Source: Clostridia bacterium (GTDB lineage Bacteria; Bacillota; Clostridia; Oscillospirales; CAG-272). From it: a DNA stretch of 56,011 nucleotides. The stretch is from NCBI GenBank assembly GCA_017399145.1, contig JAFQEG010000007.1, positions 1 through 56,011 of the forward strand, given 5' to 3'. Positions 1 through 56,011 of this stretch are shown in pieces. The position numbers were made by a program, and so were the translations under genes. Each line of letters starts with the position of its first letter. Position 1 is the stretch's first letter. A model generated the notes under the pieces. The model saw nothing but the letters and a program-made list of their open reading frames with translations, had not been told where the DNA came from and did no database searches.

Positions 1-1913
1 AGTCCACCGATTTTAATCTCGATTTCATCAAAGCCCTTTTCTGTAAAGTCTACCATTGCAATCTTTTCGTGTGCCTTGTTGCCCTGTGCATCAATTAAGC
101 TACCATTAAATGGTGAGCTTGTATTTTCACCAACGGCTAAAACACCAAACTTAAGGTCTGCAAAATGCTCTTGATACTTAGAAACAAGTGACTTGTCAAC
201 CACAAAGCTATGCATCATAGCCTTGTTACCTGGGATTTCGCTTGTTGCGTAGCCCTTTAAGTGAATTAGCTGACCGATTGTCTCAATTACGTTTTCAGCG
301 CCACACTCACGACCACACTCTGTGTAAATCTTGTAGTCACTTGCAAATGCTTGACCTAGGAATACCTTTTGTACCTCACCACCTGCTTGGTGATTACCAC
401 CGTGGTAAGCGTCGCAATGATTTGCTATTGTAAGAGTTGCACTCTTCAAAAGACCGAATACGTCTGTCAAGATAGCGTCATCCTTGCTACCTGTGTAAAT
501 TACCTCTTTAATACCGGTAGATGATCCAAAAAAGCTTGGATTGTTTCCTGTTACAATAGAGGTTAGTCCTCTTGGAAGTGTAACCTTTTTAAGGTTTGCA
601 CAATAGTCAAATGCCTTGCTACCAAGACTTGTTACACCCTCAGGCACAACAAATTCAGTGATATTACATTTTATAATACCGATTGAGGTTGTTGAATTTG
701 GGAAAACAATCTCCGTAACGTTTGAGCTACTGATACCTGAACAGGTCTCAAAGCCCTCAGGGAAGATAAGAGACGTTGTAACACCCCAGTTGTTGTTTGA
801 GCCTGTGCTCTTAAGGCTTTTAGCACCTGAAAGGTCTATAAACACCTTACTACAGCCACTAAAGGTGTATTCGCCAATAGCCGTGCAATCTCTTGGAATG
901 TTGATATATTCAAGATTTTTACAGCCATTGAAGCAGTCTCTGCCAAAGCCTGTAGTTGTTGGTGGGAATTCAAGTCTTGTAATGCTTGAACAGCTTTGGA
1001 AGCACTTGTTGCCCATAGTTGTAAGTGAATCCGGTATGTCAAAGTCAGTAAGAAGACCACAGCTTTGGAAAGCTCTCTGACCGAAAGACTCAACTGTGTT
1101 TGGAAGCTTAAGTGTTACAAGTGCTGAGCAACCATTAAAAGCATCGTCGCCAACAGAGGTTACCTTGCCGTTGTCCACGTCAAGGGAGGTAAGAGCCTTA
1201 CAATTGTAAAAGGCTTCCTTTTCAATCTTAGTAATATTATCCTTTATTTCATCCCAGTTGGAAATTTCCTTAAAGGCGGTGCAGCCATAGAATGTTGCTC
1301 CAGGAATTGTAGTATACTTTGTTGAAAGCCTTACAGCTTCAAGTGCAGCACAGCCTGAAAAAATTCCGGTAGAATTTGAATTGAAGTAAATATCATCGTG
1401 CATTATAGCTTCCTTGAGGCCTGTACTCCTTACAAGGCAATGTCTTTTGTCAAAATACAAAACGTCTCTTGAAAACTCAATTCTTACAAGACTGTCTACT
1501 CTTGTGCTACCCCATGAACCGGTAGTCTCAAACTGTGGAAGAGTAATCGCTTCGTCAGATGCATCCCACTCTGCAAGGGCTGTATTAAGCTCTGCGGTTG
1601 CGTATTGGAATTTACCCTTTTCACCATTTAAAAACTCCACAATGATGTATGAGGTTGGGAAAACGTAGTAATGTGTACCGTCGGTCAAAATACAAAGTGT
1701 CTCCTGTTCTGTGCCTGAGTCAACAATATTTTTAAGCACAGACTTGTATTGATCGGCATTTTCAAGTCCCGGGTCGGCACTTAATTGATAAATTGTACCA
1801 TATGTGTCGCTTGTAATTGTGTTAACAGTAATTTCCTCAGCACCAATAGCAAGCGCAAGCACAAAAACGAGTATTGCTATTAGCGAAACACATAATAGTA
1901 ATTTCTTTTTCAT
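1..1913 (-). CDS. Secreted BspA-type leucine-rich-repeat surface protein, C-terminus cut by the window edge
   Basis: The reading frame opens at an ATG at 1911-1913 behind AAAGGAGAAT and stays open for 637 codons to base 1. Residues 1-24 form a Lys-rich, hydrophobic signal peptide. Residues about 185-460 are treponemal/BspA-type leucine-rich repeats of about 23 residues with the recurring pattern AFxxCxxLxxLxLPxxLTxIG. They are followed by a short cysteine-containing linker (about 515-545) and the start of a C-terminal module with the motif FDEIEIKIGGL. That module recurs in the surface protein at 4428-6398. BspA-like proteins are exported and bind host or food surfaces; the ligand here is unknown. 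No LPXTG or choline-binding anchor is visible, but the end is missing. It has its own promoter. Confidence 0.85.
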   Translation of the reverse strand, partial: MKKKLLLCVSLIAILVFVLALAIGAEEITVNTITSDTYGTIYQLSADPGLENADQYKSVLKNIVDSGTEQETLCILTDGTHYYVFPTSYIIVEFLNGEKGKFQYATAELNTALAEWDASDEAITLPQFETTGSWGSTRVDSLVRIEFSRDVLYFDKRHCLVRSTGLKEAIMHDDIYFNSNSTGIFSGCAALEAVRLSTKYTTIPGATFYGCTAFKEISNWDEIKDNITKIEKEAFYNCKALTSLDVDNGKVTSVGDDAFNGCSALVTLKLPNTVESFGQRAFQSCGLLTDFDIPDSLTTMGNKCFQSCSSITRLEFPPTTTGFGRDCFNGCKNLEYINIPRDCTAIGEYTFSGCSKVFIDLSGAKSLKSTGSNNNWGVTTSLIFPEGFETCSGISSSNVTEIVFPNSTTSIGIIKCNITEFVVPEGVTSLGSKAFDYCANLKKVTLPRGLTSIVTGNNPSFFGSSTGIKEVIYTGSKDDAILTDVFGLLKSATLTIANHCDAYHGGNHQAGGEVQKVFLGQAFASDYKIYTECGRECGAENVIETIGQLIHLKGYATSEIPGNKAMMHSFVVDKSLVSKYQEHFADLKFGVLAVGENTSSPFNGSLIDAQGNKAHEKIAMVDFTEKGFDEIEIKIGG

Positions 1914-1948
1914 AACTATTCTCCTTTAAAAAATATTTGTACATAATA

Positions 1949-1977
1949 ATATTATCATAACAAATGTCAATTGTCAA
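1949..1977 (-). promoter_or_regulatory. Sigma-A-like promoter of the LRR protein
   Basis: On the minus strand TTGACA (1972-1977), a 17-base spacer and TAATAT (1949-1954). The stretch from the -10 box to the start codon closely resembles the leader of the surface protein that starts at 6398. Confidence 0.7.
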
Positions 1978-2068
1978 ATCAATTTTTTCAAACAAAGCTT
2001 TTTTGTATAGTTGACTAAATATATTCTTAGCAAGGTTAAATCAACTCCACTCTTTTGGTAACAAGTAA

Positions 2069-2095
2069 CAAAAAAGCCCCAAAACGAGGCTTTTA
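2069..2095 (-). terminator. Terminator of the relic 3' end and probably of the editing-protein gene
   Basis: In minus-strand sense a stem AAAAGCCTC/GGGGCTTTT with a 5-base loop is followed by a T run. It lies directly after the relic stop codon at 2093-2095. The intact gene has no terminator of its own between its stop and the relic. Confidence 0.6.
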
Positions 2096-2194
2096 TACTT
2101 CAACAAAGGTAGGTGTATGACCAAGGGCTGGTATTATTTTTTCGATCAAGTCCTTAGTCTTGATTTTTATAGAAGATGTATTTATACAGGGGTG
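2093..2194 (-). pseudogene. Orphan second copy of the last 34 codons of the downstream-facing editing-protein gene
   Basis: These 102 bases align without gaps to 2260-2361, the end of the intact gene, with 18 differences. The encoded 33 residues plus stop are the same except one Arg-to-Lys change, so nearly all differences are synonymous. That is what an allele of the gene from a related strain would look like, not a decayed duplicate. There is no start codon or ribosome site. It is separated from the intact gene by the palindromic element at 2195-2259. Confidence 0.85.
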
Positions 2195-2259
2195 TAAGCC
2201 TTCCCCTCGAGGGGAAGGGGTACCACCACTCACAAGTGGTGGTGAATGAGGTGTAGTAA
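2195..2259 (-). repeat. Gene-end palindromic element, copy 1
   Basis: Reading in gene sense it opens with TTACTACACCTCAT and closes with GAAGGCTTA. Between these lie two perfect hairpins, ACCACCACT/AGTGGTGGT and CCTTCCCCTC/GAGGGGAAGG. The ends match those of the elements at 6605-6693 and 50504-50565, but the first hairpin is unrelated in sequence. It is inserted exactly between the TAA of the gene and the relic copy of that gene's 3' end. Confidence 0.85.
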
Positions 2260-2793
2260 TTATACCTCAACAAAGGTAGGCGTATGACCAAGTGCTGGAA
2301 TAATCTTCTCTATTAAATCCTTTGTCCTTATTTTGATTGATGAGGTATTTATACACGGGTGACAGCTAAAATACTCCTTGTCAAGCAAATCCTTGTCAAT
2401 AACTAGGGAAACGTCGCACCCTGTGTCGCAAATTAAGCCCATAATGCTAACGGAGCCAGGTGTTAAATCAAGCATTCTTTCTAGGTCCTCGGGCGTGCCG
2501 AAGGACAAGCGAGAGGAATTTACCTTAGGGGAAAAATCCTTAGTTACAAAATGCTTTCTTGAATCCATAACCAAAAGATAAAACCTTGTCTTTTGCCTGT
2601 TGCAAAGAAACAAATTCTTGCAAATTAGATTGTCAAGCACCTTTTCAACCACCAAGCACTCTTCCATTGTGCCTGCACTTTCGTGGTCAACACGGTAATA
2701 CTCCACTCCTAACTTATCTAGAAAATCGTACACTCTAACCTCTTTTTTTAATCTTTTATCACAATCAAGTGGTCGTCCAACAAATAATTCCAT
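2260..2793 (-). CDS. YbaK/ProX-family prolyl-tRNA-editing-like protein
   Basis: A 177-residue protein of the YbaK/aminoacyl-tRNA-editing fold, the 'prolyl-tRNA synthetase associated domain' (PrdX/ProXp-ala) type. Such free-standing proteins hydrolyse mischarged Ala-tRNA(Pro) in the cytoplasm. Seen here are the conserved C-terminal stretch with a Gly-His near the end (PALGHTPTFVEV), the HPCxNT motif before it, and a hydrophobic core containing GLICDTGCDVSLVID. I chose the ATG at 2791-2793 because GAGGA lies 7 bases upstream; an in-frame ATG 36 bases further out has no ribosome site and lies in the hairpin array. The 3' end is duplicated beyond the stop. Family is fairly sure; the substrate is inferred. 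Confidence 0.82.
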   Translation of the reverse strand: MELFVGRPLDCDKRLKKEVRVYDFLDKLGVEYYRVDHESAGTMEECLVVEKVLDNLICKNLFLCNRQKTRFYLLVMDSRKHFVTKDFSPKVNSSRLSFGTPEDLERMLDLTPGSVSIMGLICDTGCDVSLVIDKDLLDKEYFSCHPCINTSSIKIRTKDLIEKIIPALGHTPTFVEV

Positions 2794-2809
2794 AATAATC
2801 CTCGTTTTA

Positions 2810-3020
2810 AGTGATATTTTGCAGTGCAAAGTGATATTATGCTAACGCATAGTGATATTTTCACTCCGTGAAAGTGATATTCTATTTGCCTTAAGTAATC
2901 TTCAACTTGGCAAAGCCAAATATCACTGCGAAGCAATATCACTGAGCTTGCTCAATATCACTTGCCGAAGGCAAATAGAGTTGAAAAAGCCGACGGCTTT
3001 TTCTGGGACAATCTGTCCCA
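2810..3020. repeat. Variable-hairpin array 1 (AGTGATATT spacers)
   Basis: Four direct copies of AGTGATATT (2810, 2830, 2851, 2873) alternate with perfect hairpins TTGC-AGT-GCAA, ATGC-TAAC-GCAT and TTCAC-TCC-GTGAA. After a 37-base centre come three copies of the complement AATATCACT (2919, 2935, 2954) alternating with GC-GAA-GC, GAGC-TT-GCTC and TGCC-GAA-GGCA. Two longer hairpins follow, AAAAAGCC-GAC-GGCTTTTT (2984-3002) and TGGGACA-ATC-TGTCCCA (3004-3020). Left and right spacers are complementary, so a transcript could fold into a long stem with hairpin side arms. The array ends about 17 bases before the start codon of the editing-protein gene. It fills the region without genes before 3185. 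Confidence 0.85.
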
Positions 3021-3184
3021 AATTTGCCCCAGCTTAGGAAAAATATTCCTTGTAAACAAACCTACCTTGAAGTACAATATAGGTGTACGACAAGACAGTA
3101 CTCGTCCCGTTAGAGTATTTTCCCTCTGCCTTTCGTACAAGTATAACACATAAAAAAGCACAATGTCAATAATCGGGAGGAAAT

Positions 3185-3598
3185 GTGGAAAATTTTATCA
3201 TTTATCTTCCGCAATCTTGCAAGCTTATGTGCCAGTGTTGCGGAGAAAGCATTAACAAGGGCGAGGGTTATTATTCCCTAGAGGACAATCACTTCCACTC
3301 TGATTGCCTTTTAGATAACTATTCCGCCTACGACGTTTTAAGTATTTTAGGAATTGAAGAAAGAATAGCACCACAATTGCCACAATTTAATTCTACGTGG
3401 CTTACCATAGGCAAATATCAAAACATAAGGGTGCTTAAGGGCTTTTACGACTACTTTTGTGCCCGCTTCTCCTTTTACAAGGAAATAGTTGAGTCTTTCT
3501 CGGAATTGAAGCATAAAAACGGAATTACAACCAATCAATCCGACCAAGCAACCCTTGAAAAATGGGCACTCAAAAAAGAAAGACAAGAAGATAACTAA
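3185..3598 (+). CDS. Small protein with LIM-like zinc-binding motif, function unknown
   Basis: A 137-residue protein read from a GTG start 4 bases after GGGAGG; the overlapping ATG two bases earlier gives only a 31-codon frame. Residues 16-41 have C-x2-C ... H-x2-C with a Gly after the second pair (CxxCGxxI ... HFHxxC), the spacing of half a LIM-type zinc finger. The rest is charged and soluble. No signal peptide or membrane segment. It is followed 50 bases later by a sigma-like HTH gene, and the pair could be leftovers of a phage or plasmid module. I do not recognise a family. Confidence 0.6.
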   Translation: MENFIIYLPQSCKLMCQCCGESINKGEGYYSLEDNHFHSDCLLDNYSAYDVLSILGIEERIAPQLPQFNSTWLTIGKYQNIRVLKGFYDYFCARFSFYKEIVESFSELKHKNGITTNQSDQATLEKWALKKERQEDN

Positions 3599-3647
3599 CA
3601 CACACCGCTTAACAAGGGATTTTCACATCCACAAAATTTAGGGAAAA

Positions 3648-4043
3648 ATGAATAATTTAGATAAAGTAAAAAACGACCTTAGGTCAATGCGCAAAAACGC
3701 ACACGTAATCAACGGACTTTACAACCTACAAAAGACCTACGAAAAGCGAATTTCACTACTAGAAAAGCTAGAAAGAGGCGAAAGAGTCCGTCAAGCAATC
3801 TTAAGGGAAAAGCAATCCCTTGACGAGGTCGACGTTTTAGGCTACATTAAGGAGTCACGTGACCTTGAAGCAAAATACCAAAGGGCAATTAACTCTCTTG
3901 ACCCAGTAGACAAAACAATTATAATCGAAAGCTTTATAAACGGCGTTGCCTACTGGAAAATCGGCAATCAGCTAGGGTTTACCTCGGAGGGAATTAGAAA
4001 AAGAATCCAACGTGCACTAACCAAAATCGCCAGAATGGTGTAA
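3648..4043 (+). CDS. Sigma-70 region-4-like HTH regulator (ArpU/phage-type)
   Basis: A 131-residue protein. The N-terminal 75 residues are charged and helical, probably a coiled coil. Residues about 80-131 match the region-4 helix-turn-helix of sigma factors and of ArpU/RinA-type late phage activators: LDPVDKTIIIE, then a recognition segment W-x-I-G-x-x-LGFTSEGIRKRIQRAL. Such proteins activate late phage or autolysin genes. No other phage genes are present, so this may be a remnant or a domesticated regulator. AGGGAAAA precedes the ATG and a strong terminator follows. Confidence 0.65.
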   Translation: MNNLDKVKNDLRSMRKNAHVINGLYNLQKTYEKRISLLEKLERGERVRQAILREKQSLDEVDVLGYIKESRDLEAKYQRAINSLDPVDKTIIIESFINGVAYWKIGNQLGFTSEGIRKRIQRALTKIARMV

Positions 4044-4051
4044 CAAAACAA

Positions 4052-4083
4052 AACAACTCCGTGCAAACGGAGTTGTTTTATTT
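4052..4083 (+). terminator. Strong intrinsic terminator
   Basis: Perfect 11-base stem AACAACTCCGT/ACGGAGTTGTT with loop GCAA, followed by TTATTT, directly after the sigma-like gene. Confidence 0.9.
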
Positions 4084-4116
4084 CAAGCTAGCTTTAGCTA
4101 TCATTTCAAAACAAAA

Positions 4117-4139
4117 GGCTTGATTGTAAAAATCAAGCC
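4117..4139 (-). terminator. Terminator of the mini EF-hand gene
   Basis: Perfect 9-base stem GGCTTGATT/AATCAAGCC, followed on the minus strand by TTTTGTTTTG. A small direct repeat ATTTCA flanks a TAGCT/AGCTA hairpin just before it (4080-4108). Confidence 0.8.
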
Positions 4140-4147
4140 CATTTGCT

Positions 4148-4327
4148 TTAGCCGAAAAGTAAATCAAGAATACTTGCTGATGCCGTACCCTTAAATCCCT
4201 TATCAACAACGCCGTCGCCGTTGAAGTCGTAGTTTGTTTCGGTTACTGCGATGTCGTTAGGTGAAAATTCCATAATGTCCTCACTGGATATAACTTCTAG
4301 CTTGTATTCAGGTGTTACATACTTCAT
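4148..4327 (-). CDS. 59-residue protein with a dockerin-like EF-hand loop
   Basis: Start at the ATG 4325-4327, eight bases after AAGGAGG; a longer in-frame start seven codons upstream overlaps that ribosome site. Residues 34-42 read D-x-N-x-D-x-V-x-D, the calcium loop of dockerin or EF-hand repeats (DFNGDGVVDKG). Only one such loop is present, whereas dockerins have two. The N-terminus (MKYVTPEYKLEVISSEDI) has no signal peptide, so export is not evident. It has a consensus promoter and its own terminator, so it is expressed as a single unit next to a surface-protein gene. A ribosomally made peptide precursor is another possibility, but no modification enzyme is nearby. Confidence 0.6.
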   Translation of the reverse strand: MKYVTPEYKLEVISSEDIMEFSPNDIAVTETNYDFNGDGVVDKGFKGTASASILDLLFG

Positions 4328-4380
4328 GGGAATATCCTCCTTCATCACTTTTCTTTAGATTCGCCTAGTAATATATAATA

Positions 4381-4409
4381 ATTCTATCACACAAACGTTA
4401 ATATGTCAA
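4381..4409 (-). promoter_or_regulatory. Sigma-A promoter of the mini EF-hand gene
   Basis: Minus strand TTGACA (4404-4409), 17-base spacer, TAGAAT (4381-4386). Confidence 0.75.
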
Positions 4410-4427
4410 GAAGTAACCTAAAAAATA

Positions 4428-6398
4428 TTATTGAATTTTTTCACAGGATATAGAATATACAAGTGTATCCGTTTCGTAAACCGCCTTGTTTTCGTCGGCA
4501 GTTATATAGGTGCTTGCATTATCCTCGGTTATATAGTAACCACAGCAATAAAGCTCACTTGACAAGTATTCGTTACCTGTTTCGCCCTCAAGACCTGTTA
4601 TTTTAATTTCCATAATATCGTAGTTAAAGGCTTCAAAGCCACGTGTTATAGCCTTAACGTTTTCCTTGACTGCGCCATTTTCAAAAACGTCTGTATCTGT
4701 GCCAAGATTTGCAACAGTACCTGCAACTAAGCCATAGCCTACAATGTCATTTTCATTAACTGAATTATACAAGGAAAGCGCCTCTTTATTTACAACAAAG
4801 CCCTGCATAATAGCCACAGTGCCTACCTCGGTCTTAGTGTAGCCAAGACAAACGAAGATTGGACCAATCTCTTTTGTTACGTCACAAGCTGTACAGCCCT
4901 CGTTTGTGCACTCGTAGGTATAAACACCACTCGCTAGGAATCCATTCTTGTATTCAAGCTTTTCCACAACTGTATGTGTGTTACCCTCAAGCGCAAGTCC
5001 GCATACAAGACAGGTGTCCCCTGTTTCACAGTTGAAGTCGTCCTCTGCATACTTATGAGCAACTGCAAAGTAGCTTCCGTTTACCGTTGATGAATCCAAG
5101 ACGGTTGCATTTTTACAATCGTTTTCCTTAGTTGACCAAAGCTCACTTATAGTAGGCACACCATAGTCACTGCCTGTTAACGAGTAAGTTTTGTTTGTGC
5201 CTTGATTGTTATTCCATGCGTCCTTTAGGTTAACCCCTTGAATATAGCCCTCGATTGCCTTATATCTAGATAGACTTACGTCACCAATCACCAAAGAGTC
5301 GCTTACAAAGAAAGCAATAACGCTGTCCGAGCTACCCTTGTAGCCCTTCCAGTTAAATGAAGGGTCTGTTAACTGTTCCTCTGTTGTAGTTGCATCACTT
5401 ACAACCCATTTTCCATCAACAAGAGAAACAGAGCCACCACTGTATTTAAGAGTTTTTCCATATTCTTGATTCTTGAAGTAGCAGTATGTTACATTCTCGT
5501 TTGCAACACCGAAAATAGAAGAAATGTTGCCACTTGTACTAGCATAGTTTTCACCAATATAGCCACCAAATATAGCTACCGTGTTGCCTGAGGTTACGTC
5601 AATAAAGCCGTAAAAATTCTTATTCATACTAGCGTTTATTACGTTTTCATAGATTTTTCCACCATACATATTTACGTTACCATTTACGTAAATAAAGCCA
5701 CAGTCGGTGCTCCAATTTCGGTTACCTTGACTGTAATTGTGGCAAATCTCACCACCATAAATATTCAAGGCAGTAGTGTTAATAAGTGCAGCCGAATTGG
5801 CAGGAATACTGTTTCCACAGATTTTTGAGCCCTCGTACATATTAAATTCAGTAGCGTGAATAATTCTTGCCTTAACGTCTGAGTGTGTTGTAGTTAGATT
5901 AAAGCCACTAATTCTTGCACCGCTTAGCAAATTCCAAGTTAAATCCAACTTGCCACCTACGTACATAAGTCTTGGATTTGTTACGTTTGTACCATCATAG
6001 GTAAGCGTACCACCGTTGATACCACCAAGGTTCAAAACGTATTTACCCGCCGTGTCTGAATATTGCTGAAGCATACCGTTTCCGCTATAATTAGTTGGTT
6101 GAAGCTTGTAATTGCCACCATCTGCAATAATACTAATTTCTGTATTACCACCTGAAAACGAGCCCCAGCTCGATGGTTGCCAATTAGCCCTTAACACGTA
6201 AGTAATGCTTTTACCAAATTTTAAGCTTGCTGTTATGTCGCTAGTTATAACGATTGTATCGCCATCACTTGCAGAATCGTACGCCGAATTAAACTCGTCG
6301 CTATTGGTTACCACGTACTCAGTAGCCGAGGCAACAAGGCACAACGAAAGCATAAGCGCCATTACTAGCAAAGCAGTTATTAAAAGCTTCTTTTTCAT
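4428..6398 (-). CDS. Secreted surface protein with predicted beta-helix and conserved C-terminal module
   Basis: A 656-residue exported protein: signal peptide 1-25 ending ASA, then about residues 25-306 rich in short repeats of G-G-x-I-x-x-N and IFGGxI type, as in right-handed parallel beta-helix (pectate-lyase-like) proteins. Residues about 450-515 hold two CxxC pairs. The last about 140 residues carry a module with GY-x-FVV at its start and FDIMEIKITGL-type wording, which is also found in the LRR protein at 1-1913. No catalytic residues or wall anchor could be assigned, so adhesin and glycan enzyme are both open. ATG at 6396-6398 follows AAGGAGAAATTT. Single gene with its own promoter. Confidence 0.75.
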   Translation of the reverse strand: MKKKLLITALLVMALMLSLCLVASATEYVVTNSDEFNSAYDSASDGDTIVITSDITASLKFGKSITYVLRANWQPSSWGSFSGGNTEISIIADGGNYKLQPTNYSGNGMLQQYSDTAGKYVLNLGGINGGTLTYDGTNVTNPRLMYVGGKLDLTWNLLSGARISGFNLTTTHSDVKARIIHATEFNMYEGSKICGNSIPANSAALINTTALNIYGGEICHNYSQGNRNWSTDCGFIYVNGNVNMYGGKIYENVINASMNKNFYGFIDVTSGNTVAIFGGYIGENYASTSGNISSIFGVANENVTYCYFKNQEYGKTLKYSGGSVSLVDGKWVVSDATTTEEQLTDPSFNWKGYKGSSDSVIAFFVSDSLVIGDVSLSRYKAIEGYIQGVNLKDAWNNNQGTNKTYSLTGSDYGVPTISELWSTKENDCKNATVLDSSTVNGSYFAVAHKYAEDDFNCETGDTCLVCGLALEGNTHTVVEKLEYKNGFLASGVYTYECTNEGCTACDVTKEIGPIFVCLGYTKTEVGTVAIMQGFVVNKEALSLYNSVNENDIVGYGLVAGTVANLGTDTDVFENGAVKENVKAITRGFEAFNYDIMEIKITGLEGETGNEYLSSELYCCGYYITEDNASTYITADENKAVYETDTLVYSISCEKIQ

Positions 6399-6431
6399 AA
6401 ATTTCTCCTTAAAAAATACTTATACATTATA

Positions 6432-6460
6432 ATACTATCATAAAAGGAAGCAATTGTCAA
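6432..6460 (-). promoter_or_regulatory. Sigma-A promoter of the beta-helix surface protein
   Basis: Minus strand TTGACA (6455-6460), 17-base spacer, TAGTAT (6432-6437). The leader down to the start codon is nearly the same as that of the gene starting at 1913. Confidence 0.75.
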
Positions 6461-6493
6461 CAGACTCAAATCTCTAGCACAAAATAGATTAAA

Positions 6494-6520
6494 TCATTTG
6501 ACCGAAGGTCAACATCATTT
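6494..6520. repeat. Single variable-hairpin unit with ATCATT borders
   Basis: A perfect hairpin TTGACC-GAA-GGTCAA is bordered by ATCAT on the left and ATCATTT on the right. It resembles one unit of the hairpin arrays but with a different spacer word. The same TTGACC/GGTCAA stem appears in array 2 at 32242-32258. Confidence 0.5.
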
Positions 6521-6527
6521 TAATGCT

Positions 6528-6559
6528 AAAAAAAAGCACACTCCACAAAGGGAGTGTGC
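6528..6559 (-). terminator. Distal (relic) copy of the nifJ terminator
   Basis: Stem GCACACTCC/GGAGTGTGC with 6-base loop and an 8-T tail on the minus strand. The proximal terminator at 6702-6727 has the matching stem GCACACCC/GGGTGTGC. The two differ by compensatory changes that keep the pairing. Confidence 0.85.
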
Positions 6560-6580
6560 CTCTTTTATACTATTAAGCTA

Positions 6581-6604
6581 TTAGTTATTCTCGTCTGGAG
6601 CGTA
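6581..6604 (-). pseudogene. Relic second copy of the last codons of nifJ
   Basis: Twenty-four bases encode YAPDENN-stop, the same as the real nifJ end at 6742-6765, with one synonymous change (AAT for AAC). The similarity continues past the stop into the terminator, so this is a second nifJ 3' end with its own flank. Separated from nifJ by the element at 6605-6693. Confidence 0.8.
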
Positions 6605-6693
6605 AAAAAGCCTTCCCCTTTGTTTGGAGGGCACCCTTTAGGGCGTGCCTTGTGCAGAAGGTGTCTGCAAAGCAGACGGATGAGGTGTAGTAA
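6605..6693 (-). repeat. Gene-end palindromic element, copy 2
   Basis: In gene sense it opens with TTACTACACCTCATCC, contains the hairpin GTCTGC-TTT-GCAGAC shared with copy 3, an extra hairpin around GGCAC/GTGCC, and ends in GGGGAAGGCTT. It lies after nifJ and its proximal terminator and before the relic nifJ end. A short frame across it, ending YYTSSVCFADTF when read on this strand, is not a gene. Confidence 0.85.
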
Positions 6694-6701
6694 AGCCAAT
6701 T

Positions 6702-6727
6702 AAAAAAGCACACCCCAAAGGGTGTGC
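6702..6727 (-). terminator. Proximal terminator of nifJ
   Basis: Stem GCACACCC/GGGTGTGC with a 4-base loop and a 6-T tail on the minus strand, 15 bases after the nifJ stop. Confidence 0.85.
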
Positions 6728-6741
6728 CTTTTATTTGTCTA

Positions 6742-9700
6742 TTAGTTGTTCTCGTCTGGAGCGTAGAGAGTGATAAATCTCTTAAGTCTTTCGTACTTAG
6801 CCTTAGCAGCCTCTTCGCTTGCAGTGAATAGCTTTTCAGCTCTTTCTGGGAACTGTTGAGCAAGACGGCTATAACGTGTCTCGTTTGTCAAGAATGCACG
6901 GTAATCGCCTGTTGGCTCCTTAGAGTCAAGTGTGAATGGATTCTTGCCCTCAGCCTTGAGCTGTGGATTGTATCTGAATAGATCCCAATAACCAGCCTCA
7001 ACAGCCTTCTTCATTTCGCCCTGGCAGTTAGTCATACCACCCTTTAGACCATGCATTTCACATGGAGCATAGCCGATAATGAGTGATGGACCATTGTATG
7101 CCTCAGCCTCTGCAATAGCCTTAATGGTTTGTGCAGGGTCAGCACCCATAGCGATTTGAGCTACGTAAACGTAACCGTAGGACATAGCGATTTCAGCAAG
7201 ATTCTTCTTACCAACTGCCTTACCAGCTGCTGCAAATTGAGCAACCTGACCGATGTTAGAAGCCTTTGAAGCTTGTCCACCTGTGTTAGAGTAAACCTCA
7301 GTATCGAATACCATAACGTTTACGTCCTCACCAGATGCAAGCACGTGATCAAGACCACCGAAGCCGATATCGTAAGCCCAACCGTCACCACCGAAGATCC
7401 ATACGGACTTCTTGGATAGGTATGTCTTTTCAGCAAGGATTTCCTTAGCTGTTGGACATCCAGCCTCTGCTGCCTTTTCAAGCTCAACGATAAGAGCCTT
7501 TGTAGCGCCCTCGTTAACCTTACCATTATCCTTAGACTCAAGGTAAGCATTAGCTGCAGCCTTGAATTCGTCGCTAGCCTTGTCGCTTTCAACCATAGAA
7601 GCAACCTTGCCGATTAGCTTCTCACGGATTGTCTTTTGACCGAGATACATACCAAGACCATGCTCAGCATTATCCTCGAATAGTGAGTTAGCCCAAGCTG
7701 GACCACGACCACTGTCCTTATTTACAGTGTATGGTGTAGCAGGAGCAGAGCCACCCCAAATTGATGAACAGCCTGTTGCGTTAGAAATGTACATTCTCTC
7801 GCCAAAGAGCTGTGTGATAAGACGTGCATAAGATGTTTCTGCACAGCCTGCACATGAGCCAGAGAACTCAAGTAGTGGCTGATTGAATTGGCTACCCTTT
7901 ACGCTAACCTCAGCGAATGGAAGCTCCTTCTTAGAAACGTTTGCAACTGCGTAATCAAATGGAGCCTGTTGATCCATTTGTGAAGCCTGTGGAACCATTC
8001 TAATAGCTGTCTTTTCTGGTGTACCGTTAGCCTTAGCCTTAATAGCAACAGGACAAACGTTTACGCAAAGACCACAGCCCATACAGTCAAGTGGGCTAAT
8101 TGCCATTGTGAACTTATAATCCTCACAGCCCTTACCAATCATCTTAGCTGTGTACTTTGTAGCCTTAGGAGCCTTCTTTGCTTCGTCAGCATTCAATGCG
8201 AATGGACGGATTGTAGCATGTGGACATACGTAAGCACAGTTATTACATTGGATACAGTTTTCTGGTAGCCATTCTGGAACCAAAACTGCAACGCCACGCT
8301 TTTCGTAAGCAGCAGCGCCCTGTGGGAACGTACCATCAACGTAGTCAACGAAAGCAGATACAGGAAGCTTGTCGCCTTCCATCTTAGAAACAGGAAGAAG
8401 TACGTTTTCAACATACTTAACAAGGTCAGCGCGCTTGCCAGCAACCTTTTCCTTCTTGTTTGCAACCTTAATTGTCTTCCAGCTTTCAGGAACCTCAACC
8501 TTTACAAGTGCGTCCTTACCAGCATCAATTGCCTTGTAGTTCATCTCAACCACAGCCTCGCCCTTCTTTAGGTAGGACTTCTTAGCCATGTACTTCATCT
8601 TCTCGATAGCCTCATCAATAGGCATAATGTTTGCAAGTGTGAAGAATGCGGATTGGAGAATTGTATTTGTTCTCTTACCCATACCGATTTCAACAGCCTT
8701 GTCAATAGCATTTACGATATAGAAGTTGATATTGTTTACAGCGATGTACTTCTTAACCTCAGCTGGGAGATTCTTTTCAAGGTCCTCAACACTCCATTGG
8801 CAGTTAAGTAGGAATGTACCACCTGGCTTAACGTCATTAACAATCTTGTAGCCCTTGAGCATATAAGATGGGTTATGACATGCAACGAAGTCAGCCTTTG
8901 TAATGTAGTATGGGCTCTTAATTTGCTTGTCGCCGAAACGAAGGTGAGAAATTGTTACACCACCTGTTTTCTTAGAGTCATACTGGAAGTAAGCTTGAAT
9001 AAACTTGTCGGTATAGTCACCGATAATCTTAATAGAGTTCTTGTTAGCACCAACAGTACCGTCACCGCCAAGACCCCAGAACTTGCAAGAGATTGTACCC
9101 TCAGCAGAAGTATCTGGTGCATTCTTTTCAGGAAGTGAAAGACCAGTAACGTCGTCAACGATACCGATTGTGAAGTTAGCCTTTGGCTCTCTCTTCTTAA
9201 GATTTTCATATACTGCAAAGATAGATGCAGGAGTTGTGTCCTTAGAACCAAGACCGTAACGGCCACCAACAACCTTACCCTTGAAGCCCTTAAGTGCAAG
9301 AGCAGAAATAACGTCAAGGTAAAGTGGCTCACCAAGTGAACCTGGCTCCTTAGTTCTGTCAAGAACAGCAATCTTCTTAGCTGTCTTTGGAATAGCCTCG
9401 TAAAGCTTATCAGCAACGAATGGACGATATAGTCTAACCTTAACAAGACCAACCTTTTCACCATTTGCGTTGAGGTAGTCGATAACCTCCTCACAAACGT
9501 CACATACAGAGCCCATAGCAACGATTACTCTGTCTGCATCTGGAGCACCGTAGTAGTTAAATGGCTTGTAGTTAGTGCCAATCTTTTCGTTTACCTTATT
9601 CATATACTCTTCAACGATTGCAGGGAAAGCATCGTAATATGTATTACAAGCCTCTCTGTGCTGGAAGAAGATATCACCGTTTTCAGCAGAGCCACGAAGA

Positions 9701-10344
9701 ACTGGGTGCTCTGGGTTGATTGAACGGCTTCTAAATGCTTGAATAGCATCCTTGTCAACCATTTCATCAAGGTCCTTATAGTCCCAAACCTCAATCTTTT
9801 GGATTTCGTGGGAAGTACGGAAGCCATCGAAGAAGTTAAGTACAGGAACTCTACCCTTGATTGTAGCAAGGTGAGCAACTGCACCAAGGTCCATAACCTC
9901 TTGTGGGTTAGTGCAAGCCATCATAGCATAGCCTGTTTGACGACAAGCATATACGTCAGAGTGGTCGCCGAAAATGTTAAGTGCGTGAGATGCAACGCAA
10001 CGAGCAGAAACGTGAATAACGTTAGGAAGAAGCTCGCCGGCAATCTTGTACATGTTAGGAATCATCAAAAGAAGACCCTGTGATGCTGTGTAGGTGGTTG
10101 TAAGAGCACCTGCAGCAAGTGAGCCGTGAACTGTACCAGCAGCGCCAGCCTCAGACTGCATCTCTTGAACCTTAACCTCTTCACCAAAAATGTTCTTTAA
10201 GCCAGTTGCAGACCAAGAGTCTGTAAGCTCAGCCATAACACTTGATGGTGTGATTGGGTAAATCGCTGCAACCTCTGTAAACGCATAGCTGACAGTAGCG
10301 GCGGCGGTATTACCGTCCATTGATTGTTTTTTTCTTGTAATCAT
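6742..10344 (-). CDS. nifJ: Pyruvate:ferredoxin (flavodoxin) oxidoreductase, single-chain
   Basis: A 1200-residue cytoplasmic enzyme, the usual length of homodimeric PFOR. It oxidises pyruvate and CoA to acetyl-CoA and CO2 with reduction of ferredoxin, the main pyruvate route in anaerobes. All domains are in order: N-terminal TPP-domain with YPITPSSVMAE, the transketolase-like middle, and two 4Fe-4S motifs at about residues 690-765 (CIQCNNCAYVCP and CMGCGLCVNVCP). Further on come the C-terminal TPP-binding site GGDGWAYDIGFGG near residue 985 and VYSNTGGQ after it. The ATG at 10342-10344 follows GGAGG by 8 bases; an upstream in-frame ATG lacks a site. Single-gene unit with its own promoter. 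The 3' end and terminator are duplicated beyond an inserted repeat. Confidence 0.97.
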   Translation of the reverse strand: MITRKKQSMDGNTAAATVSYAFTEVAAIYPITPSSVMAELTDSWSATGLKNIFGEEVKVQEMQSEAGAAGTVHGSLAAGALTTTYTASQGLLLMIPNMYKIAGELLPNVIHVSARCVASHALNIFGDHSDVYACRQTGYAMMACTNPQEVMDLGAVAHLATIKGRVPVLNFFDGFRTSHEIQKIEVWDYKDLDEMVDKDAIQAFRSRSINPEHPVLRGSAENGDIFFQHREACNTYYDAFPAIVEEYMNKVNEKIGTNYKPFNYYGAPDADRVIVAMGSVCDVCEEVIDYLNANGEKVGLVKVRLYRPFVADKLYEAIPKTAKKIAVLDRTKEPGSLGEPLYLDVISALALKGFKGKVVGGRYGLGSKDTTPASIFAVYENLKKREPKANFTIGIVDDVTGLSLPEKNAPDTSAEGTISCKFWGLGGDGTVGANKNSIKIIGDYTDKFIQAYFQYDSKKTGGVTISHLRFGDKQIKSPYYITKADFVACHNPSYMLKGYKIVNDVKPGGTFLLNCQWSVEDLEKNLPAEVKKYIAVNNINFYIVNAIDKAVEIGMGKRTNTILQSAFFTLANIMPIDEAIEKMKYMAKKSYLKKGEAVVEMNYKAIDAGKDALVKVEVPESWKTIKVANKKEKVAGKRADLVKYVENVLLPVSKMEGDKLPVSAFVDYVDGTFPQGAAAYEKRGVAVLVPEWLPENCIQCNNCAYVCPHATIRPFALNADEAKKAPKATKYTAKMIGKGCEDYKFTMAISPLDCMGCGLCVNVCPVAIKAKANGTPEKTAIRMVPQASQMDQQAPFDYAVANVSKKELPFAEVSVKGSQFNQPLLEFSGSCAGCAETSYARLITQLFGERMYISNATGCSSIWGGSAPATPYTVNKDSGRGPAWANSLFEDNAEHGLGMYLGQKTIREKLIGKVASMVESDKASDEFKAAANAYLESKDNGKVNEGATKALIVELEKAAEAGCPTAKEILAEKTYLSKKSVWIFGGDGWAYDIGFGGLDHVLASGEDVNVMVFDTEVYSNTGGQASKASNIGQVAQFAAAGKAVGKKNLAEIAMSYGYVYVAQIAMGADPAQTIKAIAEAEAYNGPSLIIGYAPCEMHGLKGGMTNCQGEMKKAVEAGYWDLFRYNPQLKAEGKNPFTLDSKEPTGDYRAFLTNETRYSRLAQQFPERAEKLFTASEEAAKAKYERLKRFITLYAPDENN

Positions 10345-10377
10345 AAAAAAACCTCCAGTTTTTATTTTAAACAAGTT

Positions 10378-10407
10378 AATATAATGTGGTTATAAAATTA
10401 CCACCAA
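10378..10407 (-). promoter_or_regulatory. nifJ promoter with an inverted repeat in its spacer
   Basis: Minus strand TTGGTG (10402-10407), 18-base spacer, TATATT (10378-10383). The spacer holds an inverted repeat GTGGT-N9-ACCAC (10386-10404), placed where a repressor would block polymerase. It does not match the Rex site known for fermentation genes. Confidence 0.5.
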
Positions 10408-10483
10408 CTATTTTAACACTATATTTATTAAAATTCAATAGTTTTAAGTTATTTTTTAAATTTTGTATGAATATAATAAGAAA

Positions 10484-10696
10484 TTATTCCTCTTCACTCT
10501 CAAATTCGGTTAAATCCACACTCTGTAGCATATTTGGCTTAATATTGCCCTTTACCCTTTCGAAGTATTGGATTTTTTGTCTTGCCATCAAAACGATTAA
10601 ATTTTGTAGGCTTACCCCCTCGCTTTCTGCAACGTAGGCTAGCTTTTTGGCAATATCCTCATTTAGTCTTAGCTTTAAAATTTTGTTCTTTTTCAA
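10484..10696 (-). CDS. Small ribbon-helix-helix-like protein
   Basis: About 70 residues. The N-terminal half reads as beta strand then two helices (KLRLNEDIAKKLAYVAESEGVS, shown in part), as in Arc/CopG-type DNA-binding proteins; the C-terminal tail is acidic. Such proteins act as small repressors or antitoxins. No toxin gene is adjacent. The TTG at 10694-10696 fits best, since AGAGGTGAT lies just before it; a GTG three codons upstream lies inside that ribosome site. It lies between divergent nifJ and yifB, reading toward nifJ. Confidence 0.6.
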   Translation of the reverse strand: MKKNKILKLRLNEDIAKKLAYVAESEGVSLQNLIVLMARQKIQYFERVKGNIKPNMLQSVDLTEFESEEE

Positions 10697-10746
10697 AGTT
10701 ATCACCTCTTTCCTTTACTATTTTAACATAAATTTTTTCTATTGTC

Positions 10747-10775
10747 TTGCCTTATAGAAATATTTGTGGTAAAAT
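10747..10775 (+). promoter_or_regulatory. Probable promoter of the YifB/ComM gene
   Basis: TTGCCT (10747-10752), 17-base spacer, TAAAAT (10770-10775), 29 bases before the start codon. Confidence 0.55.
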
Positions 10776-10804
10776 TTTAGTATAAACTAGGTTGTGAGGT
10801 AATT

Positions 10805-12355
10805 ATGTTAAGCTATTCTTATTCTGCAGGACTTTTAGGAATTGACGGCTTTTTAGTAACAGTCGAATGTCACTCCTCAAAGGGTATGCCAAGCTTTGAA
10901 ATCGTAGGCTTGCCCGACAATGCAATAAAGGAGGCAAAGGAAAGAGTTCGCTCTGCCATGAGCGCTTGCTCATTCCAAATGCCCAACCAAAAAATCGTAG
11001 TCAATCTAGCACCAGCCGACCTAAAAAAGGAAGGGTCTAGCTTTGACCTTGCTATTTTAATGAGCCTTATTTCCTCAACAGAATCTGCCCTTAAAAATTG
11101 CAAGGACCTAGACAAGTGCTGTTTTATCGGTGAGCTTTCCCTCTCAGGTGCTGTTAGGTCAGTTCGTGGTGCGTTATGTATGACTCTTTCTGCCAAGAAC
11201 GCAGGTAAAAAATATATGTTTGTGCCAGAGGAAAACGTAAAGGAAGCAAGTGCAGTTGACGGCATTGTGGTTTACGGAATCAAGAGTGCAACAGATATAG
11301 TTGACCACTTCTCAGGTGCTAAGCCACTTACCCCTCATACCTTTGTTAAGGAGGAGCACATAGCAAAAACCACCTATCCGGACTTCAAGGACGTTTTGGG
11401 TCAATGGGTTGCTTGTCGTGGGGCTGAAATTGCCGCCGCAGGTGGTCACAATATGCTACTTATAGGCCCACCAGGCACAGGAAAGTCTATGATTGCAAAA
11501 AGACTTCCCTCAATTCTTCCAGAAATGACCCTTGAGGAATCCTTAGAAACTACAAAAATCCACTCCGTTGCAGGAATTTTGCCCGAGGGTGTGTCCTTAG
11601 TTAATGAAAGGCCCTTCCGTTCACCTCACCACACAATGTCGGCGGTTAGCCTAGCTGGTGGTGGTAAAAATCCAGTCCCTGGCGAAATTTCTCTTGCTAA
11701 TAACGGTGTTTTATTCCTTGACGAGCTACCCGAATTTCAACGCAACGTTATAGACTCTCTTCGTCAGCCCCTTGAGGACGGAAAAATCACCATAACAAGA
11801 GTTGCAAGTCGTGTAACCTACCCCTCTAATTTTATGCTAGTATGCGCAATGAACCCTTGTAAGTGTGGCTATTTTGGACACCCTACAAGAGAATGCACCT
11901 GTACGCAGGCAGATATAAGAAAATACGTTTCAAAGGTAAGTGGACCACTAGTTGATAGAATGGATATGCAAATTGAGGTACCTGCCATCGACTATAAGGA
12001 CCTTGCCAATGCAGAGGCAGGGGATTCCTCTGCAAAAATACGTGAGCGTGTAAACAAGGCACGTGAAATAATGAAAAAGCGCTTCGAGGGCGAATTAACC
12101 GACAATGGCACCCCCATTACCTGTAATGCCCAAATGGAGCCACGTCACCTACGCAAATACTGTAAGCTAAACGAAAGAGGTCAATTCCTTATGGAAAAGG
12201 CATTCGTCAACCTAGGACTCTCTGCCCGTGGCCACGACAGAATTTTGCGTGTAGCCCGTACAATCGCCGACCTTGCCGGCAGTGAAAATATCGAGGCAAA
12301 CCACCTTTCCGAGGCTATTCAGTATCGTGGACTTGATAAAAAATATTTCAAGTAA
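10805..12355 (+). CDS. yifB: YifB/ComM-family Mg-chelatase-like AAA+ ATPase
   Basis: A 516-residue cytoplasmic protein of full family length. The N-terminal Lon-substrate-like domain (residues 1-170) leads into the AAA+ core with Walker A GPPGTGKSMIAKRLPSILP near residue 221 and Walker B VLFLDELPEF. It also has the NPCKCGYFGHP zinc-like motif and the Mg_chelatase C-terminal helical domain. In Proteobacteria the homologue ComM is a branch-migration helicase that extends donor-DNA joints in natural transformation. That role in Clostridia is inferred. It starts at ATG 10805 after GTGAGGTAATT. A lipoprotein gene follows, but an unrelated function is likely. Confidence 0.93.
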   Translation: MLSYSYSAGLLGIDGFLVTVECHSSKGMPSFEIVGLPDNAIKEAKERVRSAMSACSFQMPNQKIVVNLAPADLKKEGSSFDLAILMSLISSTESALKNCKDLDKCCFIGELSLSGAVRSVRGALCMTLSAKNAGKKYMFVPEENVKEASAVDGIVVYGIKSATDIVDHFSGAKPLTPHTFVKEEHIAKTTYPDFKDVLGQWVACRGAEIAAAGGHNMLLIGPPGTGKSMIAKRLPSILPEMTLEESLETTKIHSVAGILPEGVSLVNERPFRSPHHTMSAVSLAGGGKNPVPGEISLANNGVLFLDELPEFQRNVIDSLRQPLEDGKITITRVASRVTYPSNFMLVCAMNPCKCGYFGHPTRECTCTQADIRKYVSKVSGPLVDRMDMQIEVPAIDYKDLANAEAGDSSAKIRERVNKAREIMKKRFEGELTDNGTPITCNAQMEPRHLRKYCKLNERGQFLMEKAFVNLGLSARGHDRILRVARTIADLAGSENIEANHLSEAIQYRGLDKKYFK

Positions 12356-12430
12356 AATGCCAAGATTTTTGTAAATTCTTGGAGGCTTTTGACAAAATTT
12401 TCGATCTTTAATAATGAAAGGAGCGACACT

Positions 12431-13816
12431 ATGAAAAAATTCAATATAAAATGCATTTTAGCCTTAGCTATAATTCTTCTCTCTGCCCTGCTCTTGTGCT
12501 CCTGCAATAGCTTTGAAAAACAGCTGGAGAAAATGAGCCACGAGGACCGTGCACAGGCACTTACTGAAAAGGCTATTTACAATCAGGACAACGCCTCGTC
12601 ATATATATCCAACAGCGAAATGATGATTGATATTTGCTGTAAGGATGCAGATATGTCCATACTAGAAACAGGCGAGCAAATTATTTATGGTGCAAGCACC
12701 GACGAGGACTACTATCATTATAGTAAATACAAGGTTACCTCGGACAAAACCACAAGAGTAACTATAATGGGCTATGCAGATGGAAAAATGTTTGAGTCCG
12801 ATGGGGCTAGCTTCGTTTATTCCCCTCTTCCAAAAAAAGATTACCTAGACTATTTGACTATAATGGACGATATAGGCGACACCTCCCACCTTAACCCACC
12901 TAAAAGCATAACTGCCGAGAAAAACGAGGACGGTTATTGGGTGATTGAATTTAGTCAATTTGATACCGAGCTTATCAAATTCCTTTGTACAAACCTTTTC
13001 GAAGGAATAGATACCTATTACTATCGTTATTTTGACGTAACTGACATTTGCGTTACTCTAACCATTAACTCCGAATATCAGCCGGAATTCTATTCTATCA
13101 AGCTTGTACATACACCAATTACCTACGACGATAGCATAATAGAGCCAATCGTTGAATATAACGCTAGCTTTTCTAGCTACAATCAGGTTAAGGAAAACGA
13201 GCTTGTTGAAATAGACTTCTCAAAATACAAAAACGTTTCCGACCTAAGGCTTTTCCACCTTATGGAAAAGAAGCTTTATAAGGCAATTGACCGGGATACC
13301 GGAGGGTTTTCCTCATCCATTACCACCTCTGTCTCACAAAATGGTAATACAAGCTCCTTCTCCTATTCCTACTCAGGCACCTATGAAAATAATGACGACG
13401 GCTTTAGCTTTCAATTAATATCAAGGACTGGTGAAAATCTTAATAGTCCACCTGCCACAATTTCCTACGAGTACAATTCATATAAGGAAGCATACGGCAC
13501 AAGCTCAAGGTCAACTGAAATGAGCGACTTCGAGGCTAAGGCAAGGCTTTCCTCAATCCTTATACCCGTTCCTATTTCTATAAACGACCTAGTCACCTGT
13601 AATAAGGTAGGTGCCGGTGATAACGTAACCTACAATTTTGCATATAGCTCAATTGACCCTAGCCTAATTAGCGACATTGAAATATTAGGAAGCCCACGTG
13701 TAACTCTTTCAGTTTCAATAATAGCTGGCAAGGTAGCGTGGCTTTCTTATAGCGCTAGTGGCATTACAGAATCAAACCAAGCAATATCTATTTCCGTTAA
13801 AAATTTCTTTCAATAA
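12431..13816 (+). CDS. Lipoprotein, first of a tandem pair
   Basis: A 461-residue lipoprotein read from the ATG at 12431, which follows GAAAGGAG; an in-frame ATG 14 codons earlier has no site. Signal peptide 1-24 ends in a lipobox LCSC with Cys25 as the likely lipid-bearing residue. The remainder is beta-rich with no Cys, reads NPPKSI and SSYISNSEMMIDI-like segments, and resembles the LolA/LppX/DUF6612 type of hydrophobic-pocket lipoprotein only in general character. It is a paralogue of the next gene over its whole length. Probably exposed on the outer face of the membrane. Function unknown. Confidence 0.75.
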   Translation: MKKFNIKCILALAIILLSALLLCSCNSFEKQLEKMSHEDRAQALTEKAIYNQDNASSYISNSEMMIDICCKDADMSILETGEQIIYGASTDEDYYHYSKYKVTSDKTTRVTIMGYADGKMFESDGASFVYSPLPKKDYLDYLTIMDDIGDTSHLNPPKSITAEKNEDGYWVIEFSQFDTELIKFLCTNLFEGIDTYYYRYFDVTDICVTLTINSEYQPEFYSIKLVHTPITYDDSIIEPIVEYNASFSSYNQVKENELVEIDFSKYKNVSDLRLFHLMEKKLYKAIDRDTGGFSSSITTSVSQNGNTSSFSYSYSGTYENNDDGFSFQLISRTGENLNSPPATISYEYNSYKEAYGTSSRSTEMSDFEAKARLSSILIPVPISINDLVTCNKVGAGDNVTYNFAYSSIDPSLISDIEILGSPRVTLSVSIIAGKVAWLSYSASGITESNQAISISVKNFFQ

Positions 13817-13828
13817 GGAGAGAGCATT

Positions 13829-15163
13829 ATGAAAAATAATTTTAAGTACCTTTTAATATTTGCTATAATTCTTCTCTGCGCCCTGCTTTTGTGCTCCTGC
13901 AATAGCTTTGAAAAACAGCTGGAGAAAATGAGCGAAAAGGAACGAGGCTTAGCAATTGCCGAAAAAGCAAGCTACGAAATGGACAATTTGTCCTCTTATC
14001 GCTCAAGCGCAAGCCTAAGCTTAGCCTTTAGCTATGCGGAGCGAATTTCCCTTGACATTACAAGCAACGACATTATGTATGCTAAGGGCACAGACGACCA
14101 TTATGAATACAGAGAAATGAAAATTACCTCAGGTGACATTACCGACACACTAATAGAGGGCTTTTCAAGGGGTAAAATGTTTAAGTCCGACGGAAAAACT
14201 AAGGTTTACTCAAAATTACCTATTGGCGAATACCTAGACCACGTAAATTTACTATATTCCCTCTCTAACCCCTCAAACCTTAATCCCCCAACCAGAGTTG
14301 CCTGTAAGAAAAGGACCAGCGAGGAATTCTATCGCATTAATTTCTCAGGCTTTGACGAAGAAGCCATAGAGTATATATGCACCGAGGTTTTGGCTGACTT
14401 GCCAAAATATTATGAAAGTGCCTTTAAGGTTACCGATATCACCGTATCTACAACGGTTAGCCTTGATTATAAGCTAACAAGCTTAAAATTCGAGCTTGAG
14501 CACGAATCCCTTGTTAATTCCATAGTTGAATTTCCAGTAATCGAGGCAAGCTTTGAATACACAGACCACAACGCAGTTGAAGAAGAGGACATCGAAAGAA
14601 TTTCCTTTGACGACTATAAGGACGTATCAGACCTAAGACTTTTAGACCTTGCTAAGATGGACGTTGACGCAATCATTGATTCAAGCTGTATGGACTTTGA
14701 ATCTTCCATTTCCACCACAGGCTATAATCAAGTCTATACGGGCAGATTAGATAACCTCATTAGAGGACTTGAATTTGAGATAAAGCAAGGATCACAGGAA
14801 ATCAAGTATCGAAACGGCCAGTTATTAACGGGTAGCCCAACAAACATAGAATTGGGCGAGTACGAGGCAAAGCAATACCTTAAAACTGTAATAATTCCTA
14901 TTAGCTTCTCATTCACCGACATAGTAAAGTGCGAGGTATCCGAGGCAGGGGACACAAGGACCTACACCTTCACCTATAACGGAGTTGACGATTCCCTTAC
15001 CTCTGGACTTAACTCAAGTCAAATAGAAAGCCAATCCGCAACCCTTACAATTGTTTTAACAAACGGTGAGGTTACCGAATTTTTGTATAAGGCGTCTATC
15101 TACGTCAAGAATTACGGCACAATACCCTTTACCATAAAAAGCACCTTTACCTATTACGAATAA
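13829..15163 (+). CDS. Lipoprotein, second of the tandem pair
   Basis: A 444-residue lipoprotein 12 bases after the previous stop, with AAGGAGAG before its ATG, so the two form an operon. Lipobox LCSC puts the lipid on Cys24. The alignment with the first copy runs end to end: shared landmarks include EKQLEKMS, DGxxxxYSxLP, SNLNPP and YKxVSDLRL. The protein bodies are well diverged, yet the first 72 bases of the signal region are nearly the same in both genes, pointing to recent gene conversion. Function unknown. Confidence 0.75.
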   Translation: MKNNFKYLLIFAIILLCALLLCSCNSFEKQLEKMSEKERGLAIAEKASYEMDNLSSYRSSASLSLAFSYAERISLDITSNDIMYAKGTDDHYEYREMKITSGDITDTLIEGFSRGKMFKSDGKTKVYSKLPIGEYLDHVNLLYSLSNPSNLNPPTRVACKKRTSEEFYRINFSGFDEEAIEYICTEVLADLPKYYESAFKVTDITVSTTVSLDYKLTSLKFELEHESLVNSIVEFPVIEASFEYTDHNAVEEEDIERISFDDYKDVSDLRLLDLAKMDVDAIIDSSCMDFESSISTTGYNQVYTGRLDNLIRGLEFEIKQGSQEIKYRNGQLLTGSPTNIELGEYEAKQYLKTVIIPISFSFTDIVKCEVSEAGDTRTYTFTYNGVDDSLTSGLNSSQIESQSATLTIVLTNGEVTEFLYKASIYVKNYGTIPFTIKSTFTYYE

Positions 15164-15164
15164 T

Positions 15165-15203
15165 AAAAAATATGACAAAGCAAAATGCTTTGTCATATTT
15201 TTT
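15165..15203. terminator. Bidirectional terminator
   Basis: A6, a perfect 12-base stem TATGACAAAGCA/TGCTTTGTCATA with a 3-base loop, then T6. It serves the lipoprotein operon and could serve the convergent ATPase gene. Confidence 0.9.
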
Positions 15204-15252
15204 GCCTACGACATTATTGCTAATTAGCAAAGCGACCTTTTCCTTGGTTGCT

Positions 15253-16434
15253 TTATAATTCCTTCATCATCAAAAAGTCCTTTAGCTTGATATGCTTTAC
15301 AACACTGGTTGAATAGTCGATATCGTCATTAGTAATAATAATTTTTTGCGAAAGATTATCTATATTAGCAAAAGCCTTAAACTCTCTTTGATATGCTTTT
15401 TCCTCAGCTACACTATAAGCCACCTGTACATAATATTGCTTTGTACCTTTAGTTGCCAAAAAGTCAATCTCCCTGCCATTGTTATTATACACGTAAACCT
15501 CATACCCCATATAAATTAACTCGTTATATACAATATTTTCAAGGTTGTGTGTAAGGTCAAAGCGATTGTTCATACAACGTATAGAATTGAAGCAAACATC
15601 GGCGTTATAGATTTTGGAATAATATGAAAGCTCCTTTTTTGTTTTGGTGGAATATTGCTTAATAGACTCAATAATATATGCCTCTTCCAGATAGCCAAGA
15701 TATTTCATTATTGTATTCACTGAGCAGCTTGAATGCTCCTGCTTGATATAGTCGCGAATAGAGCTTGCAGAGAAAATACGGCTATTGCTACGCAAAATAA
15801 AATTCACCAAGCCTTTAAACAAGCCCTCCTTGCGTATTTTGTATCGTCTTATTAAGTCATTAACAACAATTGTATCATCCAAATCGTTCAAATACCTGCT
15901 CTGTGCTTCAAGAGAATCAAACTCAAATCGTTTAGGAAAGCCTCCCCAAACAAGGTAGTCTGTAACCGAAGCTTCTCTTCCAAGCTCCTTGCAATACTGG
16001 ACTATTTCCTTATAGACGAAGGGTCTAATACGAAACGCGACATATCTTCCTGACAGTTCTTTTGTAAATTCACCTGATAAAAGCTTGGAATTTGAGCCTG
16101 TAATGAATAGAGAATAGTCGTGTAATCTCAATGTTTTACACGCATCCTGCCAGCCATCAAGCGTTTGAATTTCATCAAAAAACAGATAGCATTTTCCTTC
16201 TTTTTTGTTTTCTTCTACATAAGAAATAAGCTTATCGGCACTCGTTATGTTAGCAGATACCTTTTTGTCCTCAAAATTGAGATAAATAATATTGTCTGTT
16301 TTTTCTGATATCTCTTTAATAATTTGCTCCATAATGACCGATTTACCACATCTACGAATTCCTGTAATAATTTTAATTAAATCAGATTCGTAAAAGGGGC
16401 GAACTTGCTCAATATAGTGTTCTCTTTGTATCAT
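15253..16434 (-). CDS. AAA_14/DUF4143 ATPase
   Basis: A 393-residue cytoplasmic protein of the common bacterial 'ATP-binding protein' family with an AAA_14 N-terminal domain and a DUF4143 C-terminal domain. Walker A is GIRRCGKSVIMEQ near residue 26, Walker B YLFFDEIQ near 90, and the sensor ITGSNSKLLSGE follows. The C-terminal part has the restriction-nuclease-like stretch GREIDFLATKG and YVQVAYS. Biological role is unproven in the family. ATG at 16432-16434 lies 6 bases after GAGGTG. It has a consensus promoter overlapped by short repeats. Transposon-like mobility of the family is often suspected; codon use differs a little from neighbours by eye. Confidence 0.88.
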   Translation of the reverse strand: MIQREHYIEQVRPFYESDLIKIITGIRRCGKSVIMEQIIKEISEKTDNIIYLNFEDKKVSANITSADKLISYVEENKKEGKCYLFFDEIQTLDGWQDACKTLRLHDYSLFITGSNSKLLSGEFTKELSGRYVAFRIRPFVYKEIVQYCKELGREASVTDYLVWGGFPKRFEFDSLEAQSRYLNDLDDTIVVNDLIRRYKIRKEGLFKGLVNFILRSNSRIFSASSIRDYIKQEHSSCSVNTIMKYLGYLEEAYIIESIKQYSTKTKKELSYYSKIYNADVCFNSIRCMNNRFDLTHNLENIVYNELIYMGYEVYVYNNNGREIDFLATKGTKQYYVQVAYSVAEEKAYQREFKAFANIDNLSQKIIITNDDIDYSTSVVKHIKLKDFLMMKEL

Positions 16435-16452
16435 TTTCATCACCTCAACTAT

Positions 16453-16481
16453 ATTATACTGCAAGATTTTTTGTTTTTCAA
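16453..16481 (-). promoter_or_regulatory. Consensus sigma-A promoter of the AAA_14 gene
   Basis: Minus strand TTGAAA (16476-16481), 17-base spacer, TATAAT (16453-16458). Confidence 0.85.
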
Positions 16482-16536
16482 CACTTTTATTCAATTCTAC
16501 TGAAAGATTTTTTCATTTTCGCAAAATCTTTCAGTA
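16457..16536. repeat. Three repeats overlapping the AAA_14 promoter
   Basis: TACTGCAAGATTTTTTG (16457-16473) lies in the promoter spacer. TACTGAAAGATTTTTTC begins at 16498, and GCAAAATCTTTCAGTA, its inverted form, lies at 16521-16536. The last two form a hairpin. The position over the -10/spacer and just upstream of -35 suggests operator sites, perhaps for self-control. Confidence 0.6.
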
Positions 16537-16558
16537 TCTCGCCCTTTTTGTCCTCTTA

Positions 16559-17059
16559 CTATGAAGCTAAGGCTTCAATTATTTTAATTTCCTTTACCTC
16601 TACCTTATAATCAATTCCACTTCCTTGAATTGTTATAAATTTCGGCATACGATTTTTGCCAAGAGTCAAGGTATAGTATAAATCCTGTGATTGAAATTCA
16701 AGGGTTGCAATATCATTGCCGTTTGCCCCCGTTAAATATTCCTCGTTTAAGGAAAAGGCAGACAAAAGCGATTCTATTCCCTTTAGCCTTCCCCTCTCAA
16801 CAGGGATTTTTGTATCCCCAACCACCAAAAAGGCACCGGTTGTATCATAATAAATCTCAACCCCGAAAAGCTCACTAGGGGACAAGACCTCAAGACCTCT
16901 TTTTTCACCAAGCTTCGTTAGCCTTACCGTGTATTTTTCATTAATTACGCAAAGCGCCTCAATATCCCTTTCCTGATAGGGTAAAATATCATAGCTCGAC
17001 TCCCTACACCCTGTTAGAAAAAGCAAGAAAAGTGCTAAAATTAAAGCTAATTTTTTCAC
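16559..17059 (-). CDS. Small lipoprotein, downstream of spoIIE
   Basis: A 166-residue protein with a signal peptide and lipobox FLTGC, Cys18 being the lipidated residue. The rest is soluble, mostly beta-like, with no motif I know. It lies 42 bases after spoIIE on the same strand with a GGGGGGATTTTG ribosome region, so it may be made together with SpoIIE and act in sporulation, but that is inference from position alone. Confidence 0.7.
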   Translation of the reverse strand: MKKLALILALFLLFLTGCRESSYDILPYQERDIEALCVINEKYTVRLTKLGEKRGLEVLSPSELFGVEIYYDTTGAFLVVGDTKIPVERGRLKGIESLLSAFSLNEEYLTGANGNDIATLEFQSQDLYYTLTLGKNRMPKFITIQGSGIDYKVEVKEIKIIEALAS

Positions 17060-17101
17060 AAAATCCCCCCTTTTTCAAAGTCTATGAGAAAGGGAGCTTT
17101 T

Positions 17102-19420
17102 TTATTCCACGAGGCAAACCAAAACAGACATATCGTCCCTTGAAATATTCTTTTCCTTAGCCCTTTTAATTATTGTGTCCGCAAGAGATTTTTTATCAAG
17201 GTCCTTTTCCTCAAGCAATTTAACAAGCCACTCATCACTACCCTTAGGTGGCAAAATTCCGTCACTTACCATTACGCAAACGTCACCCTCTCTTAGACTA
17301 AAGCCTAGCTTTTCTGCGTCTAATTCCTTCATAATTCCAACAGGCGCAGTTTTAGATTGTAGCTTATAAGAGGTGCCCTCTCTTATGATATACGAGGGTG
17401 CCGACCCACTTTTAATAAAGCTACCCTCTAAAGTATTTAAATCAATTTCAAGCAGGTCAATTGCTGATGAGCACTCTAAATTCTTTGCCCTAACTAGGTT
17501 ATTTAGCATAGCTAGTGCTAGCTCCTTTTCGCTTGTCACCTTTAATATTTTCTCTAGGAAATCCACACATAGCTTAGCCGTTAGCCTAGCCTCGTTGCCA
17601 CTACCCATTCCGTCGCAAATTAGTAGGTATTCCCTATTGCCTACACCCTTAAACCTAGCTGACACGTCACCACTAATTTCCTTTTCCTTGCCGGATTTTT
17701 CACTAAGATAGTGTACGATTTTCCTTTGATTTATAGCCTCTAGCTTCATAATAGCATAGCCACCGCTTATCTCAAGAGTAGGCTTTGATAGAGTTAACCT
17801 TAATTCCTTTTCCAAAAGCTCCTTAATCTTGTCCTCGTTACAGCTTGTCCTTGATATATCAATGCCTGTTAGAATAATTTGAGTCAAATCCCCCTCGGTA
17901 ACCTCAGCGCCCCCTAGGACTACTCCGTTTTTGCAAAGGACTCTTACAATCTTGTCGCTTAACGCATTATTCAAGCCAATTTCCCGTTGAGCACTTTTGC
18001 TAACACCGTCAAGTAGCCTTGCCATAAGCTCGTAGTCCGTTGCGCTAATGTCTAGCTTGTCGTTTTTGATTTGTTGCTTTAGGTCCTTTTTCGTCCTTTT
18101 ATTCATTTCCTCAATTATGCTCTCAATATGAGGACAACGATGCAAAAACCTTTCGTCAACGTTGCTTTTACTACACTCACCACGACTAAAGGCGTTATCA
18201 GCCAGTCTAAAAATATTTGCCTCGGTGGTCCTTGTATCATTCTTCCAGCAAATATCATTTTTAGGACAATTATAGCAATATCCCTCAACAAGCGCCATAC
18301 AGTTGCTTCTGTATCTTGCCCTATCCGGTGCCTTTGTCTTTTTTGAAATATCCTTTAAAATTGCAGAAATATCCTGAAAGGACCCCTTAGCCTCTCTTAG
18401 GTGCTTTATCAGTCTGTTGCTTTTATCCTCTGCCAAAACCGTAACAGGGGCTTTGTTTTCCCTTTGCTCACGTCTTAAAAACGAGGGCTTAGGTATCAGT
18501 TCAAAGCGAATTAGAGGATACATAACGAGGGACACAAAAAGCAACTCAGGGGCTAAATAAACAATAGCCTCATAGCCTCTTACTAAAATTCCGTAGCCCA
18601 TGCTAACAACAAAGCCACTCATAATAGAAAGATAAGGAGAAAGCCCCCACAAAAGCCCAGAGATAACTCCGGCAAGACCATAAACAGGCGCAAAGACAAT
18701 ATCCGTTGCCACACCTAAAACAAGACCTATCGCTCCGGCAAGAGTGCCCGAAATATATTTAGATACGTACAAAACGATAGCAAAGGCTAAAACCACGGAA
18801 AAATCAATGCCAAACAGCTCTCTTCCACTTAGCATATAGACAAAAGCAAAGGCTAGCGCACCTAGGGCAAGCATCAATTCTCTGCTTTTTGGACTTGTCT
18901 CAAAGAGTCCAAGAAAGCAGTAGGCAAAAATTCCCGTAACTACACTCATAAAAATAAGGACGAAAACGTCGTAATAAACGTAGCCGTTTGCAATTACAGT
19001 ATAAAGCCCAATTCCAAAGGCGCCAATAATTCCAATAGCCACCCTCAAAAATGGATTTTCGCAAAATAGCCCGGATAAAGCCCCCGTTTTCCTCTCGCCT
19101 AAAAGCAAGGGGGTGTCCTCACCTCTTTTAATTAAGGACCCTGCCACCCTTAGGCAAAGAATACCAATTAGAGCAACTATGTAGGGCACACTTCCTCCCA
19201 TAAAGAAAATAACCGACAAAATCGACCCTGCAAAGGCAAAGGGCGTATACCTTTTACAGGAGGCACACAGTGCTAAGCCAAGGGGATAAATCCCAAAGGC
19301 AAGCTTAATCGGTGTAAGAATAAGACCAAGAAAGAAAATCCCCACCTGTAAAATCACCTGCTTAGCCGTTTGCGAAAGCTTTATTTTCTTAATTCTCCCC
19401 TTTAAATCATTAATTGTCAT
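17102..19420 (-). CDS. spoIIE: Stage II sporulation protein E, membrane-bound PP2C phosphatase
   Basis: A 772-residue membrane protein, close to the usual SpoIIE length of about 800. The first 300 residues are about ten hydrophobic segments. Then comes a coiled, cysteine-containing middle (GYCYNCPKNDICWKND) and, from about residue 560, the PPM/PP2C phosphatase domain with DGMGSGNEA and VMVSDGILP metal-binding Asp motifs. SpoIIE dephosphorylates SpoIIAA in the forespore to release sigma-F and also helps place the polar septum with FtsZ. It is strong evidence that this organism makes endospores. ATG at 19418-19420 follows GGTGAGGTATT. Confidence 0.96.
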   Translation of the reverse strand: MTINDLKGRIKKIKLSQTAKQVILQVGIFFLGLILTPIKLAFGIYPLGLALCASCKRYTPFAFAGSILSVIFFMGGSVPYIVALIGILCLRVAGSLIKRGEDTPLLLGERKTGALSGLFCENPFLRVAIGIIGAFGIGLYTVIANGYVYYDVFVLIFMSVVTGIFAYCFLGLFETSPKSRELMLALGALAFAFVYMLSGRELFGIDFSVVLAFAIVLYVSKYISGTLAGAIGLVLGVATDIVFAPVYGLAGVISGLLWGLSPYLSIMSGFVVSMGYGILVRGYEAIVYLAPELLFVSLVMYPLIRFELIPKPSFLRREQRENKAPVTVLAEDKSNRLIKHLREAKGSFQDISAILKDISKKTKAPDRARYRSNCMALVEGYCYNCPKNDICWKNDTRTTEANIFRLADNAFSRGECSKSNVDERFLHRCPHIESIIEEMNKRTKKDLKQQIKNDKLDISATDYELMARLLDGVSKSAQREIGLNNALSDKIVRVLCKNGVVLGGAEVTEGDLTQIILTGIDISRTSCNEDKIKELLEKELRLTLSKPTLEISGGYAIMKLEAINQRKIVHYLSEKSGKEKEISGDVSARFKGVGNREYLLICDGMGSGNEARLTAKLCVDFLEKILKVTSEKELALAMLNNLVRAKNLECSSAIDLLEIDLNTLEGSFIKSGSAPSYIIREGTSYKLQSKTAPVGIMKELDAEKLGFSLREGDVCVMVSDGILPPKGSDEWLVKLLEEKDLDKKSLADTIIKRAKEKNISRDDMSVLVCLVE

Positions 19421-19563
19421 AATACCTCACCTTCCTTCATATATTGATTATATTATAGACCCACATATCTGTATAAATTTGTCACAATAGGGGTAATGAT
19501 TTTGGCTTTTTTCAAGGGGAAATATTATTGCCTGTCGATTTTATAAAAAATTAAAAATTTTTA

Positions 19564-19592
19564 TTGTATTTTAACCTAATAAATGCTATACT
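19564..19592 (+). promoter_or_regulatory. Sigma-A promoter of the YpsA-like operon
   Basis: TTGTAT (19564-19569), 17-base spacer, TATACT (19587-19592); divergent from spoIIE. Confidence 0.7.
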
Positions 19593-19617
19593 TAATTTGT
19601 ATCGGAGGGTAAAACTT

Positions 19618-20088
19618 ATGGCTAAATCTAACACCTGCTTTTTCACAGGGCACAGAGTCCTTGCATCAAATTTTACGCCAAATCGCCTAGAAAAGGGCAT
19701 TGAATATCTAATAGGTCAAGGGGTTGACACCTTTATTACAGGTGGCGCAATCGGCTTTGATACCGAGGCTGCACAGGCTGTTTTAAGGTTAAAGAAAAAA
19801 TATCCTAACATTCAATTACATATATACGTGCCCTGTCGCAATCAGGACGCAAAATGGAAGCTTACACAAAAGATAACCTACAATTCCTTGCTTAAAAAGG
19901 CAGACCACATTGAAATGAATGACAGAGATTATTACGAGGGCTGTATGCTTGAAAGAAACAGAAAAATGGCAGATGCATCAAGCTACTGTATCGCCTACTA
20001 TAACGGCAGTCGTAGTGGCACAGGAAATGCAGTTAATTACGCAAAAAAGCAAGGCGTTACAGTTTACAATATCTACGATAAGGACTAG
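19618..20088 (+). CDS. YpsA/DUF1273-family SLOG-fold protein
   Basis: A 156-residue cytoplasmic protein read from the ATG at 19618, eight bases after CGGAGGG; longer reading would run into the promoter. It carries the family pattern FFTGHR near the N-terminus, then FITGGAIGFDTEAAQ with the Rossmann-like glycine loop, VPCRNQ, and the C-terminal SGTGNAVNYAK. This is the DprA-related SLOG superfamily to which Bacillus YpsA belongs. SLOG proteins bind nucleotides or nucleotide-derived ligands; the exact ligand is not known here. First gene of a three-gene run with the flavin reductase and SGNH hydrolase. Confidence 0.85.
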   Translation: MAKSNTCFFTGHRVLASNFTPNRLEKGIEYLIGQGVDTFITGGAIGFDTEAAQAVLRLKKKYPNIQLHIYVPCRNQDAKWKLTQKITYNSLLKKADHIEMNDRDYYEGCMLERNRKMADASSYCIAYYNGSRSGTGNAVNYAKKQGVTVYNIYDKD

Positions 20089-20091
20089 CTT

Positions 20092-20676
20092 ATGAATAAG
20101 GTTGCTTGGCAGGGTGGCGCCCTTTTAGGACCACTTCCCGCCGTTATGGTTTCCTGTGGTGATATGGAAATTTCAAACATAATAACAGTTGCTTGGTGTG
20201 GCATTACAAACACAATCCCACCAAAAACCTACGTTTCCATTCGCCCCAGTAGATACTCATATAATATAATTAAGGAAAAAAAGGAATTTGTTATCAACCT
20301 TACTCCCTCTGCCCTTGCTAAAAAGGCGGACTGGTGTGGCATTTACACGGGCAAAAGGGTTGATAAGTTTAAGGAATGTGGCTTTACTAAGGAAAGGGCT
20401 AGCAAAATAGACGCACCCCTTATTTCCGAGTGCCCCATTTCTATTGAATGCAAGGTTACCGATATAATACCTCTTGGGTCCCACGATATGTTTTTTGCAG
20501 ACATAGTAGCTGTAAACGTGGAAAAAAACCTTTTGGAGGGGGACAAGCTTTGCATAAATCGTGCCCACCTTTGTGCCTTTGCCCACGGTGAGTATTACAA
20601 GCTAGGGGAGCGAATTGGAAAATTCGGCTTCTCTGTTAAAAAGAAAAAAATGCCGAATAAATCGGCAAAAAAATAA
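20092..20676 (+). CDS. Flavin-reductase-like FMN-binding protein
   Basis: A 194-residue protein of the flavin reductase/FMN-binding split-barrel family. Seen are the N-terminal PLPAVMVSCG and NIITVAWCGI (substrate-side strand and FMN loop), ISIRPSRYSYN-like phosphate-binding wording (here VSIRPSRYSYNII) and the Cys-rich core DWCGIYTGKRVDKF. Members use FMN to reduce electron acceptors, but the partner is rarely known. Starts three bases after the previous stop and ends in a Lys-rich tail, so it is translated from the same message. Confidence 0.85.
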   Translation: MNKVAWQGGALLGPLPAVMVSCGDMEISNIITVAWCGITNTIPPKTYVSIRPSRYSYNIIKEKKEFVINLTPSALAKKADWCGIYTGKRVDKFKECGFTKERASKIDAPLISECPISIECKVTDIIPLGSHDMFFADIVAVNVEKNLLEGDKLCINRAHLCAFAHGEYYKLGERIGKFGFSVKKKKMPNKSAKK

Positions 20677-20685
20677 GGAGTTATT

Positions 20686-21339
20686 ATGATTTTTGAAAAT
20701 GGGGATAGAATCGTTTTCGCAGGCGATTCAGTTACCGACTGTGGCAGAAAGCGCCCTTATGGCGAGGGTCTTTGGGAAGGCTTAGGAAATGGCTATGTAA
20801 GACAGGTTGATAGTATTCTTTCCTGCCTATATCCGGAAAAATTGCTTCACATTACAAACGTAGGCGAAAGTGGCGCAACAAGCCGTGATATGCTTGCCCA
20901 CTGGGAGCAAAATGTTGAAAACTGCAAGCCCGACTACGTATTCTTTATGATAGGCGCAAACGACGTATGGCGCCAATTCGACGAGCCTGCCCTCGACAAC
21001 TCAGCCCTTATGCCTGAGTGCTATCGTGCAAACCTTGTAGCCGTTTGCGAAAGAACACTACCAAAGGTAAAGGGTATGTTTATAATTAGCCCATTCTATA
21101 TGGAAGCAAACGACAACGACCCAATGAAAAAGCGTATGGTTGAATATGCCCAAATCGCAAAGGAGGTTGCCGACAAATTCGGTATCACCTACATAGACGT
21201 ACAAAAGGAATTTGATAACCACCTAAAGTATCGCTACCCTGCATACATTTCATGGGATAGAGTTCATCCAAACTGGGTTGGTGGTATGCTTATTGCACGT
21301 GAAATTCTTAAAGCAATCGGTGCAGACCCACTATATTAG
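20686..21339 (+). CDS. SGNH/GDSL-family hydrolase, cytoplasmic
   Basis: A 217-residue hydrolase with the block I serine in FAGDSVTDCG near residue 15, block II Gly in NVGESGATSRD, block III GANDVW and block V DRVHPN. All four SGNH residues are present. Such enzymes remove acyl groups, often acetyl from sugars. There is no signal peptide, so it acts on imported material. It follows the flavin reductase by 9 bases after AAGGAGTT and closes the operon, which ends at a terminator at 21367. Confidence 0.88.
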   Translation: MIFENGDRIVFAGDSVTDCGRKRPYGEGLWEGLGNGYVRQVDSILSCLYPEKLLHITNVGESGATSRDMLAHWEQNVENCKPDYVFFMIGANDVWRQFDEPALDNSALMPECYRANLVAVCERTLPKVKGMFIISPFYMEANDNDPMKKRMVEYAQIAKEVADKFGITYIDVQKEFDNHLKYRYPAYISWDRVHPNWVGGMLIAREILKAIGADPLY

Positions 21340-21366
21340 GAGCAGTCAGATAGAGGCATAGAACGA

Positions 21367-21394
21367 AAAGCAGGGTATTTTACCTTGCTTTTTT
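21367..21394 (+). terminator. Terminator of the YpsA-flavin reductase-SGNH operon
   Basis: Stem GCAGGGTA/TACCTTGC with a 3-base loop and T6 (one G-T pair). Confidence 0.75.
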
Positions 21395-21594
21395 GTTCCC
21401 TTAACAACTTGCCTATAAGGTAGGATTTTTCTATACTCTATTTTACTACTATCAAAGTCTTTCTTTAGAAAAATCCCTTTTATCTGCTTTTCTAATTCCG
21501 TTTTCTGCTCTACCGTACAAAGTACGCCTACGCTTAGAAAACGAAATTTCTCTACCCCTCCTGATGCCCCTAGGGTTAGTTTCTTACAAGAGTT
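21395..21594. other. Non-coding stretch with no gene I can support
   Basis: Two hundred bases between two terminators. I see no open frame with a ribosome site, no tRNA-like fold and no promoter clear enough to name. Short inverted pieces occur (AGAAAAATC with GATTTTTCT), so an undetected small RNA is possible. Confidence 0.3.
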
Positions 21595-21627
21595 AAAAAA
21601 AGACGGATTTTTCCGTCTTTTTTATTT
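21595..21627. terminator. Bidirectional terminator, first of two identical copies
   Basis: A7, stem GACGG/CCGTC with an ATTTTT loop, T6ATTT. The 33 bases are identical to 22317-22349. It overlaps the last codons of the XRE gene. Confidence 0.85.
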
Positions 21628-21939
21628 GTTTTTTATATAAGCCTCTAACATTTTCAAAATAATTTTTTTATCGCTTAAGGGGAGCTTTTCCAGTTCTTCA
21701 ACAATGCTATCCTCTGTTTCTTCAACTTCCTCTGTTAAAGCCTCGTTTGGAGTTATTTTTAGCACCTTGCAAATTCGCAAAAGAGTTTCAACTCTCATGT
21801 TTACGGTGCCCCTTTCTATATCCGCATAAGTTCTATCAGAAATCCCAGCTGCCTCAGCCACCTCAGCCTGTGTCATTCCAACTTTTTTTCTAAAGGAATA
21901 AAGCTTGTTACCAATTTGTGTAAAATCAAAAATAAGCAT
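21622..21939 (-). CDS. XRE-family helix-turn-helix regulator
   Basis: A 105-residue DNA-binding protein. Residues about 8-62 are a Cro/C1-type HTH (MTQAEVAEAAGISDRTYADIERG with the usual Q-x-x-x-A and R-T-Y positions, shown in part), then MRVETLLRICKVLKI, then an acidic tail. ATG at 21937-21939 follows GGGGGAAG; an earlier in-frame start would lie inside the shared promoter region. It faces away from a Cys-rich gene, and the two divergent promoters sit back to back, so it probably controls itself and that gene. Confidence 0.85.
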   Translation of the reverse strand: MLIFDFTQIGNKLYSFRKKVGMTQAEVAEAAGISDRTYADIERGTVNMRVETLLRICKVLKITPNEALTEEVEETEDSIVEELEKLPLSDKKIILKMLEAYIKNK

Positions 21940-21989
21940 AATTCTTCCCCCAATTTTCTGATATATAGGAATTATACCACATAAACCAC

Positions 21990-22018
21990 TTGACAAACAG
22001 GAGCTATAGATGTATAAT
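21990..22018 (+). promoter_or_regulatory. Perfect consensus promoter of the Cys-rich gene
   Basis: TTGACA (21990-21995), 17 bases, TATAAT (22013-22018). On the other strand a TATAAT lies at 21971-21976. The two -10 boxes are arms of an inverted repeat AATTATAC/GTATAATT, a likely XRE operator region. Confidence 0.85.
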
Positions 22019-22056
22019 TATAGGTAGAATAGTTCCTACTGAAAGGAGGATTACTT

Positions 22057-22311
22057 ATGGCAAACTGTAAAAGCTGTCGTCATTTTGATATGAGTGCGTT
22101 TGTATGCAAAAATAGAAATGTAAATGAACAACATAAATTGAATGGCGGTTCTTGTTCATATTTTGCTGCTACATACTGTGGCGATTGCAGATATTGTCAC
22201 CATGGCGGTGGATTATTTGTAAGAATGAACCTCTACTGTTCTGCTCACGGAGAAAAGCAAGTACAACAATTCCAAGCTGCTTGTAGTAGTTTTTCCCCAA
22301 AAATAGGCTAA
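22057..22311 (+). CDS. Small cysteine-rich metal-binding-like protein
   Basis: Eighty-four residues with eight cysteines and several histidines: CKSCRHF at the start, then CGDCRYCHHGGG, then LYCSAHG. CxxC pairs and Cys-His groups suggest zinc or iron-sulfur binding. No signal peptide. Ribosome site AAAGGAGG precedes the ATG, and the promoter is a perfect consensus, so it is likely well expressed unless the divergent XRE protein represses it. Family not recognised. Confidence 0.65.
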   Translation: MANCKSCRHFDMSAFVCKNRNVNEQHKLNGGSCSYFAATYCGDCRYCHHGGGLFVRMNLYCSAHGEKQVQQFQAACSSFSPKIG

Positions 22312-22316
22312 ATATC

Positions 22317-22349
22317 AAAAAAAGACGGATTTTTCCGTCTTTTTTATTT
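22317..22349. terminator. Bidirectional terminator, second identical copy
   Basis: Same 33 bases as 21595-21627. It lies between the Cys-rich gene and the convergent MFS gene and overlaps the MFS stop codon. Confidence 0.85.
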
Positions 22350-23579
22350 TATAAACTTAGTATATTTCTTAATTGCCACAAAGGACGCAACTCCACCGAG
22401 AAGCAACACTCCAATCCAAGTAACAACGGTAAGACTCCAACCAATAGTACCTGACAAAAATGCTATACCATACATAGATACGGCAGCGCCTATATAGGTA
22501 CAGGCATTACAAATTCCACCTATTGTAGAGGACCTGCCAAACCTTGCAAATCGACCGGGCATACAGGAAATTAAAAGGAAGTTACAGGAGTGCATGCAAG
22601 CACAGGTAATAGCGCCTAAAAGCAAGCAGATTATTCTACAAGCAGTATTTTCAAAGCCTATCAAAATGCTAAAGGGAACGCAAAGGACCGCCGAAATTCC
22701 AAATAGCACAACGGCACCCTTAGCCTCGTTATTAAATAGCTTAGTTTTATGAATTGCCCTGACAATAAACAGGCTGATAATTGAGAAAATAGGAAGTGCA
22801 ACGGAAACCAAAATAGACTCGCTACTATCACGATTAAAGGCTTGACTATAAAGAGTTGGTAGCCACCCCTCAATGCCATCACGCATAAAGCCCATAGAAA
22901 TTATAGCAAAAAGCAAGGGCAACGCACCGGAATGTACAAGAATTTCCAAGCCACCCTCTTGTCTTTCGCACACCTTAGTGTCAGCTACTCTTTCCTTAAC
23001 CTCGCTACCCCTTAAAACAAGGGACATAGCCACAATAAAGATAATTCCCACCACAACGCAGAAAATGGTGGAGGTATAGAAAACAGCCTTATAGGACATA
23101 AAGGAAATGCAAAGAGGTGCATACAAATAAAGCAAAATAGTAGAAACGTGTGCGCCACATGTAACTATTAAATTTGCAGTTACGTACCTCTCGTGACTTA
23201 GATTTTCTGCCAAAAGCCTTACGATAGGTGGCCACAAAAGCGCTTGCGCAAAGCCATTTATTGCCCACACAGGAATTAACCAATATTGATTAGGAATCAA
23301 AGGAAACACAAGGTTACAAATAGCAGATACCATAAGCCCACAAAACATAAGATACCTAGGCTTTAGCTTATCCCCAAGATAACCACTAACTAGCTGTCCT
23401 GCACCATAAAAAACAAACAAGGATGCCCCAATAAGCCCTGCAACCGTCTCATTGATTACATTTTTGCTAAGCATTTCAACCATTACAACAGCAAAGGTTT
23501 TTCTTGAAAAATAGCTTGCAAAATAAGCAATCGTGCAAAGCAAAACTATTGACACCTTTTTAAATCTACTACTTGCCAT
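22344..23579 (-). CDS. Major facilitator superfamily transporter
   Basis: A 411-residue membrane protein with about 12 hydrophobic segments in two halves and a charged central loop (about residues 190-215). Motif-A-like GYLGDKLKPRYLMF lies between segments 2 and 3. The pattern ASYFSRKTFAVVM near the start and the W-P-P-I-V-R stretch resemble the organophosphate:phosphate antiporter (GlpT/UhpT) branch. Substrate is not assigned. I took the ATG at 23577-23579, which follows GGAGAGGGAAA; 21 extra upstream codons have no ribosome site. Confidence 0.85.
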   Translation of the reverse strand: MASSRFKKVSIVLLCTIAYFASYFSRKTFAVVMVEMLSKNVINETVAGLIGASLFVFYGAGQLVSGYLGDKLKPRYLMFCGLMVSAICNLVFPLIPNQYWLIPVWAINGFAQALLWPPIVRLLAENLSHERYVTANLIVTCGAHVSTILLYLYAPLCISFMSYKAVFYTSTIFCVVVGIIFIVAMSLVLRGSEVKERVADTKVCERQEGGLEILVHSGALPLLFAIISMGFMRDGIEGWLPTLYSQAFNRDSSESILVSVALPIFSIISLFIVRAIHKTKLFNNEAKGAVVLFGISAVLCVPFSILIGFENTACRIICLLLGAITCACMHSCNFLLISCMPGRFARFGRSSTIGGICNACTYIGAAVSMYGIAFLSGTIGWSLTVVTWIGVLLLGGVASFVAIKKYTKFIK

Positions 23580-23713
23580 TTTCCCTCTCCTTCCTTTAAT
23601 TATATATATCATAATATGGTATCTTATCACAAAGTAGGACAAAAATCAATAGGAAATAGTTATCTCCTCTCAAAATAGTCGCTCACCACCCTGATAATTA
23701 GTCAAGTAATCTA

Positions 23714-23742
23714 TTGCAAAAGTCTTTTTGATATGTTAAAAT
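23714..23742 (+). promoter_or_regulatory. Promoter of the zinc-ribbon membrane protein
   Basis: TTGCAA (23714-23719), 17-base spacer, TAAAAT (23737-23742). Confidence 0.65.
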
Positions 23743-23775
23743 GAGGATATAATGATCATATTTTAGGAGGTAAAA

Positions 23776-25107
23776 ATGAGTTTTTGCAAAAATTGTGGCG
23801 CTGAAATTACCGGAGCCTTTTGCTCAAGCTGTGGAACGAAAGCAGATTGCGACTGCACACCAAAGCAAAAGGAGGATTCAAAGGGGGCCATTGGCTCACT
23901 TTGTTGCTTGCGTGCAGGTCTTTCCGTAGTATCAAATGAATATGACAACGTGAAAAAGCAAACAGACATTTTAAAAGATTCCCTTGATAGCCTTGACTAC
24001 GAAAAAATCGAATTTCAATCCAAATTAGATTCAAAGGAAAGAATTATAAAGGATTTTAAATATAAGCTAGAGCGCGAAAATACTACCATTACACAGCATA
24101 ATAAAAATCAAGAATATAAAAAAGCCAGGCTCAACCAAGTTGTTGATAATTGGGAAAAGAATATAAAGAAATCCTATACCAAGCGTCGAACAACCTTTAT
24201 AACCTTTATTTCTATGTTTGCAATAGGACTTCCTGTTTTTATCCTTATATTTGTACTTTCCATGACACAAGAGCTAGATCCCATTTTTGTTCTTCCAACA
24301 ATATTAGCTGGTCTTTCTTGTGGAGTTGGCTTTTGGGGAACGCTAATAATGTTGTTTTTCGTTGATTTAAAGAGAGACAAAAAGAAGGAGCTTAACAAGG
24401 CCTTAGCAGAGCTTGAGGAATTAGAAAAAACTCCACCACAGAAAATAAAATCCCTTGAGGAAGCCTACAAAAACAATGATGAATATCAAGCTTGTATAAC
24501 TGAAATAGCCCAAATCAACAACCAAATTGATCAGCTTGTTGTTAAATATAACATTGGAGCAATATCTGACAATGCTATTAAGAGTATCACTAATTATGCA
24601 AAAAATGGTGGAAGAATATACAAGGCTTTAGTTGATATATATTCCTCTACTCTTGCCCCTCGTGATTGGGAACATATTGACTTGATCATATATTTCCTTG
24701 ATACAGGCAGAGCCGACTCGCTTAAGGAAGCTCTTCAACAGGTTGACTTGCTCAAAAACGCCGACAAAATCAACAAAGCTACCAAGGATGCCAATGCTTC
24801 CATTCGTTCTATTTATTCTTCGGAGGCAAGAGAACCTTCCCCCAATTTTATTAGCTGTGCAAGCTCAATCAAAAACGCACTTGACTTATCACAGAATAAC
24901 GACTCCTTGAGTGCATTGTCAAACGAAGCACTCCAAGAGGCACTAGAGGAAAAGCATGGTGTGCCAAGCAATACGCTACTAAATGATGTTAATGTAATTA
25001 AAGATTATGCAGAGGACTCTAAAAAAATCTCAAATAATATCCAAACAATACATAGTGGCTACGGAATATCCCTAATAAATAACAAAAAATCACTTCCAAC
25101 GAAGTGA
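23776..25107 (+). CDS. Zinc-ribbon membrane protein with coiled coils, function unknown
   Basis: A 443-residue protein. Residues 4-20 are a zinc ribbon CKNCGAEI ... CSSCG. Then comes the motif LRAGLSVV near residue 45, a long charged coiled coil to about 135, two membrane segments (about 145-200) and a second coiled coil. A helical region around 310-330 with YFLDTGRADSLKEALQQVD follows, and the C-terminal tail is Ser/Asn-rich. The same LRAGLSVV, membrane pair and RADxxxxAL motif appear in order in the convergent gene at 25116-26281, so they are paralogues facing each other. It starts after AGGAGG and its last codons form the shared terminator. Possibly a stress or envelope protein. Confidence 0.7.
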   Translation: MSFCKNCGAEITGAFCSSCGTKADCDCTPKQKEDSKGAIGSLCCLRAGLSVVSNEYDNVKKQTDILKDSLDSLDYEKIEFQSKLDSKERIIKDFKYKLERENTTITQHNKNQEYKKARLNQVVDNWEKNIKKSYTKRRTTFITFISMFAIGLPVFILIFVLSMTQELDPIFVLPTILAGLSCGVGFWGTLIMLFFVDLKRDKKKELNKALAELEELEKTPPQKIKSLEEAYKNNDEYQACITEIAQINNQIDQLVVKYNIGAISDNAIKSITNYAKNGGRIYKALVDIYSSTLAPRDWEHIDLIIYFLDTGRADSLKEALQQVDLLKNADKINKATKDANASIRSIYSSEAREPSPNFISCASSIKNALDLSQNNDSLSALSNEALQEALEEKHGVPSNTLLNDVNVIKDYAEDSKKISNNIQTIHSGYGISLINNKKSLPTK

Positions 25108-25113
25108 TTTTTT
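25084..25113. terminator. Bidirectional terminator between the convergent paralogues
   Basis: A6 then stem TCACTTC/GAAGTGA, loop CAAC, then T7. The left arm and part of the right arm are the last codons of the plus-strand gene. Confidence 0.9.
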
Positions 25114-25115
25114 TC

Positions 25116-26281
25116 TTAATTAAGCTTATCCTTTATAATTCCTAGCTTCTGAGCAATTTCCCCACTATTAGAGTTAGCCTCTCTCAGAAGAGCGTTAGTA
25201 ATTTCTTGTGCATTGATTAGCTTATTATTAGATGCAACTATTTGCCTCGCCTCTTGTCTAATTGTCTGCTTAAAGTCCTCGGCTAAGCCTGTTTGATTAT
25301 CAATAATTCTGTTGCAAACATTTTCCATCTGCCAAGCAAGTCGTTTTTCTGCTTCTTTTAAGCTACCTGAAAGCCTTCCAACCTCTTCTCTTAGTCCACC
25401 AACTGTATTGAAAACCTGATTGATTTTACCTGCAATGTCCTTATGTGAAGCTTCGATAAGCTCAGCAACCCTCATTACAGCCCTTTGAGTATCAAGATAG
25501 GCTAAAGCGCTAGCAATAGTGTCCGCCCTTTGGTTTTGAAAAACACTAATTAAAGAATCAAGATATCCCCAGTTTTGAACGTATAAAAGCTCACCATATT
25601 CCTGCTTAAGCTTAGGCAAAATAACTGTCATTGCGTATTCCTTTTTCATACGAATAAGTAATGCTTGTCTTTGGTATTGCTCTATACTTTTCAAAAACTG
25701 TCTTTCCTTGATGGCATATCCCTCTATTATCTCTTTAGAATTTGGGTTTTTATAATATTCAAGCACCTGCTCTGCTTTTTTCTTTTTCTCAACAAGCTCT
25801 TTTTTTCTAAAATATGATACGCACTTAGAAAGCTGAAAGCTCTTTAACGTCTTATTGAAAACAATTCCACAACCAAATACGACAAAAAAATCAAAAAAGT
25901 ATACCCAAATAGGTACTGCCCCACCTAAGCCTTGATTAGCCGAGGGCAAAATAGCAAGGTCAAGAATTAAAATAAAAATCAAGGTTCCTAATGCAATCAA
26001 GGAGGCAATAGCCAAGGCTTTATAAAGAATCCTTCTGTGCTTTTTAGCCTTATCGTCTATATCGTCAATTTCATATTCCAAGTTCTCAATTCTTCTTAAT
26101 GCCTGATTATAGTCGTTTGCAATTCTATTTTTTCTCTATCTCTATCACCATAGAATTTTTGTTTCATTTTATCTACCGTGTCTGCAATGGCATTATCTTC
26201 CTTTACCGCACTATATACAACAGACAGTCCAGCCCTTAAGGAATAAAGCTTAGACAAAATTTCTCTACCAGAAAGTCCCAC
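25116..26281 (-). pseudogene. Frameshifted paralogue of the zinc-ribbon membrane protein
   Basis: A GTG start at 26279-26281 behind GGAGGTGATTTAAG opens a frame that carries LRAGLSVV and stops after 61 codons. The frame that continues the family (membrane segments, coiled coil, QRADTIASALAYLD, long C-terminal coiled coil) is shifted by one base. The break maps to a run of six T at 26128-26133 (A on the coding strand): one more A would join the halves into a 388-residue protein reading GDRDREKNRIANDYNQ across the joint. It lacks the zinc ribbon of its paralogue. A sequencing slip, a real mutation, or slippage on the A run are all possible. Confidence 0.75.
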
Positions 26282-26343
26282 CTTAAATCACCTCCACAAT
26301 AAATTTATTACATAATATATATATTACAAAATCAACAATAAAA

Positions 26344-26370
26344 AATCACGCAGATTTCTCTGCGTGATTT
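26344..26370 (-). terminator. Terminator of the acidic-repeat protein
   Basis: Stem AATCACGCAGA/TCTGCGTGATT with a 4-base loop and a T run on the minus strand, just after the stop at 26377. Confidence 0.85.
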
Positions 26371-26376
26371 CTATTA

Positions 26377-29300
26377 TTACTTAACCTTGTAGTTAACGTG
26401 TACTGCGTGACCACCAGTTAAAACAATCATTTCAACTGCTGTGTCAGAGAATGTACCAGCCTTAACAGTAAGTGGCTTATCAAGAACACCTCTTGCAAGC
26501 ACCTTAACACTCTTAGCCTTCTTGTCAACAAGACCCTTAGCCTTAAGTGCTGCTAGGTCAACAACGTCACCGGCATTAAATGCTTGAGATAGTGTATCAA
26601 TGTTAACAATGCACTTCTTGTTGTCCTTAGCTGTAATGTAGTCAACGTCCTCTTCAACAACAACCTCAATGTGCTTTTCCTCAATGATGTTGTGTGCACT
26701 TTCTGCATCAACCTGTTCAACAACAGGTGCTTCCTCAACAACCTCTTCAACAGGCTCCTCTTCAACAGGCTCTTCCTCGACAACCTCTTCTACAACAGGC
26801 TCCTCTTCAACAGGCTCTTCCTCGACAACCTCTTCTACAACAGGCTCCTCTTCAACAGGTGTTTCCTCAACAACCTCTTCAACAGGCTCCTCTTCAACAG
26901 GTGTTTCCTCAACAACCTCTTCGATAGCAGGTGTTTCCTCAGCAACTGGTGCTTCGTCGTCAGCTGAAGCCTTAAGCTCCTTAATCAAGCCCTTAGCAAC
27001 TAGTGTAGGTGTATCCTCGTATGGGTATGCAGCTACATAGTCAACCTCTTGAGCCTTAGGATTCTTAACGATTTCAAGCTTAGCCATTACTAGGTCAACA
27101 ACCTCTTTAGCCTTCTTAAGACCAAGAGCACTCTTAATCTTAAGAGCAGTTGGAACGTCAGCACATTGCTTGCTTTCAGTTACCTCGTAGTGGTATCTTG
27201 CTTGGTCAAGCTCCTCAGGTGCGATAGCACAGTAAAGCTTAACTGTCTTACCACGTACCTTAATCTTGAATAGGTGAACTCTTCCCTTGTTAAAGCTATC
27301 AAACTTCCAGCTGAATCTGGACTTAACGCCCTTGTAGGAAAGAATGTAATTCTTAATTTGGCTATAAAAGTCCTTAACAGACTCTTCACCTTGAATAATG
27401 TTAGCAGTTACAGAACGGCTGTATCTAATGTCAAGTGGGTTACCCTCGCTATCAACAACCACAGGTGCAACAACCTCTGGCTCTTCCTCAACAACCTCTT
27501 CAACAACAGGTGTCTCCTCAACAACCTCTTCAACAACCTCTTCAACAACAGGTGTCTCTTCAACAACCTCTTCTTCCTTAGGCTTGTTGGAAACAACTAC
27601 AACGTCGCTTGTAGCTTGAAGTGCCTTAACAAGCTTCTTAGCAAGCAAGGACTCTGTCTCCTCATAAGGATACATAGCAACGTAGTCAACCTCTTTAGCC
27701 TTTTCATTCTTTTCAATCTCGAACTTAGCCATTACTAGGTCAACAACCTCTTTAGCCTTACGTAAGCCAAGACCACTCTTAATCTTAAGAAGTGATGGAA
27801 CGTCAGCAAATAGCTTGTTGTCAATTGCATCGTGGTGATACTTAGACTTGTCAAGCTCCTCTGGGTCAATTGCGCAGTATAGACAAATTGTCTTACCACG
27901 TGGCTTAATCTTGAATAGCTGATTTCTGCCCTTATTATAGCTGTCGAACTTCCAGCTAATCTTAGACTTAACGCCCTTGTAGGACATAATATGATTCTTT
28001 AGTTGGCTGTAGTAATCCTTAATTACGTCCTCGCCTTGAATAATATTTGCAGTAAAGCTACGGCTATACTTGATATTGATGGTGTTACCCTCATTATCAA
28101 TATATGTAGGAACAATTACAGGCTCAGGAATAACAACCTCTTCAGGCACCTCAGCAACAGGCTCTTCAACTGGCTCCTCAACAACAGGCTCTTCTTCAAC
28201 TACCTCGTCAACTGGTGCTTCCTCAATAACCTCTTCAGCAGGCTCTTCCTCAACTACCTCGTCAACTGGTGCTTCCTCAATAACCTCTTCAACAGGCTCT
28301 TCCTCAACTACCTCGTCAACTGGTGCTTCCTCAATAACCTCTTCAACAGGCTCTTCTTCAACTACCTCGTCAACTGGTGCTTCCTCAACAACCTCGTCAA
28401 CAGGCTCTTCTTCAACTACCTCGTCAACTGGTGCTTCCTCAATAACCTCTTCAACAGGCTCTTCTTCAACTACCTCGTCAACTGGTGCTTCCTCAACAAC
28501 CTCGTCAACAGGTTCTTCTTCAACTACCTCGTCAACTGGCTCCTCTTCAACAACCTCGTCAACTACCTCGTCAACAGGTACTAGCTCGTCTGGGTCTGGC
28601 TCTATAATAACCTCAGGCTCCTCGTCGATAACCTCTGGGATAGCCTTTGGCTCGCAGGCAACGGAGAACAATTGAATTGTAAAGGCAGAATCGTTATCGT
28701 TTCTTTCAACAACAACGTCGCCATTTGGAACAACACCCCAACCAGCAAAGGACTCGTCATCCTCAAAGTCTGCAGGTGCGTTAAGTGAAACGTAGTGAGC
28801 TTCCTTATAAATAAAGCTACCCTTCTCACCATCAACGAACAAAAGCTCAATTACAGATGCAGGGTTAACCTCACCCTCAAATTCGCCCTCTTCGTCAAAG
28901 ATTGGATATAGGTTAATAGCAAATGATGCATTTGAGTCGTCCTTAGAAAGAACAAGCTCACCATTTTGCTCAGCGCTCCAGCCCTTAACCTCAAGTGGAA
29001 TATCGTGCTCCTCTGGAAGTAATACGTTAAGCTTTATAGACTCAGAATCAAGTACAGCGCTACCGTCCTTCTTCATATAATTGATTTGAACGAATACGCC
29101 TTCCTCTACTGCTTCCTCCTCTTCCTCTTCAACCGCATCTTCCCAAATAGCATAAAGCTGAACTGTGTGCCAAAGAAGCTTTTCGGTAACAGTAACCATT
29201 TCCTCACCCTCAGGGTCATAAGCCCAACCAACAAATTCCTTGCCGGCCTTTTCAGCGGGGCTAATATTTACACTTGTAAATACAGGTACCTTCTCATAGC

Positions 29301-29463
29301 TAATTTCGTAGTCGCCTTCTGTATCAACATATACAATCTGGCATTTTGCAACAGCGAGTAAAATAGCGAGTACAACGCATATTCCAAGCGCAATTGCACA
29401 GCCGGTAACATCAAGATTTAGAATGTCAACAGCTGACAATAACAAACCATTAAATAGATTCAT
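26377..29463 (-). CDS. Membrane-anchored acidic-repeat protein with two copies of a 130-residue domain and a ribosomal-uL15-like C-terminus
   Basis: A 1028-residue protein from the ATG at 29461-29463, 8 bases after GGAGG. Order: one membrane segment near residues 15-40, then two or three InlB-B/'Listeria-Bacteroides' repeat-like segments (FVGWAYDPEGEE, WAEN-type). A long acidic spacer of 20-residue EEPVDEVVEE/APVDEVVEE units follows, then a 130-residue domain beginning YSRSFTANIIQGE. A second acidic spacer leads to a second copy of that domain beginning YSRSVTANIIQGE, then a third spacer, and a C-terminal 80 residues that match the uL15 fold: LSQAFNAGDVVDLAALKAKG, VKVLARGVLDKPLTVKAGTF, then a GG near the end. 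The role is unknown. The spacer repeats are almost identical in DNA, so length may vary between strains. Confidence 0.85.
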   Translation of the reverse strand: MNLFNGLLLSAVDILNLDVTGCAIALGICVVLAILLAVAKCQIVYVDTEGDYEISYEKVPVFTSVNISPAEKAGKEFVGWAYDPEGEEMVTVTEKLLWHTVQLYAIWEDAVEEEEEEAVEEGVFVQINYMKKDGSAVLDSESIKLNVLLPEEHDIPLEVKGWSAEQNGELVLSKDDSNASFAINLYPIFDEEGEFEGEVNPASVIELLFVDGEKGSFIYKEAHYVSLNAPADFEDDESFAGWGVVPNGDVVVERNDNDSAFTIQLFSVACEPKAIPEVIDEEPEVIIEPDPDELVPVDEVVDEVVEEEPVDEVVEEEPVDEVVEEAPVDEVVEEEPVEEVIEEAPVDEVVEEEPVDEVVEEAPVDEVVEEEPVEEVIEEAPVDEVVEEEPVEEVIEEAPVDEVVEEEPAEEVIEEAPVDEVVEEEPVVEEPVEEPVAEVPEEVVIPEPVIVPTYIDNEGNTINIKYSRSFTANIIQGEDVIKDYYSQLKNHIMSYKGVKSKISWKFDSYNKGRNQLFKIKPRGKTICLYCAIDPEELDKSKYHHDAIDNKLFADVPSLLKIKSGLGLRKAKEVVDLVMAKFEIEKNEKAKEVDYVAMYPYEETESLLAKKLVKALQATSDVVVVSNKPKEEEVVEETPVVEEVVEEVVEETPVVEEVVEEEPEVVAPVVVDSEGNPLDIRYSRSVTANIIQGEESVKDFYSQIKNYILSYKGVKSRFSWKFDSFNKGRVHLFKIKVRGKTVKLYCAIAPEELDQARYHYEVTESKQCADVPTALKIKSALGLKKAKEVVDLVMAKLEIVKNPKAQEVDYVAAYPYEDTPTLVAKGLIKELKASADDEAPVAEETPAIEEVVEETPVEEEPVEEVVEETPVEEEPVVEEVVEEEPVEEEPVVEEVVEEEPVEEEPVEEVVEEAPVVEQVDAESAHNIIEEKHIEVVVEEDVDYITAKDNKKCIVNIDTLSQAFNAGDVVDLAALKAKGLVDKKAKSVKVLARGVLDKPLTVKAGTFSDTAVEMIVLTGGHAVHVNYKVK

Positions 29464-29504
29464 TACATTTTCCTCCGTGCTTAATAATATTTTTTTGTAA
29501 TTCA

Positions 29505-29534
29505 ATTATACATTAACATATATTATTTTGTCAA
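29505..29534 (-). promoter_or_regulatory. Promoter of the acidic-repeat protein
   Basis: Minus strand TTGACA (29529-29534), 18-base spacer, TATAAT (29505-29510). Confidence 0.75.
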
Positions 29535-29661
29535 TGATTTTTTCCATATTTTTTAAAAAAATCATACACTCTATCCACATTTTTTCATTTTTCACCCTGT
29601 TTTAGCCTATCAAAAGTAGATTTTTTATCAATCAATTTTGTTAACTAAGTAAAATTTACTA

Positions 29662-29690
29662 TTGATTTTTAGCATCTTTTGATATATACT
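29662..29690 (+). promoter_or_regulatory. glyA promoter
   Basis: TTGATT (29662-29667), 17-base spacer, TATACT (29685-29690). Confidence 0.7.
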
Positions 29691-29725
29691 TAATTTATGA
29701 ATTTTTTAAAGAGAGGTTTAAAACA

Positions 29726-30967
29726 ATGGTTGACAACATTATTGAAGCACTAAAGGGATATGACAAGGAGGTTGCCGAGGGCATCGCTAGCGAGCTACAA
29801 AGACAAAGACGTGGCCTTGAATTGATAGCCTCCGAAAACCTAGTTTCCGAGGCAGTTATGCTAGCTATGGGCACACCCCTTACAAATAAATATGCAGAGG
29901 GCTATCCAGAAAAGAGATACTATGGTGGTTGCGAATGCGTAGACGTGGTTGAAAAAATCGCAATTGAGCGCGCTTGCAAGCTTTTTGGCGCTGACCACGC
30001 AAACGTACAGCCCCACAGTGGCGCGCAAGCAAACACAGCAGTTTACTTTGCACTTATCAACCCAGGCGACACAGTCCTTGGTATGAATCTTGCACACGGT
30101 GGTCACCTTACCCACGGTAGCCCTGTAAATATGTCAGGTAAATACTTCAACTTTGTACCTTACGGTGTAAACGACGACGGATTTATCGACTACGACGAGC
30201 TTGAAAGAATCGCAAAGGAAGCACAGCCTAAGCTTATCGTAGCAGGTGCATCTGCTTACCCAAGAGTAATTGATTTTGAAAGAATTTCCAAAATCGCAAA
30301 AGAGGTTGGCGCTTACTTTATGGTAGATATGGCACACATTGCAGGTCTTGTTGCAGCAGGACTTCATCCATCCCCAGTGCCCTATGCAGACGTAGTTACA
30401 ACTACAACTCACAAGACACTAAGAGGTCCACGTGGTGGTCTTATTCTCTGTCGTGAGGAATTAGCTAAGGCAATCGACAAGGCTATCTTCCCAGGCACAC
30501 AGGGTGGCCCACTCATGCACACAATCGCATCTAAGGCAGTATGCTTTGGCGAGGCACTTAAGCCAGAATTTAAAAAATATCAAGAGCAAATTGTAAAAAA
30601 TGCAAAGACCTTGGCAAATACTCTACTTGAGGAGGGCTTTGACCTTGTATCCGGTGGCACAGACAACCACCTAATGCTACTCGACCTTCGTCCATTCAAG
30701 ATTACCGGCAAGGAGCTTGAAAAGAGACTTGACGAGTGCTACATTACAGTAAACAAGAACGCAATCCCTAACGACCCAGAAAAGCCATTCGTTACAAGTG
30801 GTGTAAGAATTGGTACTCCTGCAGTTACCTCTCGTGGTCTTGTTGAGGAGGATATGGTTGTACTTGGCAAGCTTATTAAGCTTTGCGCAACAGAATTTGA
30901 AACCAAGGCTGACTACATCAGAGCCGAGGTTACAAAAATCTGCGACAAGTATCCAATTTATCGCTAA
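29726..30967 (+). CDS. glyA: Serine hydroxymethyltransferase
   Basis: A 413-residue cytoplasmic PLP enzyme of normal length. It interconverts serine and glycine and loads tetrahydrofolate with one carbon. Visible motifs are [13 protein letters not shown], the substrate loop [32 protein letters not shown] and the PLP-lysine segment [14 protein letters not shown] with the Lys near residue 230. The ATG at 29726 follows GAGAGG. Its stop overlaps the start of the Fur-family gene by one base (TAATG), so both are on one message. No glycine or other riboswitch is seen in the leader. Confidence 0.97.
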
Positions 30968-31374
30968 TGCGTGGGGAATATTCGACTAAGCAACGTGGGG
31001 CTGTCCTTGAATTTTTAAAGGACGCCTCTCGTCATATTACACCCCAAGAAATTCTAACTCACCTTAGAGAATCGGGTGTAAATATAAGCCTTGCCACAAT
31101 TTATCGTACCCTTGACAAGCTATGCACCGAGGGTGTGGTTAGAAAAATGACAATGGGTGACGGAGCTGGGTCCTGCTATCAATACGTAGCCGAAAGCACC
31201 TGCCATTCCCACTTCCACCTAAAATGCGTAGAGTGTGGCAAGCTAATCCACCTAAGCTGTGACTTTCTTGCCAATATGGAAAGCCATATTCACAAGGACC
31301 ACGGCTTTACTATAAGCGCCGGAAAAACTGTAATTTACGGCAAATGTAGTGATTGCGAGGCAATAAATAAGTAG
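30967..31374 (+). CDS. Fur-family metal-sensing repressor
   Basis: A 135-residue regulator. The N-terminal winged helix reads ITPQEILTHLRESG and LATIYRTLDKLCTEGVV; the metal region has HSHFHLKCVECGKLI and a C-terminal CSDC, giving the two CxxC pairs of the structural zinc site. Length and the HxHFHxxC motif fit Fur/Zur/PerR. I cannot tell which metal. Coupled to glyA by a TAATG overlap, an arrangement that would let it share expression with one-carbon metabolism. No palindromic Fur box is obvious upstream of glyA. Confidence 0.9.
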   Translation: MRGEYSTKQRGAVLEFLKDASRHITPQEILTHLRESGVNISLATIYRTLDKLCTEGVVRKMTMGDGAGSCYQYVAESTCHSHFHLKCVECGKLIHLSCDFLANMESHIHKDHGFTISAGKTVIYGKCSDCEAINK

Positions 31375-31410
31375 ATTTATAAAATAATTTAACTTTTTTT
31401 CATTTTGCTA

Positions 31411-31439
31411 TTGATTTTTCAAAATCTTTATGTTATAAT
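31411..31439 (+). promoter_or_regulatory. Promoter of the two-segment membrane protein
   Basis: TTGATT (31411-31416), 17-base spacer, TATAAT (31434-31439). It closely resembles the glyA promoter in -35 and spacer start. Confidence 0.75.
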
Positions 31440-31481
31440 GCTTTCGCTTATGATTTTTTATAATTCTAAATGGAGGTAAAA

Positions 31482-32096
31482 ATGGGACTTACCGAATTAA
31501 ATAAGTTGAAAGATACTTACGAAGCTCTTAAGGACACATACAAGGGTGACCTTGCAGCGCAAGAAACACTTAAGAACCAATACGAGGGCTTTGAGAAAAA
31601 CACACAAGGCATTCTTGATAGTGTAAAGGCTACTCACACAGCATTGGCTCAAGATATGTATCCATTCTTCCTTGTTTTTGGTATCATTTTGTTAGTTTTT
31701 GCAGTATTCCTTATTGTTGCTATCATTATTCAAAGCAATAATTCCCAAAAGGGTCTTTCTAGTGCACTCACAGGTGGCACAACTGAAACCTTCTATGGTA
31801 GAAACAAGAAAAAGGATAAAAGTAAGGTGCTTGCTATTATCACAATCGTGGTAGCTGCCCTATTTATAGTTTCAGTACTAACTGTTTATGTATTCCAATA
31901 TGACCTATCTGACCTTAACAACACAATCAACAGTCTTGATTATGATGTAATGAGCTTTGGTTGGATAATCGATAGTATCGAGGCAGATATGAAGACACTC
32001 ACATCACAAATCAACAGTGTTGGCTCAGTGCTCGACTCACTTGATACTCAAATTGGTCAAGCAGGCGGAAACCTAGTACCTGACCCACTATCATAA
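31482..32096 (+). CDS. Membrane protein with two hydrophobic segments and coiled coils
   Basis: A 204-residue protein from the ATG at 31482 after TGGAGGTAAAA. The first 55 residues are a charged coiled coil, then hydrophobic segments at about 57-82 and 113-138 separated by a polar loop (SNNSQKGLSSALTGGTTE and a KKKDKSK patch), then a second coiled region. The layout is like that of the two paralogues at 23.8-26.3 kb, without the zinc ribbon. Family not recognised. Own promoter and terminator. Confidence 0.7.
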   Translation: MGLTELNKLKDTYEALKDTYKGDLAAQETLKNQYEGFEKNTQGILDSVKATHTALAQDMYPFFLVFGIILLVFAVFLIVAIIIQSNNSQKGLSSALTGGTTETFYGRNKKKDKSKVLAIITIVVAALFIVSVLTVYVFQYDLSDLNNTINSLDYDVMSFGWIIDSIEADMKTLTSQINSVGSVLDSLDTQIGQAGGNLVPDPLS

Positions 32097-32109
32097 CTTA
32101 ACAAGCAGA

Positions 32110-32147
32110 AGAGAACAAAATGGTTTTTCCGTTTAGTTCTCTTTTTC
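32110..32147 (+). terminator. Terminator before the rnr hairpin array
   Basis: Stem AGAGAAC/GTTCTCT extended by AAAATGG pairing with CCGTTTA, then T5. Confidence 0.8.
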
Positions 32148-32157
32148 TTTCCCTGCC

Positions 32158-32280
32158 ATCAACGCAGTTGATTCATAACGATACGAAGTATCTCATAACA
32201 ATGCGTAGCATTTCATAACATCAACGCAGTTGATTCATAACGTTGACCGCAGGTCAACTCATAACGTTTGCAACGCAAAC
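32158..32280. repeat. Variable-hairpin array 2 (TCATAAC spacers) in the rnr leader
   Basis: Six perfect hairpins alternate with five exact TCATAAC spacers. The stems are ATCAAC-GCA-GTTGAT (32158 and again 32220), GATAC-GAA-GTATC, AATGC-GTA-GCATT, GTTGACC-GCA-GGTCAAC and GTTTGC-AAC-GCAAAC. Spacers start at 32173, 32193, 32213, 32235 and 32259. The array runs from just after a terminator to six bases before the AGGAGG of rnr, so no room is left for an ordinary promoter between them. Confidence 0.9.
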
Positions 32281-32300
32281 TCTAATAGGAGGTGATTTTA

Positions 32301-34511
32301 ATGGATTTACAAAAAATAATTTTAGACACAGTGCAAGACCCGGACTATTCCCCCCTTATTCCCGCCCATCTTCTTGAGGAAATTAGAATATCAACAAATC
32401 AAGCAATCGAGGAAAAGGATTTTTGGCGCGCCCTTTCTTCCCTTGAGAAAAGCTTTGACGTAGCCTTTACCAAAAAGGGCAAGGTTTCCTCCTCTGCCAA
32501 CATGGGCATTTTTAAGGGTACCTTCTCCGCCTCAAGCCGAGGTGCATTCGGCTTTGTTACAGTGGACGACAAGGAGTTTTTCATTCCCCCAAGCTTTACT
32601 AAGGGTGCAATTTACTCTGACACCGTAGCAATTAAACGTATAGATATGTCCTCAAAATACTATGGCAAGGGCAACGAGGCTGAGATTGTAGCCATCGTTG
32701 AAAGGGGAATAACAACCCTAACAGGTGTAGTTACCCTTTACGGAAGAGGAGACTTTAGAATAGCCACCCTTACCCCCGACAACGAAAGAATACACCTAAA
32801 GGTAACCATACCTAGAAATAGGCTAGGTGGCGCCCAAACCGGCGACAAGGTCCTTTGTCGAATTACAAAATACCCAGAGGGTCAATTTGACGATGCTCTC
32901 GGCGAGGTGCTTTTGTGTCTAGGTGGAAAGGACACCCTTGAGGCAAACTATAAGGGTATTCTCCACTCTCACGGCATAGCAACTGTTTTCCCCGACCAAG
33001 TTTTAGCCCAAGCCGAGGAGGTATCACAGGAGAAAATCTCTACACAGGGTCGCCTAGATTTAAGGGACAAGATTATTTTCACAATAGATTCCTACGAGGC
33101 TAAGGACCTAGACGACGCAATCTCAATTGAGCGCACCGAAAACGGCTATATATTAGGTGTGCATATTGCCGACGTTTCCCACTATGTTACACAAAACTCT
33201 CCCCTTGACAAGGAAGCAATCGCACGAGGCACAAGCGTTTACTTCACCGACAAGGTTGTGCCAATGCTACCAAAGGCACTATCTAATGGAATTTGCTCGC
33301 TTAATGAGGGCGAGGACAGGCTTACCCTATCCGCCTTTATGACCCTTGATAGCCAAGGAAACATTTTATCAACTCAGCTTGCTGAGTCAGTTATTCGCTC
33401 ACGTGTAAAGGGAATCTACTTCGAATTAAACGACATACTAGAAAAAAGCACCGAAAGTGAATTTTATAAAAAGTACGAGTCACTTATGACCGACTTCTCC
33501 CTTATGCTTGAATTATATAATATATTGAAGAAAAAAAGTGAGAAAAAGGGTGCTATGGACCTAGAAAGCGAGGAGGCTAAGATAACCCTTGACGAAAAGG
33601 GACACCCAATCGACATAATCAAGCGAGAAAGAGGAGTCACCGAAAGACTTATCGAGCAATTTATGCTTTGCGCAAACGAGGGCGTTGCAACGTTTTTGCA
33701 CAGTGCCTCTATCCCTTGCGTTTATCGTGTACACGACGAGCCGGACCGAGAAAAGATTGACGCCTTCGCCCTATTTGCAAGAAATCTAGGTGTTGACGTA
33801 TCCCCCTTAAGGACAAAAAACACAGTTACCCCCTCTCAATTGAGTGCAGTTTTAGAAAGTGCCAAGGAAAATGAGGTTTCCTCAATAGTTTCCTCTGTTC
33901 TTCTTCGCTCACTTATGAAGGCAAGATATTCCTCTATTCATAAAAGCCACTTCGGTCTTAACACCGAGTGCTATTGTCACTTTACCTCACCTATAAGACG
34001 TTACCCCGACCTAACGGTGCACAGAATAGTAAAAGCACTTCTAAAGGGGCAAATCACCGACAAAAATATAGGTGCCTACGAAAGATTAGCCGACCTTAGC
34101 GCCCAGCTTTCCACCGATAACGAAATTCGTGCAGTATCGGCAGAAAGAGAGATTGAGGACCTTTATATGTGCGTTTATATGGAGGACAAAATTGGCGAGG
34201 AATTAGACTGCATTATCACCTCAGTTAATTCCTTTGGCTTTTTTGCAAGGACAGAAAACCTTTGTCAGGGCTTAGTTTCAATTGAATCCCTAGGTCACGG
34301 CTTTATCCACGACCGAGATAACCATATCCTTGCAAGAGGCAAGGAAGCCTATCGCCTAGGTATGAGTGTCAAGGTAAGAGTCAAGGACGTTGACATCTCC
34401 TTGCGACAAGTAAATTTCGAGCTTGTTACCGGAAGGAAAAACAGGGTAGTAAAATCAGTAGACTACCCAAGAAAGCCCAAGCACCAATCAAAAAAGCATA
34501 GAAGACGTTAA
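32301..34511 (+). CDS. rnr: Ribonuclease R
   Basis: A 736-residue 3'-5' exoribonuclease of the RNase II/RNB family. Order: N-terminal helical and OB/cold-shock domains (GAFGFVTVDD), RNB catalytic domain with TIDSYEAKDLDDAISIE (metal-binding Asp residues near 269-274) and HYCHFTSPIRRYPDL-type HFTSPIRRYPDLTVHR, then a C-terminal S1 domain and a Lys/Arg-rich tail. It degrades structured RNA and takes part in rRNA and tmRNA quality control. ATG at 32301 follows AGGAGGTG; a GTG three codons earlier lies in the ribosome site. Its leader is made almost only of the hairpin array, a striking neighbour for an RNase that unwinds hairpins. Confidence 0.94.
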   Translation: MDLQKIILDTVQDPDYSPLIPAHLLEEIRISTNQAIEEKDFWRALSSLEKSFDVAFTKKGKVSSSANMGIFKGTFSASSRGAFGFVTVDDKEFFIPPSFTKGAIYSDTVAIKRIDMSSKYYGKGNEAEIVAIVERGITTLTGVVTLYGRGDFRIATLTPDNERIHLKVTIPRNRLGGAQTGDKVLCRITKYPEGQFDDALGEVLLCLGGKDTLEANYKGILHSHGIATVFPDQVLAQAEEVSQEKISTQGRLDLRDKIIFTIDSYEAKDLDDAISIERTENGYILGVHIADVSHYVTQNSPLDKEAIARGTSVYFTDKVVPMLPKALSNGICSLNEGEDRLTLSAFMTLDSQGNILSTQLAESVIRSRVKGIYFELNDILEKSTESEFYKKYESLMTDFSLMLELYNILKKKSEKKGAMDLESEEAKITLDEKGHPIDIIKRERGVTERLIEQFMLCANEGVATFLHSASIPCVYRVHDEPDREKIDAFALFARNLGVDVSPLRTKNTVTPSQLSAVLESAKENEVSSIVSSVLLRSLMKARYSSIHKSHFGLNTECYCHFTSPIRRYPDLTVHRIVKALLKGQITDKNIGAYERLADLSAQLSTDNEIRAVSAEREIEDLYMCVYMEDKIGEELDCIITSVNSFGFFARTENLCQGLVSIESLGHGFIHDRDNHILARGKEAYRLGMSVKVRVKDVDISLRQVNFELVTGRKNRVVKSVDYPRKPKHQSKKHRRR

Positions 34512-34538
34512 AAAAGCAGGGAAAATCCCTGCTTTTTT
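34510..34538 (+). terminator. rnr terminator
   Basis: A6 then stem GCAGGGA/TCCCTGC with loop AAA and T6, overlapping the stop codon. Confidence 0.92.
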
Positions 34539-34560
34539 CTAATATTTATTTAATTTTTTA

Positions 34561-35076
34561 CTACTCATCCTCTTCATCTGGCAATTTTGTTATAATCTCA
34601 AAGGCTAAAAGGGACACGTACCCATGTGTCAAGCACAAATTTATGGAATACTCGTCAAAGGTATCATTCAAGGATTGTTCATCTTGACAAGCATGTATGC
34701 ACTTTTCCTTGTCGATAGCTAGGACCTCTTCCCTCTCCTTGTCGGTTAGGTCGTTTTCACCTCTTGGCCCCTCGCTTGTCAACTCGTCAAGCTCGCTTAA
34801 TTCCTCGCTTAGCTTGTCAAGCATAGCTACTATTTCACGAAGCTCCTCTGCCTCCTCCTTGTTGTTAGGGTCTAGCAATTCTGCCCTTTCCTTCAATTCC
34901 TTGTGGATTTTTTCTGCCCTTTTTATGGCTTTGTGCATTTTGCGAATTAAAAGCATCATTCTAAGGCTTCTTGCTGGAAATCTCTCAAAAATATCAATTT
35001 CCTTACCCCCAGCTAGCTTATTCATAGCCTTAACATTTCGTTTTCTTAAATTTTTAAGTCTGTCATCTCTTTCCAT
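34561..35076 (-). CDS. Charged coiled-coil protein, function unknown
   Basis: A 171-residue soluble protein from the ATG at 35074-35076, which follows ATAGGTGGTGAATTT. Residues 35-110 are strongly helical and charged (KRAEKIHKELKERAELL, EEAEELREIVAMLDKLSEELSELDEL, shown in part), suited to a coiled coil. The C-terminal part holds two Cys and ends in acidic residues. No signal peptide or known domain. Convergent with rnr and divergent from ppdK. Confidence 0.6.
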   Translation of the reverse strand: MERDDRLKNLRKRNVKAMNKLAGGKEIDIFERFPARSLRMMLLIRKMHKAIKRAEKIHKELKERAELLDPNNKEEAEELREIVAMLDKLSEELSELDELTSEGPRGENDLTDKEREEVLAIDKEKCIHACQDEQSLNDTFDEYSINLCLTHGYVSLLAFEIITKLPDEEDE

Positions 35077-35226
35077 AAATTCACCACCTATCACTATATA
35101 TAATAACACGCAAGGTGTCCAAACTCAACAAAAACCTATATTTTTTAGTAAATTTATACAATTATTTTACTTTATACTACATATTTTTAAATAAATAGAA
35201 AAATTTTGTCTTTTTTAAAAAAACTC

Positions 35227-35255
35227 TTCCATTTTATAAGTGTTTGTGCTAGAAT
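35227..35255 (+). promoter_or_regulatory. Probable ppdK promoter
   Basis: TTCCAT (35227-35232), 17-base spacer, TAGAAT (35250-35255). A small hairpin GCGTG/CACGC sits in the leader after it. Confidence 0.5.
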
Positions 35256-35322
35256 AGAAGTGTGCGTGCCTAAACACGCAAACACAATTAATTAGTTAAT
35301 TTTTTTAATGGAGGTACTTTAA

Positions 35323-37959
35323 ATGAGTACAAAAAAGTATGTTTACCTCTTTACAGAAGGTAACGCAAACATGAGAGAAATTCTCGGTGGTAAGGGTGCC
35401 AACCTTGCTGAAATGACCAACATCGGTCTTCCTGTTCCACAGGGCTTCACAATTTCAACAGAGGCTTGTACACAATACTACGAGGATGGCAGACAAATCA
35501 ACGCAGAAATCCAAGCACAAATCATGGAATACATCGAAAAGATGGAAGCAATCACCGGCAAGAAGTTCGGTGACCTTGAAAACCCACTTCTCGTTTCCGT
35601 TCGTTCCGGTGCTAGAGCTTCAATGCCAGGTATGATGGATACAATTCTTAACCTTGGTCTTAACGAAGAGGTTGTTAACGTAATGGCTGAAAAGTCAGGC
35701 AACGCTCGTTGGGCTTGGGACTGTTACAGAAGATTTATCCAAATGTACTCCGACGTTGTTATGGAGGTTGGTAAGAAGTACTTTGAGGAGCTTATCGACA
35801 AGATGAAGGAAGCTAAGGGCGTTAAGCTTGACGTTGAGCTAACAGCCAGCGACCTTAAGGAGCTTGCAAACCAATTCAAGGCTGAGTACAAGTCAAAGAT
35901 TGGCAAGGACTTCCCAACTGATCCAAAGGAACAGCTAATGGGCGCTGTAAAGGCAGTATTCCGTTCATGGGATAACCCACGTGCTAACTACTACAGAATG
36001 CAAAATGAAATCCCATATTCTTGGGGTACCGCTGTTAACGTACAAGCTATGGCTTTCGGTAACATGGGTGACGACTGTGGTACTGGTGTTGCATTTACTC
36101 GTGACCCAGCTACTGGTGAAAAGAAGCTTATGGGTGAGTTCCTAACAAACGCACAGGGTGAAGACGTTGTTGCTGGTGTACGTACTCCAATGCCAATCGC
36201 TATGATGGCTGAGAAGTTCCCAGAGGCATACGCTCAATTCGTTGAGGTTTGTGGTATTCTTGAAAACCACTATCGTGATATGCAGGATATGGAATTTACT
36301 GTTGAGCACGGTAAGCTATATATGCTTCAAACAAGAAACGGTAAGAGAACAGCTGCAGCTGCTCTTAAGATTGCTGTTGCACTTGTTGAAGAAGGACTTA
36401 AGACAAAGGAAGAGGCTCTCTTGATGCTTGACCCTAAGCAGCTTGACGCACTTCTCCACCCACAATTCGACGCAAAGGCTCTTAAGGCTGCAAAGCCAAT
36501 TGCTACTGCTCTTCCAGCATCTCCAGGTGCTGCTTGCGGTAAGATTGTATTCACAGCTGAGGACGCAGTTGAAGAGGGCAAGAAGGGTGAAAAGGTTGTT
36601 CTTGTACGTCTTGAAACATCACCAGAGGATATCGAGGGTATGAACTATGCTCAAGGTATTCTTACAGTACGTGGCGGTATGACATCACACGCAGCCGTTG
36701 TTGCTCGTGGTATGGGTACATGCTGTGTATCTGGTTGTGGCGAGATTAAGATGGACGAGGAAAACAAGAAGTTCACACTTGCTGGCAAGACATACGTTGA
36801 GGGCGACTACATCTCACTTGACGGTTCAACAGGTAACATCTACGGCGAGGCTATCCCAACCGTTCCTGCTTCAATCGCTGGCGAGTTCGAAATCATTATG
36901 AACTGGGCTGACGAATACAGACAGCTCCAAATTAGAACAAACGCTGACACACCTAAGGATGCTCACCAAGCAAGAACCTTCGGTGCTGAGGGTATCGGTC
37001 TTTGCCGTACAGAGCACATGTTCTTCGACCCAGACAGAATTTCTGCAATCCGTGAAATGATCTGCTCTGACACAGTTGAAGAAAGAGAAATTGCTCTTGC
37101 AAAGCTTCTCCCAATGCAACAAGGCGACTTCGAGAAGCTCTACGAGGCTCTTGAGGGTAACCCTGTAACAATTCGTTTCCTTGACCCACCACTACATGAG
37201 TTCGTTCCTACTGCTGAAGAGGACATTGCTCTTCTCGCTCAAACTCAAGGTAAGAGTGTTGAGGATATTAAGAATATTATTTCTGGCCTACACGAGTTCA
37301 ACCCAATGATGGGTCACCGTGGATGCCGTCTAACTGTAACATATCCTGAAATCGCTAAGATGCAAACAAGAGCTGTTATCCGTGCAGCTATCAACGTATC
37401 TAAGAATCACCCAGAATGGACAATCGTTCCTGAGATTATGATTCCACTTGTTGGCGAGTACAAGGAGTTCGTATTCGTTAAGAAGCTAGTTGTTGCAGCA
37501 GCTGATGAGGAAATCGCAAACGCAGGCGTTGAGCTTAAGTACGAGGTTGGTACAATGATGGAAATCCCACGTGCATGCTTAACAGCTGACGAAATCGCAA
37601 AAGAGGCTGAGTTCTTCTGCTTCGGTACAAACGACCTTACACAAATGACCTTCGGCTTCAGCCGTGACGACGCAGGTAAGTTCCTAACAGCTTACTATGA
37701 GTCCAAGATCTACGAAAACGATCCATTCGCAAGAATCGACCAAAACGGCGTAGGTAAGCTCATGTCCATGGCAGTTGAGATGGGCAAGGAAGTTCGTCCT
37801 TCAATGCACGTTGGTATCTGTGGCGAGCACGGTGGTGACCCAACATCTGTTGAGTTCTGCCATAACATCGGTCTATCCTATGTATCTTGCTCACCATACA
37901 GAGTTCCAATCGCAAGACTTGCAGCAGCTCAAGCAGCTATCAAGAACCCAAGAAAGTAA
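35323..37959 (+). CDS. ppdK: Pyruvate phosphate dikinase
   Basis: An 878-residue cytoplasmic enzyme of normal length that interconverts pyruvate, ATP and phosphate with PEP, AMP and pyrophosphate. Seen are the N-terminal ATP-grasp GGKGANLAEMTNIGLPVPQG, the phosphohistidine loop GGMTSHAAVVARGMG with His near residue 456, and the C-terminal PEP-binding barrel with EIPRACL, FCFGTNDLTQMTFGFSRDD and CGEHGGDP (Cys near 832). The codon choice (GGT, CGT, AAG, GAG) is that of a highly expressed gene. With PFOR it frames pyruvate metabolism. Own promoter and terminator. Confidence 0.97.
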   Translation: MSTKKYVYLFTEGNANMREILGGKGANLAEMTNIGLPVPQGFTISTEACTQYYEDGRQINAEIQAQIMEYIEKMEAITGKKFGDLENPLLVSVRSGARASMPGMMDTILNLGLNEEVVNVMAEKSGNARWAWDCYRRFIQMYSDVVMEVGKKYFEELIDKMKEAKGVKLDVELTASDLKELANQFKAEYKSKIGKDFPTDPKEQLMGAVKAVFRSWDNPRANYYRMQNEIPYSWGTAVNVQAMAFGNMGDDCGTGVAFTRDPATGEKKLMGEFLTNAQGEDVVAGVRTPMPIAMMAEKFPEAYAQFVEVCGILENHYRDMQDMEFTVEHGKLYMLQTRNGKRTAAAALKIAVALVEEGLKTKEEALLMLDPKQLDALLHPQFDAKALKAAKPIATALPASPGAACGKIVFTAEDAVEEGKKGEKVVLVRLETSPEDIEGMNYAQGILTVRGGMTSHAAVVARGMGTCCVSGCGEIKMDEENKKFTLAGKTYVEGDYISLDGSTGNIYGEAIPTVPASIAGEFEIIMNWADEYRQLQIRTNADTPKDAHQARTFGAEGIGLCRTEHMFFDPDRISAIREMICSDTVEEREIALAKLLPMQQGDFEKLYEALEGNPVTIRFLDPPLHEFVPTAEEDIALLAQTQGKSVEDIKNIISGLHEFNPMMGHRGCRLTVTYPEIAKMQTRAVIRAAINVSKNHPEWTIVPEIMIPLVGEYKEFVFVKKLVVAAADEEIANAGVELKYEVGTMMEIPRACLTADEIAKEAEFFCFGTNDLTQMTFGFSRDDAGKFLTAYYESKIYENDPFARIDQNGVGKLMSMAVEMGKEVRPSMHVGICGEHGGDPTSVEFCHNIGLSYVSCSPYRVPIARLAAAQAAIKNPRK

Positions 37960-37973
37960 TTTCTTAATAAATA

Positions 37974-38012
37974 AAAATACCTTGCAAAAGCAATTTTGCA
38001 AGGTATTTTTTT
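37974..38012 (+). terminator. ppdK terminator
   Basis: Stem ATACCTTGCAAAA/TTTTGCAAGGTAT with a 4-base loop, then T7. Confidence 0.9.
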
Positions 38013-38141
38013 ATGCAACCCTTTCGAGATATAAGCATTTCTGTGCTAATGCCTACGCCACAAGCACCCTAAAATCCACAAGCACCCTAAGGCACTTGCC
38101 CGCCTCTTTTCTGCAAGTGTGGAGCTGACCATTATAATTTG

Positions 38142-38729
38142 TTATTCCTTCAAGTTACCCTTCTTTATGTTCTTTTTGATAATTTCGTCGGTTACCTCAA
38201 ACAAGCGCTCTGAGCCCAATTTCGTTTTGCGTTGCCTTCCATAAACCTGCTCCGCCGTAACGTTATGCTCCCGCCAATCGCCACCGTTGTTGCTATCATT
38301 CAAGATGAGTGGCTGAATGTTATCCATTGCGTGAGCAAATTTTGATTCAGGGGTTTCGCATGCCTCAAATTCATCAAATATTTCAACGAACTCCCTTGCC
38401 TGTTCTTCGGGTAACATGGAAAAAATTCTTTCTTTAGCTATGTCCTCGCGCGCCTTTTGTGTTTTCAATCCTTCTGTATCATACGCATAGGTATCTCCGG
38501 CATCGATCTCTACGACGTCGTGAATTAAGCACATAAGCATTACCTTAGCGATATCGACCTTTTCATTTGCATACTCCTTCAAGAGATACGCCATAACCGC
38601 CAAATGCCAGGAATGCTCGGCATCATTTTTGTTTCTTCCGTTATTGGATAAATGCGTTTGCCTAAATATGTTTTTTACTTTATCTATTTCCAAAGAAAAC
38701 GCCAACTGTTTATCTATGCGCTCATCCAT
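38142..38729 (-). CDS. HD-domain phosphohydrolase (YfbR/HDDC2-like)
   Basis: A 195-residue protein of the HD superfamily. The metal-binding pattern is complete: AEHSWHLAVMAYLL (first His), CLIHDVVEIDAGDTY (HD pair and following E/D) and an Asp in FAHAMDNIQPLIL. This is the layout of YfbR-type 5'-nucleotidases and HDDC2. Substrate is inferred from the family. It is the last gene of a minus-strand run after a CoA-disulfide-reductase-like and a TfoX-like gene. Its leader has a 19-base segment identical to that of the TfoX gene. Base choice (CGC, GCG, CCG) looks richer in G+C than most neighbours. Confidence 0.88.
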   Translation of the reverse strand: MDERIDKQLAFSLEIDKVKNIFRQTHLSNNGRNKNDAEHSWHLAVMAYLLKEYANEKVDIAKVMLMCLIHDVVEIDAGDTYAYDTEGLKTQKAREDIAKERIFSMLPEEQAREFVEIFDEFEACETPESKFAHAMDNIQPLILNDSNNGGDWREHNVTAEQVYGRQRKTKLGSERLFEVTDEIIKKNIKKGNLKE

Positions 38730-38785
38730 AAAAAGTCCTCCGTCAAATTCTTATTTTCCTAACTGTTCGACATATTGGAATTTGT

Positions 38786-39091
38786 TTATTTCTTTTTCTT
38801 CGGTTCCGGCAGTTCCTCGTACATTGCCTCGAATAGTTTGCCTAAGAAATCTCTATCTTCAACATCTTCCACAAGGAGCATTTCTTTTGCTCCGTCGTAA
38901 GGTAACTGATACTCTGCATTAGGCATAAGTGCTTTTGCAGACTTCGTTGGCTTTACGAGTAGACGGTTATCATATACACCGCCTACTACCTTGTCACCAT
39001 AATATAACACATATTCGCCCATCATAGCACGGGCTGAAAGTCCGTTACATTGATCTAAGACGAATTCTATATATTCCTTGCTACTTGCCAT
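38786..39091 (-). CDS. TfoX N-terminal-domain protein
   Basis: A 101-residue single-domain protein: MASSKEYIEFVLDQ then LSARAMMGEYVLYYGDKVVGGVYDNRLLVK, then a Lys-rich end. This matches the TfoX_N family (shown in part). In Haemophilus the longer TfoX switches on competence, but short TfoX_N proteins in Firmicutes are of unknown role. ATG at 39089-39091 follows CGGAG; the longer open frame upstream overlaps the previous gene. Lies 19 bases after the flavoprotein stop, in the same operon. Confidence 0.85.
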   Translation of the reverse strand: MASSKEYIEFVLDQCNGLSARAMMGEYVLYYGDKVVGGVYDNRLLVKPTKSAKALMPNAEYQLPYDGAKEMLLVEDVEDRDFLGKLFEAMYEELPEPKKKK

Positions 39092-39110
39092 AGTTATCTC
39101 CGTCAAATTC

Positions 39111-40808
39111 TTATTTATCTGTTTTATCCATACCACAGGAGTAGCACCTATTAGATAGCAATTCCTCGTTTTTGATACTGCTATACAGTCTAAAGCCACC
39201 TGCAAAATTGTAGGCATCAAAGCCGTTTTGCATTAAGATTCGTGTTGCCAAATAGCTACGGAGTCCACTTTGGCACATAACATATATTTTTTTTGATTTA
39301 TCAAGCTCGCCTATGCGTTCTCTTAAATCGTCAAGCGGAATATTAACAAAGCCGTCTGCACGACCTCGCATATACTCAAACGGAGTGCGAGTATCAAGCA
39401 AAATTACATCCTTTCTTTCACGCAAGGCGGAAATATCCTCATAATAAAACTGCTTTACTACGCCGTTTTTGATATTTTCAGCAACAAAGCCTGCCATATT
39501 AACAGGGTCCTTTGCCGAGGAATATGGCGGTGCGTATGCCAAATCTAAATCCTTTAGCCAATCAGCCCTCAAGCCTGCACGAATTGCTGTTGCAATAACA
39601 TCAATGCGCTTATCAACGCCATCGTAGCCGACAATTTGTGCGCCTAAAATCTTAAGGCTCTTCCTTTCAAAAATCAGCTTTAGAGTCATTGCCTTAGCAC
39701 CCGGATAATATCCTGCGTGGGAATTTTGGGTTAAAATAACCTTTTCGTATTCGTAGCCGTTTGATTTTGCTTGCTGTTCGTTAATTCCCGTCGTTGCCAC
39801 CGTCATATCAAATAGCTTTATAACAGATGAGCCCTGTGAGCCCTTATATTCGCTTTCAAGTCCGCAAATATTGTCAGCAGCGACACGTCCCTGCTTATTT
39901 GCAGGTCCAGCCAAGGAAATTACTGCATCCTGCTCTGTTACAAAATGCTTTACCTGCACGGCGTCCCCCACTGCGTAGATATCAGGTGCTGAGGCTTCCA
40001 TTTTGCTATTTACCTTGATTGCGCCCTTTAAGCCAAGCTCCAAGCCTGCCTTTTTCGCAAGTGTATTTTCAGGAGTAACACCAACTGCAAGCACGACCAT
40101 ATCAGCGCTGAGTTGCCTTCCACCATCAAGCTCAAGCAAAGCCTTGTTATCTGCAATGCTCATTTTACTTGCACTACTATTAAGTATCAGCTCTACTCCG
40201 TGATAACGGAAGCTTGCGTGAATGAAGGATGCCATATCACAGTCAACGGGTGGCAAAAGATGATTGCCTCGCTGAACTATTGTTGTTTTTATTCCAAGCT
40301 CGGCAAGGTTTTCTGCCATTTCAAGACCGATAAAGCCACCGCCGATAATAACTGCAGTCTTAGGCTGATTTTGCTCAACAAATGCACGGATTTTTAGCGT
40401 ATCCTCTACCGTTCTAAGAGTAAATGTTCTTTCATTTTCAGTATAGAAATCGGGCAAAATAGGCTTTGCACCAGGGGATAAAATAAGCTTGTCATAGCTT
40501 TCCGTGAAGCTCTCACCTGTTTTTAGGTCGGTCACGGAAACGGTTTTGTTTTTTGCGTCAATATCGGTTACCTCGTGGTTTACCTTGGCTTTGATTTTAA
40601 ATCGCCTATAAAAGCCCTCGGGTGTTTGAAGCGTCAAGTCCTCTTTACCCTCAATAACGCCACCGATATAATATGGCAAGCCACAGTTTGCATATGAAAT
40701 ATAACCCGAGCGCTCAAAAATGATAATCTGTGCATTCTCGTCTAATCTTCTTATTCTTGCCGAAGCAGTCGCCCCACCAGCAACCCCACCGATAATTACA
40801 ACCTTCAT
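39111..40808 (-). CDS. CoA-disulfide-reductase/NADH-oxidase-like flavoprotein with C-terminal rhodanese domain
   Basis: A 565-residue protein. Residues 1-440 are a pyridine-nucleotide disulfide oxidoreductase: FAD site VIIGGVAGGATASARIRR, the single active Cys in SYANCGLPYYIGG near residue 43, and the NAD site VIIGGGFIGLEMAENLAEL. Residues about 455-550 are a rhodanese domain with catalytic Cys in VMCQSGLRS. Such CoADR-RHD fusions reduce CoA disulfides or persulfides and protect anaerobes from oxidation. It ends with CYSCGMD, an extra Cys pair. ATG at 40806-40808 follows AGGAGAGC. Leads the operon with TfoX_N and HD genes. Confidence 0.93.
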   Translation of the reverse strand: MKVVIIGGVAGGATASARIRRLDENAQIIIFERSGYISYANCGLPYYIGGVIEGKEDLTLQTPEGFYRRFKIKAKVNHEVTDIDAKNKTVSVTDLKTGESFTESYDKLILSPGAKPILPDFYTENERTFTLRTVEDTLKIRAFVEQNQPKTAVIIGGGFIGLEMAENLAELGIKTTIVQRGNHLLPPVDCDMASFIHASFRYHGVELILNSSASKMSIADNKALLELDGGRQLSADMVVLAVGVTPENTLAKKAGLELGLKGAIKVNSKMEASAPDIYAVGDAVQVKHFVTEQDAVISLAGPANKQGRVAADNICGLESEYKGSQGSSVIKLFDMTVATTGINEQQAKSNGYEYEKVILTQNSHAGYYPGAKAMTLKLIFERKSLKILGAQIVGYDGVDKRIDVIATAIRAGLRADWLKDLDLAYAPPYSSAKDPVNMAGFVAENIKNGVVKQFYYEDISALRERKDVILLDTRTPFEYMRGRADGFVNIPLDDLRERIGELDKSKKIYVMCQSGLRSYLATRILMQNGFDAYNFAGGFRLYSSIKNEELLSNRCYSCGMDKTDK

Positions 40809-40848
40809 AGGCTCTCCTTTTTAAATAGTTTTTAAAAATATAACTTTT

Positions 40849-41790
40849 TTACTTTATTATCTTTGCAATCCTTGTGCCTAACAAGTACGCACCGAGTGCA
40901 TTTGGATGAACACCATCAGAAAAGCACTCATCAACGTTTGGCACAAGAGAAAAGCCATCAATATATGGAATACCATTATCTTGACAAGCACTCTTAACCA
41001 CGTCAATGCACCAGTTAAATCTGTCAACGTCAACGCCTTGCCTACAAAGAGGTGTCACCTCCCAAATAGGTGTGCTGGGATAAAGCTCCTTTAATTTCTT
41101 AAAATATTCCCTTGTTGAGCCCTCGTAGTCGTAATCTAGGGATTCATACCAGTTAGTGCCAAGGAAAACAAGAATTTTATCAGGCTCAAAGCATTCAACG
41201 GTAGTTAAATCAACAGGCTCAAAGCGGTAGCCACCAATTCCCTGTGCTAAAACGTTGTAGCCCGTTTCTCTTTGCAAAACGTTTGCGTAAGCATAGCTTG
41301 ACATTTCAACTCCGGCACCCTGAGTAATAGAGTCCCCTAAAATAAGTAGCTTCTTGCCCTTTTCCTTAACGGACTTATAATTACCATCAATTGTAAAATT
41401 CTTAATTGACAATTCACACTCACAGGGCATATAAATACAAGCTAGCTTATCCCCCTCCTTCAAGGAAAATTCTACACGTCCCCTCTTATTTTCGCCAATC
41501 TTGTGTACCTTTACAAGCTCACCATCTACAAATAAATCAATAGTATTTGCTCTTTCGTGAATTTCCGAGGCTAGATAATCAAAGGAAATAGTCCTTGCAT
41601 TTGTTTTAAATTCAATCCTTACGCAACCGGTGAATCTTGCCCTCATTCGCCAGCCCCAATCGTATGATGGGTCAGCCATATAATCAAGCTGTGCTTTATT
41701 GTATCTAAAGGCAGTTAGATAGCCTTTTTTCTCTTCAAAGTATAAAGCGCCCTTAAAAAGTCTTTTTAATGTTTTTGACGATAGCTTCAT
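40849..41790 (-). CDS. SGNH-family esterase with N-terminal beta domain (CE2/CE3-like)
   Basis: A 313-residue cytoplasmic protein. Residues 1-130 are a beta-rich domain; residues about 135-313 are an SGNH hydrolase with LLILGDSITQGAG (Ser), GIGGYR, LGTNWYE and DGVHPNALG (Asp and His). The layout resembles carbohydrate esterase family 2-type deacetylases. It follows the GH127 gene directly: the GH127 stop is at 41796-41798 and the ATG at 41788-41790, with GAGGTGAGAAAA as ribosome site. So it probably removes acetyl groups from the same arabinose-containing fragments. Confidence 0.86.
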   Translation of the reverse strand: MKLSSKTLKRLFKGALYFEEKKGYLTAFRYNKAQLDYMADPSYDWGWRMRARFTGCVRIEFKTNARTISFDYLASEIHERANTIDLFVDGELVKVHKIGENKRGRVEFSLKEGDKLACIYMPCECELSIKNFTIDGNYKSVKEKGKKLLILGDSITQGAGVEMSSYAYANVLQRETGYNVLAQGIGGYRFEPVDLTTVECFEPDKILVFLGTNWYESLDYDYEGSTREYFKKLKELYPSTPIWEVTPLCRQGVDVDRFNWCIDVVKSACQDNGIPYIDGFSLVPNVDECFSDGVHPNALGAYLLGTRIAKIIK

Positions 41791-41795
41791 TTTTC

Positions 41796-43583
41796 TCACC
41801 TCACGTTATGCCAAATTTGCATTTCTGTCGTGCCTCTGTTTAAAATCGCAAAATATGGTATTAGCTTAGCCTTAATTTCTCTTTTCTCGCCTGTGTATTT
41901 TTGGTATAGCTTACCATTTTCTACTCGTCTATACCCATCAACCTCTAATGTAGGCACGCAAAGGCTCTTGTCGTAGCCCTCCTTAAATTGACAATTTACA
42001 GGTATAGTAATATCTCTTAAATATTTGCCGTTGTCAATCTGTTCCATACAGTAAACCAAGGGACCTCTCATAATAGCGCACTTACCACAGCCATCAACAA
42101 CTCTAGGATTAGCCTCAATTAAGGTAGGCTTCATTTCGTAATCAAGGCTAATTTTTGTAGCCCCTTGACACTTGTATTCCACATAGCCACCTACCGAATC
42201 ATACCACTCTGGCACACGGACGAAAACAGTTGCATTCCCCTTAACTACAATTTCAATTTTTCCGTCAAAGGGGTAAGCGGTTTTTTGCTCAATCTCTACA
42301 CTCTGTCCACCAATTTCGAATTTCGCCTTGCTTTCCATAAATTGATGAATATAAATCTTGTCCCCATCGGTAGTATAAATCAAATTACCGATTGACGGAA
42401 TAAATCTCACTATATTAGGCGGACAACAGGAGCATTCAAAAACCTCTCTTCTTTGTGCCTCGGGGAAATACTCACGATTTTCATAAACACAATGGTTTCT
42501 CTCTCGTAAAACAGGAATCAATTCCTGAGGGTTAGTGTAATAAAAGCCCTTTCCATCTAGGGAAATACCCGACATAATTCCGTTATAAATTGCTCTTTCA
42601 ATAACGTCAGCATATTTTGAGTCGTTTTCTAAAAGTAGCATTCTCTGTGCAAACAAAACAAGACCAATTGATGCACAGGTTTCCGTATATGCAGTTAAAT
42701 TAGGTAGGTCGTAATCAAGAGTAAAGCTTTCCGATTGATAGGTGGAGCCAATACTACCGGTTATATACATTCTCTTACTTGCTATGCTATCAAAAAGGCT
42801 TTTACATGCGTTCTTTAGCGACACGTCCCCCGTCTTTTTTGCTAAATCTGCCATAGCACAGTATAAATAGGTTGCACGGACTGCATGTCCCTCGGCACTA
42901 TCCTGTGCCCTTACCTCCTTGTGAGATTGATTGTACTCACCCCCACACCAATAGCCCTCTGGGTCCTCTCTTCTTTTGCCTCTTTCATTTACAAAAAACT
43001 CAGCAAGGTCAAGATGTCTTTTATCCCCTGTAACCTCATAAAGTCTAACAAGGGCAAGCTCAATTTCCTCGTGACCGGGAGTAGTAAAGCCTGTGTCCTT
43101 GTCTATCTTAAATCGCTTTTCAACGTAGTCCACGTACTTAATCATTAAGTCAAGCAATTTCCTCTTGCCCGTTGCTTGATAATAAGCAACGCCTGCCTCG
43201 ATAAGGTGACCCAAGCAATAAAGCTCGTGGTTATCCCTGTTTTCAAAATGCTTTTTGTTGTGATATATGTAATGTAGGTTAAAATAGCCACACTCCAGCT
43301 GATTTTTTTCAATTTCTAAAACCAAGTCATCAACTATTTTTTCAAGTGCAGGCTCTTTTTTCTCCATAGTTAAATAAGCTACGCCCTCAATCCACTTTGC
43401 AACGTCACTATCCCAAAATATGTGAGGCTCAACTCCGTTTTTGTCAAGCTTAAAGGCTTCAAATCTGCCTGTGTCACAAAATCTATCGTACACAGCCTTA
43501 GCAGTTACCTCTCTTATTAAATTCTGCTTTTCCTTGAAAAATCCACCTGTTAACTCAACACACGAAAAATCTACTCTTTCCAT
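41796..43583 (-). CDS. Glycoside hydrolase family 127, beta-L-arabinofuranosidase type
   Basis: A 595-residue protein over the full GH127 length: an alpha/alpha toroid, then beta domains. GH127 uses a zinc-bound cysteine nucleophile; the expected residues are visible as YTETCASIG (Glu and Cys near 301 and 303) and FECSCCPPNIVRF (Cys pair near 380). Other landmarks are WCGGEYNQSHKEVRAQDSAEGHAVRATY and YYTNPQ (shown in part). It would release L-arabinofuranose from oligosaccharides of plant glycoproteins or arabinans. No signal peptide, so it works on imported sugars. First gene of an operon with the SGNH esterase; own promoter, divergent from the GH5-like gene. Confidence 0.92.
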   Translation of the reverse strand: MERVDFSCVELTGGFFKEKQNLIREVTAKAVYDRFCDTGRFEAFKLDKNGVEPHIFWDSDVAKWIEGVAYLTMEKKEPALEKIVDDLVLEIEKNQLECGYFNLHYIYHNKKHFENRDNHELYCLGHLIEAGVAYYQATGKRKLLDLMIKYVDYVEKRFKIDKDTGFTTPGHEEIELALVRLYEVTGDKRHLDLAEFFVNERGKRREDPEGYWCGGEYNQSHKEVRAQDSAEGHAVRATYLYCAMADLAKKTGDVSLKNACKSLFDSIASKRMYITGSIGSTYQSESFTLDYDLPNLTAYTETCASIGLVLFAQRMLLLENDSKYADVIERAIYNGIMSGISLDGKGFYYTNPQELIPVLRERNHCVYENREYFPEAQRREVFECSCCPPNIVRFIPSIGNLIYTTDGDKIYIHQFMESKAKFEIGGQSVEIEQKTAYPFDGKIEIVVKGNATVFVRVPEWYDSVGGYVEYKCQGATKISLDYEMKPTLIEANPRVVDGCGKCAIMRGPLVYCMEQIDNGKYLRDITIPVNCQFKEGYDKSLCVPTLEVDGYRRVENGKLYQKYTGEKREIKAKLIPYFAILNRGTTEMQIWHNVR

Positions 43584-43612
43584 ACTAGCTCCTTCCCTGA
43601 ATTACTACCCTT

Positions 43613-43641
43613 ATTTTAGCATACCATATAGCCTATGTCAA
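43613..43641 (-). promoter_or_regulatory. GH127 operon promoter
   Basis: Minus strand TTGACA (43636-43641), 17-base spacer, TAAAAT (43613-43618). Confidence 0.8.
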
Positions 43642-43660
43642 AGGTTTATTTAACTAGCCC

Positions 43661-43689
43661 TTGAAAAATTTCACACCCCATAGTATAAT
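43661..43689 (+). promoter_or_regulatory. GH5-like gene promoter
   Basis: TTGAAA (43661-43666), 17-base spacer, TATAAT (43684-43689). It lies 20 bases from the GH127 -35 box, so one regulator could control both directions. Confidence 0.8.
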
Positions 43690-43718
43690 AGAAAAAAAGG
43701 ACCGTAAAGGAGCAAATT

Positions 43719-44819
43719 ATGGAAAGATGGAGTAAGGAAAAAGCTTGGGAATGGTACAATTCTCACCCTTGGATAAGAGGCTGTAACTATATGAGTGCCG
43801 ATTGTGTCAATCGTGTTGACCAATGGCAAGAACTACATTTTGAAGAAAGACTAAAAACCACCGAGGAGGAATTAAAGCTAATGGCTGACCTAGGCTTTAA
43901 TTCTGTTAGAATAATACTAGAATACGTTGTTTGGCAAAAGGAGCACGATTCCTTCCTTCAGCGTCTAGAAAGATACATTTCCCTACTTGACAAGTACGGA
44001 ATTTCCCCAATGATAGTTTTGGCAAACGACTGTATGCCCCCTAAAACTGAGCTTTGGAAAATGCCCGATATCGGTGAGCAAAATTACGATATCGGCTACC
44101 ACGGTGGCAAAAAGCACTCTCAGCACGGTCGTCATAACGCCCCTGCCCCTCACTTTTATCTTGACAACGAGGAAGGTCGCGATGACTACTTTAAAATGGT
44201 AAGAGAAATCGTTTCCATTTACAAAAACGACAAAAGAATTTTAATGTGGGACGTTTTCAACGAAGCGGGCAATAGTAGGCGAAGCGGAATAACTCTTCCA
44301 ATTCTTAAAAAAATGTTTGAAACGGTACGAGAGATAAACCCCTCTCAGCCAATTACCGCAGGTGCTTGGTGCTGTAATAGCAATTACGAATTTGATATGC
44401 CCGAGGATGTTTTCTGCCTAGAAAACTCCGATATTATAACCTACCATAACTATTCACGATACGACGAGCACGTGCGCGTTATAAAGCACCTTAAAAAATT
44501 CGACCGACCCATAATCAACACAGAATGGCTTGCAAGATGCACAGGCAACACCGTCTTTGATAACTTCCCTCTTTTCTATCTTGAAAATATCGGTTGCTAC
44601 AACTGGGGCTTTGTAGCAGGCAAATACCAAACCTTTGAGCCCTACGAGGCGCATTGGCAATGGTACAACGATGATAATCGTGCCCCCATCGACTTTACAA
44701 AATGGTTTCACGACCTCTATCGCCCAAGCCACCGCCCCTACGACCCCCACGAAATCGACACAATCAAGCTATTCTGCACCTTAGCCGACAAGGACTTTAA
44801 TAACAAAAAGGACGAGTAA
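43719..44819 (+). CDS. Clan-A glycoside hydrolase, GH5-like
   Basis: A 366-residue TIM-barrel enzyme. Motifs are WIRGCNYMSADC at the start, ADLGFNSVRIILEYVVW, the acid/base Glu in WDVFNEAGN near residue 182, HNYSRYD and the nucleophile Glu in INTEWLAR near residue 269. These fit clan GH-A and resemble GH5-like enzymes often named cellulase or 1,4-beta-xylanase. Exact substrate unknown. No signal peptide, so it acts in the cytoplasm on oligosaccharides, in line with the divergent GH127/esterase operon. AAAGGAGC precedes the ATG. Confidence 0.85.
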   Translation: MERWSKEKAWEWYNSHPWIRGCNYMSADCVNRVDQWQELHFEERLKTTEEELKLMADLGFNSVRIILEYVVWQKEHDSFLQRLERYISLLDKYGISPMIVLANDCMPPKTELWKMPDIGEQNYDIGYHGGKKHSQHGRHNAPAPHFYLDNEEGRDDYFKMVREIVSIYKNDKRILMWDVFNEAGNSRRSGITLPILKKMFETVREINPSQPITAGAWCCNSNYEFDMPEDVFCLENSDIITYHNYSRYDEHVRVIKHLKKFDRPIINTEWLARCTGNTVFDNFPLFYLENIGCYNWGFVAGKYQTFEPYEAHWQWYNDDNRAPIDFTKWFHDLYRPSHRPYDPHEIDTIKLFCTLADKDFNNKKDE

Positions 44820-44834
44820 CCTCGTCCTTTTTCC
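44806..44834. terminator. Bidirectional terminator, GH5-like and flavoprotein genes
   Basis: Stem AAAAAGGACGAG/CTCGTCCTTTTT with loop TAAC; the stop codon of the GH5-like gene is in the loop. Confidence 0.9.
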
Positions 44835-45754
44835 TATTTCTTTTCCTTGCGGCGCTTATCGTTTATTACGTTTAGCTCGTCCTCGCCGATTAGAGTAAAG
44901 CCTTCCTCCTTTGCAATTTGCACCATTTGAGTTAAGGCAGCCTTCAAAAATACTCTTGGTATTTTTGTAAGCTTAGCGCAAGCCTCCTCTGTAAACTTAA
45001 CCTCAGGGTCGATTCTTTCGGCTGCATACATTACAGATTTTACGTCCCCATTATTCTTATCAGGAATTTTCTCCGAAAATGGCTTTCTAAAGGTTGAGCA
45101 CCAGAAGTTTGTGCTATCTCTGTAACCATAATCAACAGGCACAGGTGGGAAATTATTCTTATTTACACCATTGATAATTGATGCGTGATACCTTTCCTTC
45201 ATCATAATTTTGTCAATCTTTAAAATGAAGTGAGCGCCAAATTTACTTGTAATTCCGTTAAAATTTCTATATGGTGGCTCGTAGCCCTCAAGACAGCCCG
45301 CCTTGTCCTCAAAGGCATTTTCTAGGCTATCGTCCCAAGTACATTCAAATACCTGATAGCTTTCCTCAACTAGCTTAGGTCTGTTCTCTCCTAGTGTGCT
45401 ATCAATAAGTGTAAAAATGCAATCCTTCATCTTTTCCTCGGTTGTATCTCCAGGGAAGCCAAGCCTTACTGCCTCCTTAAAGTATTTCTTTTCGTCAGTA
45501 ATAAAGTTAAGAGTGCATTTCTTTGTCCTTAAAATGTTTTGCGCAGTATTCGAGCTATTTCTGCACTCTAAAATCATTGCATAGTAGTCCTTACCTGCAA
45601 TATAGTAAGGGAAGCAAAGAGAGTACGCACCTAGGTTTGTCTGCCCATTTTCGCTAAGAGTTCCTATCAAAATAGTAGGCATAGGGAAAAATGATGAGGT
45701 TTGATAAAAGTTATCAACAATTCTTAATTCCTTTAATTCGTCTTTTCTTTTCAT
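44834..45754 (-). CDS. Flavin-reductase-like protein with C-terminal helical PCP_red-like domain
   Basis: A 306-residue protein. The first about 190 residues are an FMN-binding split barrel (PMPTILIGTLSENGQTNLGAYSLCFPYY, shown in part; NTAQNILRTKKCTLNFI). The last about 45 residues (EEACAKLTKIPRVFLKAALTQM and IAKEEG) match the short helical PCP_red domain found at the C-terminus of protochlorophyllide reductase subunits and of various iron-sulfur proteins. That combination is uncommon. Substrate unknown; no signal peptide. It lies alone between two convergent or divergent glycan genes. Confidence 0.75.
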   Translation of the reverse strand: MKRKDELKELRIVDNFYQTSSFFPMPTILIGTLSENGQTNLGAYSLCFPYYIAGKDYYAMILECRNSSNTAQNILRTKKCTLNFITDEKKYFKEAVRLGFPGDTTEEKMKDCIFTLIDSTLGENRPKLVEESYQVFECTWDDSLENAFEDKAGCLEGYEPPYRNFNGITSKFGAHFILKIDKIMMKERYHASIINGVNKNNFPPVPVDYGYRDSTNFWCSTFRKPFSEKIPDKNNGDVKSVMYAAERIDPEVKFTEEACAKLTKIPRVFLKAALTQMVQIAKEEGFTLIGEDELNVINDKRRKEKK

Positions 45755-45843
45755 TGAATAAATCCACCCTTCAATAATGCTTTTTTACATTATACCATAC
45801 ATTTAACCTTTTTTGTTATATTTTCAAAAAATTTTATACAAAG

Positions 45844-45872
45844 TTGACACACTTTTACTTGTATGCTAAAAT
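45844..45872 (+). promoter_or_regulatory. Promoter of the large toroid-like gene
   Basis: TTGACA (45844-45849), 17-base spacer, TAAAAT (45867-45872). Confidence 0.8.
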
Positions 45873-45903
45873 AAAATCAACTAATGCTAATAAGAGGTAG
45901 AAA

Positions 45904-47907
45904 ATGACGCTTTACATTGATGAAGACTTAAACATTCGTGACAAAAGACAGCCCAACGATATAATTCTTAGCCTAAAGGAGTTATCCGTCTGCTACACCT
46001 ATATAACTGACAACGTAACAAAATTCGAAAAGACGTCCTGTACTCCGTTTATTGACCGTTGCGACCCTATCATTTTTGAAAATTATCAGTACAAATCAAG
46101 GGACCTAGGCGCTACCCTTACTGATTACTGCTACGAGGAGGGAATCGTCCTTGAGCTTGAATCAGAAAACGACACTCTTTCTCAATTCGGTTTGAATTTA
46201 CCCCTAAATTTTATGGGAAAGAAGGACAAGGGTGGCTGGAAAAATCAATTTCTCTTAAACTCACCCTATACCTCACAAAGAGGTGATATAATTTACCTCT
46301 ACCTAACGAAGCCAAACGGTGCTAACCTTTGCATAGCCCTTTATCCAAACGCAAGTGGCTGGAAAATGGACTACTCTCCCTACTCCTTTGGTCACTATTT
46401 CGTAAATTTGAAGATTCTTTCATCCTTTGATAAAATTTACAGGAGCAGAAAAAATCCAAACCACCTTAAGCTGGCAATCTTCCCCTGCGACTCCTTTGAG
46501 GAATGCCTCTTTTCCCTTGCTGATTTCTATTCTGCGCCATTTATAAAAGCCGAGGTAACAGGTGGCAAAATAGGCACAAAAATAAATCTAACAAGCTTTG
46601 GTGCAACTGACGGACTTCTTATAGAAAATGATGGCGAGTCAAAAATAATAAATTTTACCTCTGAATTTACAATAGAGCACGAGGGCGTAACTAGAATAAC
46701 ACCCTTAAAAAACGGACACAGGGGTGCCGATATTTCAATTTTCGGCTATAAATCTCTTGAGGAGCTTTATAAAAAATCAATGGATACGGTAGACCTTGAC
46801 CTGATTAAAGAAAAAACCGACTCCAATCTTTGTGAGCACCAATGCTGGGCAAGTGCAATGCTTCGCTATTTGCTAAAGTACAAAAGCACACTCACAAATA
46901 CAGAGATTAACACCTACGAAGAAAAGCTTCTTTCTCTGCTTAATATAATAACCGCAAAGGACGAGGCACAAGCAGTGCCCAGAGTAACAATTTGGCACAA
47001 GAAACAAGGAAGCTCCCCTGCCTATAATATGTACAAATCTATACGTGTACAGGAGCTTTTCTTTGGTATCACCATTCTTTTAGATGCATACAAGTATTTC
47101 AAAAATGAGGAATACTATACCTATCTTATCGGCGCTATGGATTGCCTTATCGACTTTTATCAAGGAGAAAACGGTCAAATCCAAGTAAATTGGGGTAACG
47201 GCTACGACGACTATACAAGTGTTTGTTGTCCTATGATTCCACTTTTAGATGTTTCCAATTTCATAAAAAGCAAGGACCAAAAAAAAGCTAATCGCTATTT
47301 TGATTGTAGTGAAAAAATGGCACAATACCTGTACAAAAGAGGTATTTCCTTCCCAACCGAGGGTGCTGTAAGCGACGAGGTGGAAGCCGAGATGGAGGAC
47401 GGGTCAATTACTTGTACCGCCCTTGCGCTTCTCTACTTCTGTAAAAACCACTCAAGAAGGGATAGCTATATTGAAAAAGCCAAGGAAATCCTAAGCATTC
47501 ACGAAAGCTGGGTAATGAATACTCCCCATTGCTACACCCAAGGCTCAAGCCTACGTTGGTGGGAAACTCAATGGGAGGGCGACGGAGACGGGCCAGCACT
47601 TTGCGCAGGTCACGCTTGGAGCATTTGGCGAGGCGAGGCTGATTACCTCTATTACCAGCTAACGAAAGATAATAAGCACCTAATTAAAGCCAGAAATACC
47701 TTTATGACAAATCTTTCTAAAATTGACAAAAACGGACACTCCTACGCCATTTTTAATCCGGATTATATAAATGGTGGTGGCTTCACAAGGGATTGTCAAC
47801 AGGTTAATTTTAGAATAGCCTACGGCTTCCCCAAAACCAAGGATAGCGGTCTGTCTCGCTACGTATGGATACGAATTAACGATACGTTTTTATCGAAAGG
47901 AGATTAA
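45904..47907 (+). CDS. Putative glycosidase with beta-sandwich and alpha/alpha-toroid, unassigned family
   Basis: A 667-residue protein with no signal peptide. Residues 1-300 look like beta-sandwich (SQRGDIIYLYL, NGHRGADISIFGYKS). From about 310 it turns helical with Trp/Tyr-rich loops, like an (alpha/alpha)6 toroid: LCEHQCWASAMLRYLL, YFKNEEYYTYLIGAMDCLIDFYQ, QVNWGNGYDDYTSVCCPM and SSLRWWETQWEGDGDGPAL (in part) then CAGHAWSIWRGEADYLYY. Conserved Asp/Glu in WWETQWEGDGDGP could be catalytic. I do not recognise the family; GH88/105-type or a new one are possible. It is followed two bases later by a lipoprotein gene. Confidence 0.6.
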   Translation: MTLYIDEDLNIRDKRQPNDIILSLKELSVCYTYITDNVTKFEKTSCTPFIDRCDPIIFENYQYKSRDLGATLTDYCYEEGIVLELESENDTLSQFGLNLPLNFMGKKDKGGWKNQFLLNSPYTSQRGDIIYLYLTKPNGANLCIALYPNASGWKMDYSPYSFGHYFVNLKILSSFDKIYRSRKNPNHLKLAIFPCDSFEECLFSLADFYSAPFIKAEVTGGKIGTKINLTSFGATDGLLIENDGESKIINFTSEFTIEHEGVTRITPLKNGHRGADISIFGYKSLEELYKKSMDTVDLDLIKEKTDSNLCEHQCWASAMLRYLLKYKSTLTNTEINTYEEKLLSLLNIITAKDEAQAVPRVTIWHKKQGSSPAYNMYKSIRVQELFFGITILLDAYKYFKNEEYYTYLIGAMDCLIDFYQGENGQIQVNWGNGYDDYTSVCCPMIPLLDVSNFIKSKDQKKANRYFDCSEKMAQYLYKRGISFPTEGAVSDEVEAEMEDGSITCTALALLYFCKNHSRRDSYIEKAKEILSIHESWVMNTPHCYTQGSSLRWWETQWEGDGDGPALCAGHAWSIWRGEADYLYYQLTKDNKHLIKARNTFMTNLSKIDKNGHSYAIFNPDYINGGGFTRDCQQVNFRIAYGFPKTKDSGLSRYVWIRINDTFLSKGD

Positions 47908-47908
47908 C

Positions 47909-48229
47909 ATGAAAAGGCTTTTGCTTTCAATCCTACTGTTTTCTATTTTCCCGCTTGCCATATCCTGTACAAATGGCTCCACCCCACAGGGAGACTATTC
48001 AATCTCTGGCACAGTTACACAAACAAGTAAGAGTAGCTTCCTTGTTGATTCAAATGGGATTGAGTATCAAATCAATTATGATTCAAAGCATACAACAGCA
48101 ACCAAAAACGCAAGCCCCGTGGCGCTTAGTCAAATAAAGTTAGGCGACAGAGTAACCATTACCCACAACGGTCAGGTAACAAGAAGCCTACCCCCACAGG
48201 TCTTTGCACTTACAGTAGAGATAGAATAA
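47909..48229 (+). CDS. Small lipoprotein with predicted OB-like fold
   Basis: A 106-residue protein. Signal peptide to a lipobox AISC, Cys20 the lipidated residue. The mature part is a short beta-barrel-like domain (YSISGTVTQTSKSSFLVD, LGDRVTITHNGQV), reminiscent of DUF3221-type envelope lipoproteins. Ribosome site AAAGGAG lies in the end of the upstream gene, so it is made with the toroid-like protein. Confidence 0.7.
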   Translation: MKRLLLSILLFSIFPLAISCTNGSTPQGDYSISGTVTQTSKSSFLVDSNGIEYQINYDSKHTTATKNASPVALSQIKLGDRVTITHNGQVTRSLPPQVFALTVEIE

Positions 48230-48260
48230 AACACTTGTGAAAATTCACAAGTGTTTTTTT
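48230..48260 (+). terminator. Terminator of the toroid-lipoprotein operon
   Basis: Stem AACACTTGTGAA/TTCACAAGTGTT, loop AA, then T7. Confidence 0.92.
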
Positions 48261-48261
48261 G

Positions 48262-48290
48262 TTGATTTTATTCCATTATTGTGTTACAAT
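48262..48290 (+). promoter_or_regulatory. Promoter of the GDPD-family gene
   Basis: TTGATT (48262-48267), 17-base spacer, TACAAT (48285-48290). Confidence 0.7.
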
Positions 48291-48321
48291 AACCTTAATA
48301 AAAACTATTTAGGAGATAATT

Positions 48322-49164
48322 ATGAGCTTTACAATCGACTTTAACCAATCAATTTGGGAAAACGTAAAAAGAAAGGGTAGTCCACTTTTAGTAGCCCACC
48401 GTGGCGTATGTGGCGCTAACATTCCCTGTAATACACTAACCGCCTATAAAATAGCGCTTATGCAGGGTGCCGACGTTGTAGAAATCGACGTTTCCAAATC
48501 CAAGGACGGAGTTTTCTATGTTTTCCACCCAGGTATGGAGCATGTTTTTTTAAAATCTGATCACCTCTCTACCCTCGATTCAAGCGAAATCGACCAGCTC
48601 GTTTTATACAACCAAGACTCTGTTAAAACAAGCTACCACGTGCCAAGACTTAAAGAGGTTTTAATGCTTCTTAAGGATAAATGCTACATAAACGTCGATA
48701 AGTTTTGGATTGACATTGAGGGCATTAGCCGTGAAATCTACGAATGTGGCGTTGAAAAGCAATGCATTGTAAAAACAGAAATAGACGACACCTATATGAC
48801 ACAGCTGAAGGAGCACGCCTCCGAGCTTATGTTTATGCCTCTTGTTTGGGGTAAGGACACAGTTGTACCAAAGCTCCAAGAAATAGGTGTAAACGTAATC
48901 GGTGCCGAAATCCTTTTCGGCAAGGAAAGTGACGAGTGCATAAGCAACGAATACATTAAGTCAATGCACGACCGTAAGCTTCTTATCTGGGCAAACTCAA
49001 TTATCTATAACGAGGAAGCAGTCATCTCTGCATACCACACCGACGACATCTCCTTCAAGGAGTCCCCCGATAAGGGCTGGGGCTGGCTACTTGACAAAAA
49101 GGTGGACCTTATCCAAACCGACTGGTTGCTTATGCTAAAGCAATATATCGACACAAGAAAATAA
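48322..49164 (+). CDS. Glycerophosphodiester phosphodiesterase family protein
   Basis: A 280-residue TIM-barrel protein without signal peptide. Family motifs: LVAHRGV with the catalytic-site His, NTLTAYKIALMQGADVVEIDVSKSKDGV (Glu-Asp metal pair; in part) and FHPG (second His). At the end it has KVDLIQTDWLLML, the usual last barrel strand. It may cleave glycerophosphodiesters from lipids or teichoic acid. The usual N/E after the first His motif is changed (RGVCGANIPCNT), with extra Cys. AGGAGAT precedes the ATG. Confidence 0.85.
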   Translation: MSFTIDFNQSIWENVKRKGSPLLVAHRGVCGANIPCNTLTAYKIALMQGADVVEIDVSKSKDGVFYVFHPGMEHVFLKSDHLSTLDSSEIDQLVLYNQDSVKTSYHVPRLKEVLMLLKDKCYINVDKFWIDIEGISREIYECGVEKQCIVKTEIDDTYMTQLKEHASELMFMPLVWGKDTVVPKLQEIGVNVIGAEILFGKESDECISNEYIKSMHDRKLLIWANSIIYNEEAVISAYHTDDISFKESPDKGWGWLLDKKVDLIQTDWLLMLKQYIDTRK

Positions 49165-49165
49165 G

Positions 49166-49194
49166 AAAAAACCGACAATGTGTCGGTTTTTTTC
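49166..49194 (+). terminator. Terminator of the GDPD gene
   Basis: Stem AAAAACCGACA/TGTCGGTTTTT with loop ATG, then more T. Confidence 0.9.
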
Positions 49195-49244
49195 TTGTTT
49201 CTATGCTGCATTTGCATTTATTTGTTCTTCTCCGGTGGTCATTT

Positions 49245-50306
49245 TTAGTCCTTCTTGTTATGATTCCACATATATGCGGTGTAACGACCGCCGCCGATTT
49301 TCAAAATCTCTCCGCTTGTTACCAACTCATTAAGTGCACGCTGTACAGTGACTTGGCTAATATCGGGGCATTTTTCCATAATCTCGGTTTTTGTTATTTT
49401 ACCGAGAGTTTCTTTTATAATCTCCCTGATGCGTTCGGGTTTGGACATATTGCTTGTAGCAATAAGCTTTACTCTTGATGAGAACTCACGATATGCGGCA
49501 ACTACCACACCAAGTGTATATTGTACGAAGGGAATATAGTCATTTTTGTCTTCGTGCCAATAGGCAGAGCTGTTTTGCAGTGCTTCATAATAGGTTTCTT
49601 TTGTCTGCTCAATCAGTTTTTCGATACTGATATATTTACCGACAATATAACCTGCACGATATAAAAGTAATAATGTAAGCAAACGGCTCATTCTGCCGTT
49701 TCCGTCATTGAAGGGGTGGATGCAGAGAAAGTCCAATATAAACATCGGAATGATAAGAAGCGGATCGGCTTCGCTTCCTGATAGTATTTCATCAAAGGCT
49801 TCGCAAATCGCATCAATAGCCGCCGGAGTTTCCCATGCAGGGACAGGTTGGAAGCGAACGAACTGATTTCCTTCACTATCTTCTTCAGCTATAACATTAT
49901 CTGCACCTTTGTATGCTCCACCGCTTGTTTTTCCACTGAATTTATACAAGTCGCGATGTAATTGTAAAATAATTGGTGGCTTCACTGGAATGAAATCGTG
50001 GCTCTCGTGAATTGTTGAAAGCACATCTCTGTATCCAGCAATCTCTTGCTCGTTTCTTGTGCGAGGAGTTGTCTTGTTAGAAACAAGGCTCTTGAGTCGC
50101 TCGTCTGAAGTGTAAATGCCTTCAATTTTATTTGATGCTTCAGTACTCTGAATTTTTGCAATTTCAACAAGTTGAGTCAAGGTATCGGCTTTTGCTTCTA
50201 TGAATAGAGTTTGCTCGCCCTTATATTCGTGAATCTGTGTCAATAAGGACACCACTTCGGGAGTCAGTAATTTTTGCCATTTATTTTTGTAATTGTAATT
50301 ACGCAT
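49245..50306 (-). CDS. Fic-domain AMP-transferase, class II with N-terminal inhibitory helix
   Basis: A 353-residue protein. Fic motif HPFNDGNGRMSR at residues 197-208 is complete, including the catalytic His and the ATP-binding second Arg. An inhibitory helix SNKIEG (S58 to E62) near the N-terminus matches the [ST]xxxE[GN] switch, so it is self-restrained. A winged-helix DNA-binding domain follows at the C-terminus (about 290-345). Such solitary Fic proteins transfer AMP to target proteins and may regulate their own gene. Promoter with an adjacent 17-base perfect palindrome. Codon choice differs by eye from nearby core genes, so recent acquisition is possible. Confidence 0.93.
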   Translation of the reverse strand: MRNYNYKNKWQKLLTPEVVSLLTQIHEYKGEQTLFIEAKADTLTQLVEIAKIQSTEASNKIEGIYTSDERLKSLVSNKTTPRTRNEQEIAGYRDVLSTIHESHDFIPVKPPIILQLHRDLYKFSGKTSGGAYKGADNVIAEEDSEGNQFVRFQPVPAWETPAAIDAICEAFDEILSGSEADPLLIIPMFILDFLCIHPFNDGNGRMSRLLTLLLLYRAGYIVGKYISIEKLIEQTKETYYEALQNSSAYWHEDKNDYIPFVQYTLGVVVAAYREFSSRVKLIATSNMSKPERIREIIKETLGKITKTEIMEKCPDISQVTVQRALNELVTSGEILKIGGGRYTAYMWNHNKKD

Positions 50307-50340
50307 ATATACCTCGCATTACGATATTTTATCTATTATA

Positions 50341-50369
50341 ATATTAGCATCAATTAAATCACCTGTCAA
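50341..50369 (-). promoter_or_regulatory. fic promoter
   Basis: Minus strand TTGACA (50364-50369), 17-base spacer, TAATAT (50341-50346). Confidence 0.8.
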
Positions 50370-50370
50370 G

Positions 50371-50408
50371 TTTAATTTAATCATTTTCTCAAAAATGATT
50401 AAATTAAA
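50371..50408. repeat. Perfect 17-base palindrome just upstream of the fic -35 box
   Basis: TTTAATTTAATCATTTT and its exact complement AAAATGATTAAATTAAA are separated by four bases. It has no T-run tail, so it is not a terminator. Similar words (GATTTAATT) lie inside the promoter spacer, so this could be the operator bound by the wHTH domain of Fic. Confidence 0.75.
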
Positions 50409-50424
50409 CAATCGATTGATAAAA

Positions 50425-50454
50425 TTAAAACAAAACGGACGAGAATTCTCGTCC
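50425..50454 (-). terminator. Distal terminator of the SASA esterase operon
   Basis: Stem GGACGAG/CTCGTCC with loop AATT and a TTTTGTTTTAATTTT tail on the minus strand. It directly follows the relic gene end at 50462-50503. Confidence 0.85.
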
Positions 50455-50461
50455 ATTTTGT

Positions 50462-50503
50462 TTATCTGTTTTTATATTCCTTCAAAATTTCCTCAGCAAC
50501 CCA
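50462..50503 (-). pseudogene. Relic second copy of the SASA esterase 3' end
   Basis: Forty-two bases encode WVAEEILKEYKNR-stop; the real gene ends WVAEEILKGYKSR-stop. Most base changes are silent. A third, shorter copy EYKNR lies between the gene stop and the element (50566-50580) with only silent changes to the relic. Confidence 0.8.
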
Positions 50504-50565
50504 TAAGCCTTCCCCTTTGTTCGGAGGGGAAGGTGTCTGCAAAGCAGACGGATGAGGTGTAGTAA
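50504..50565 (-). repeat. Gene-end palindromic element, copy 3
   Basis: 62 bases: TTACTACACCTCATCC, hairpin GTCTGC-TTT-GCAGAC, hairpin CCTTCCCCT/AGGGGAAGG, closing with AAGGCTTA in gene sense. It is the cleanest copy and is flanked by copies of the end of the same gene. Confidence 0.85.
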
Positions 50566-50580
50566 TCTATTTTTGTATTC

Positions 50581-51444
50581 CTACCTACTCTTATACCCTT
50601 TTAGTATTTCCTCAGCAACCCACATATTTAGCTCGCCTGTGTAGTGGATAAGATCCCAACGATAGATGCCACTGTCCCAAATGGATGGGTTGTAGCGAGG
50701 GCATTTTGTTGGGTCGAAAAGCTTTACGTCCTCCATTTCGAAGGTTAATTGCTCAAACACGTAGTTAATATAGGTCATAATTCCAAGGTGAGAACCTGTT
50801 GGGTCCTCCTTTAGGAAAACCTGAACGTAAGGCATTTTGTGCAAGGTGATTGGCACCTTATAGCCAACTGATTCACGAAGTGCATTAAAGAAGGTCTTAT
50901 AGTCATTCTTTAGCTTGTCGTCAACTAGCGTTTCAATAGGACGTCTTACCTCCTGCTCGCCACCTCGCCAGTGCATACCAACAAAGTCAGGCTCTAGGTC
51001 GTTATCCTTAAAATACTTATTAAGTAGCTTTAAAATATGTATTGTAAATGGGAAAAGTGAAATATCAACCGTGCCCAAAACACCGGGGATTAGCTTTCTT
51101 TCCATTTCCATATTCCACATATCGTAAAGCCCCTGTGAGCCTATTGAAATTTGCACAATGTACAAGTCGGGCAAATCAGCCCCATTATCAATATCTGCCT
51201 GCCAAAGCTTTGCAAGCTGATTAGGCACAGAATAGGTATTGTCCTGAGTTTCTGCAAGATTCATACCGAAGCTTGTATATCCCTCAAAGGTAAGCTTATC
51301 AATATCAAAGCTTTGATTTTTATCTCTATTAAGACCAAAAACGTTTTTAAGTGGCGTTGAAATGTAGTCCTCCTCCTTCATAGGCATTCCGTGACCTGTG
51401 GCGTTGGACTGACCAAAAATCATAAATACAGCTACCCTTTTCAT
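50581..51444 (-). CDS. SASA-type carbohydrate esterase
   Basis: A 287-residue protein without signal peptide. The start reads VFMIFGQSNATGHGMP, the block I Gln-Ser-Asn of the SASA/sialate O-acetylesterase (CE6-like) group. LYIVQISIGSQGLYDMW and MHWRGGEQE (block with Gly and the Q/E) follow. It lacks an obvious final D-x-x-H next to the C-terminus except HLGIMTYI, so the catalytic His is uncertain. It overlaps the upstream membrane-protein gene by four bases (ATGA), so they are co-translated. Its 3' end is duplicated beyond an inserted element. Confidence 0.75.
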   Translation of the reverse strand: MKRVAVFMIFGQSNATGHGMPMKEEDYISTPLKNVFGLNRDKNQSFDIDKLTFEGYTSFGMNLAETQDNTYSVPNQLAKLWQADIDNGADLPDLYIVQISIGSQGLYDMWNMEMERKLIPGVLGTVDISLFPFTIHILKLLNKYFKDNDLEPDFVGMHWRGGEQEVRRPIETLVDDKLKNDYKTFFNALRESVGYKVPITLHKMPYVQVFLKEDPTGSHLGIMTYINYVFEQLTFEMEDVKLFDPTKCPRYNPSIWDSGIYRWDLIHYTGELNMWVAEEILKGYKSR

Positions 51445-52691
51445 TCTTCAATTTCTTCCTTTTCTGGTTTTTTCGCTCTTAAATTAAAGGTTACGTCAAC
51501 TAGCCTTTCAACTAGCATAAACAAATAGCCACCCACAAGTGGACAAGTAATTTCAGCTATGCACATAAGCACACCAAAAATCCAACCAAGCCCACCCTTT
51601 AGCCTTTCACTCTCGAAGTAGGAAACAACAATCCAGCCCTCTAAATAAACGGTAATACAGGATAGCACAAAGCAAATTCCGGTTATCCAAACAGGGATAT
51701 TTTCCCATCCAAGATTGATAGGAAACATAATCTTTTGAGTTTGAATAAAGATAAGTCCACACTCAAGCATAACCGAGGTAACAAAGCCGTAAATCGTCAT
51801 AAAAACGACCTGTGATTTTGGAAGGGACCTCTTCTTTGCCATATCGTAAAAGATATATCCCCAAATAAAGATAGGCGCAAGAAGTGGCAAAAGCGCATAA
51901 ATTCCACCAAATACAAAGGCAAGAATCCAACCCTCTCTAACACCCGTTTCTTCCTTTAGAATATCATACTCAATCTTAATTCCGGCTAAAACACTAGCAA
52001 GAGGCATTAAATACAAAAGCGACCAGTTTTGATAAATCGGCGTAAGCTCATACAAGATATTTATAAAAATCTGTCCAACTAGGAAAAATCCAAGCACGGT
52101 AAGAATTTGATAAACCTTGTACATATTTTGCCTAATAAAGTCCCAAAAGCTACGAGGTGCGTCCCCCTCTCTTTGGTACGCCTTAGGTAAATAATGTCTT
52201 TCCTTTTTAGTAGGCTCAACAACCACACCGCAAAGGTCGTAGGTTAGCTTAATAAAGCTCTCCTCAACCGACTCAACAAGCATCTGCCATTTTCTTTCCG
52301 ATTGCCTTTTAATAATTTTCTCAAGCTTAGCCTCAAAGCCTTTTTCAAGCTCGTTTACCCTAGCTGATACATCAACCTTATTTTCACTAATCTTGCCCAC
52401 AGAGTTATTGTCCGACTTAGTATCCCTAACATCAGCCACAGCCTTTTTTCCGCTAATTTGACAAAGTCCCTCGATACATTCAACGTATTTCAAGGCGTAA
52501 TCTCCATACTCTCTGTACGCAAAGGCAGATTTCTTTTCGCCCTCTCTCTCAATTAGCCTTTTTTCCATGTAACGAACGTAGTACCTTGCCATTTCAGGCA
52601 CAGTAGCCCTTAAATCAGCTTCCTTTTCTTCCTTTTCTCTTTGGATATTAGCAAGCCTCATTCTTTCCGCTAAAGAAAGCTCATTACTCAT
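51441..52691 (-). CDS. Polytopic membrane protein with N-terminal charged domain
   Basis: A 416-residue protein. The first about 175 residues are cytoplasmic and charged, partly coiled coil (AERMRLANIQREKEEKEADL in part). After a basic stretch there are about seven hydrophobic segments between 180 and 400. It ends with KPEKEEIEE. No known transporter motif. Middle gene of a three-gene operon with the 52702 gene and the SASA esterase. Not recognised. Confidence 0.7.
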   Translation of the reverse strand: MSNELSLAERMRLANIQREKEEKEADLRATVPEMARYYVRYMEKRLIEREGEKKSAFAYREYGDYALKYVECIEGLCQISGKKAVADVRDTKSDNNSVGKISENKVDVSARVNELEKGFEAKLEKIIKRQSERKWQMLVESVEESFIKLTYDLCGVVVEPTKKERHYLPKAYQREGDAPRSFWDFIRQNMYKVYQILTVLGFFLVGQIFINILYELTPIYQNWSLLYLMPLASVLAGIKIEYDILKEETGVREGWILAFVFGGIYALLPLLAPIFIWGYIFYDMAKKRSLPKSQVVFMTIYGFVTSVMLECGLIFIQTQKIMFPINLGWENIPVWITGICFVLSCITVYLEGWIVVSYFESERLKGGLGWIFGVLMCIAEITCPLVGGYLFMLVERLVDVTFNLRAKKPEKEEIEE

Positions 52692-52701
52692 TTTTTATCT
52701 C

Positions 52702-53235
52702 CTATTTGAAGTTTAATTTTCTATTTAACATATTTTCCTTTAAGGGTAGCTTCTTTCTTCGCCTTACCCCATCAAAGGAAACACCGTCGTTTGATTTCGC
52801 ATACCAACGATAAAGGTCCTCAACGTCCTCTTGAAAATAAAACCAATGGTCCTTGTCAATAAGCTTAATCTTGTCAAGCCTAGCTTGTAACCATACCTCA
52901 AGATCCTCAAGCCTAGACTTAATACCCCTTACGTGCCCTGCCTTATCCCCCGAGGGATTGTTTATTTCAAAAAGCTGTGCACTTAAATCAAAATATTCAT
53001 CTCTTACAGCCACATAGCCCTTAAGGATTTTTTCAAGGTCAATCTTGTAAACCCCTAAGCACCTGCCCGTTTCCATATATTTGAGTCGAATCCCTGCCAT
53101 ATTAACAATAGCAAGTCTAATTCTTTCCTCAAGGGACGCAACAGGCGACTCTGCCACAGTAGTAGAATAATCCTCAAGCAACCCACAGGTATCTTCTTTA
53201 TCTAAAATCGTATATTTGAACTCAATCCTTGCCAT
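52702..53235 (-). CDS. Soluble hypothetical protein, first gene of the esterase operon
   Basis: A 177-residue protein from the ATG at 53233-53235, no signal peptide or membrane segment. Helical middle (RIRLAIVNMAGIRLKYME, LEDLEVWLQARLDKIKLI). The ends are basic. Ten bases separate it from the membrane-protein gene, which shares a related N-terminal wording (MARYYVRYMEKRL vs NMAGIRLKYMETGR), so the two may have a common domain. Function unknown. Confidence 0.65.
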   Translation of the reverse strand: MARIEFKYTILDKEDTCGLLEDYSTTVAESPVASLEERIRLAIVNMAGIRLKYMETGRCLGVYKIDLEKILKGYVAVRDEYFDLSAQLFEINNPSGDKAGHVRGIKSRLEDLEVWLQARLDKIKLIDKDHWFYFQEDVEDLYRWYAKSNDGVSFDGVRRRKKLPLKENMLNRKLNFK

Positions 53236-53302
53236 TTTCCTTACCCCAAAAAAAGTCTTCTCTTTATTTTACCACACTTAAAGCCACTTTTCAACCTAAA
53301 TA

Positions 53303-53333
53303 CAAAAAGCAGAGAGAAAAAATCTCTCTGCTT
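53303..53333 (-). terminator. Terminator of the second BspA-like gene
   Basis: Stem AAGCAGAGAGA/TCTCTCTGCTT with a 5-base A loop and T5 tail on the minus strand, 180 bases after the stop, beyond the hairpin array. Confidence 0.85.
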
Positions 53334-53369
53334 CTGATTTAATTTTCCTAATCTTCACTTACCTTAAAC

Positions 53370-53525
53370 GTTTACTATGCAGGGACCCCAAAAAAGTCGC
53401 AGACTTTTTGGGGTTCTCGCAGTAAACTCATAACAATTGCAAAAGCAATTTCATAACGTCAACGCAGTTGACTCATAACACTTGCTATGCAAGTTCATAA
53501 CTGAAAATTAGCTGAGCTAATTTTC
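53370..53525. repeat. Variable-hairpin array 3 (TCATAAC spacers) abutting the BspA stop codon
   Basis: A large nested hairpin comes first: outer GTTTACT/AGTAAAC at 53370 and 53421, inner CCCCAAAAA/TTTTTGGGG. Then four exact TCATAAC spacers (53428, 53451, 53473, 53495) alternate with AATTGC-AAAA-GCAATT, GTCAAC-GCA-GTTGAC and ACTTGC-TAT-GCAAGT. A last hairpin GAAAATTAG-CTGAG-CTAATTTTC (53503-53525) closes the array. One arm of the last hairpin is the final three codons (Glu, Asn, stop) of the LRR gene. Confidence 0.88.
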
Positions 53526-56011
53526 CTTGTAGCCCCAAACAACAGGACAATTTGAACTATTCCAATCCACGTCCCAGCCATCTGGCTTACTTTCCGCCTC
53601 ACAGCAGATAGTAAGCCTCGTGCAATCCTTAAAGGCAATCCAGCCAATTGAGGTTACGCTATTTGGAATTACTATACTTATAAGGCTCGTGCAACCTAAA
53701 AAGGCATACCTACCAATTGTTGTTACACTATTTGGAATTTCTATGCTTGTAAGCTTGTAGCAATACTCAAAGGCAGAGTCACCAATTGTGGTTACACCAT
53801 TTCCAATTGTTACACTTGTAAGTGACGTGCACTCATAAAAGGCAAAGTCGCCAATTGTTGTTACACTATTTGGAATTTCTATGCTTGTAAGATCGTAGCA
53901 ATCCGAAAAGGCAGAACTACCAATTGTTGTTACACTATTTGGCATTTCAACACTTGTAAGTCCTGAACATCCCGCAAAAGCCCCCTCTCCTATTATGGTT
54001 ACGGGCTTTCCTTCTATCTCGGCAGGAATTACAACATTAGTAGCTTCATCGTCAACGCCGACAATTATAACCTCGTTCTCCTCAGTTACGTCCCATTTTA
54101 AGTCACTAGCACTTGTATTTTGCTCCTTACAATTCCAAACAACAGGACGGTTCGAACCATTCCACCCCTCGTACCAACCACTTGGTTGACTTTCTGCCTC
54201 ACAGTAAATAGTAAGTCCTGTGCAACCCTCAAAGGCAAAAACACCAATTGTTGTTACACTATTTGGAATAGTTATACTTGTAAGCCCTGTGCAACCAGAA
54301 AAGGCACAACTACCAATTGTTGTTACGCTATTTGGAATTACAATACTTGCAAGTGACGTGCAATCATAAAAGGCAGCGTCGTCAATTGTTGTTACTCTGG
54401 TTGGAATTACAATACTTGCAAGTGACGTGCAATTATAAAAGACAGAGTCACCAATTGTTGTTACACTATTTGGAATTTCTATGCTTGTAAGTCCCGTGCA
54501 ATTATAAAAGGCAGAGTCGCCAATTGTTGTTACGCTATTTGGAATTTCAATGCTTGTAAGTCTTGCACAACCCCCAAAGGCACGCCTACCAATTGTTGTT
54601 ACTCTGGTTGGAATTACAATACTTGCAAGTGATGTGCAATTATAAAAGACAGAGTCACCAATTGTTGTTACACTATTTGGAATTTCTATGCTTGTAAGCC
54701 CCGTGCAATTATAAAAGGCAGAGTCGCCAATTGTTGTTACACTATTTGGAATTTCTATGCTTGTAAGTCCCGTGCAATTATAAAAGGCAGAGTCGCCAAT
54801 TGTTGTTACGCTATTTGGAATTTCTATGCTTATAAGTCCTGTACAACCAGAAAAGGCAGAGTCGCTTATTTCAACAACCTTTATTTCGTTTATTGTTTCG
54901 GGAATTATTAATTGAGTAGTGCCTTCCACTGCCCCAACTATTTTAACGTCTCCGTTTTCCGTTGTTTTCCATATCATGTTATTATAAGCTCTTTTATGTC
55001 CCCAAACAACAGGATGATTGCTTGAATTCCACAAGTTATCCCAACCGCTTGGTTGGCTTTCTGCCTCACAGTAGATTGTAAGTCCTGTGTAACTCCTAAA
55101 GGCATATTTACCAATTGTAGTTACGCTATTTGGAATTGTTACACTTGTAAGGTTGTGGCAAAGGTCAAAGGCAGATTCACCAATTGCCGTTACTCTATTT
55201 GGAATTACTACGCTTATAAGTCCTATACAATTTCGAAAGGCAGAGTTGCCAATTGTAATTACACTATTTGGTATTTCTATGCTTGTAAGGCTCTCGCAAT
55301 CCGCAAAAGCATAGCTTCCAATTGTAGCAATGCTATTTGACATCACAACGCTTGCAAGAGATGTGCAATTATCAAAGGCAGAATAGCCGATCGAGGTTAC
55401 ACTATTTGGCATTTTTATACTTACAAGGCTATCGCAACCTTCAAATGCATAGTTGCCAATTGTAGTTACTCCGCTAGGAATTACAAGATCGGTTACAAGT
55501 ACACCATTTAAATATAGATTTTTTGCATAATACAGTGGGTTTGAAGCATAGTCACTAAATGATACATTGCACCAAGCACCTATATCGCTAATATCTACTC
55601 TTGTAAGCCCTGTGCATACCTCAAAGGCACTCCTTTCAATCGAGGAAACACCATTTCCAATTGTTACACTTGTAAGGTTTGTGCAACCGGAAAAGGTATA
55701 ACTATTAATTGTTGTTACACTATTTGGAATTTCTATGCTTGTAAGTCCCGTGCAACGCTCAAAGGCAGAACTACCAATTGTTGTTACTCCGGTTGGAATT
55801 ATAATACTTGCAAGTGACGTGCAATCATAAAAGGCAGAGTTGCCAATTATAGTCACACTATTTGATATTTCTACACTTGTAAGTCCTGAACATCCCGCAA
55901 AAGCCCCCTCTCCTATTATGGTTACGGGCTTTCCTTCTATCTCGGCAGGAATTACAACATTAGTAGCTTCATCGTCAACGCCGACAATTATAACCTCGTT
56001 GTCCTCAGTTA
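53517..56011 (-). CDS. BspA-type leucine-rich-repeat surface protein, N-terminus beyond the window
   Basis: An 831-codon open frame that runs off the right edge. It is almost wholly 23-residue LRRs of the form LTSIEIPNSVTTIGDSAFYNC, interrupted by four linker blocks with CEAESQPSGW...WNSSN.PVVW and three E-N-E-V-I-I-V-G-V segments (DDEATNVVIPAEIEGKPV in part). Such proteins are exported and bind surfaces. The signal peptide is outside the window. Many repeats are identical at DNA level, showing recent internal duplication. The stop codon is one arm of a hairpin of array 3. Confidence 0.88.
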   Translation of the reverse strand, partial: TEDNEVIIVGVDDEATNVVIPAEIEGKPVTIIGEGAFAGCSGLTSVEISNSVTIIGNSAFYDCTSLASIIIPTGVTTIGSSAFERCTGLTSIEIPNSVTTINSYTFSGCTNLTSVTIGNGVSSIERSAFEVCTGLTRVDISDIGAWCNVSFSDYASNPLYYAKNLYLNGVLVTDLVIPSGVTTIGNYAFEGCDSLVSIKMPNSVTSIGYSAFDNCTSLASVVMSNSIATIGSYAFADCESLTSIEIPNSVITIGNSAFRNCIGLISVVIPNRVTAIGESAFDLCHNLTSVTIPNSVTTIGKYAFRSYTGLTIYCEAESQPSGWDNLWNSSNHPVVWGHKRAYNNMIWKTTENGDVKIVGAVEGTTQLIIPETINEIKVVEISDSAFSGCTGLISIEIPNSVTTIGDSAFYNCTGLTSIEIPNSVTTIGDSAFYNCTGLTSIEIPNSVTTIGDSVFYNCTSLASIVIPTRVTTIGRRAFGGCARLTSIEIPNSVTTIGDSAFYNCTGLTSIEIPNSVTTIGDSVFYNCTSLASIVIPTRVTTIDDAAFYDCTSLASIVIPNSVTTIGSCAFSGCTGLTSITIPNSVTTIGVFAFEGCTGLTIYCEAESQPSGWYEGWNGSNRPVVWNCKEQNTSASDLKWDVTEENEVIIVGVDDEATNVVIPAEIEGKPVTIIGEGAFAGCSGLTSVEMPNSVTTIGSSAFSDCYDLTSIEIPNSVTTIGDFAFYECTSLTSVTIGNGVTTIGDSAFEYCYKLTSIEIPNSVTTIGRYAFLGCTSLISIVIPNSVTSIGWIAFKDCTRLTICCEAESKPDGWDVDWNSSNCPVVWGYKEN
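53950..54088 (-). repeat. 139-base direct repeat, copy A, inside the LRR gene
   Basis: Same as 55873-56011 with a single difference (54078 against 56001), 1923 bases apart. The period is a whole number of codons, so it marks a duplicated block of the protein. Confidence 0.9.
54392..54758 (-). repeat. Tandem 207-base duplication of three LRR units
   Basis: The block beginning TTACTCTGGTTGG at 54392 recurs at 54599 with about three differences over some 160 bases. 207 bases is three units of 23 codons. Confidence 0.8.
55873..56011 (-). repeat. 139-base direct repeat, copy B, at the window edge
   Basis: Matches 53950-54088 with one difference; it may continue outside the window. Confidence 0.9.

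Follow-up and report, generated by a model that had tools for sequence, protein, structure and literature searches.

Integrative elements that enter the 3′ ends of genes restore the gene, and the resulting order is intact gene, element, displaced gene end. MITEs usually duplicate a few bases of their target. The insertion sequences IS1549 and IS1634, of the IS1634 family, are flanked by direct repeats of 8–514 bp, for which no accepted model is reported (PMC2266710). Partial gene duplications were reported to arise by single crossover of a truncated circle, as judged by PCR in 56 of 60 clones, and measured 109–950 bp in the 14 clones sequenced (PMC3240628). At Rhs and type VI secretion loci, incoming gene ends are reported to displace old ones, leaving “orphan” ends (PMC5361080).

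The repeat described here, which we call E, shares features with several of these systems. As with 3′-end integrative elements, the order is intact gene, E, displaced gene end; E, however, is 50–143 nt long in the genome studied, is non-coding, and has no fixed core at its junction. In 19 diverged copies no constant core of the tyrosine-recombinase type was found: the identical run beside the inner junction (p, where the AAGCC end of E meets the gene-end copy) was 2–38 nt long, with no common sequence apparent by eye. Like MITEs and REP-like repeats (reviewed in PMC10969869), E is short, non-coding, hairpin-forming, multicopy, and mainly intergenic, but it has no terminal inverted repeats (AAGCCTTCCCC is unlike CTACACCTCATC read from the other side), no linked transposase was found for the one transposase family searched in the genus, Y1, and its duplications are far longer. 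Like IS1549 and IS1634, E is mobile-looking DNA between long direct repeats of variable length; unlike them, it has no transposase gene or terminal inverted repeats, is orientation-biased, and has flanking copies that appear to be different alleles. E sites also resemble the products of homology-facilitated illegitimate recombination or single-crossover integration in having one homologous side, one non-homologous junction, and a partial gene duplication, and the displaced gene ends have a parallel in the “orphan” ends of Rhs and type VI secretion loci. They differ in that the non-homologous junction is formed by one end (AAGCC) of a conserved repeat, and in that the targets include the housekeeping genes mnmG, typA, and nifJ. 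A sequence-only reading of this DNA knew of no described element with such behavior, and searches of the open-licence literature by motif and by topic likewise found none.

The window, a 56,011-nucleotide stretch of DNA from a Clostridia bacterium, contains three E sites, at the positions given in that reading:

2093–2194, minus strand: remnant 3′ end of the tRNA-editing gene, joined to the AAGCC end of E
2196–2256, plus strand: E copy 1 (AAGCC...GTAG, 61 nt), with a CCACCAC-type hairpin 2; fold z −5.2
2260–2361, minus strand: intact tRNA-editing gene 3′ end; 82% identity with the remnant
2260–2829, minus strand: aminoacyl-tRNA editing domain gene (PF04073)
6521–6604, minus strand: remnant of the pyruvate:ferredoxin oxidoreductase gene end and terminator
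6608–6690, plus strand: E copy 2, 83 nt; additional palindromic module within hairpin 1; fold z −1.6
6691–6765, minus strand: intact pyruvate:ferredoxin oxidoreductase gene end and terminator
6742–10374, minus strand: pyruvate:ferredoxin oxidoreductase (nifJ) gene
50463–50503, minus strand: remnant of the “esterase” gene 3′ end
50505–50562, plus strand: E copy 3 (58 nt), with a GTCTGC-type hairpin 2; fold z −5.2
50566–50622, minus strand: intact “esterase” gene 3′ end
50581–51444, minus strand: gene earlier named “esterase”; no Pfam or NCBIfam match

A repeat search returned direct repeats of 107 nt (81%; 2093–2199 and 2260–2366), 34 nt (88%; 6571–6604 and 6732–6765), and 41 nt (76%; 50463–50503 and 50582–50622) at the three sites, respectively; a gapped alignment at the second site spans 87 columns at 79% and extends through the terminator. 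The earlier names held for nifJ and for the editing protein, while “esterase” is kept here as an unconfirmed label. Beyond the first two remnants, segments 1903–1977 and 6388–6460 are 83% alike over 75 bp, and both lie upstream of leftward frames with signal-peptide-like starts. A large BspA-type leucine-rich repeat protein (PF13306) is encoded at 53517–55856.

E consists of AAGCCTTCCCC, two hairpins, and GATGAGGTGTAG. Read in order, AAGCC is followed by hairpin 1 (CCTTCCCC/GGGGAAGG), the sequence of which is constant, by hairpin 2, in which pairing is constant and sequence varies, and by GGATGAGGTGTAG. The constant end is CTACACCTCATC; the longer form TTACTACACC proposed from the window was right in this part, and its trailing TTA varies. 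The 15-mer GATGAGGTGTAGTAA, with up to two mismatches allowed, occurs three times in the window against 0.07 expected, and no Rfam family matched within the window at gathering score. As single-stranded DNA, copies 1 and 3 fold far more stably than shuffled sequences on the plus strand (z −5.2 for both) and on the other strand (−6.2 and −6.4), while the longer copy 2 gave a weaker signal (−1.6 and −2.5). In a covariation set of 25 sequences picked by hand out of 78, hairpin 1 was nearly invariant, and 22 cells of hairpin 2 were changed on both sides versus 6.9 in shuffles (0 of 500 shuffles reached this value); the number of covarying pairs (four) was unexceptional, being matched in 81 of 500 shuffles. 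A rare hairpin-1 loop, TTTGATTGG, occurs in 2 of 99 E copies. Longer copies (L001, L005, L006, L025, L034, and others) contain recurrent additional palindromic modules within hairpin 1 (GGGCACCCTTTAGGGCGTGCC..., CGATTCCCCTGTGAGGGGAAATGTCGC...), as if hairpins nest in hairpins. In many copies, including L299, L305, and L310 of genome G203 and L018 and L020 of the window’s own genome, a third hairpin (GATGCGAAGCATC or CCTCAAAGAGG) directly follows GTAG; it is absent from the copies in the window. Downstream of typA in G024 (L269), a pair of diverged, inverted E-like elements carrying GCCTTCTCC/GGAGAAGG hairpins escaped the pattern searches; counts of E in relatives are therefore lower bounds.

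The genome of the window is a 1.83 Mb draft, 76% complete, in which 24 exact matches to GGATGAGGTGTAG were found and pairing of both ends yielded 26 E copies. The sequence-only reading would have been undermined had most other copies lacked a duplicate of the neighboring gene end; instead, in 22 of the 26 a direct duplication begins 0–3 nt from the AAGCC end. The alignment scores of these abutting duplications range from 33 to 188. As a control, left and right flanks of different E copies were combined into 650 pairs; the 95th percentile of their scores was 28 and the 99th was 83, the latter being high because several copies belong to one array. With array-wide alignments excluded, the duplications are 17–105 columns long, mostly 40–105 bp. 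The distance on the GTAG side is variable, at 0–43 nt, whereas the AAGCC junction is fixed within 0–3 nt. The four exceptions are the third unit of L014, an array member whose best match is another unit, L026, whose flank reaches only 25 bp before the contig ends, and L027 and L031, where there was none. The duplication beside E is thus a real and general feature of this genome.

Across all fetched stretches, which come from this genome, congeneric genomes, and some more distant ones and are not a full census, 53 of 99 copies have a duplication (22 of 25 in the own genome, 31 of 74 elsewhere), sites shared between genomes being non-independent. In more distant genomes and viral contigs, any above-threshold repeat accompanied 6 of 90 copies and an abutting one only 2 of 90, one of the latter being a tandem of E itself. 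Of 291 class-level genomes, 9 contained the strict E pattern, one of them in 36 copies, as did 85 viral-contig stretches (L321–L400), some with up to four matches, which may be prophage or host DNA. Thus, E is widespread, and its association with duplications occurs mostly within this genus. At L014, L068, L076, L181, and L182, two to three E units form arrays. Several duplications are 95–100% identical and many others are diverged alleles; near-identical examples lie close to E on both sides (L024, 75 columns, 98.7%; L007, 82 columns, 98.8%, 81/82; L033, 50 columns, 100%, 50/50; L022, 72 columns, 97.2%). All genomes are drafts, many of them from metagenomes, and reading frames were called mechanically.

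The orientation of E relative to the duplicated gene is strongly biased. Of 53 rows analyzed with stop-to-stop frames of at least 90 codons, 33 have an open frame that runs on past the inner border on the GTAG side, one (L028) has it on the other side, and 19 have it on neither; among the 34 informative rows, then, the intact gene is on the GTAG side in 33. A left frame is touched as well in seven of these 33, and in L034 it is the longer of the two (371 versus 197 codons). The bias was 30:1 after arrays were collapsed by hand (two-sided binomial, 3e-8) and 26:1 after four two-species sites were collapsed as well (4e-7). The frame points towards E in 28 of the 33 rows and away from it in five; insertion antisense to transcription, as an alternative description, fits somewhat less well. 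The 39 E copies without a duplication have no side bias, with a gene 3′ end facing E 20 times on the left and 20 times on the right, on which ground selection for terminators was rejected as the source of orientation. The earlier restriction to gene 3′ ends proved too narrow, although most cases do concern 3′ ends: in L034 the duplicated piece is the beginning of an Amidase_6 gene (ribosome site, start codon, and initial codons), and in L033 it is a promoter region upstream of a radical SAM gene.

The two copies of a gene end differ mostly at third codon positions. In the tRNA-editing gene, 17 of the 18 differences between remnant and intact end are at third codon positions. Over 33 rows, the differences at codon positions 1, 2, and 3 number 22, 24, and 126, with 108 codons differing synonymously and 42 non-synonymously; these totals include the contrary rows L014 first, L178, L181, and L020, in which the frame is probably wrong or the ORF spurious. 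The corresponding counts are 5, 10, and 57 in the 16 own rows, and 3, 1, and 48 in nine own genes chosen as reliable. The two end copies of a dedA-like gene (L006) are identical over the 23 bases beside the junction, yet have seven successive codons that each differ at the third base. An excess of identity beside p, which could be a sign of crossover, is weak: in the 19 diverged copies the mean run was 10.8 versus 8.0 (P 0.018), with P 0.20 at the other end. The third-position excess (126/172) implies that the diverged copies are not a single target-site duplication decaying neutrally, as the sequence-only reading had argued from their non-identity, and both the remnant and the intact end look like real alleles of the gene.

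Among 29 congeneric genomes, different species were found to share some junctions. Of the 25 genomes in which mnmG was found, four have E after the gene. The duplication has the same p in the own genome, G022, and G026, while in G011 E is present without a duplication; in the remaining mnmG genomes, no E was found within the 400 nt searched with two mismatches allowed, diverged elements such as those of L269 being uncounted. The mnmG sites of the own genome and G026 share the rare loop TTTGATTGG and differ in hairpin 2, which suggests a crossover inside E. typA, also found in 25 of 29, has E at nearly the same p in the own genome and G026. At ybaK, p is common to the own genome and G022. At the “esterase” site, the own remnant type resembles the intact type of G026, and the reverse, as judged by eye. 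Hairpin 2 differs at every site shared between species. The shared p weakens the case for the own “esterase”-, mnmG-, and ybaK-type sites being independent insertions. Intact sites free of E are those of typA and nifJ in G022 and of the dedA-like gene, found in 9 of 29 genomes, in G022 and G026; the own dedA remnant with its downstream flank resembles the gene end and flank of G022.

The comparison with relatives proposed earlier for telling which copy is native gave a mixed outcome. G022 sides with the intact end at dedA (5 to 1) and with the remnant at typA (1 to 6), and polarizing with G026 and G018 also gave mixed answers; the relatives are different species, so that the assignment of native and incoming alleles is not certain. 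With G022 as the reference for ybaK, sites nearest the junction tend to match the remnant and later ones the intact copy, as expected for hybrids. This reciprocal-hybrid pattern is only suggestive at ybaK and mnmG, and mixed at dedA and typA. The pair G010 and G023 was unusable as a filled and an empty site, since E there falls within a 1.5 kb difference, with a pair of inverted E copies in G010 and one decayed E in G023. In L286 (G010:C11, ca. 5400–6250), compared with L285 (G023, 8970–9085), the two inverted copies flank a gene where G023 has the single decayed E, and the gene between them is a possible gene cassette.

The clearest record of recombination is in G026, where E units and gene-end copies alternate in an array after a DHDPS-family gene and every copy has the same inner junction. 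Among the first three gene-end copies (the fourth is decayed and was left out of the mosaic test), 25 informative sites fall into seven runs; seven or fewer were obtained in 5 of 200,000 shuffles. Copies 2 and 3 agree beside the junction, copies 1 and 3 in the middle, and copies 1 and 2 towards the stop. These allele blocks show that crossovers or conversion took place within the gene-end copies. The array might also be a foreign unit integrated into a resident gene, and stepwise ordinary exchange could give the same blocks.

We propose, at about even chances, that an oriented insertion duplicated a gene end and that species then exchanged gene ends by homologous recombination in the copies and in E. 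E would be placed at gene ends in one orientation, its AAGCC end joining the gene at a point p, either internal or at the gene’s edge, and its GTAG end meeting a point q outside the gene; the piece between p and q would then be present twice and the gene would stay whole. Such a birth would be a long oriented duplication. Later homologous recombination, with crossovers within the gene-end copies and within E, would swap gene ends between lineages, which is possible because the copies and E alike share homology with the corresponding locus of other strains and species. The expected outcome would be remnant and intact ends that are different natural alleles, a shared p with different hairpins in E, and arrays. 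In this scheme the anatomy of the duplications, their orientation, and the allele mosaic were observed; the birth reaction and exchange by transformation-like uptake are what we infer. A ComEC-like competence protein, present in 26 of the 29 congeneric genomes, is compatible with DNA uptake and does not prove it. Because junctions are shared between species at mnmG, ybaK, typA, and the “esterase” gene, later allele exchange at an old insertion would explain much of the divergence. The earlier idea that incoming DNA carried a homologous gene end agrees with the third-position bias, the DHDPS mosaic, and the exchanged “esterase” types; its corollary, a foreign end brought by each insertion, is not needed. 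The near-identical copies at L033 (50/50) and L007 (81/82) may reflect duplication at birth. Against the two-stage reading stand the inconsistency of the native copy between loci and the fact that no mechanism accounts for the orientation. No helper enzyme for E was found among the two families searched in the genus, and neither tracks E among the 29 genomes: Y1 transposase is present in 12 of these drafts and absent from the own genome, G010, and G019, all E-rich, and a reverse transcriptase domain is present in three, the own genome included, and not in G022 or G026. The own reverse transcriptase domain gene (PF00078) is a single one, at G000:C20:67839-68459 (L415).

Alternatively, E and a GTAG-side gene stub could move as one piece with a fixed AAGCC end and integrate by homology at the same gene of another cell, whether by homology-facilitated illegitimate recombination or as a circle that enters through a single crossover; a foreign end would then arrive with every insertion, as the sequence-only reading proposed. 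The fixed AAGCC junction (0–3 nt) with a variable GTAG side (0–43 nt in own copies), the intact gene on the GTAG side in 33 of 34 rows with no bias in copies lacking a duplication, and the allele blocks of the DHDPS array all agree with it, and a circle with a truncated lacZ end offers a precedent, its single crossovers giving partial lacZ duplications of 109–950 bp (PMC3240628). It requires, however, an unseen linear or circular intermediate and, for the perfect and near-perfect duplications, a same-species donor, and the p shared across species implies that many copies were inherited or exchanged rather than newly inserted; on balance we hold it to be rather unlikely. As to birth alone, such a one-ended piece is favored by the bias in orientation and by the combination of a fixed junction at AAGCC with a variable one at GTAG, and the near-perfect duplications abutting both ends (L024, L033, L007, L022) fit a long oriented target duplication equally well. 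A bolder version, rather doubtful, casts E as the active end of a minimal system for exchanging gene ends. In it, E would move itself and the gene stub, always the one on its GTAG side, insert by homology at the cognate gene of other strains or species, and leave the old end as a fossil, so that the ends of housekeeping genes become exchangeable with no encoded recombinase.

A staggered cut of ca. 40–105 bp made by some unknown transposase, with copies drifting neutrally afterwards, would account for near-identical duplications that abut both ends of E, and IS1549 and IS1634 have long variable direct repeats (8–514 bp; PMC2266710). The third-position excess of 126/172 is unlike neutral decay of a non-coding remnant, orientation bias is unexpected, and no transposase of the family searched (Y1) is tied to E; this reading is improbable as a whole, being hard to hold for diverged copies and surviving only as the birth step. 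That strains were joined at the repeat during metagenome assembly deserves thought, since all genomes are MAG-like drafts and E is often found at contig ends, but separate assemblies have the in-gene junction at one and the same position, and the pieces joined there are mutually homologous, not random, so we consider an artifact very improbable. E could also be a bacterial SINE-like element, inserted by target-primed reverse transcription of an RNA whose end is hairpin 1; this would fit the one fixed and one variable end and the 0–3 additional bases at the fixed end. It is harder still to credit, with no reverse transcriptase domain found in the drafts of G022 and G026, both rich in duplicated copies, and with the gene-start cases lying antisense to the RNA. 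Slippage of the replication machinery at the palindrome, which would produce a tandem of gene end and E, has the arrays of two to three units in its favor, but it predicts unit next to unit, and single-copy cases have no E after the outer gene end; we regard it as the least probable of all.

If the proposed oriented duplication followed by exchange is true, a repeat of 50–100 bases makes oriented, gene-preserving duplications, and the unexplained long direct repeats of IS1549 and IS1634 would be reopened as a question. Species would then swap the ends of essential genes with E as their homology anchor, each replaced end remaining as a readable fossil, and recombination among uncultured gut bacteria would become datable and polarizable, locus by locus.
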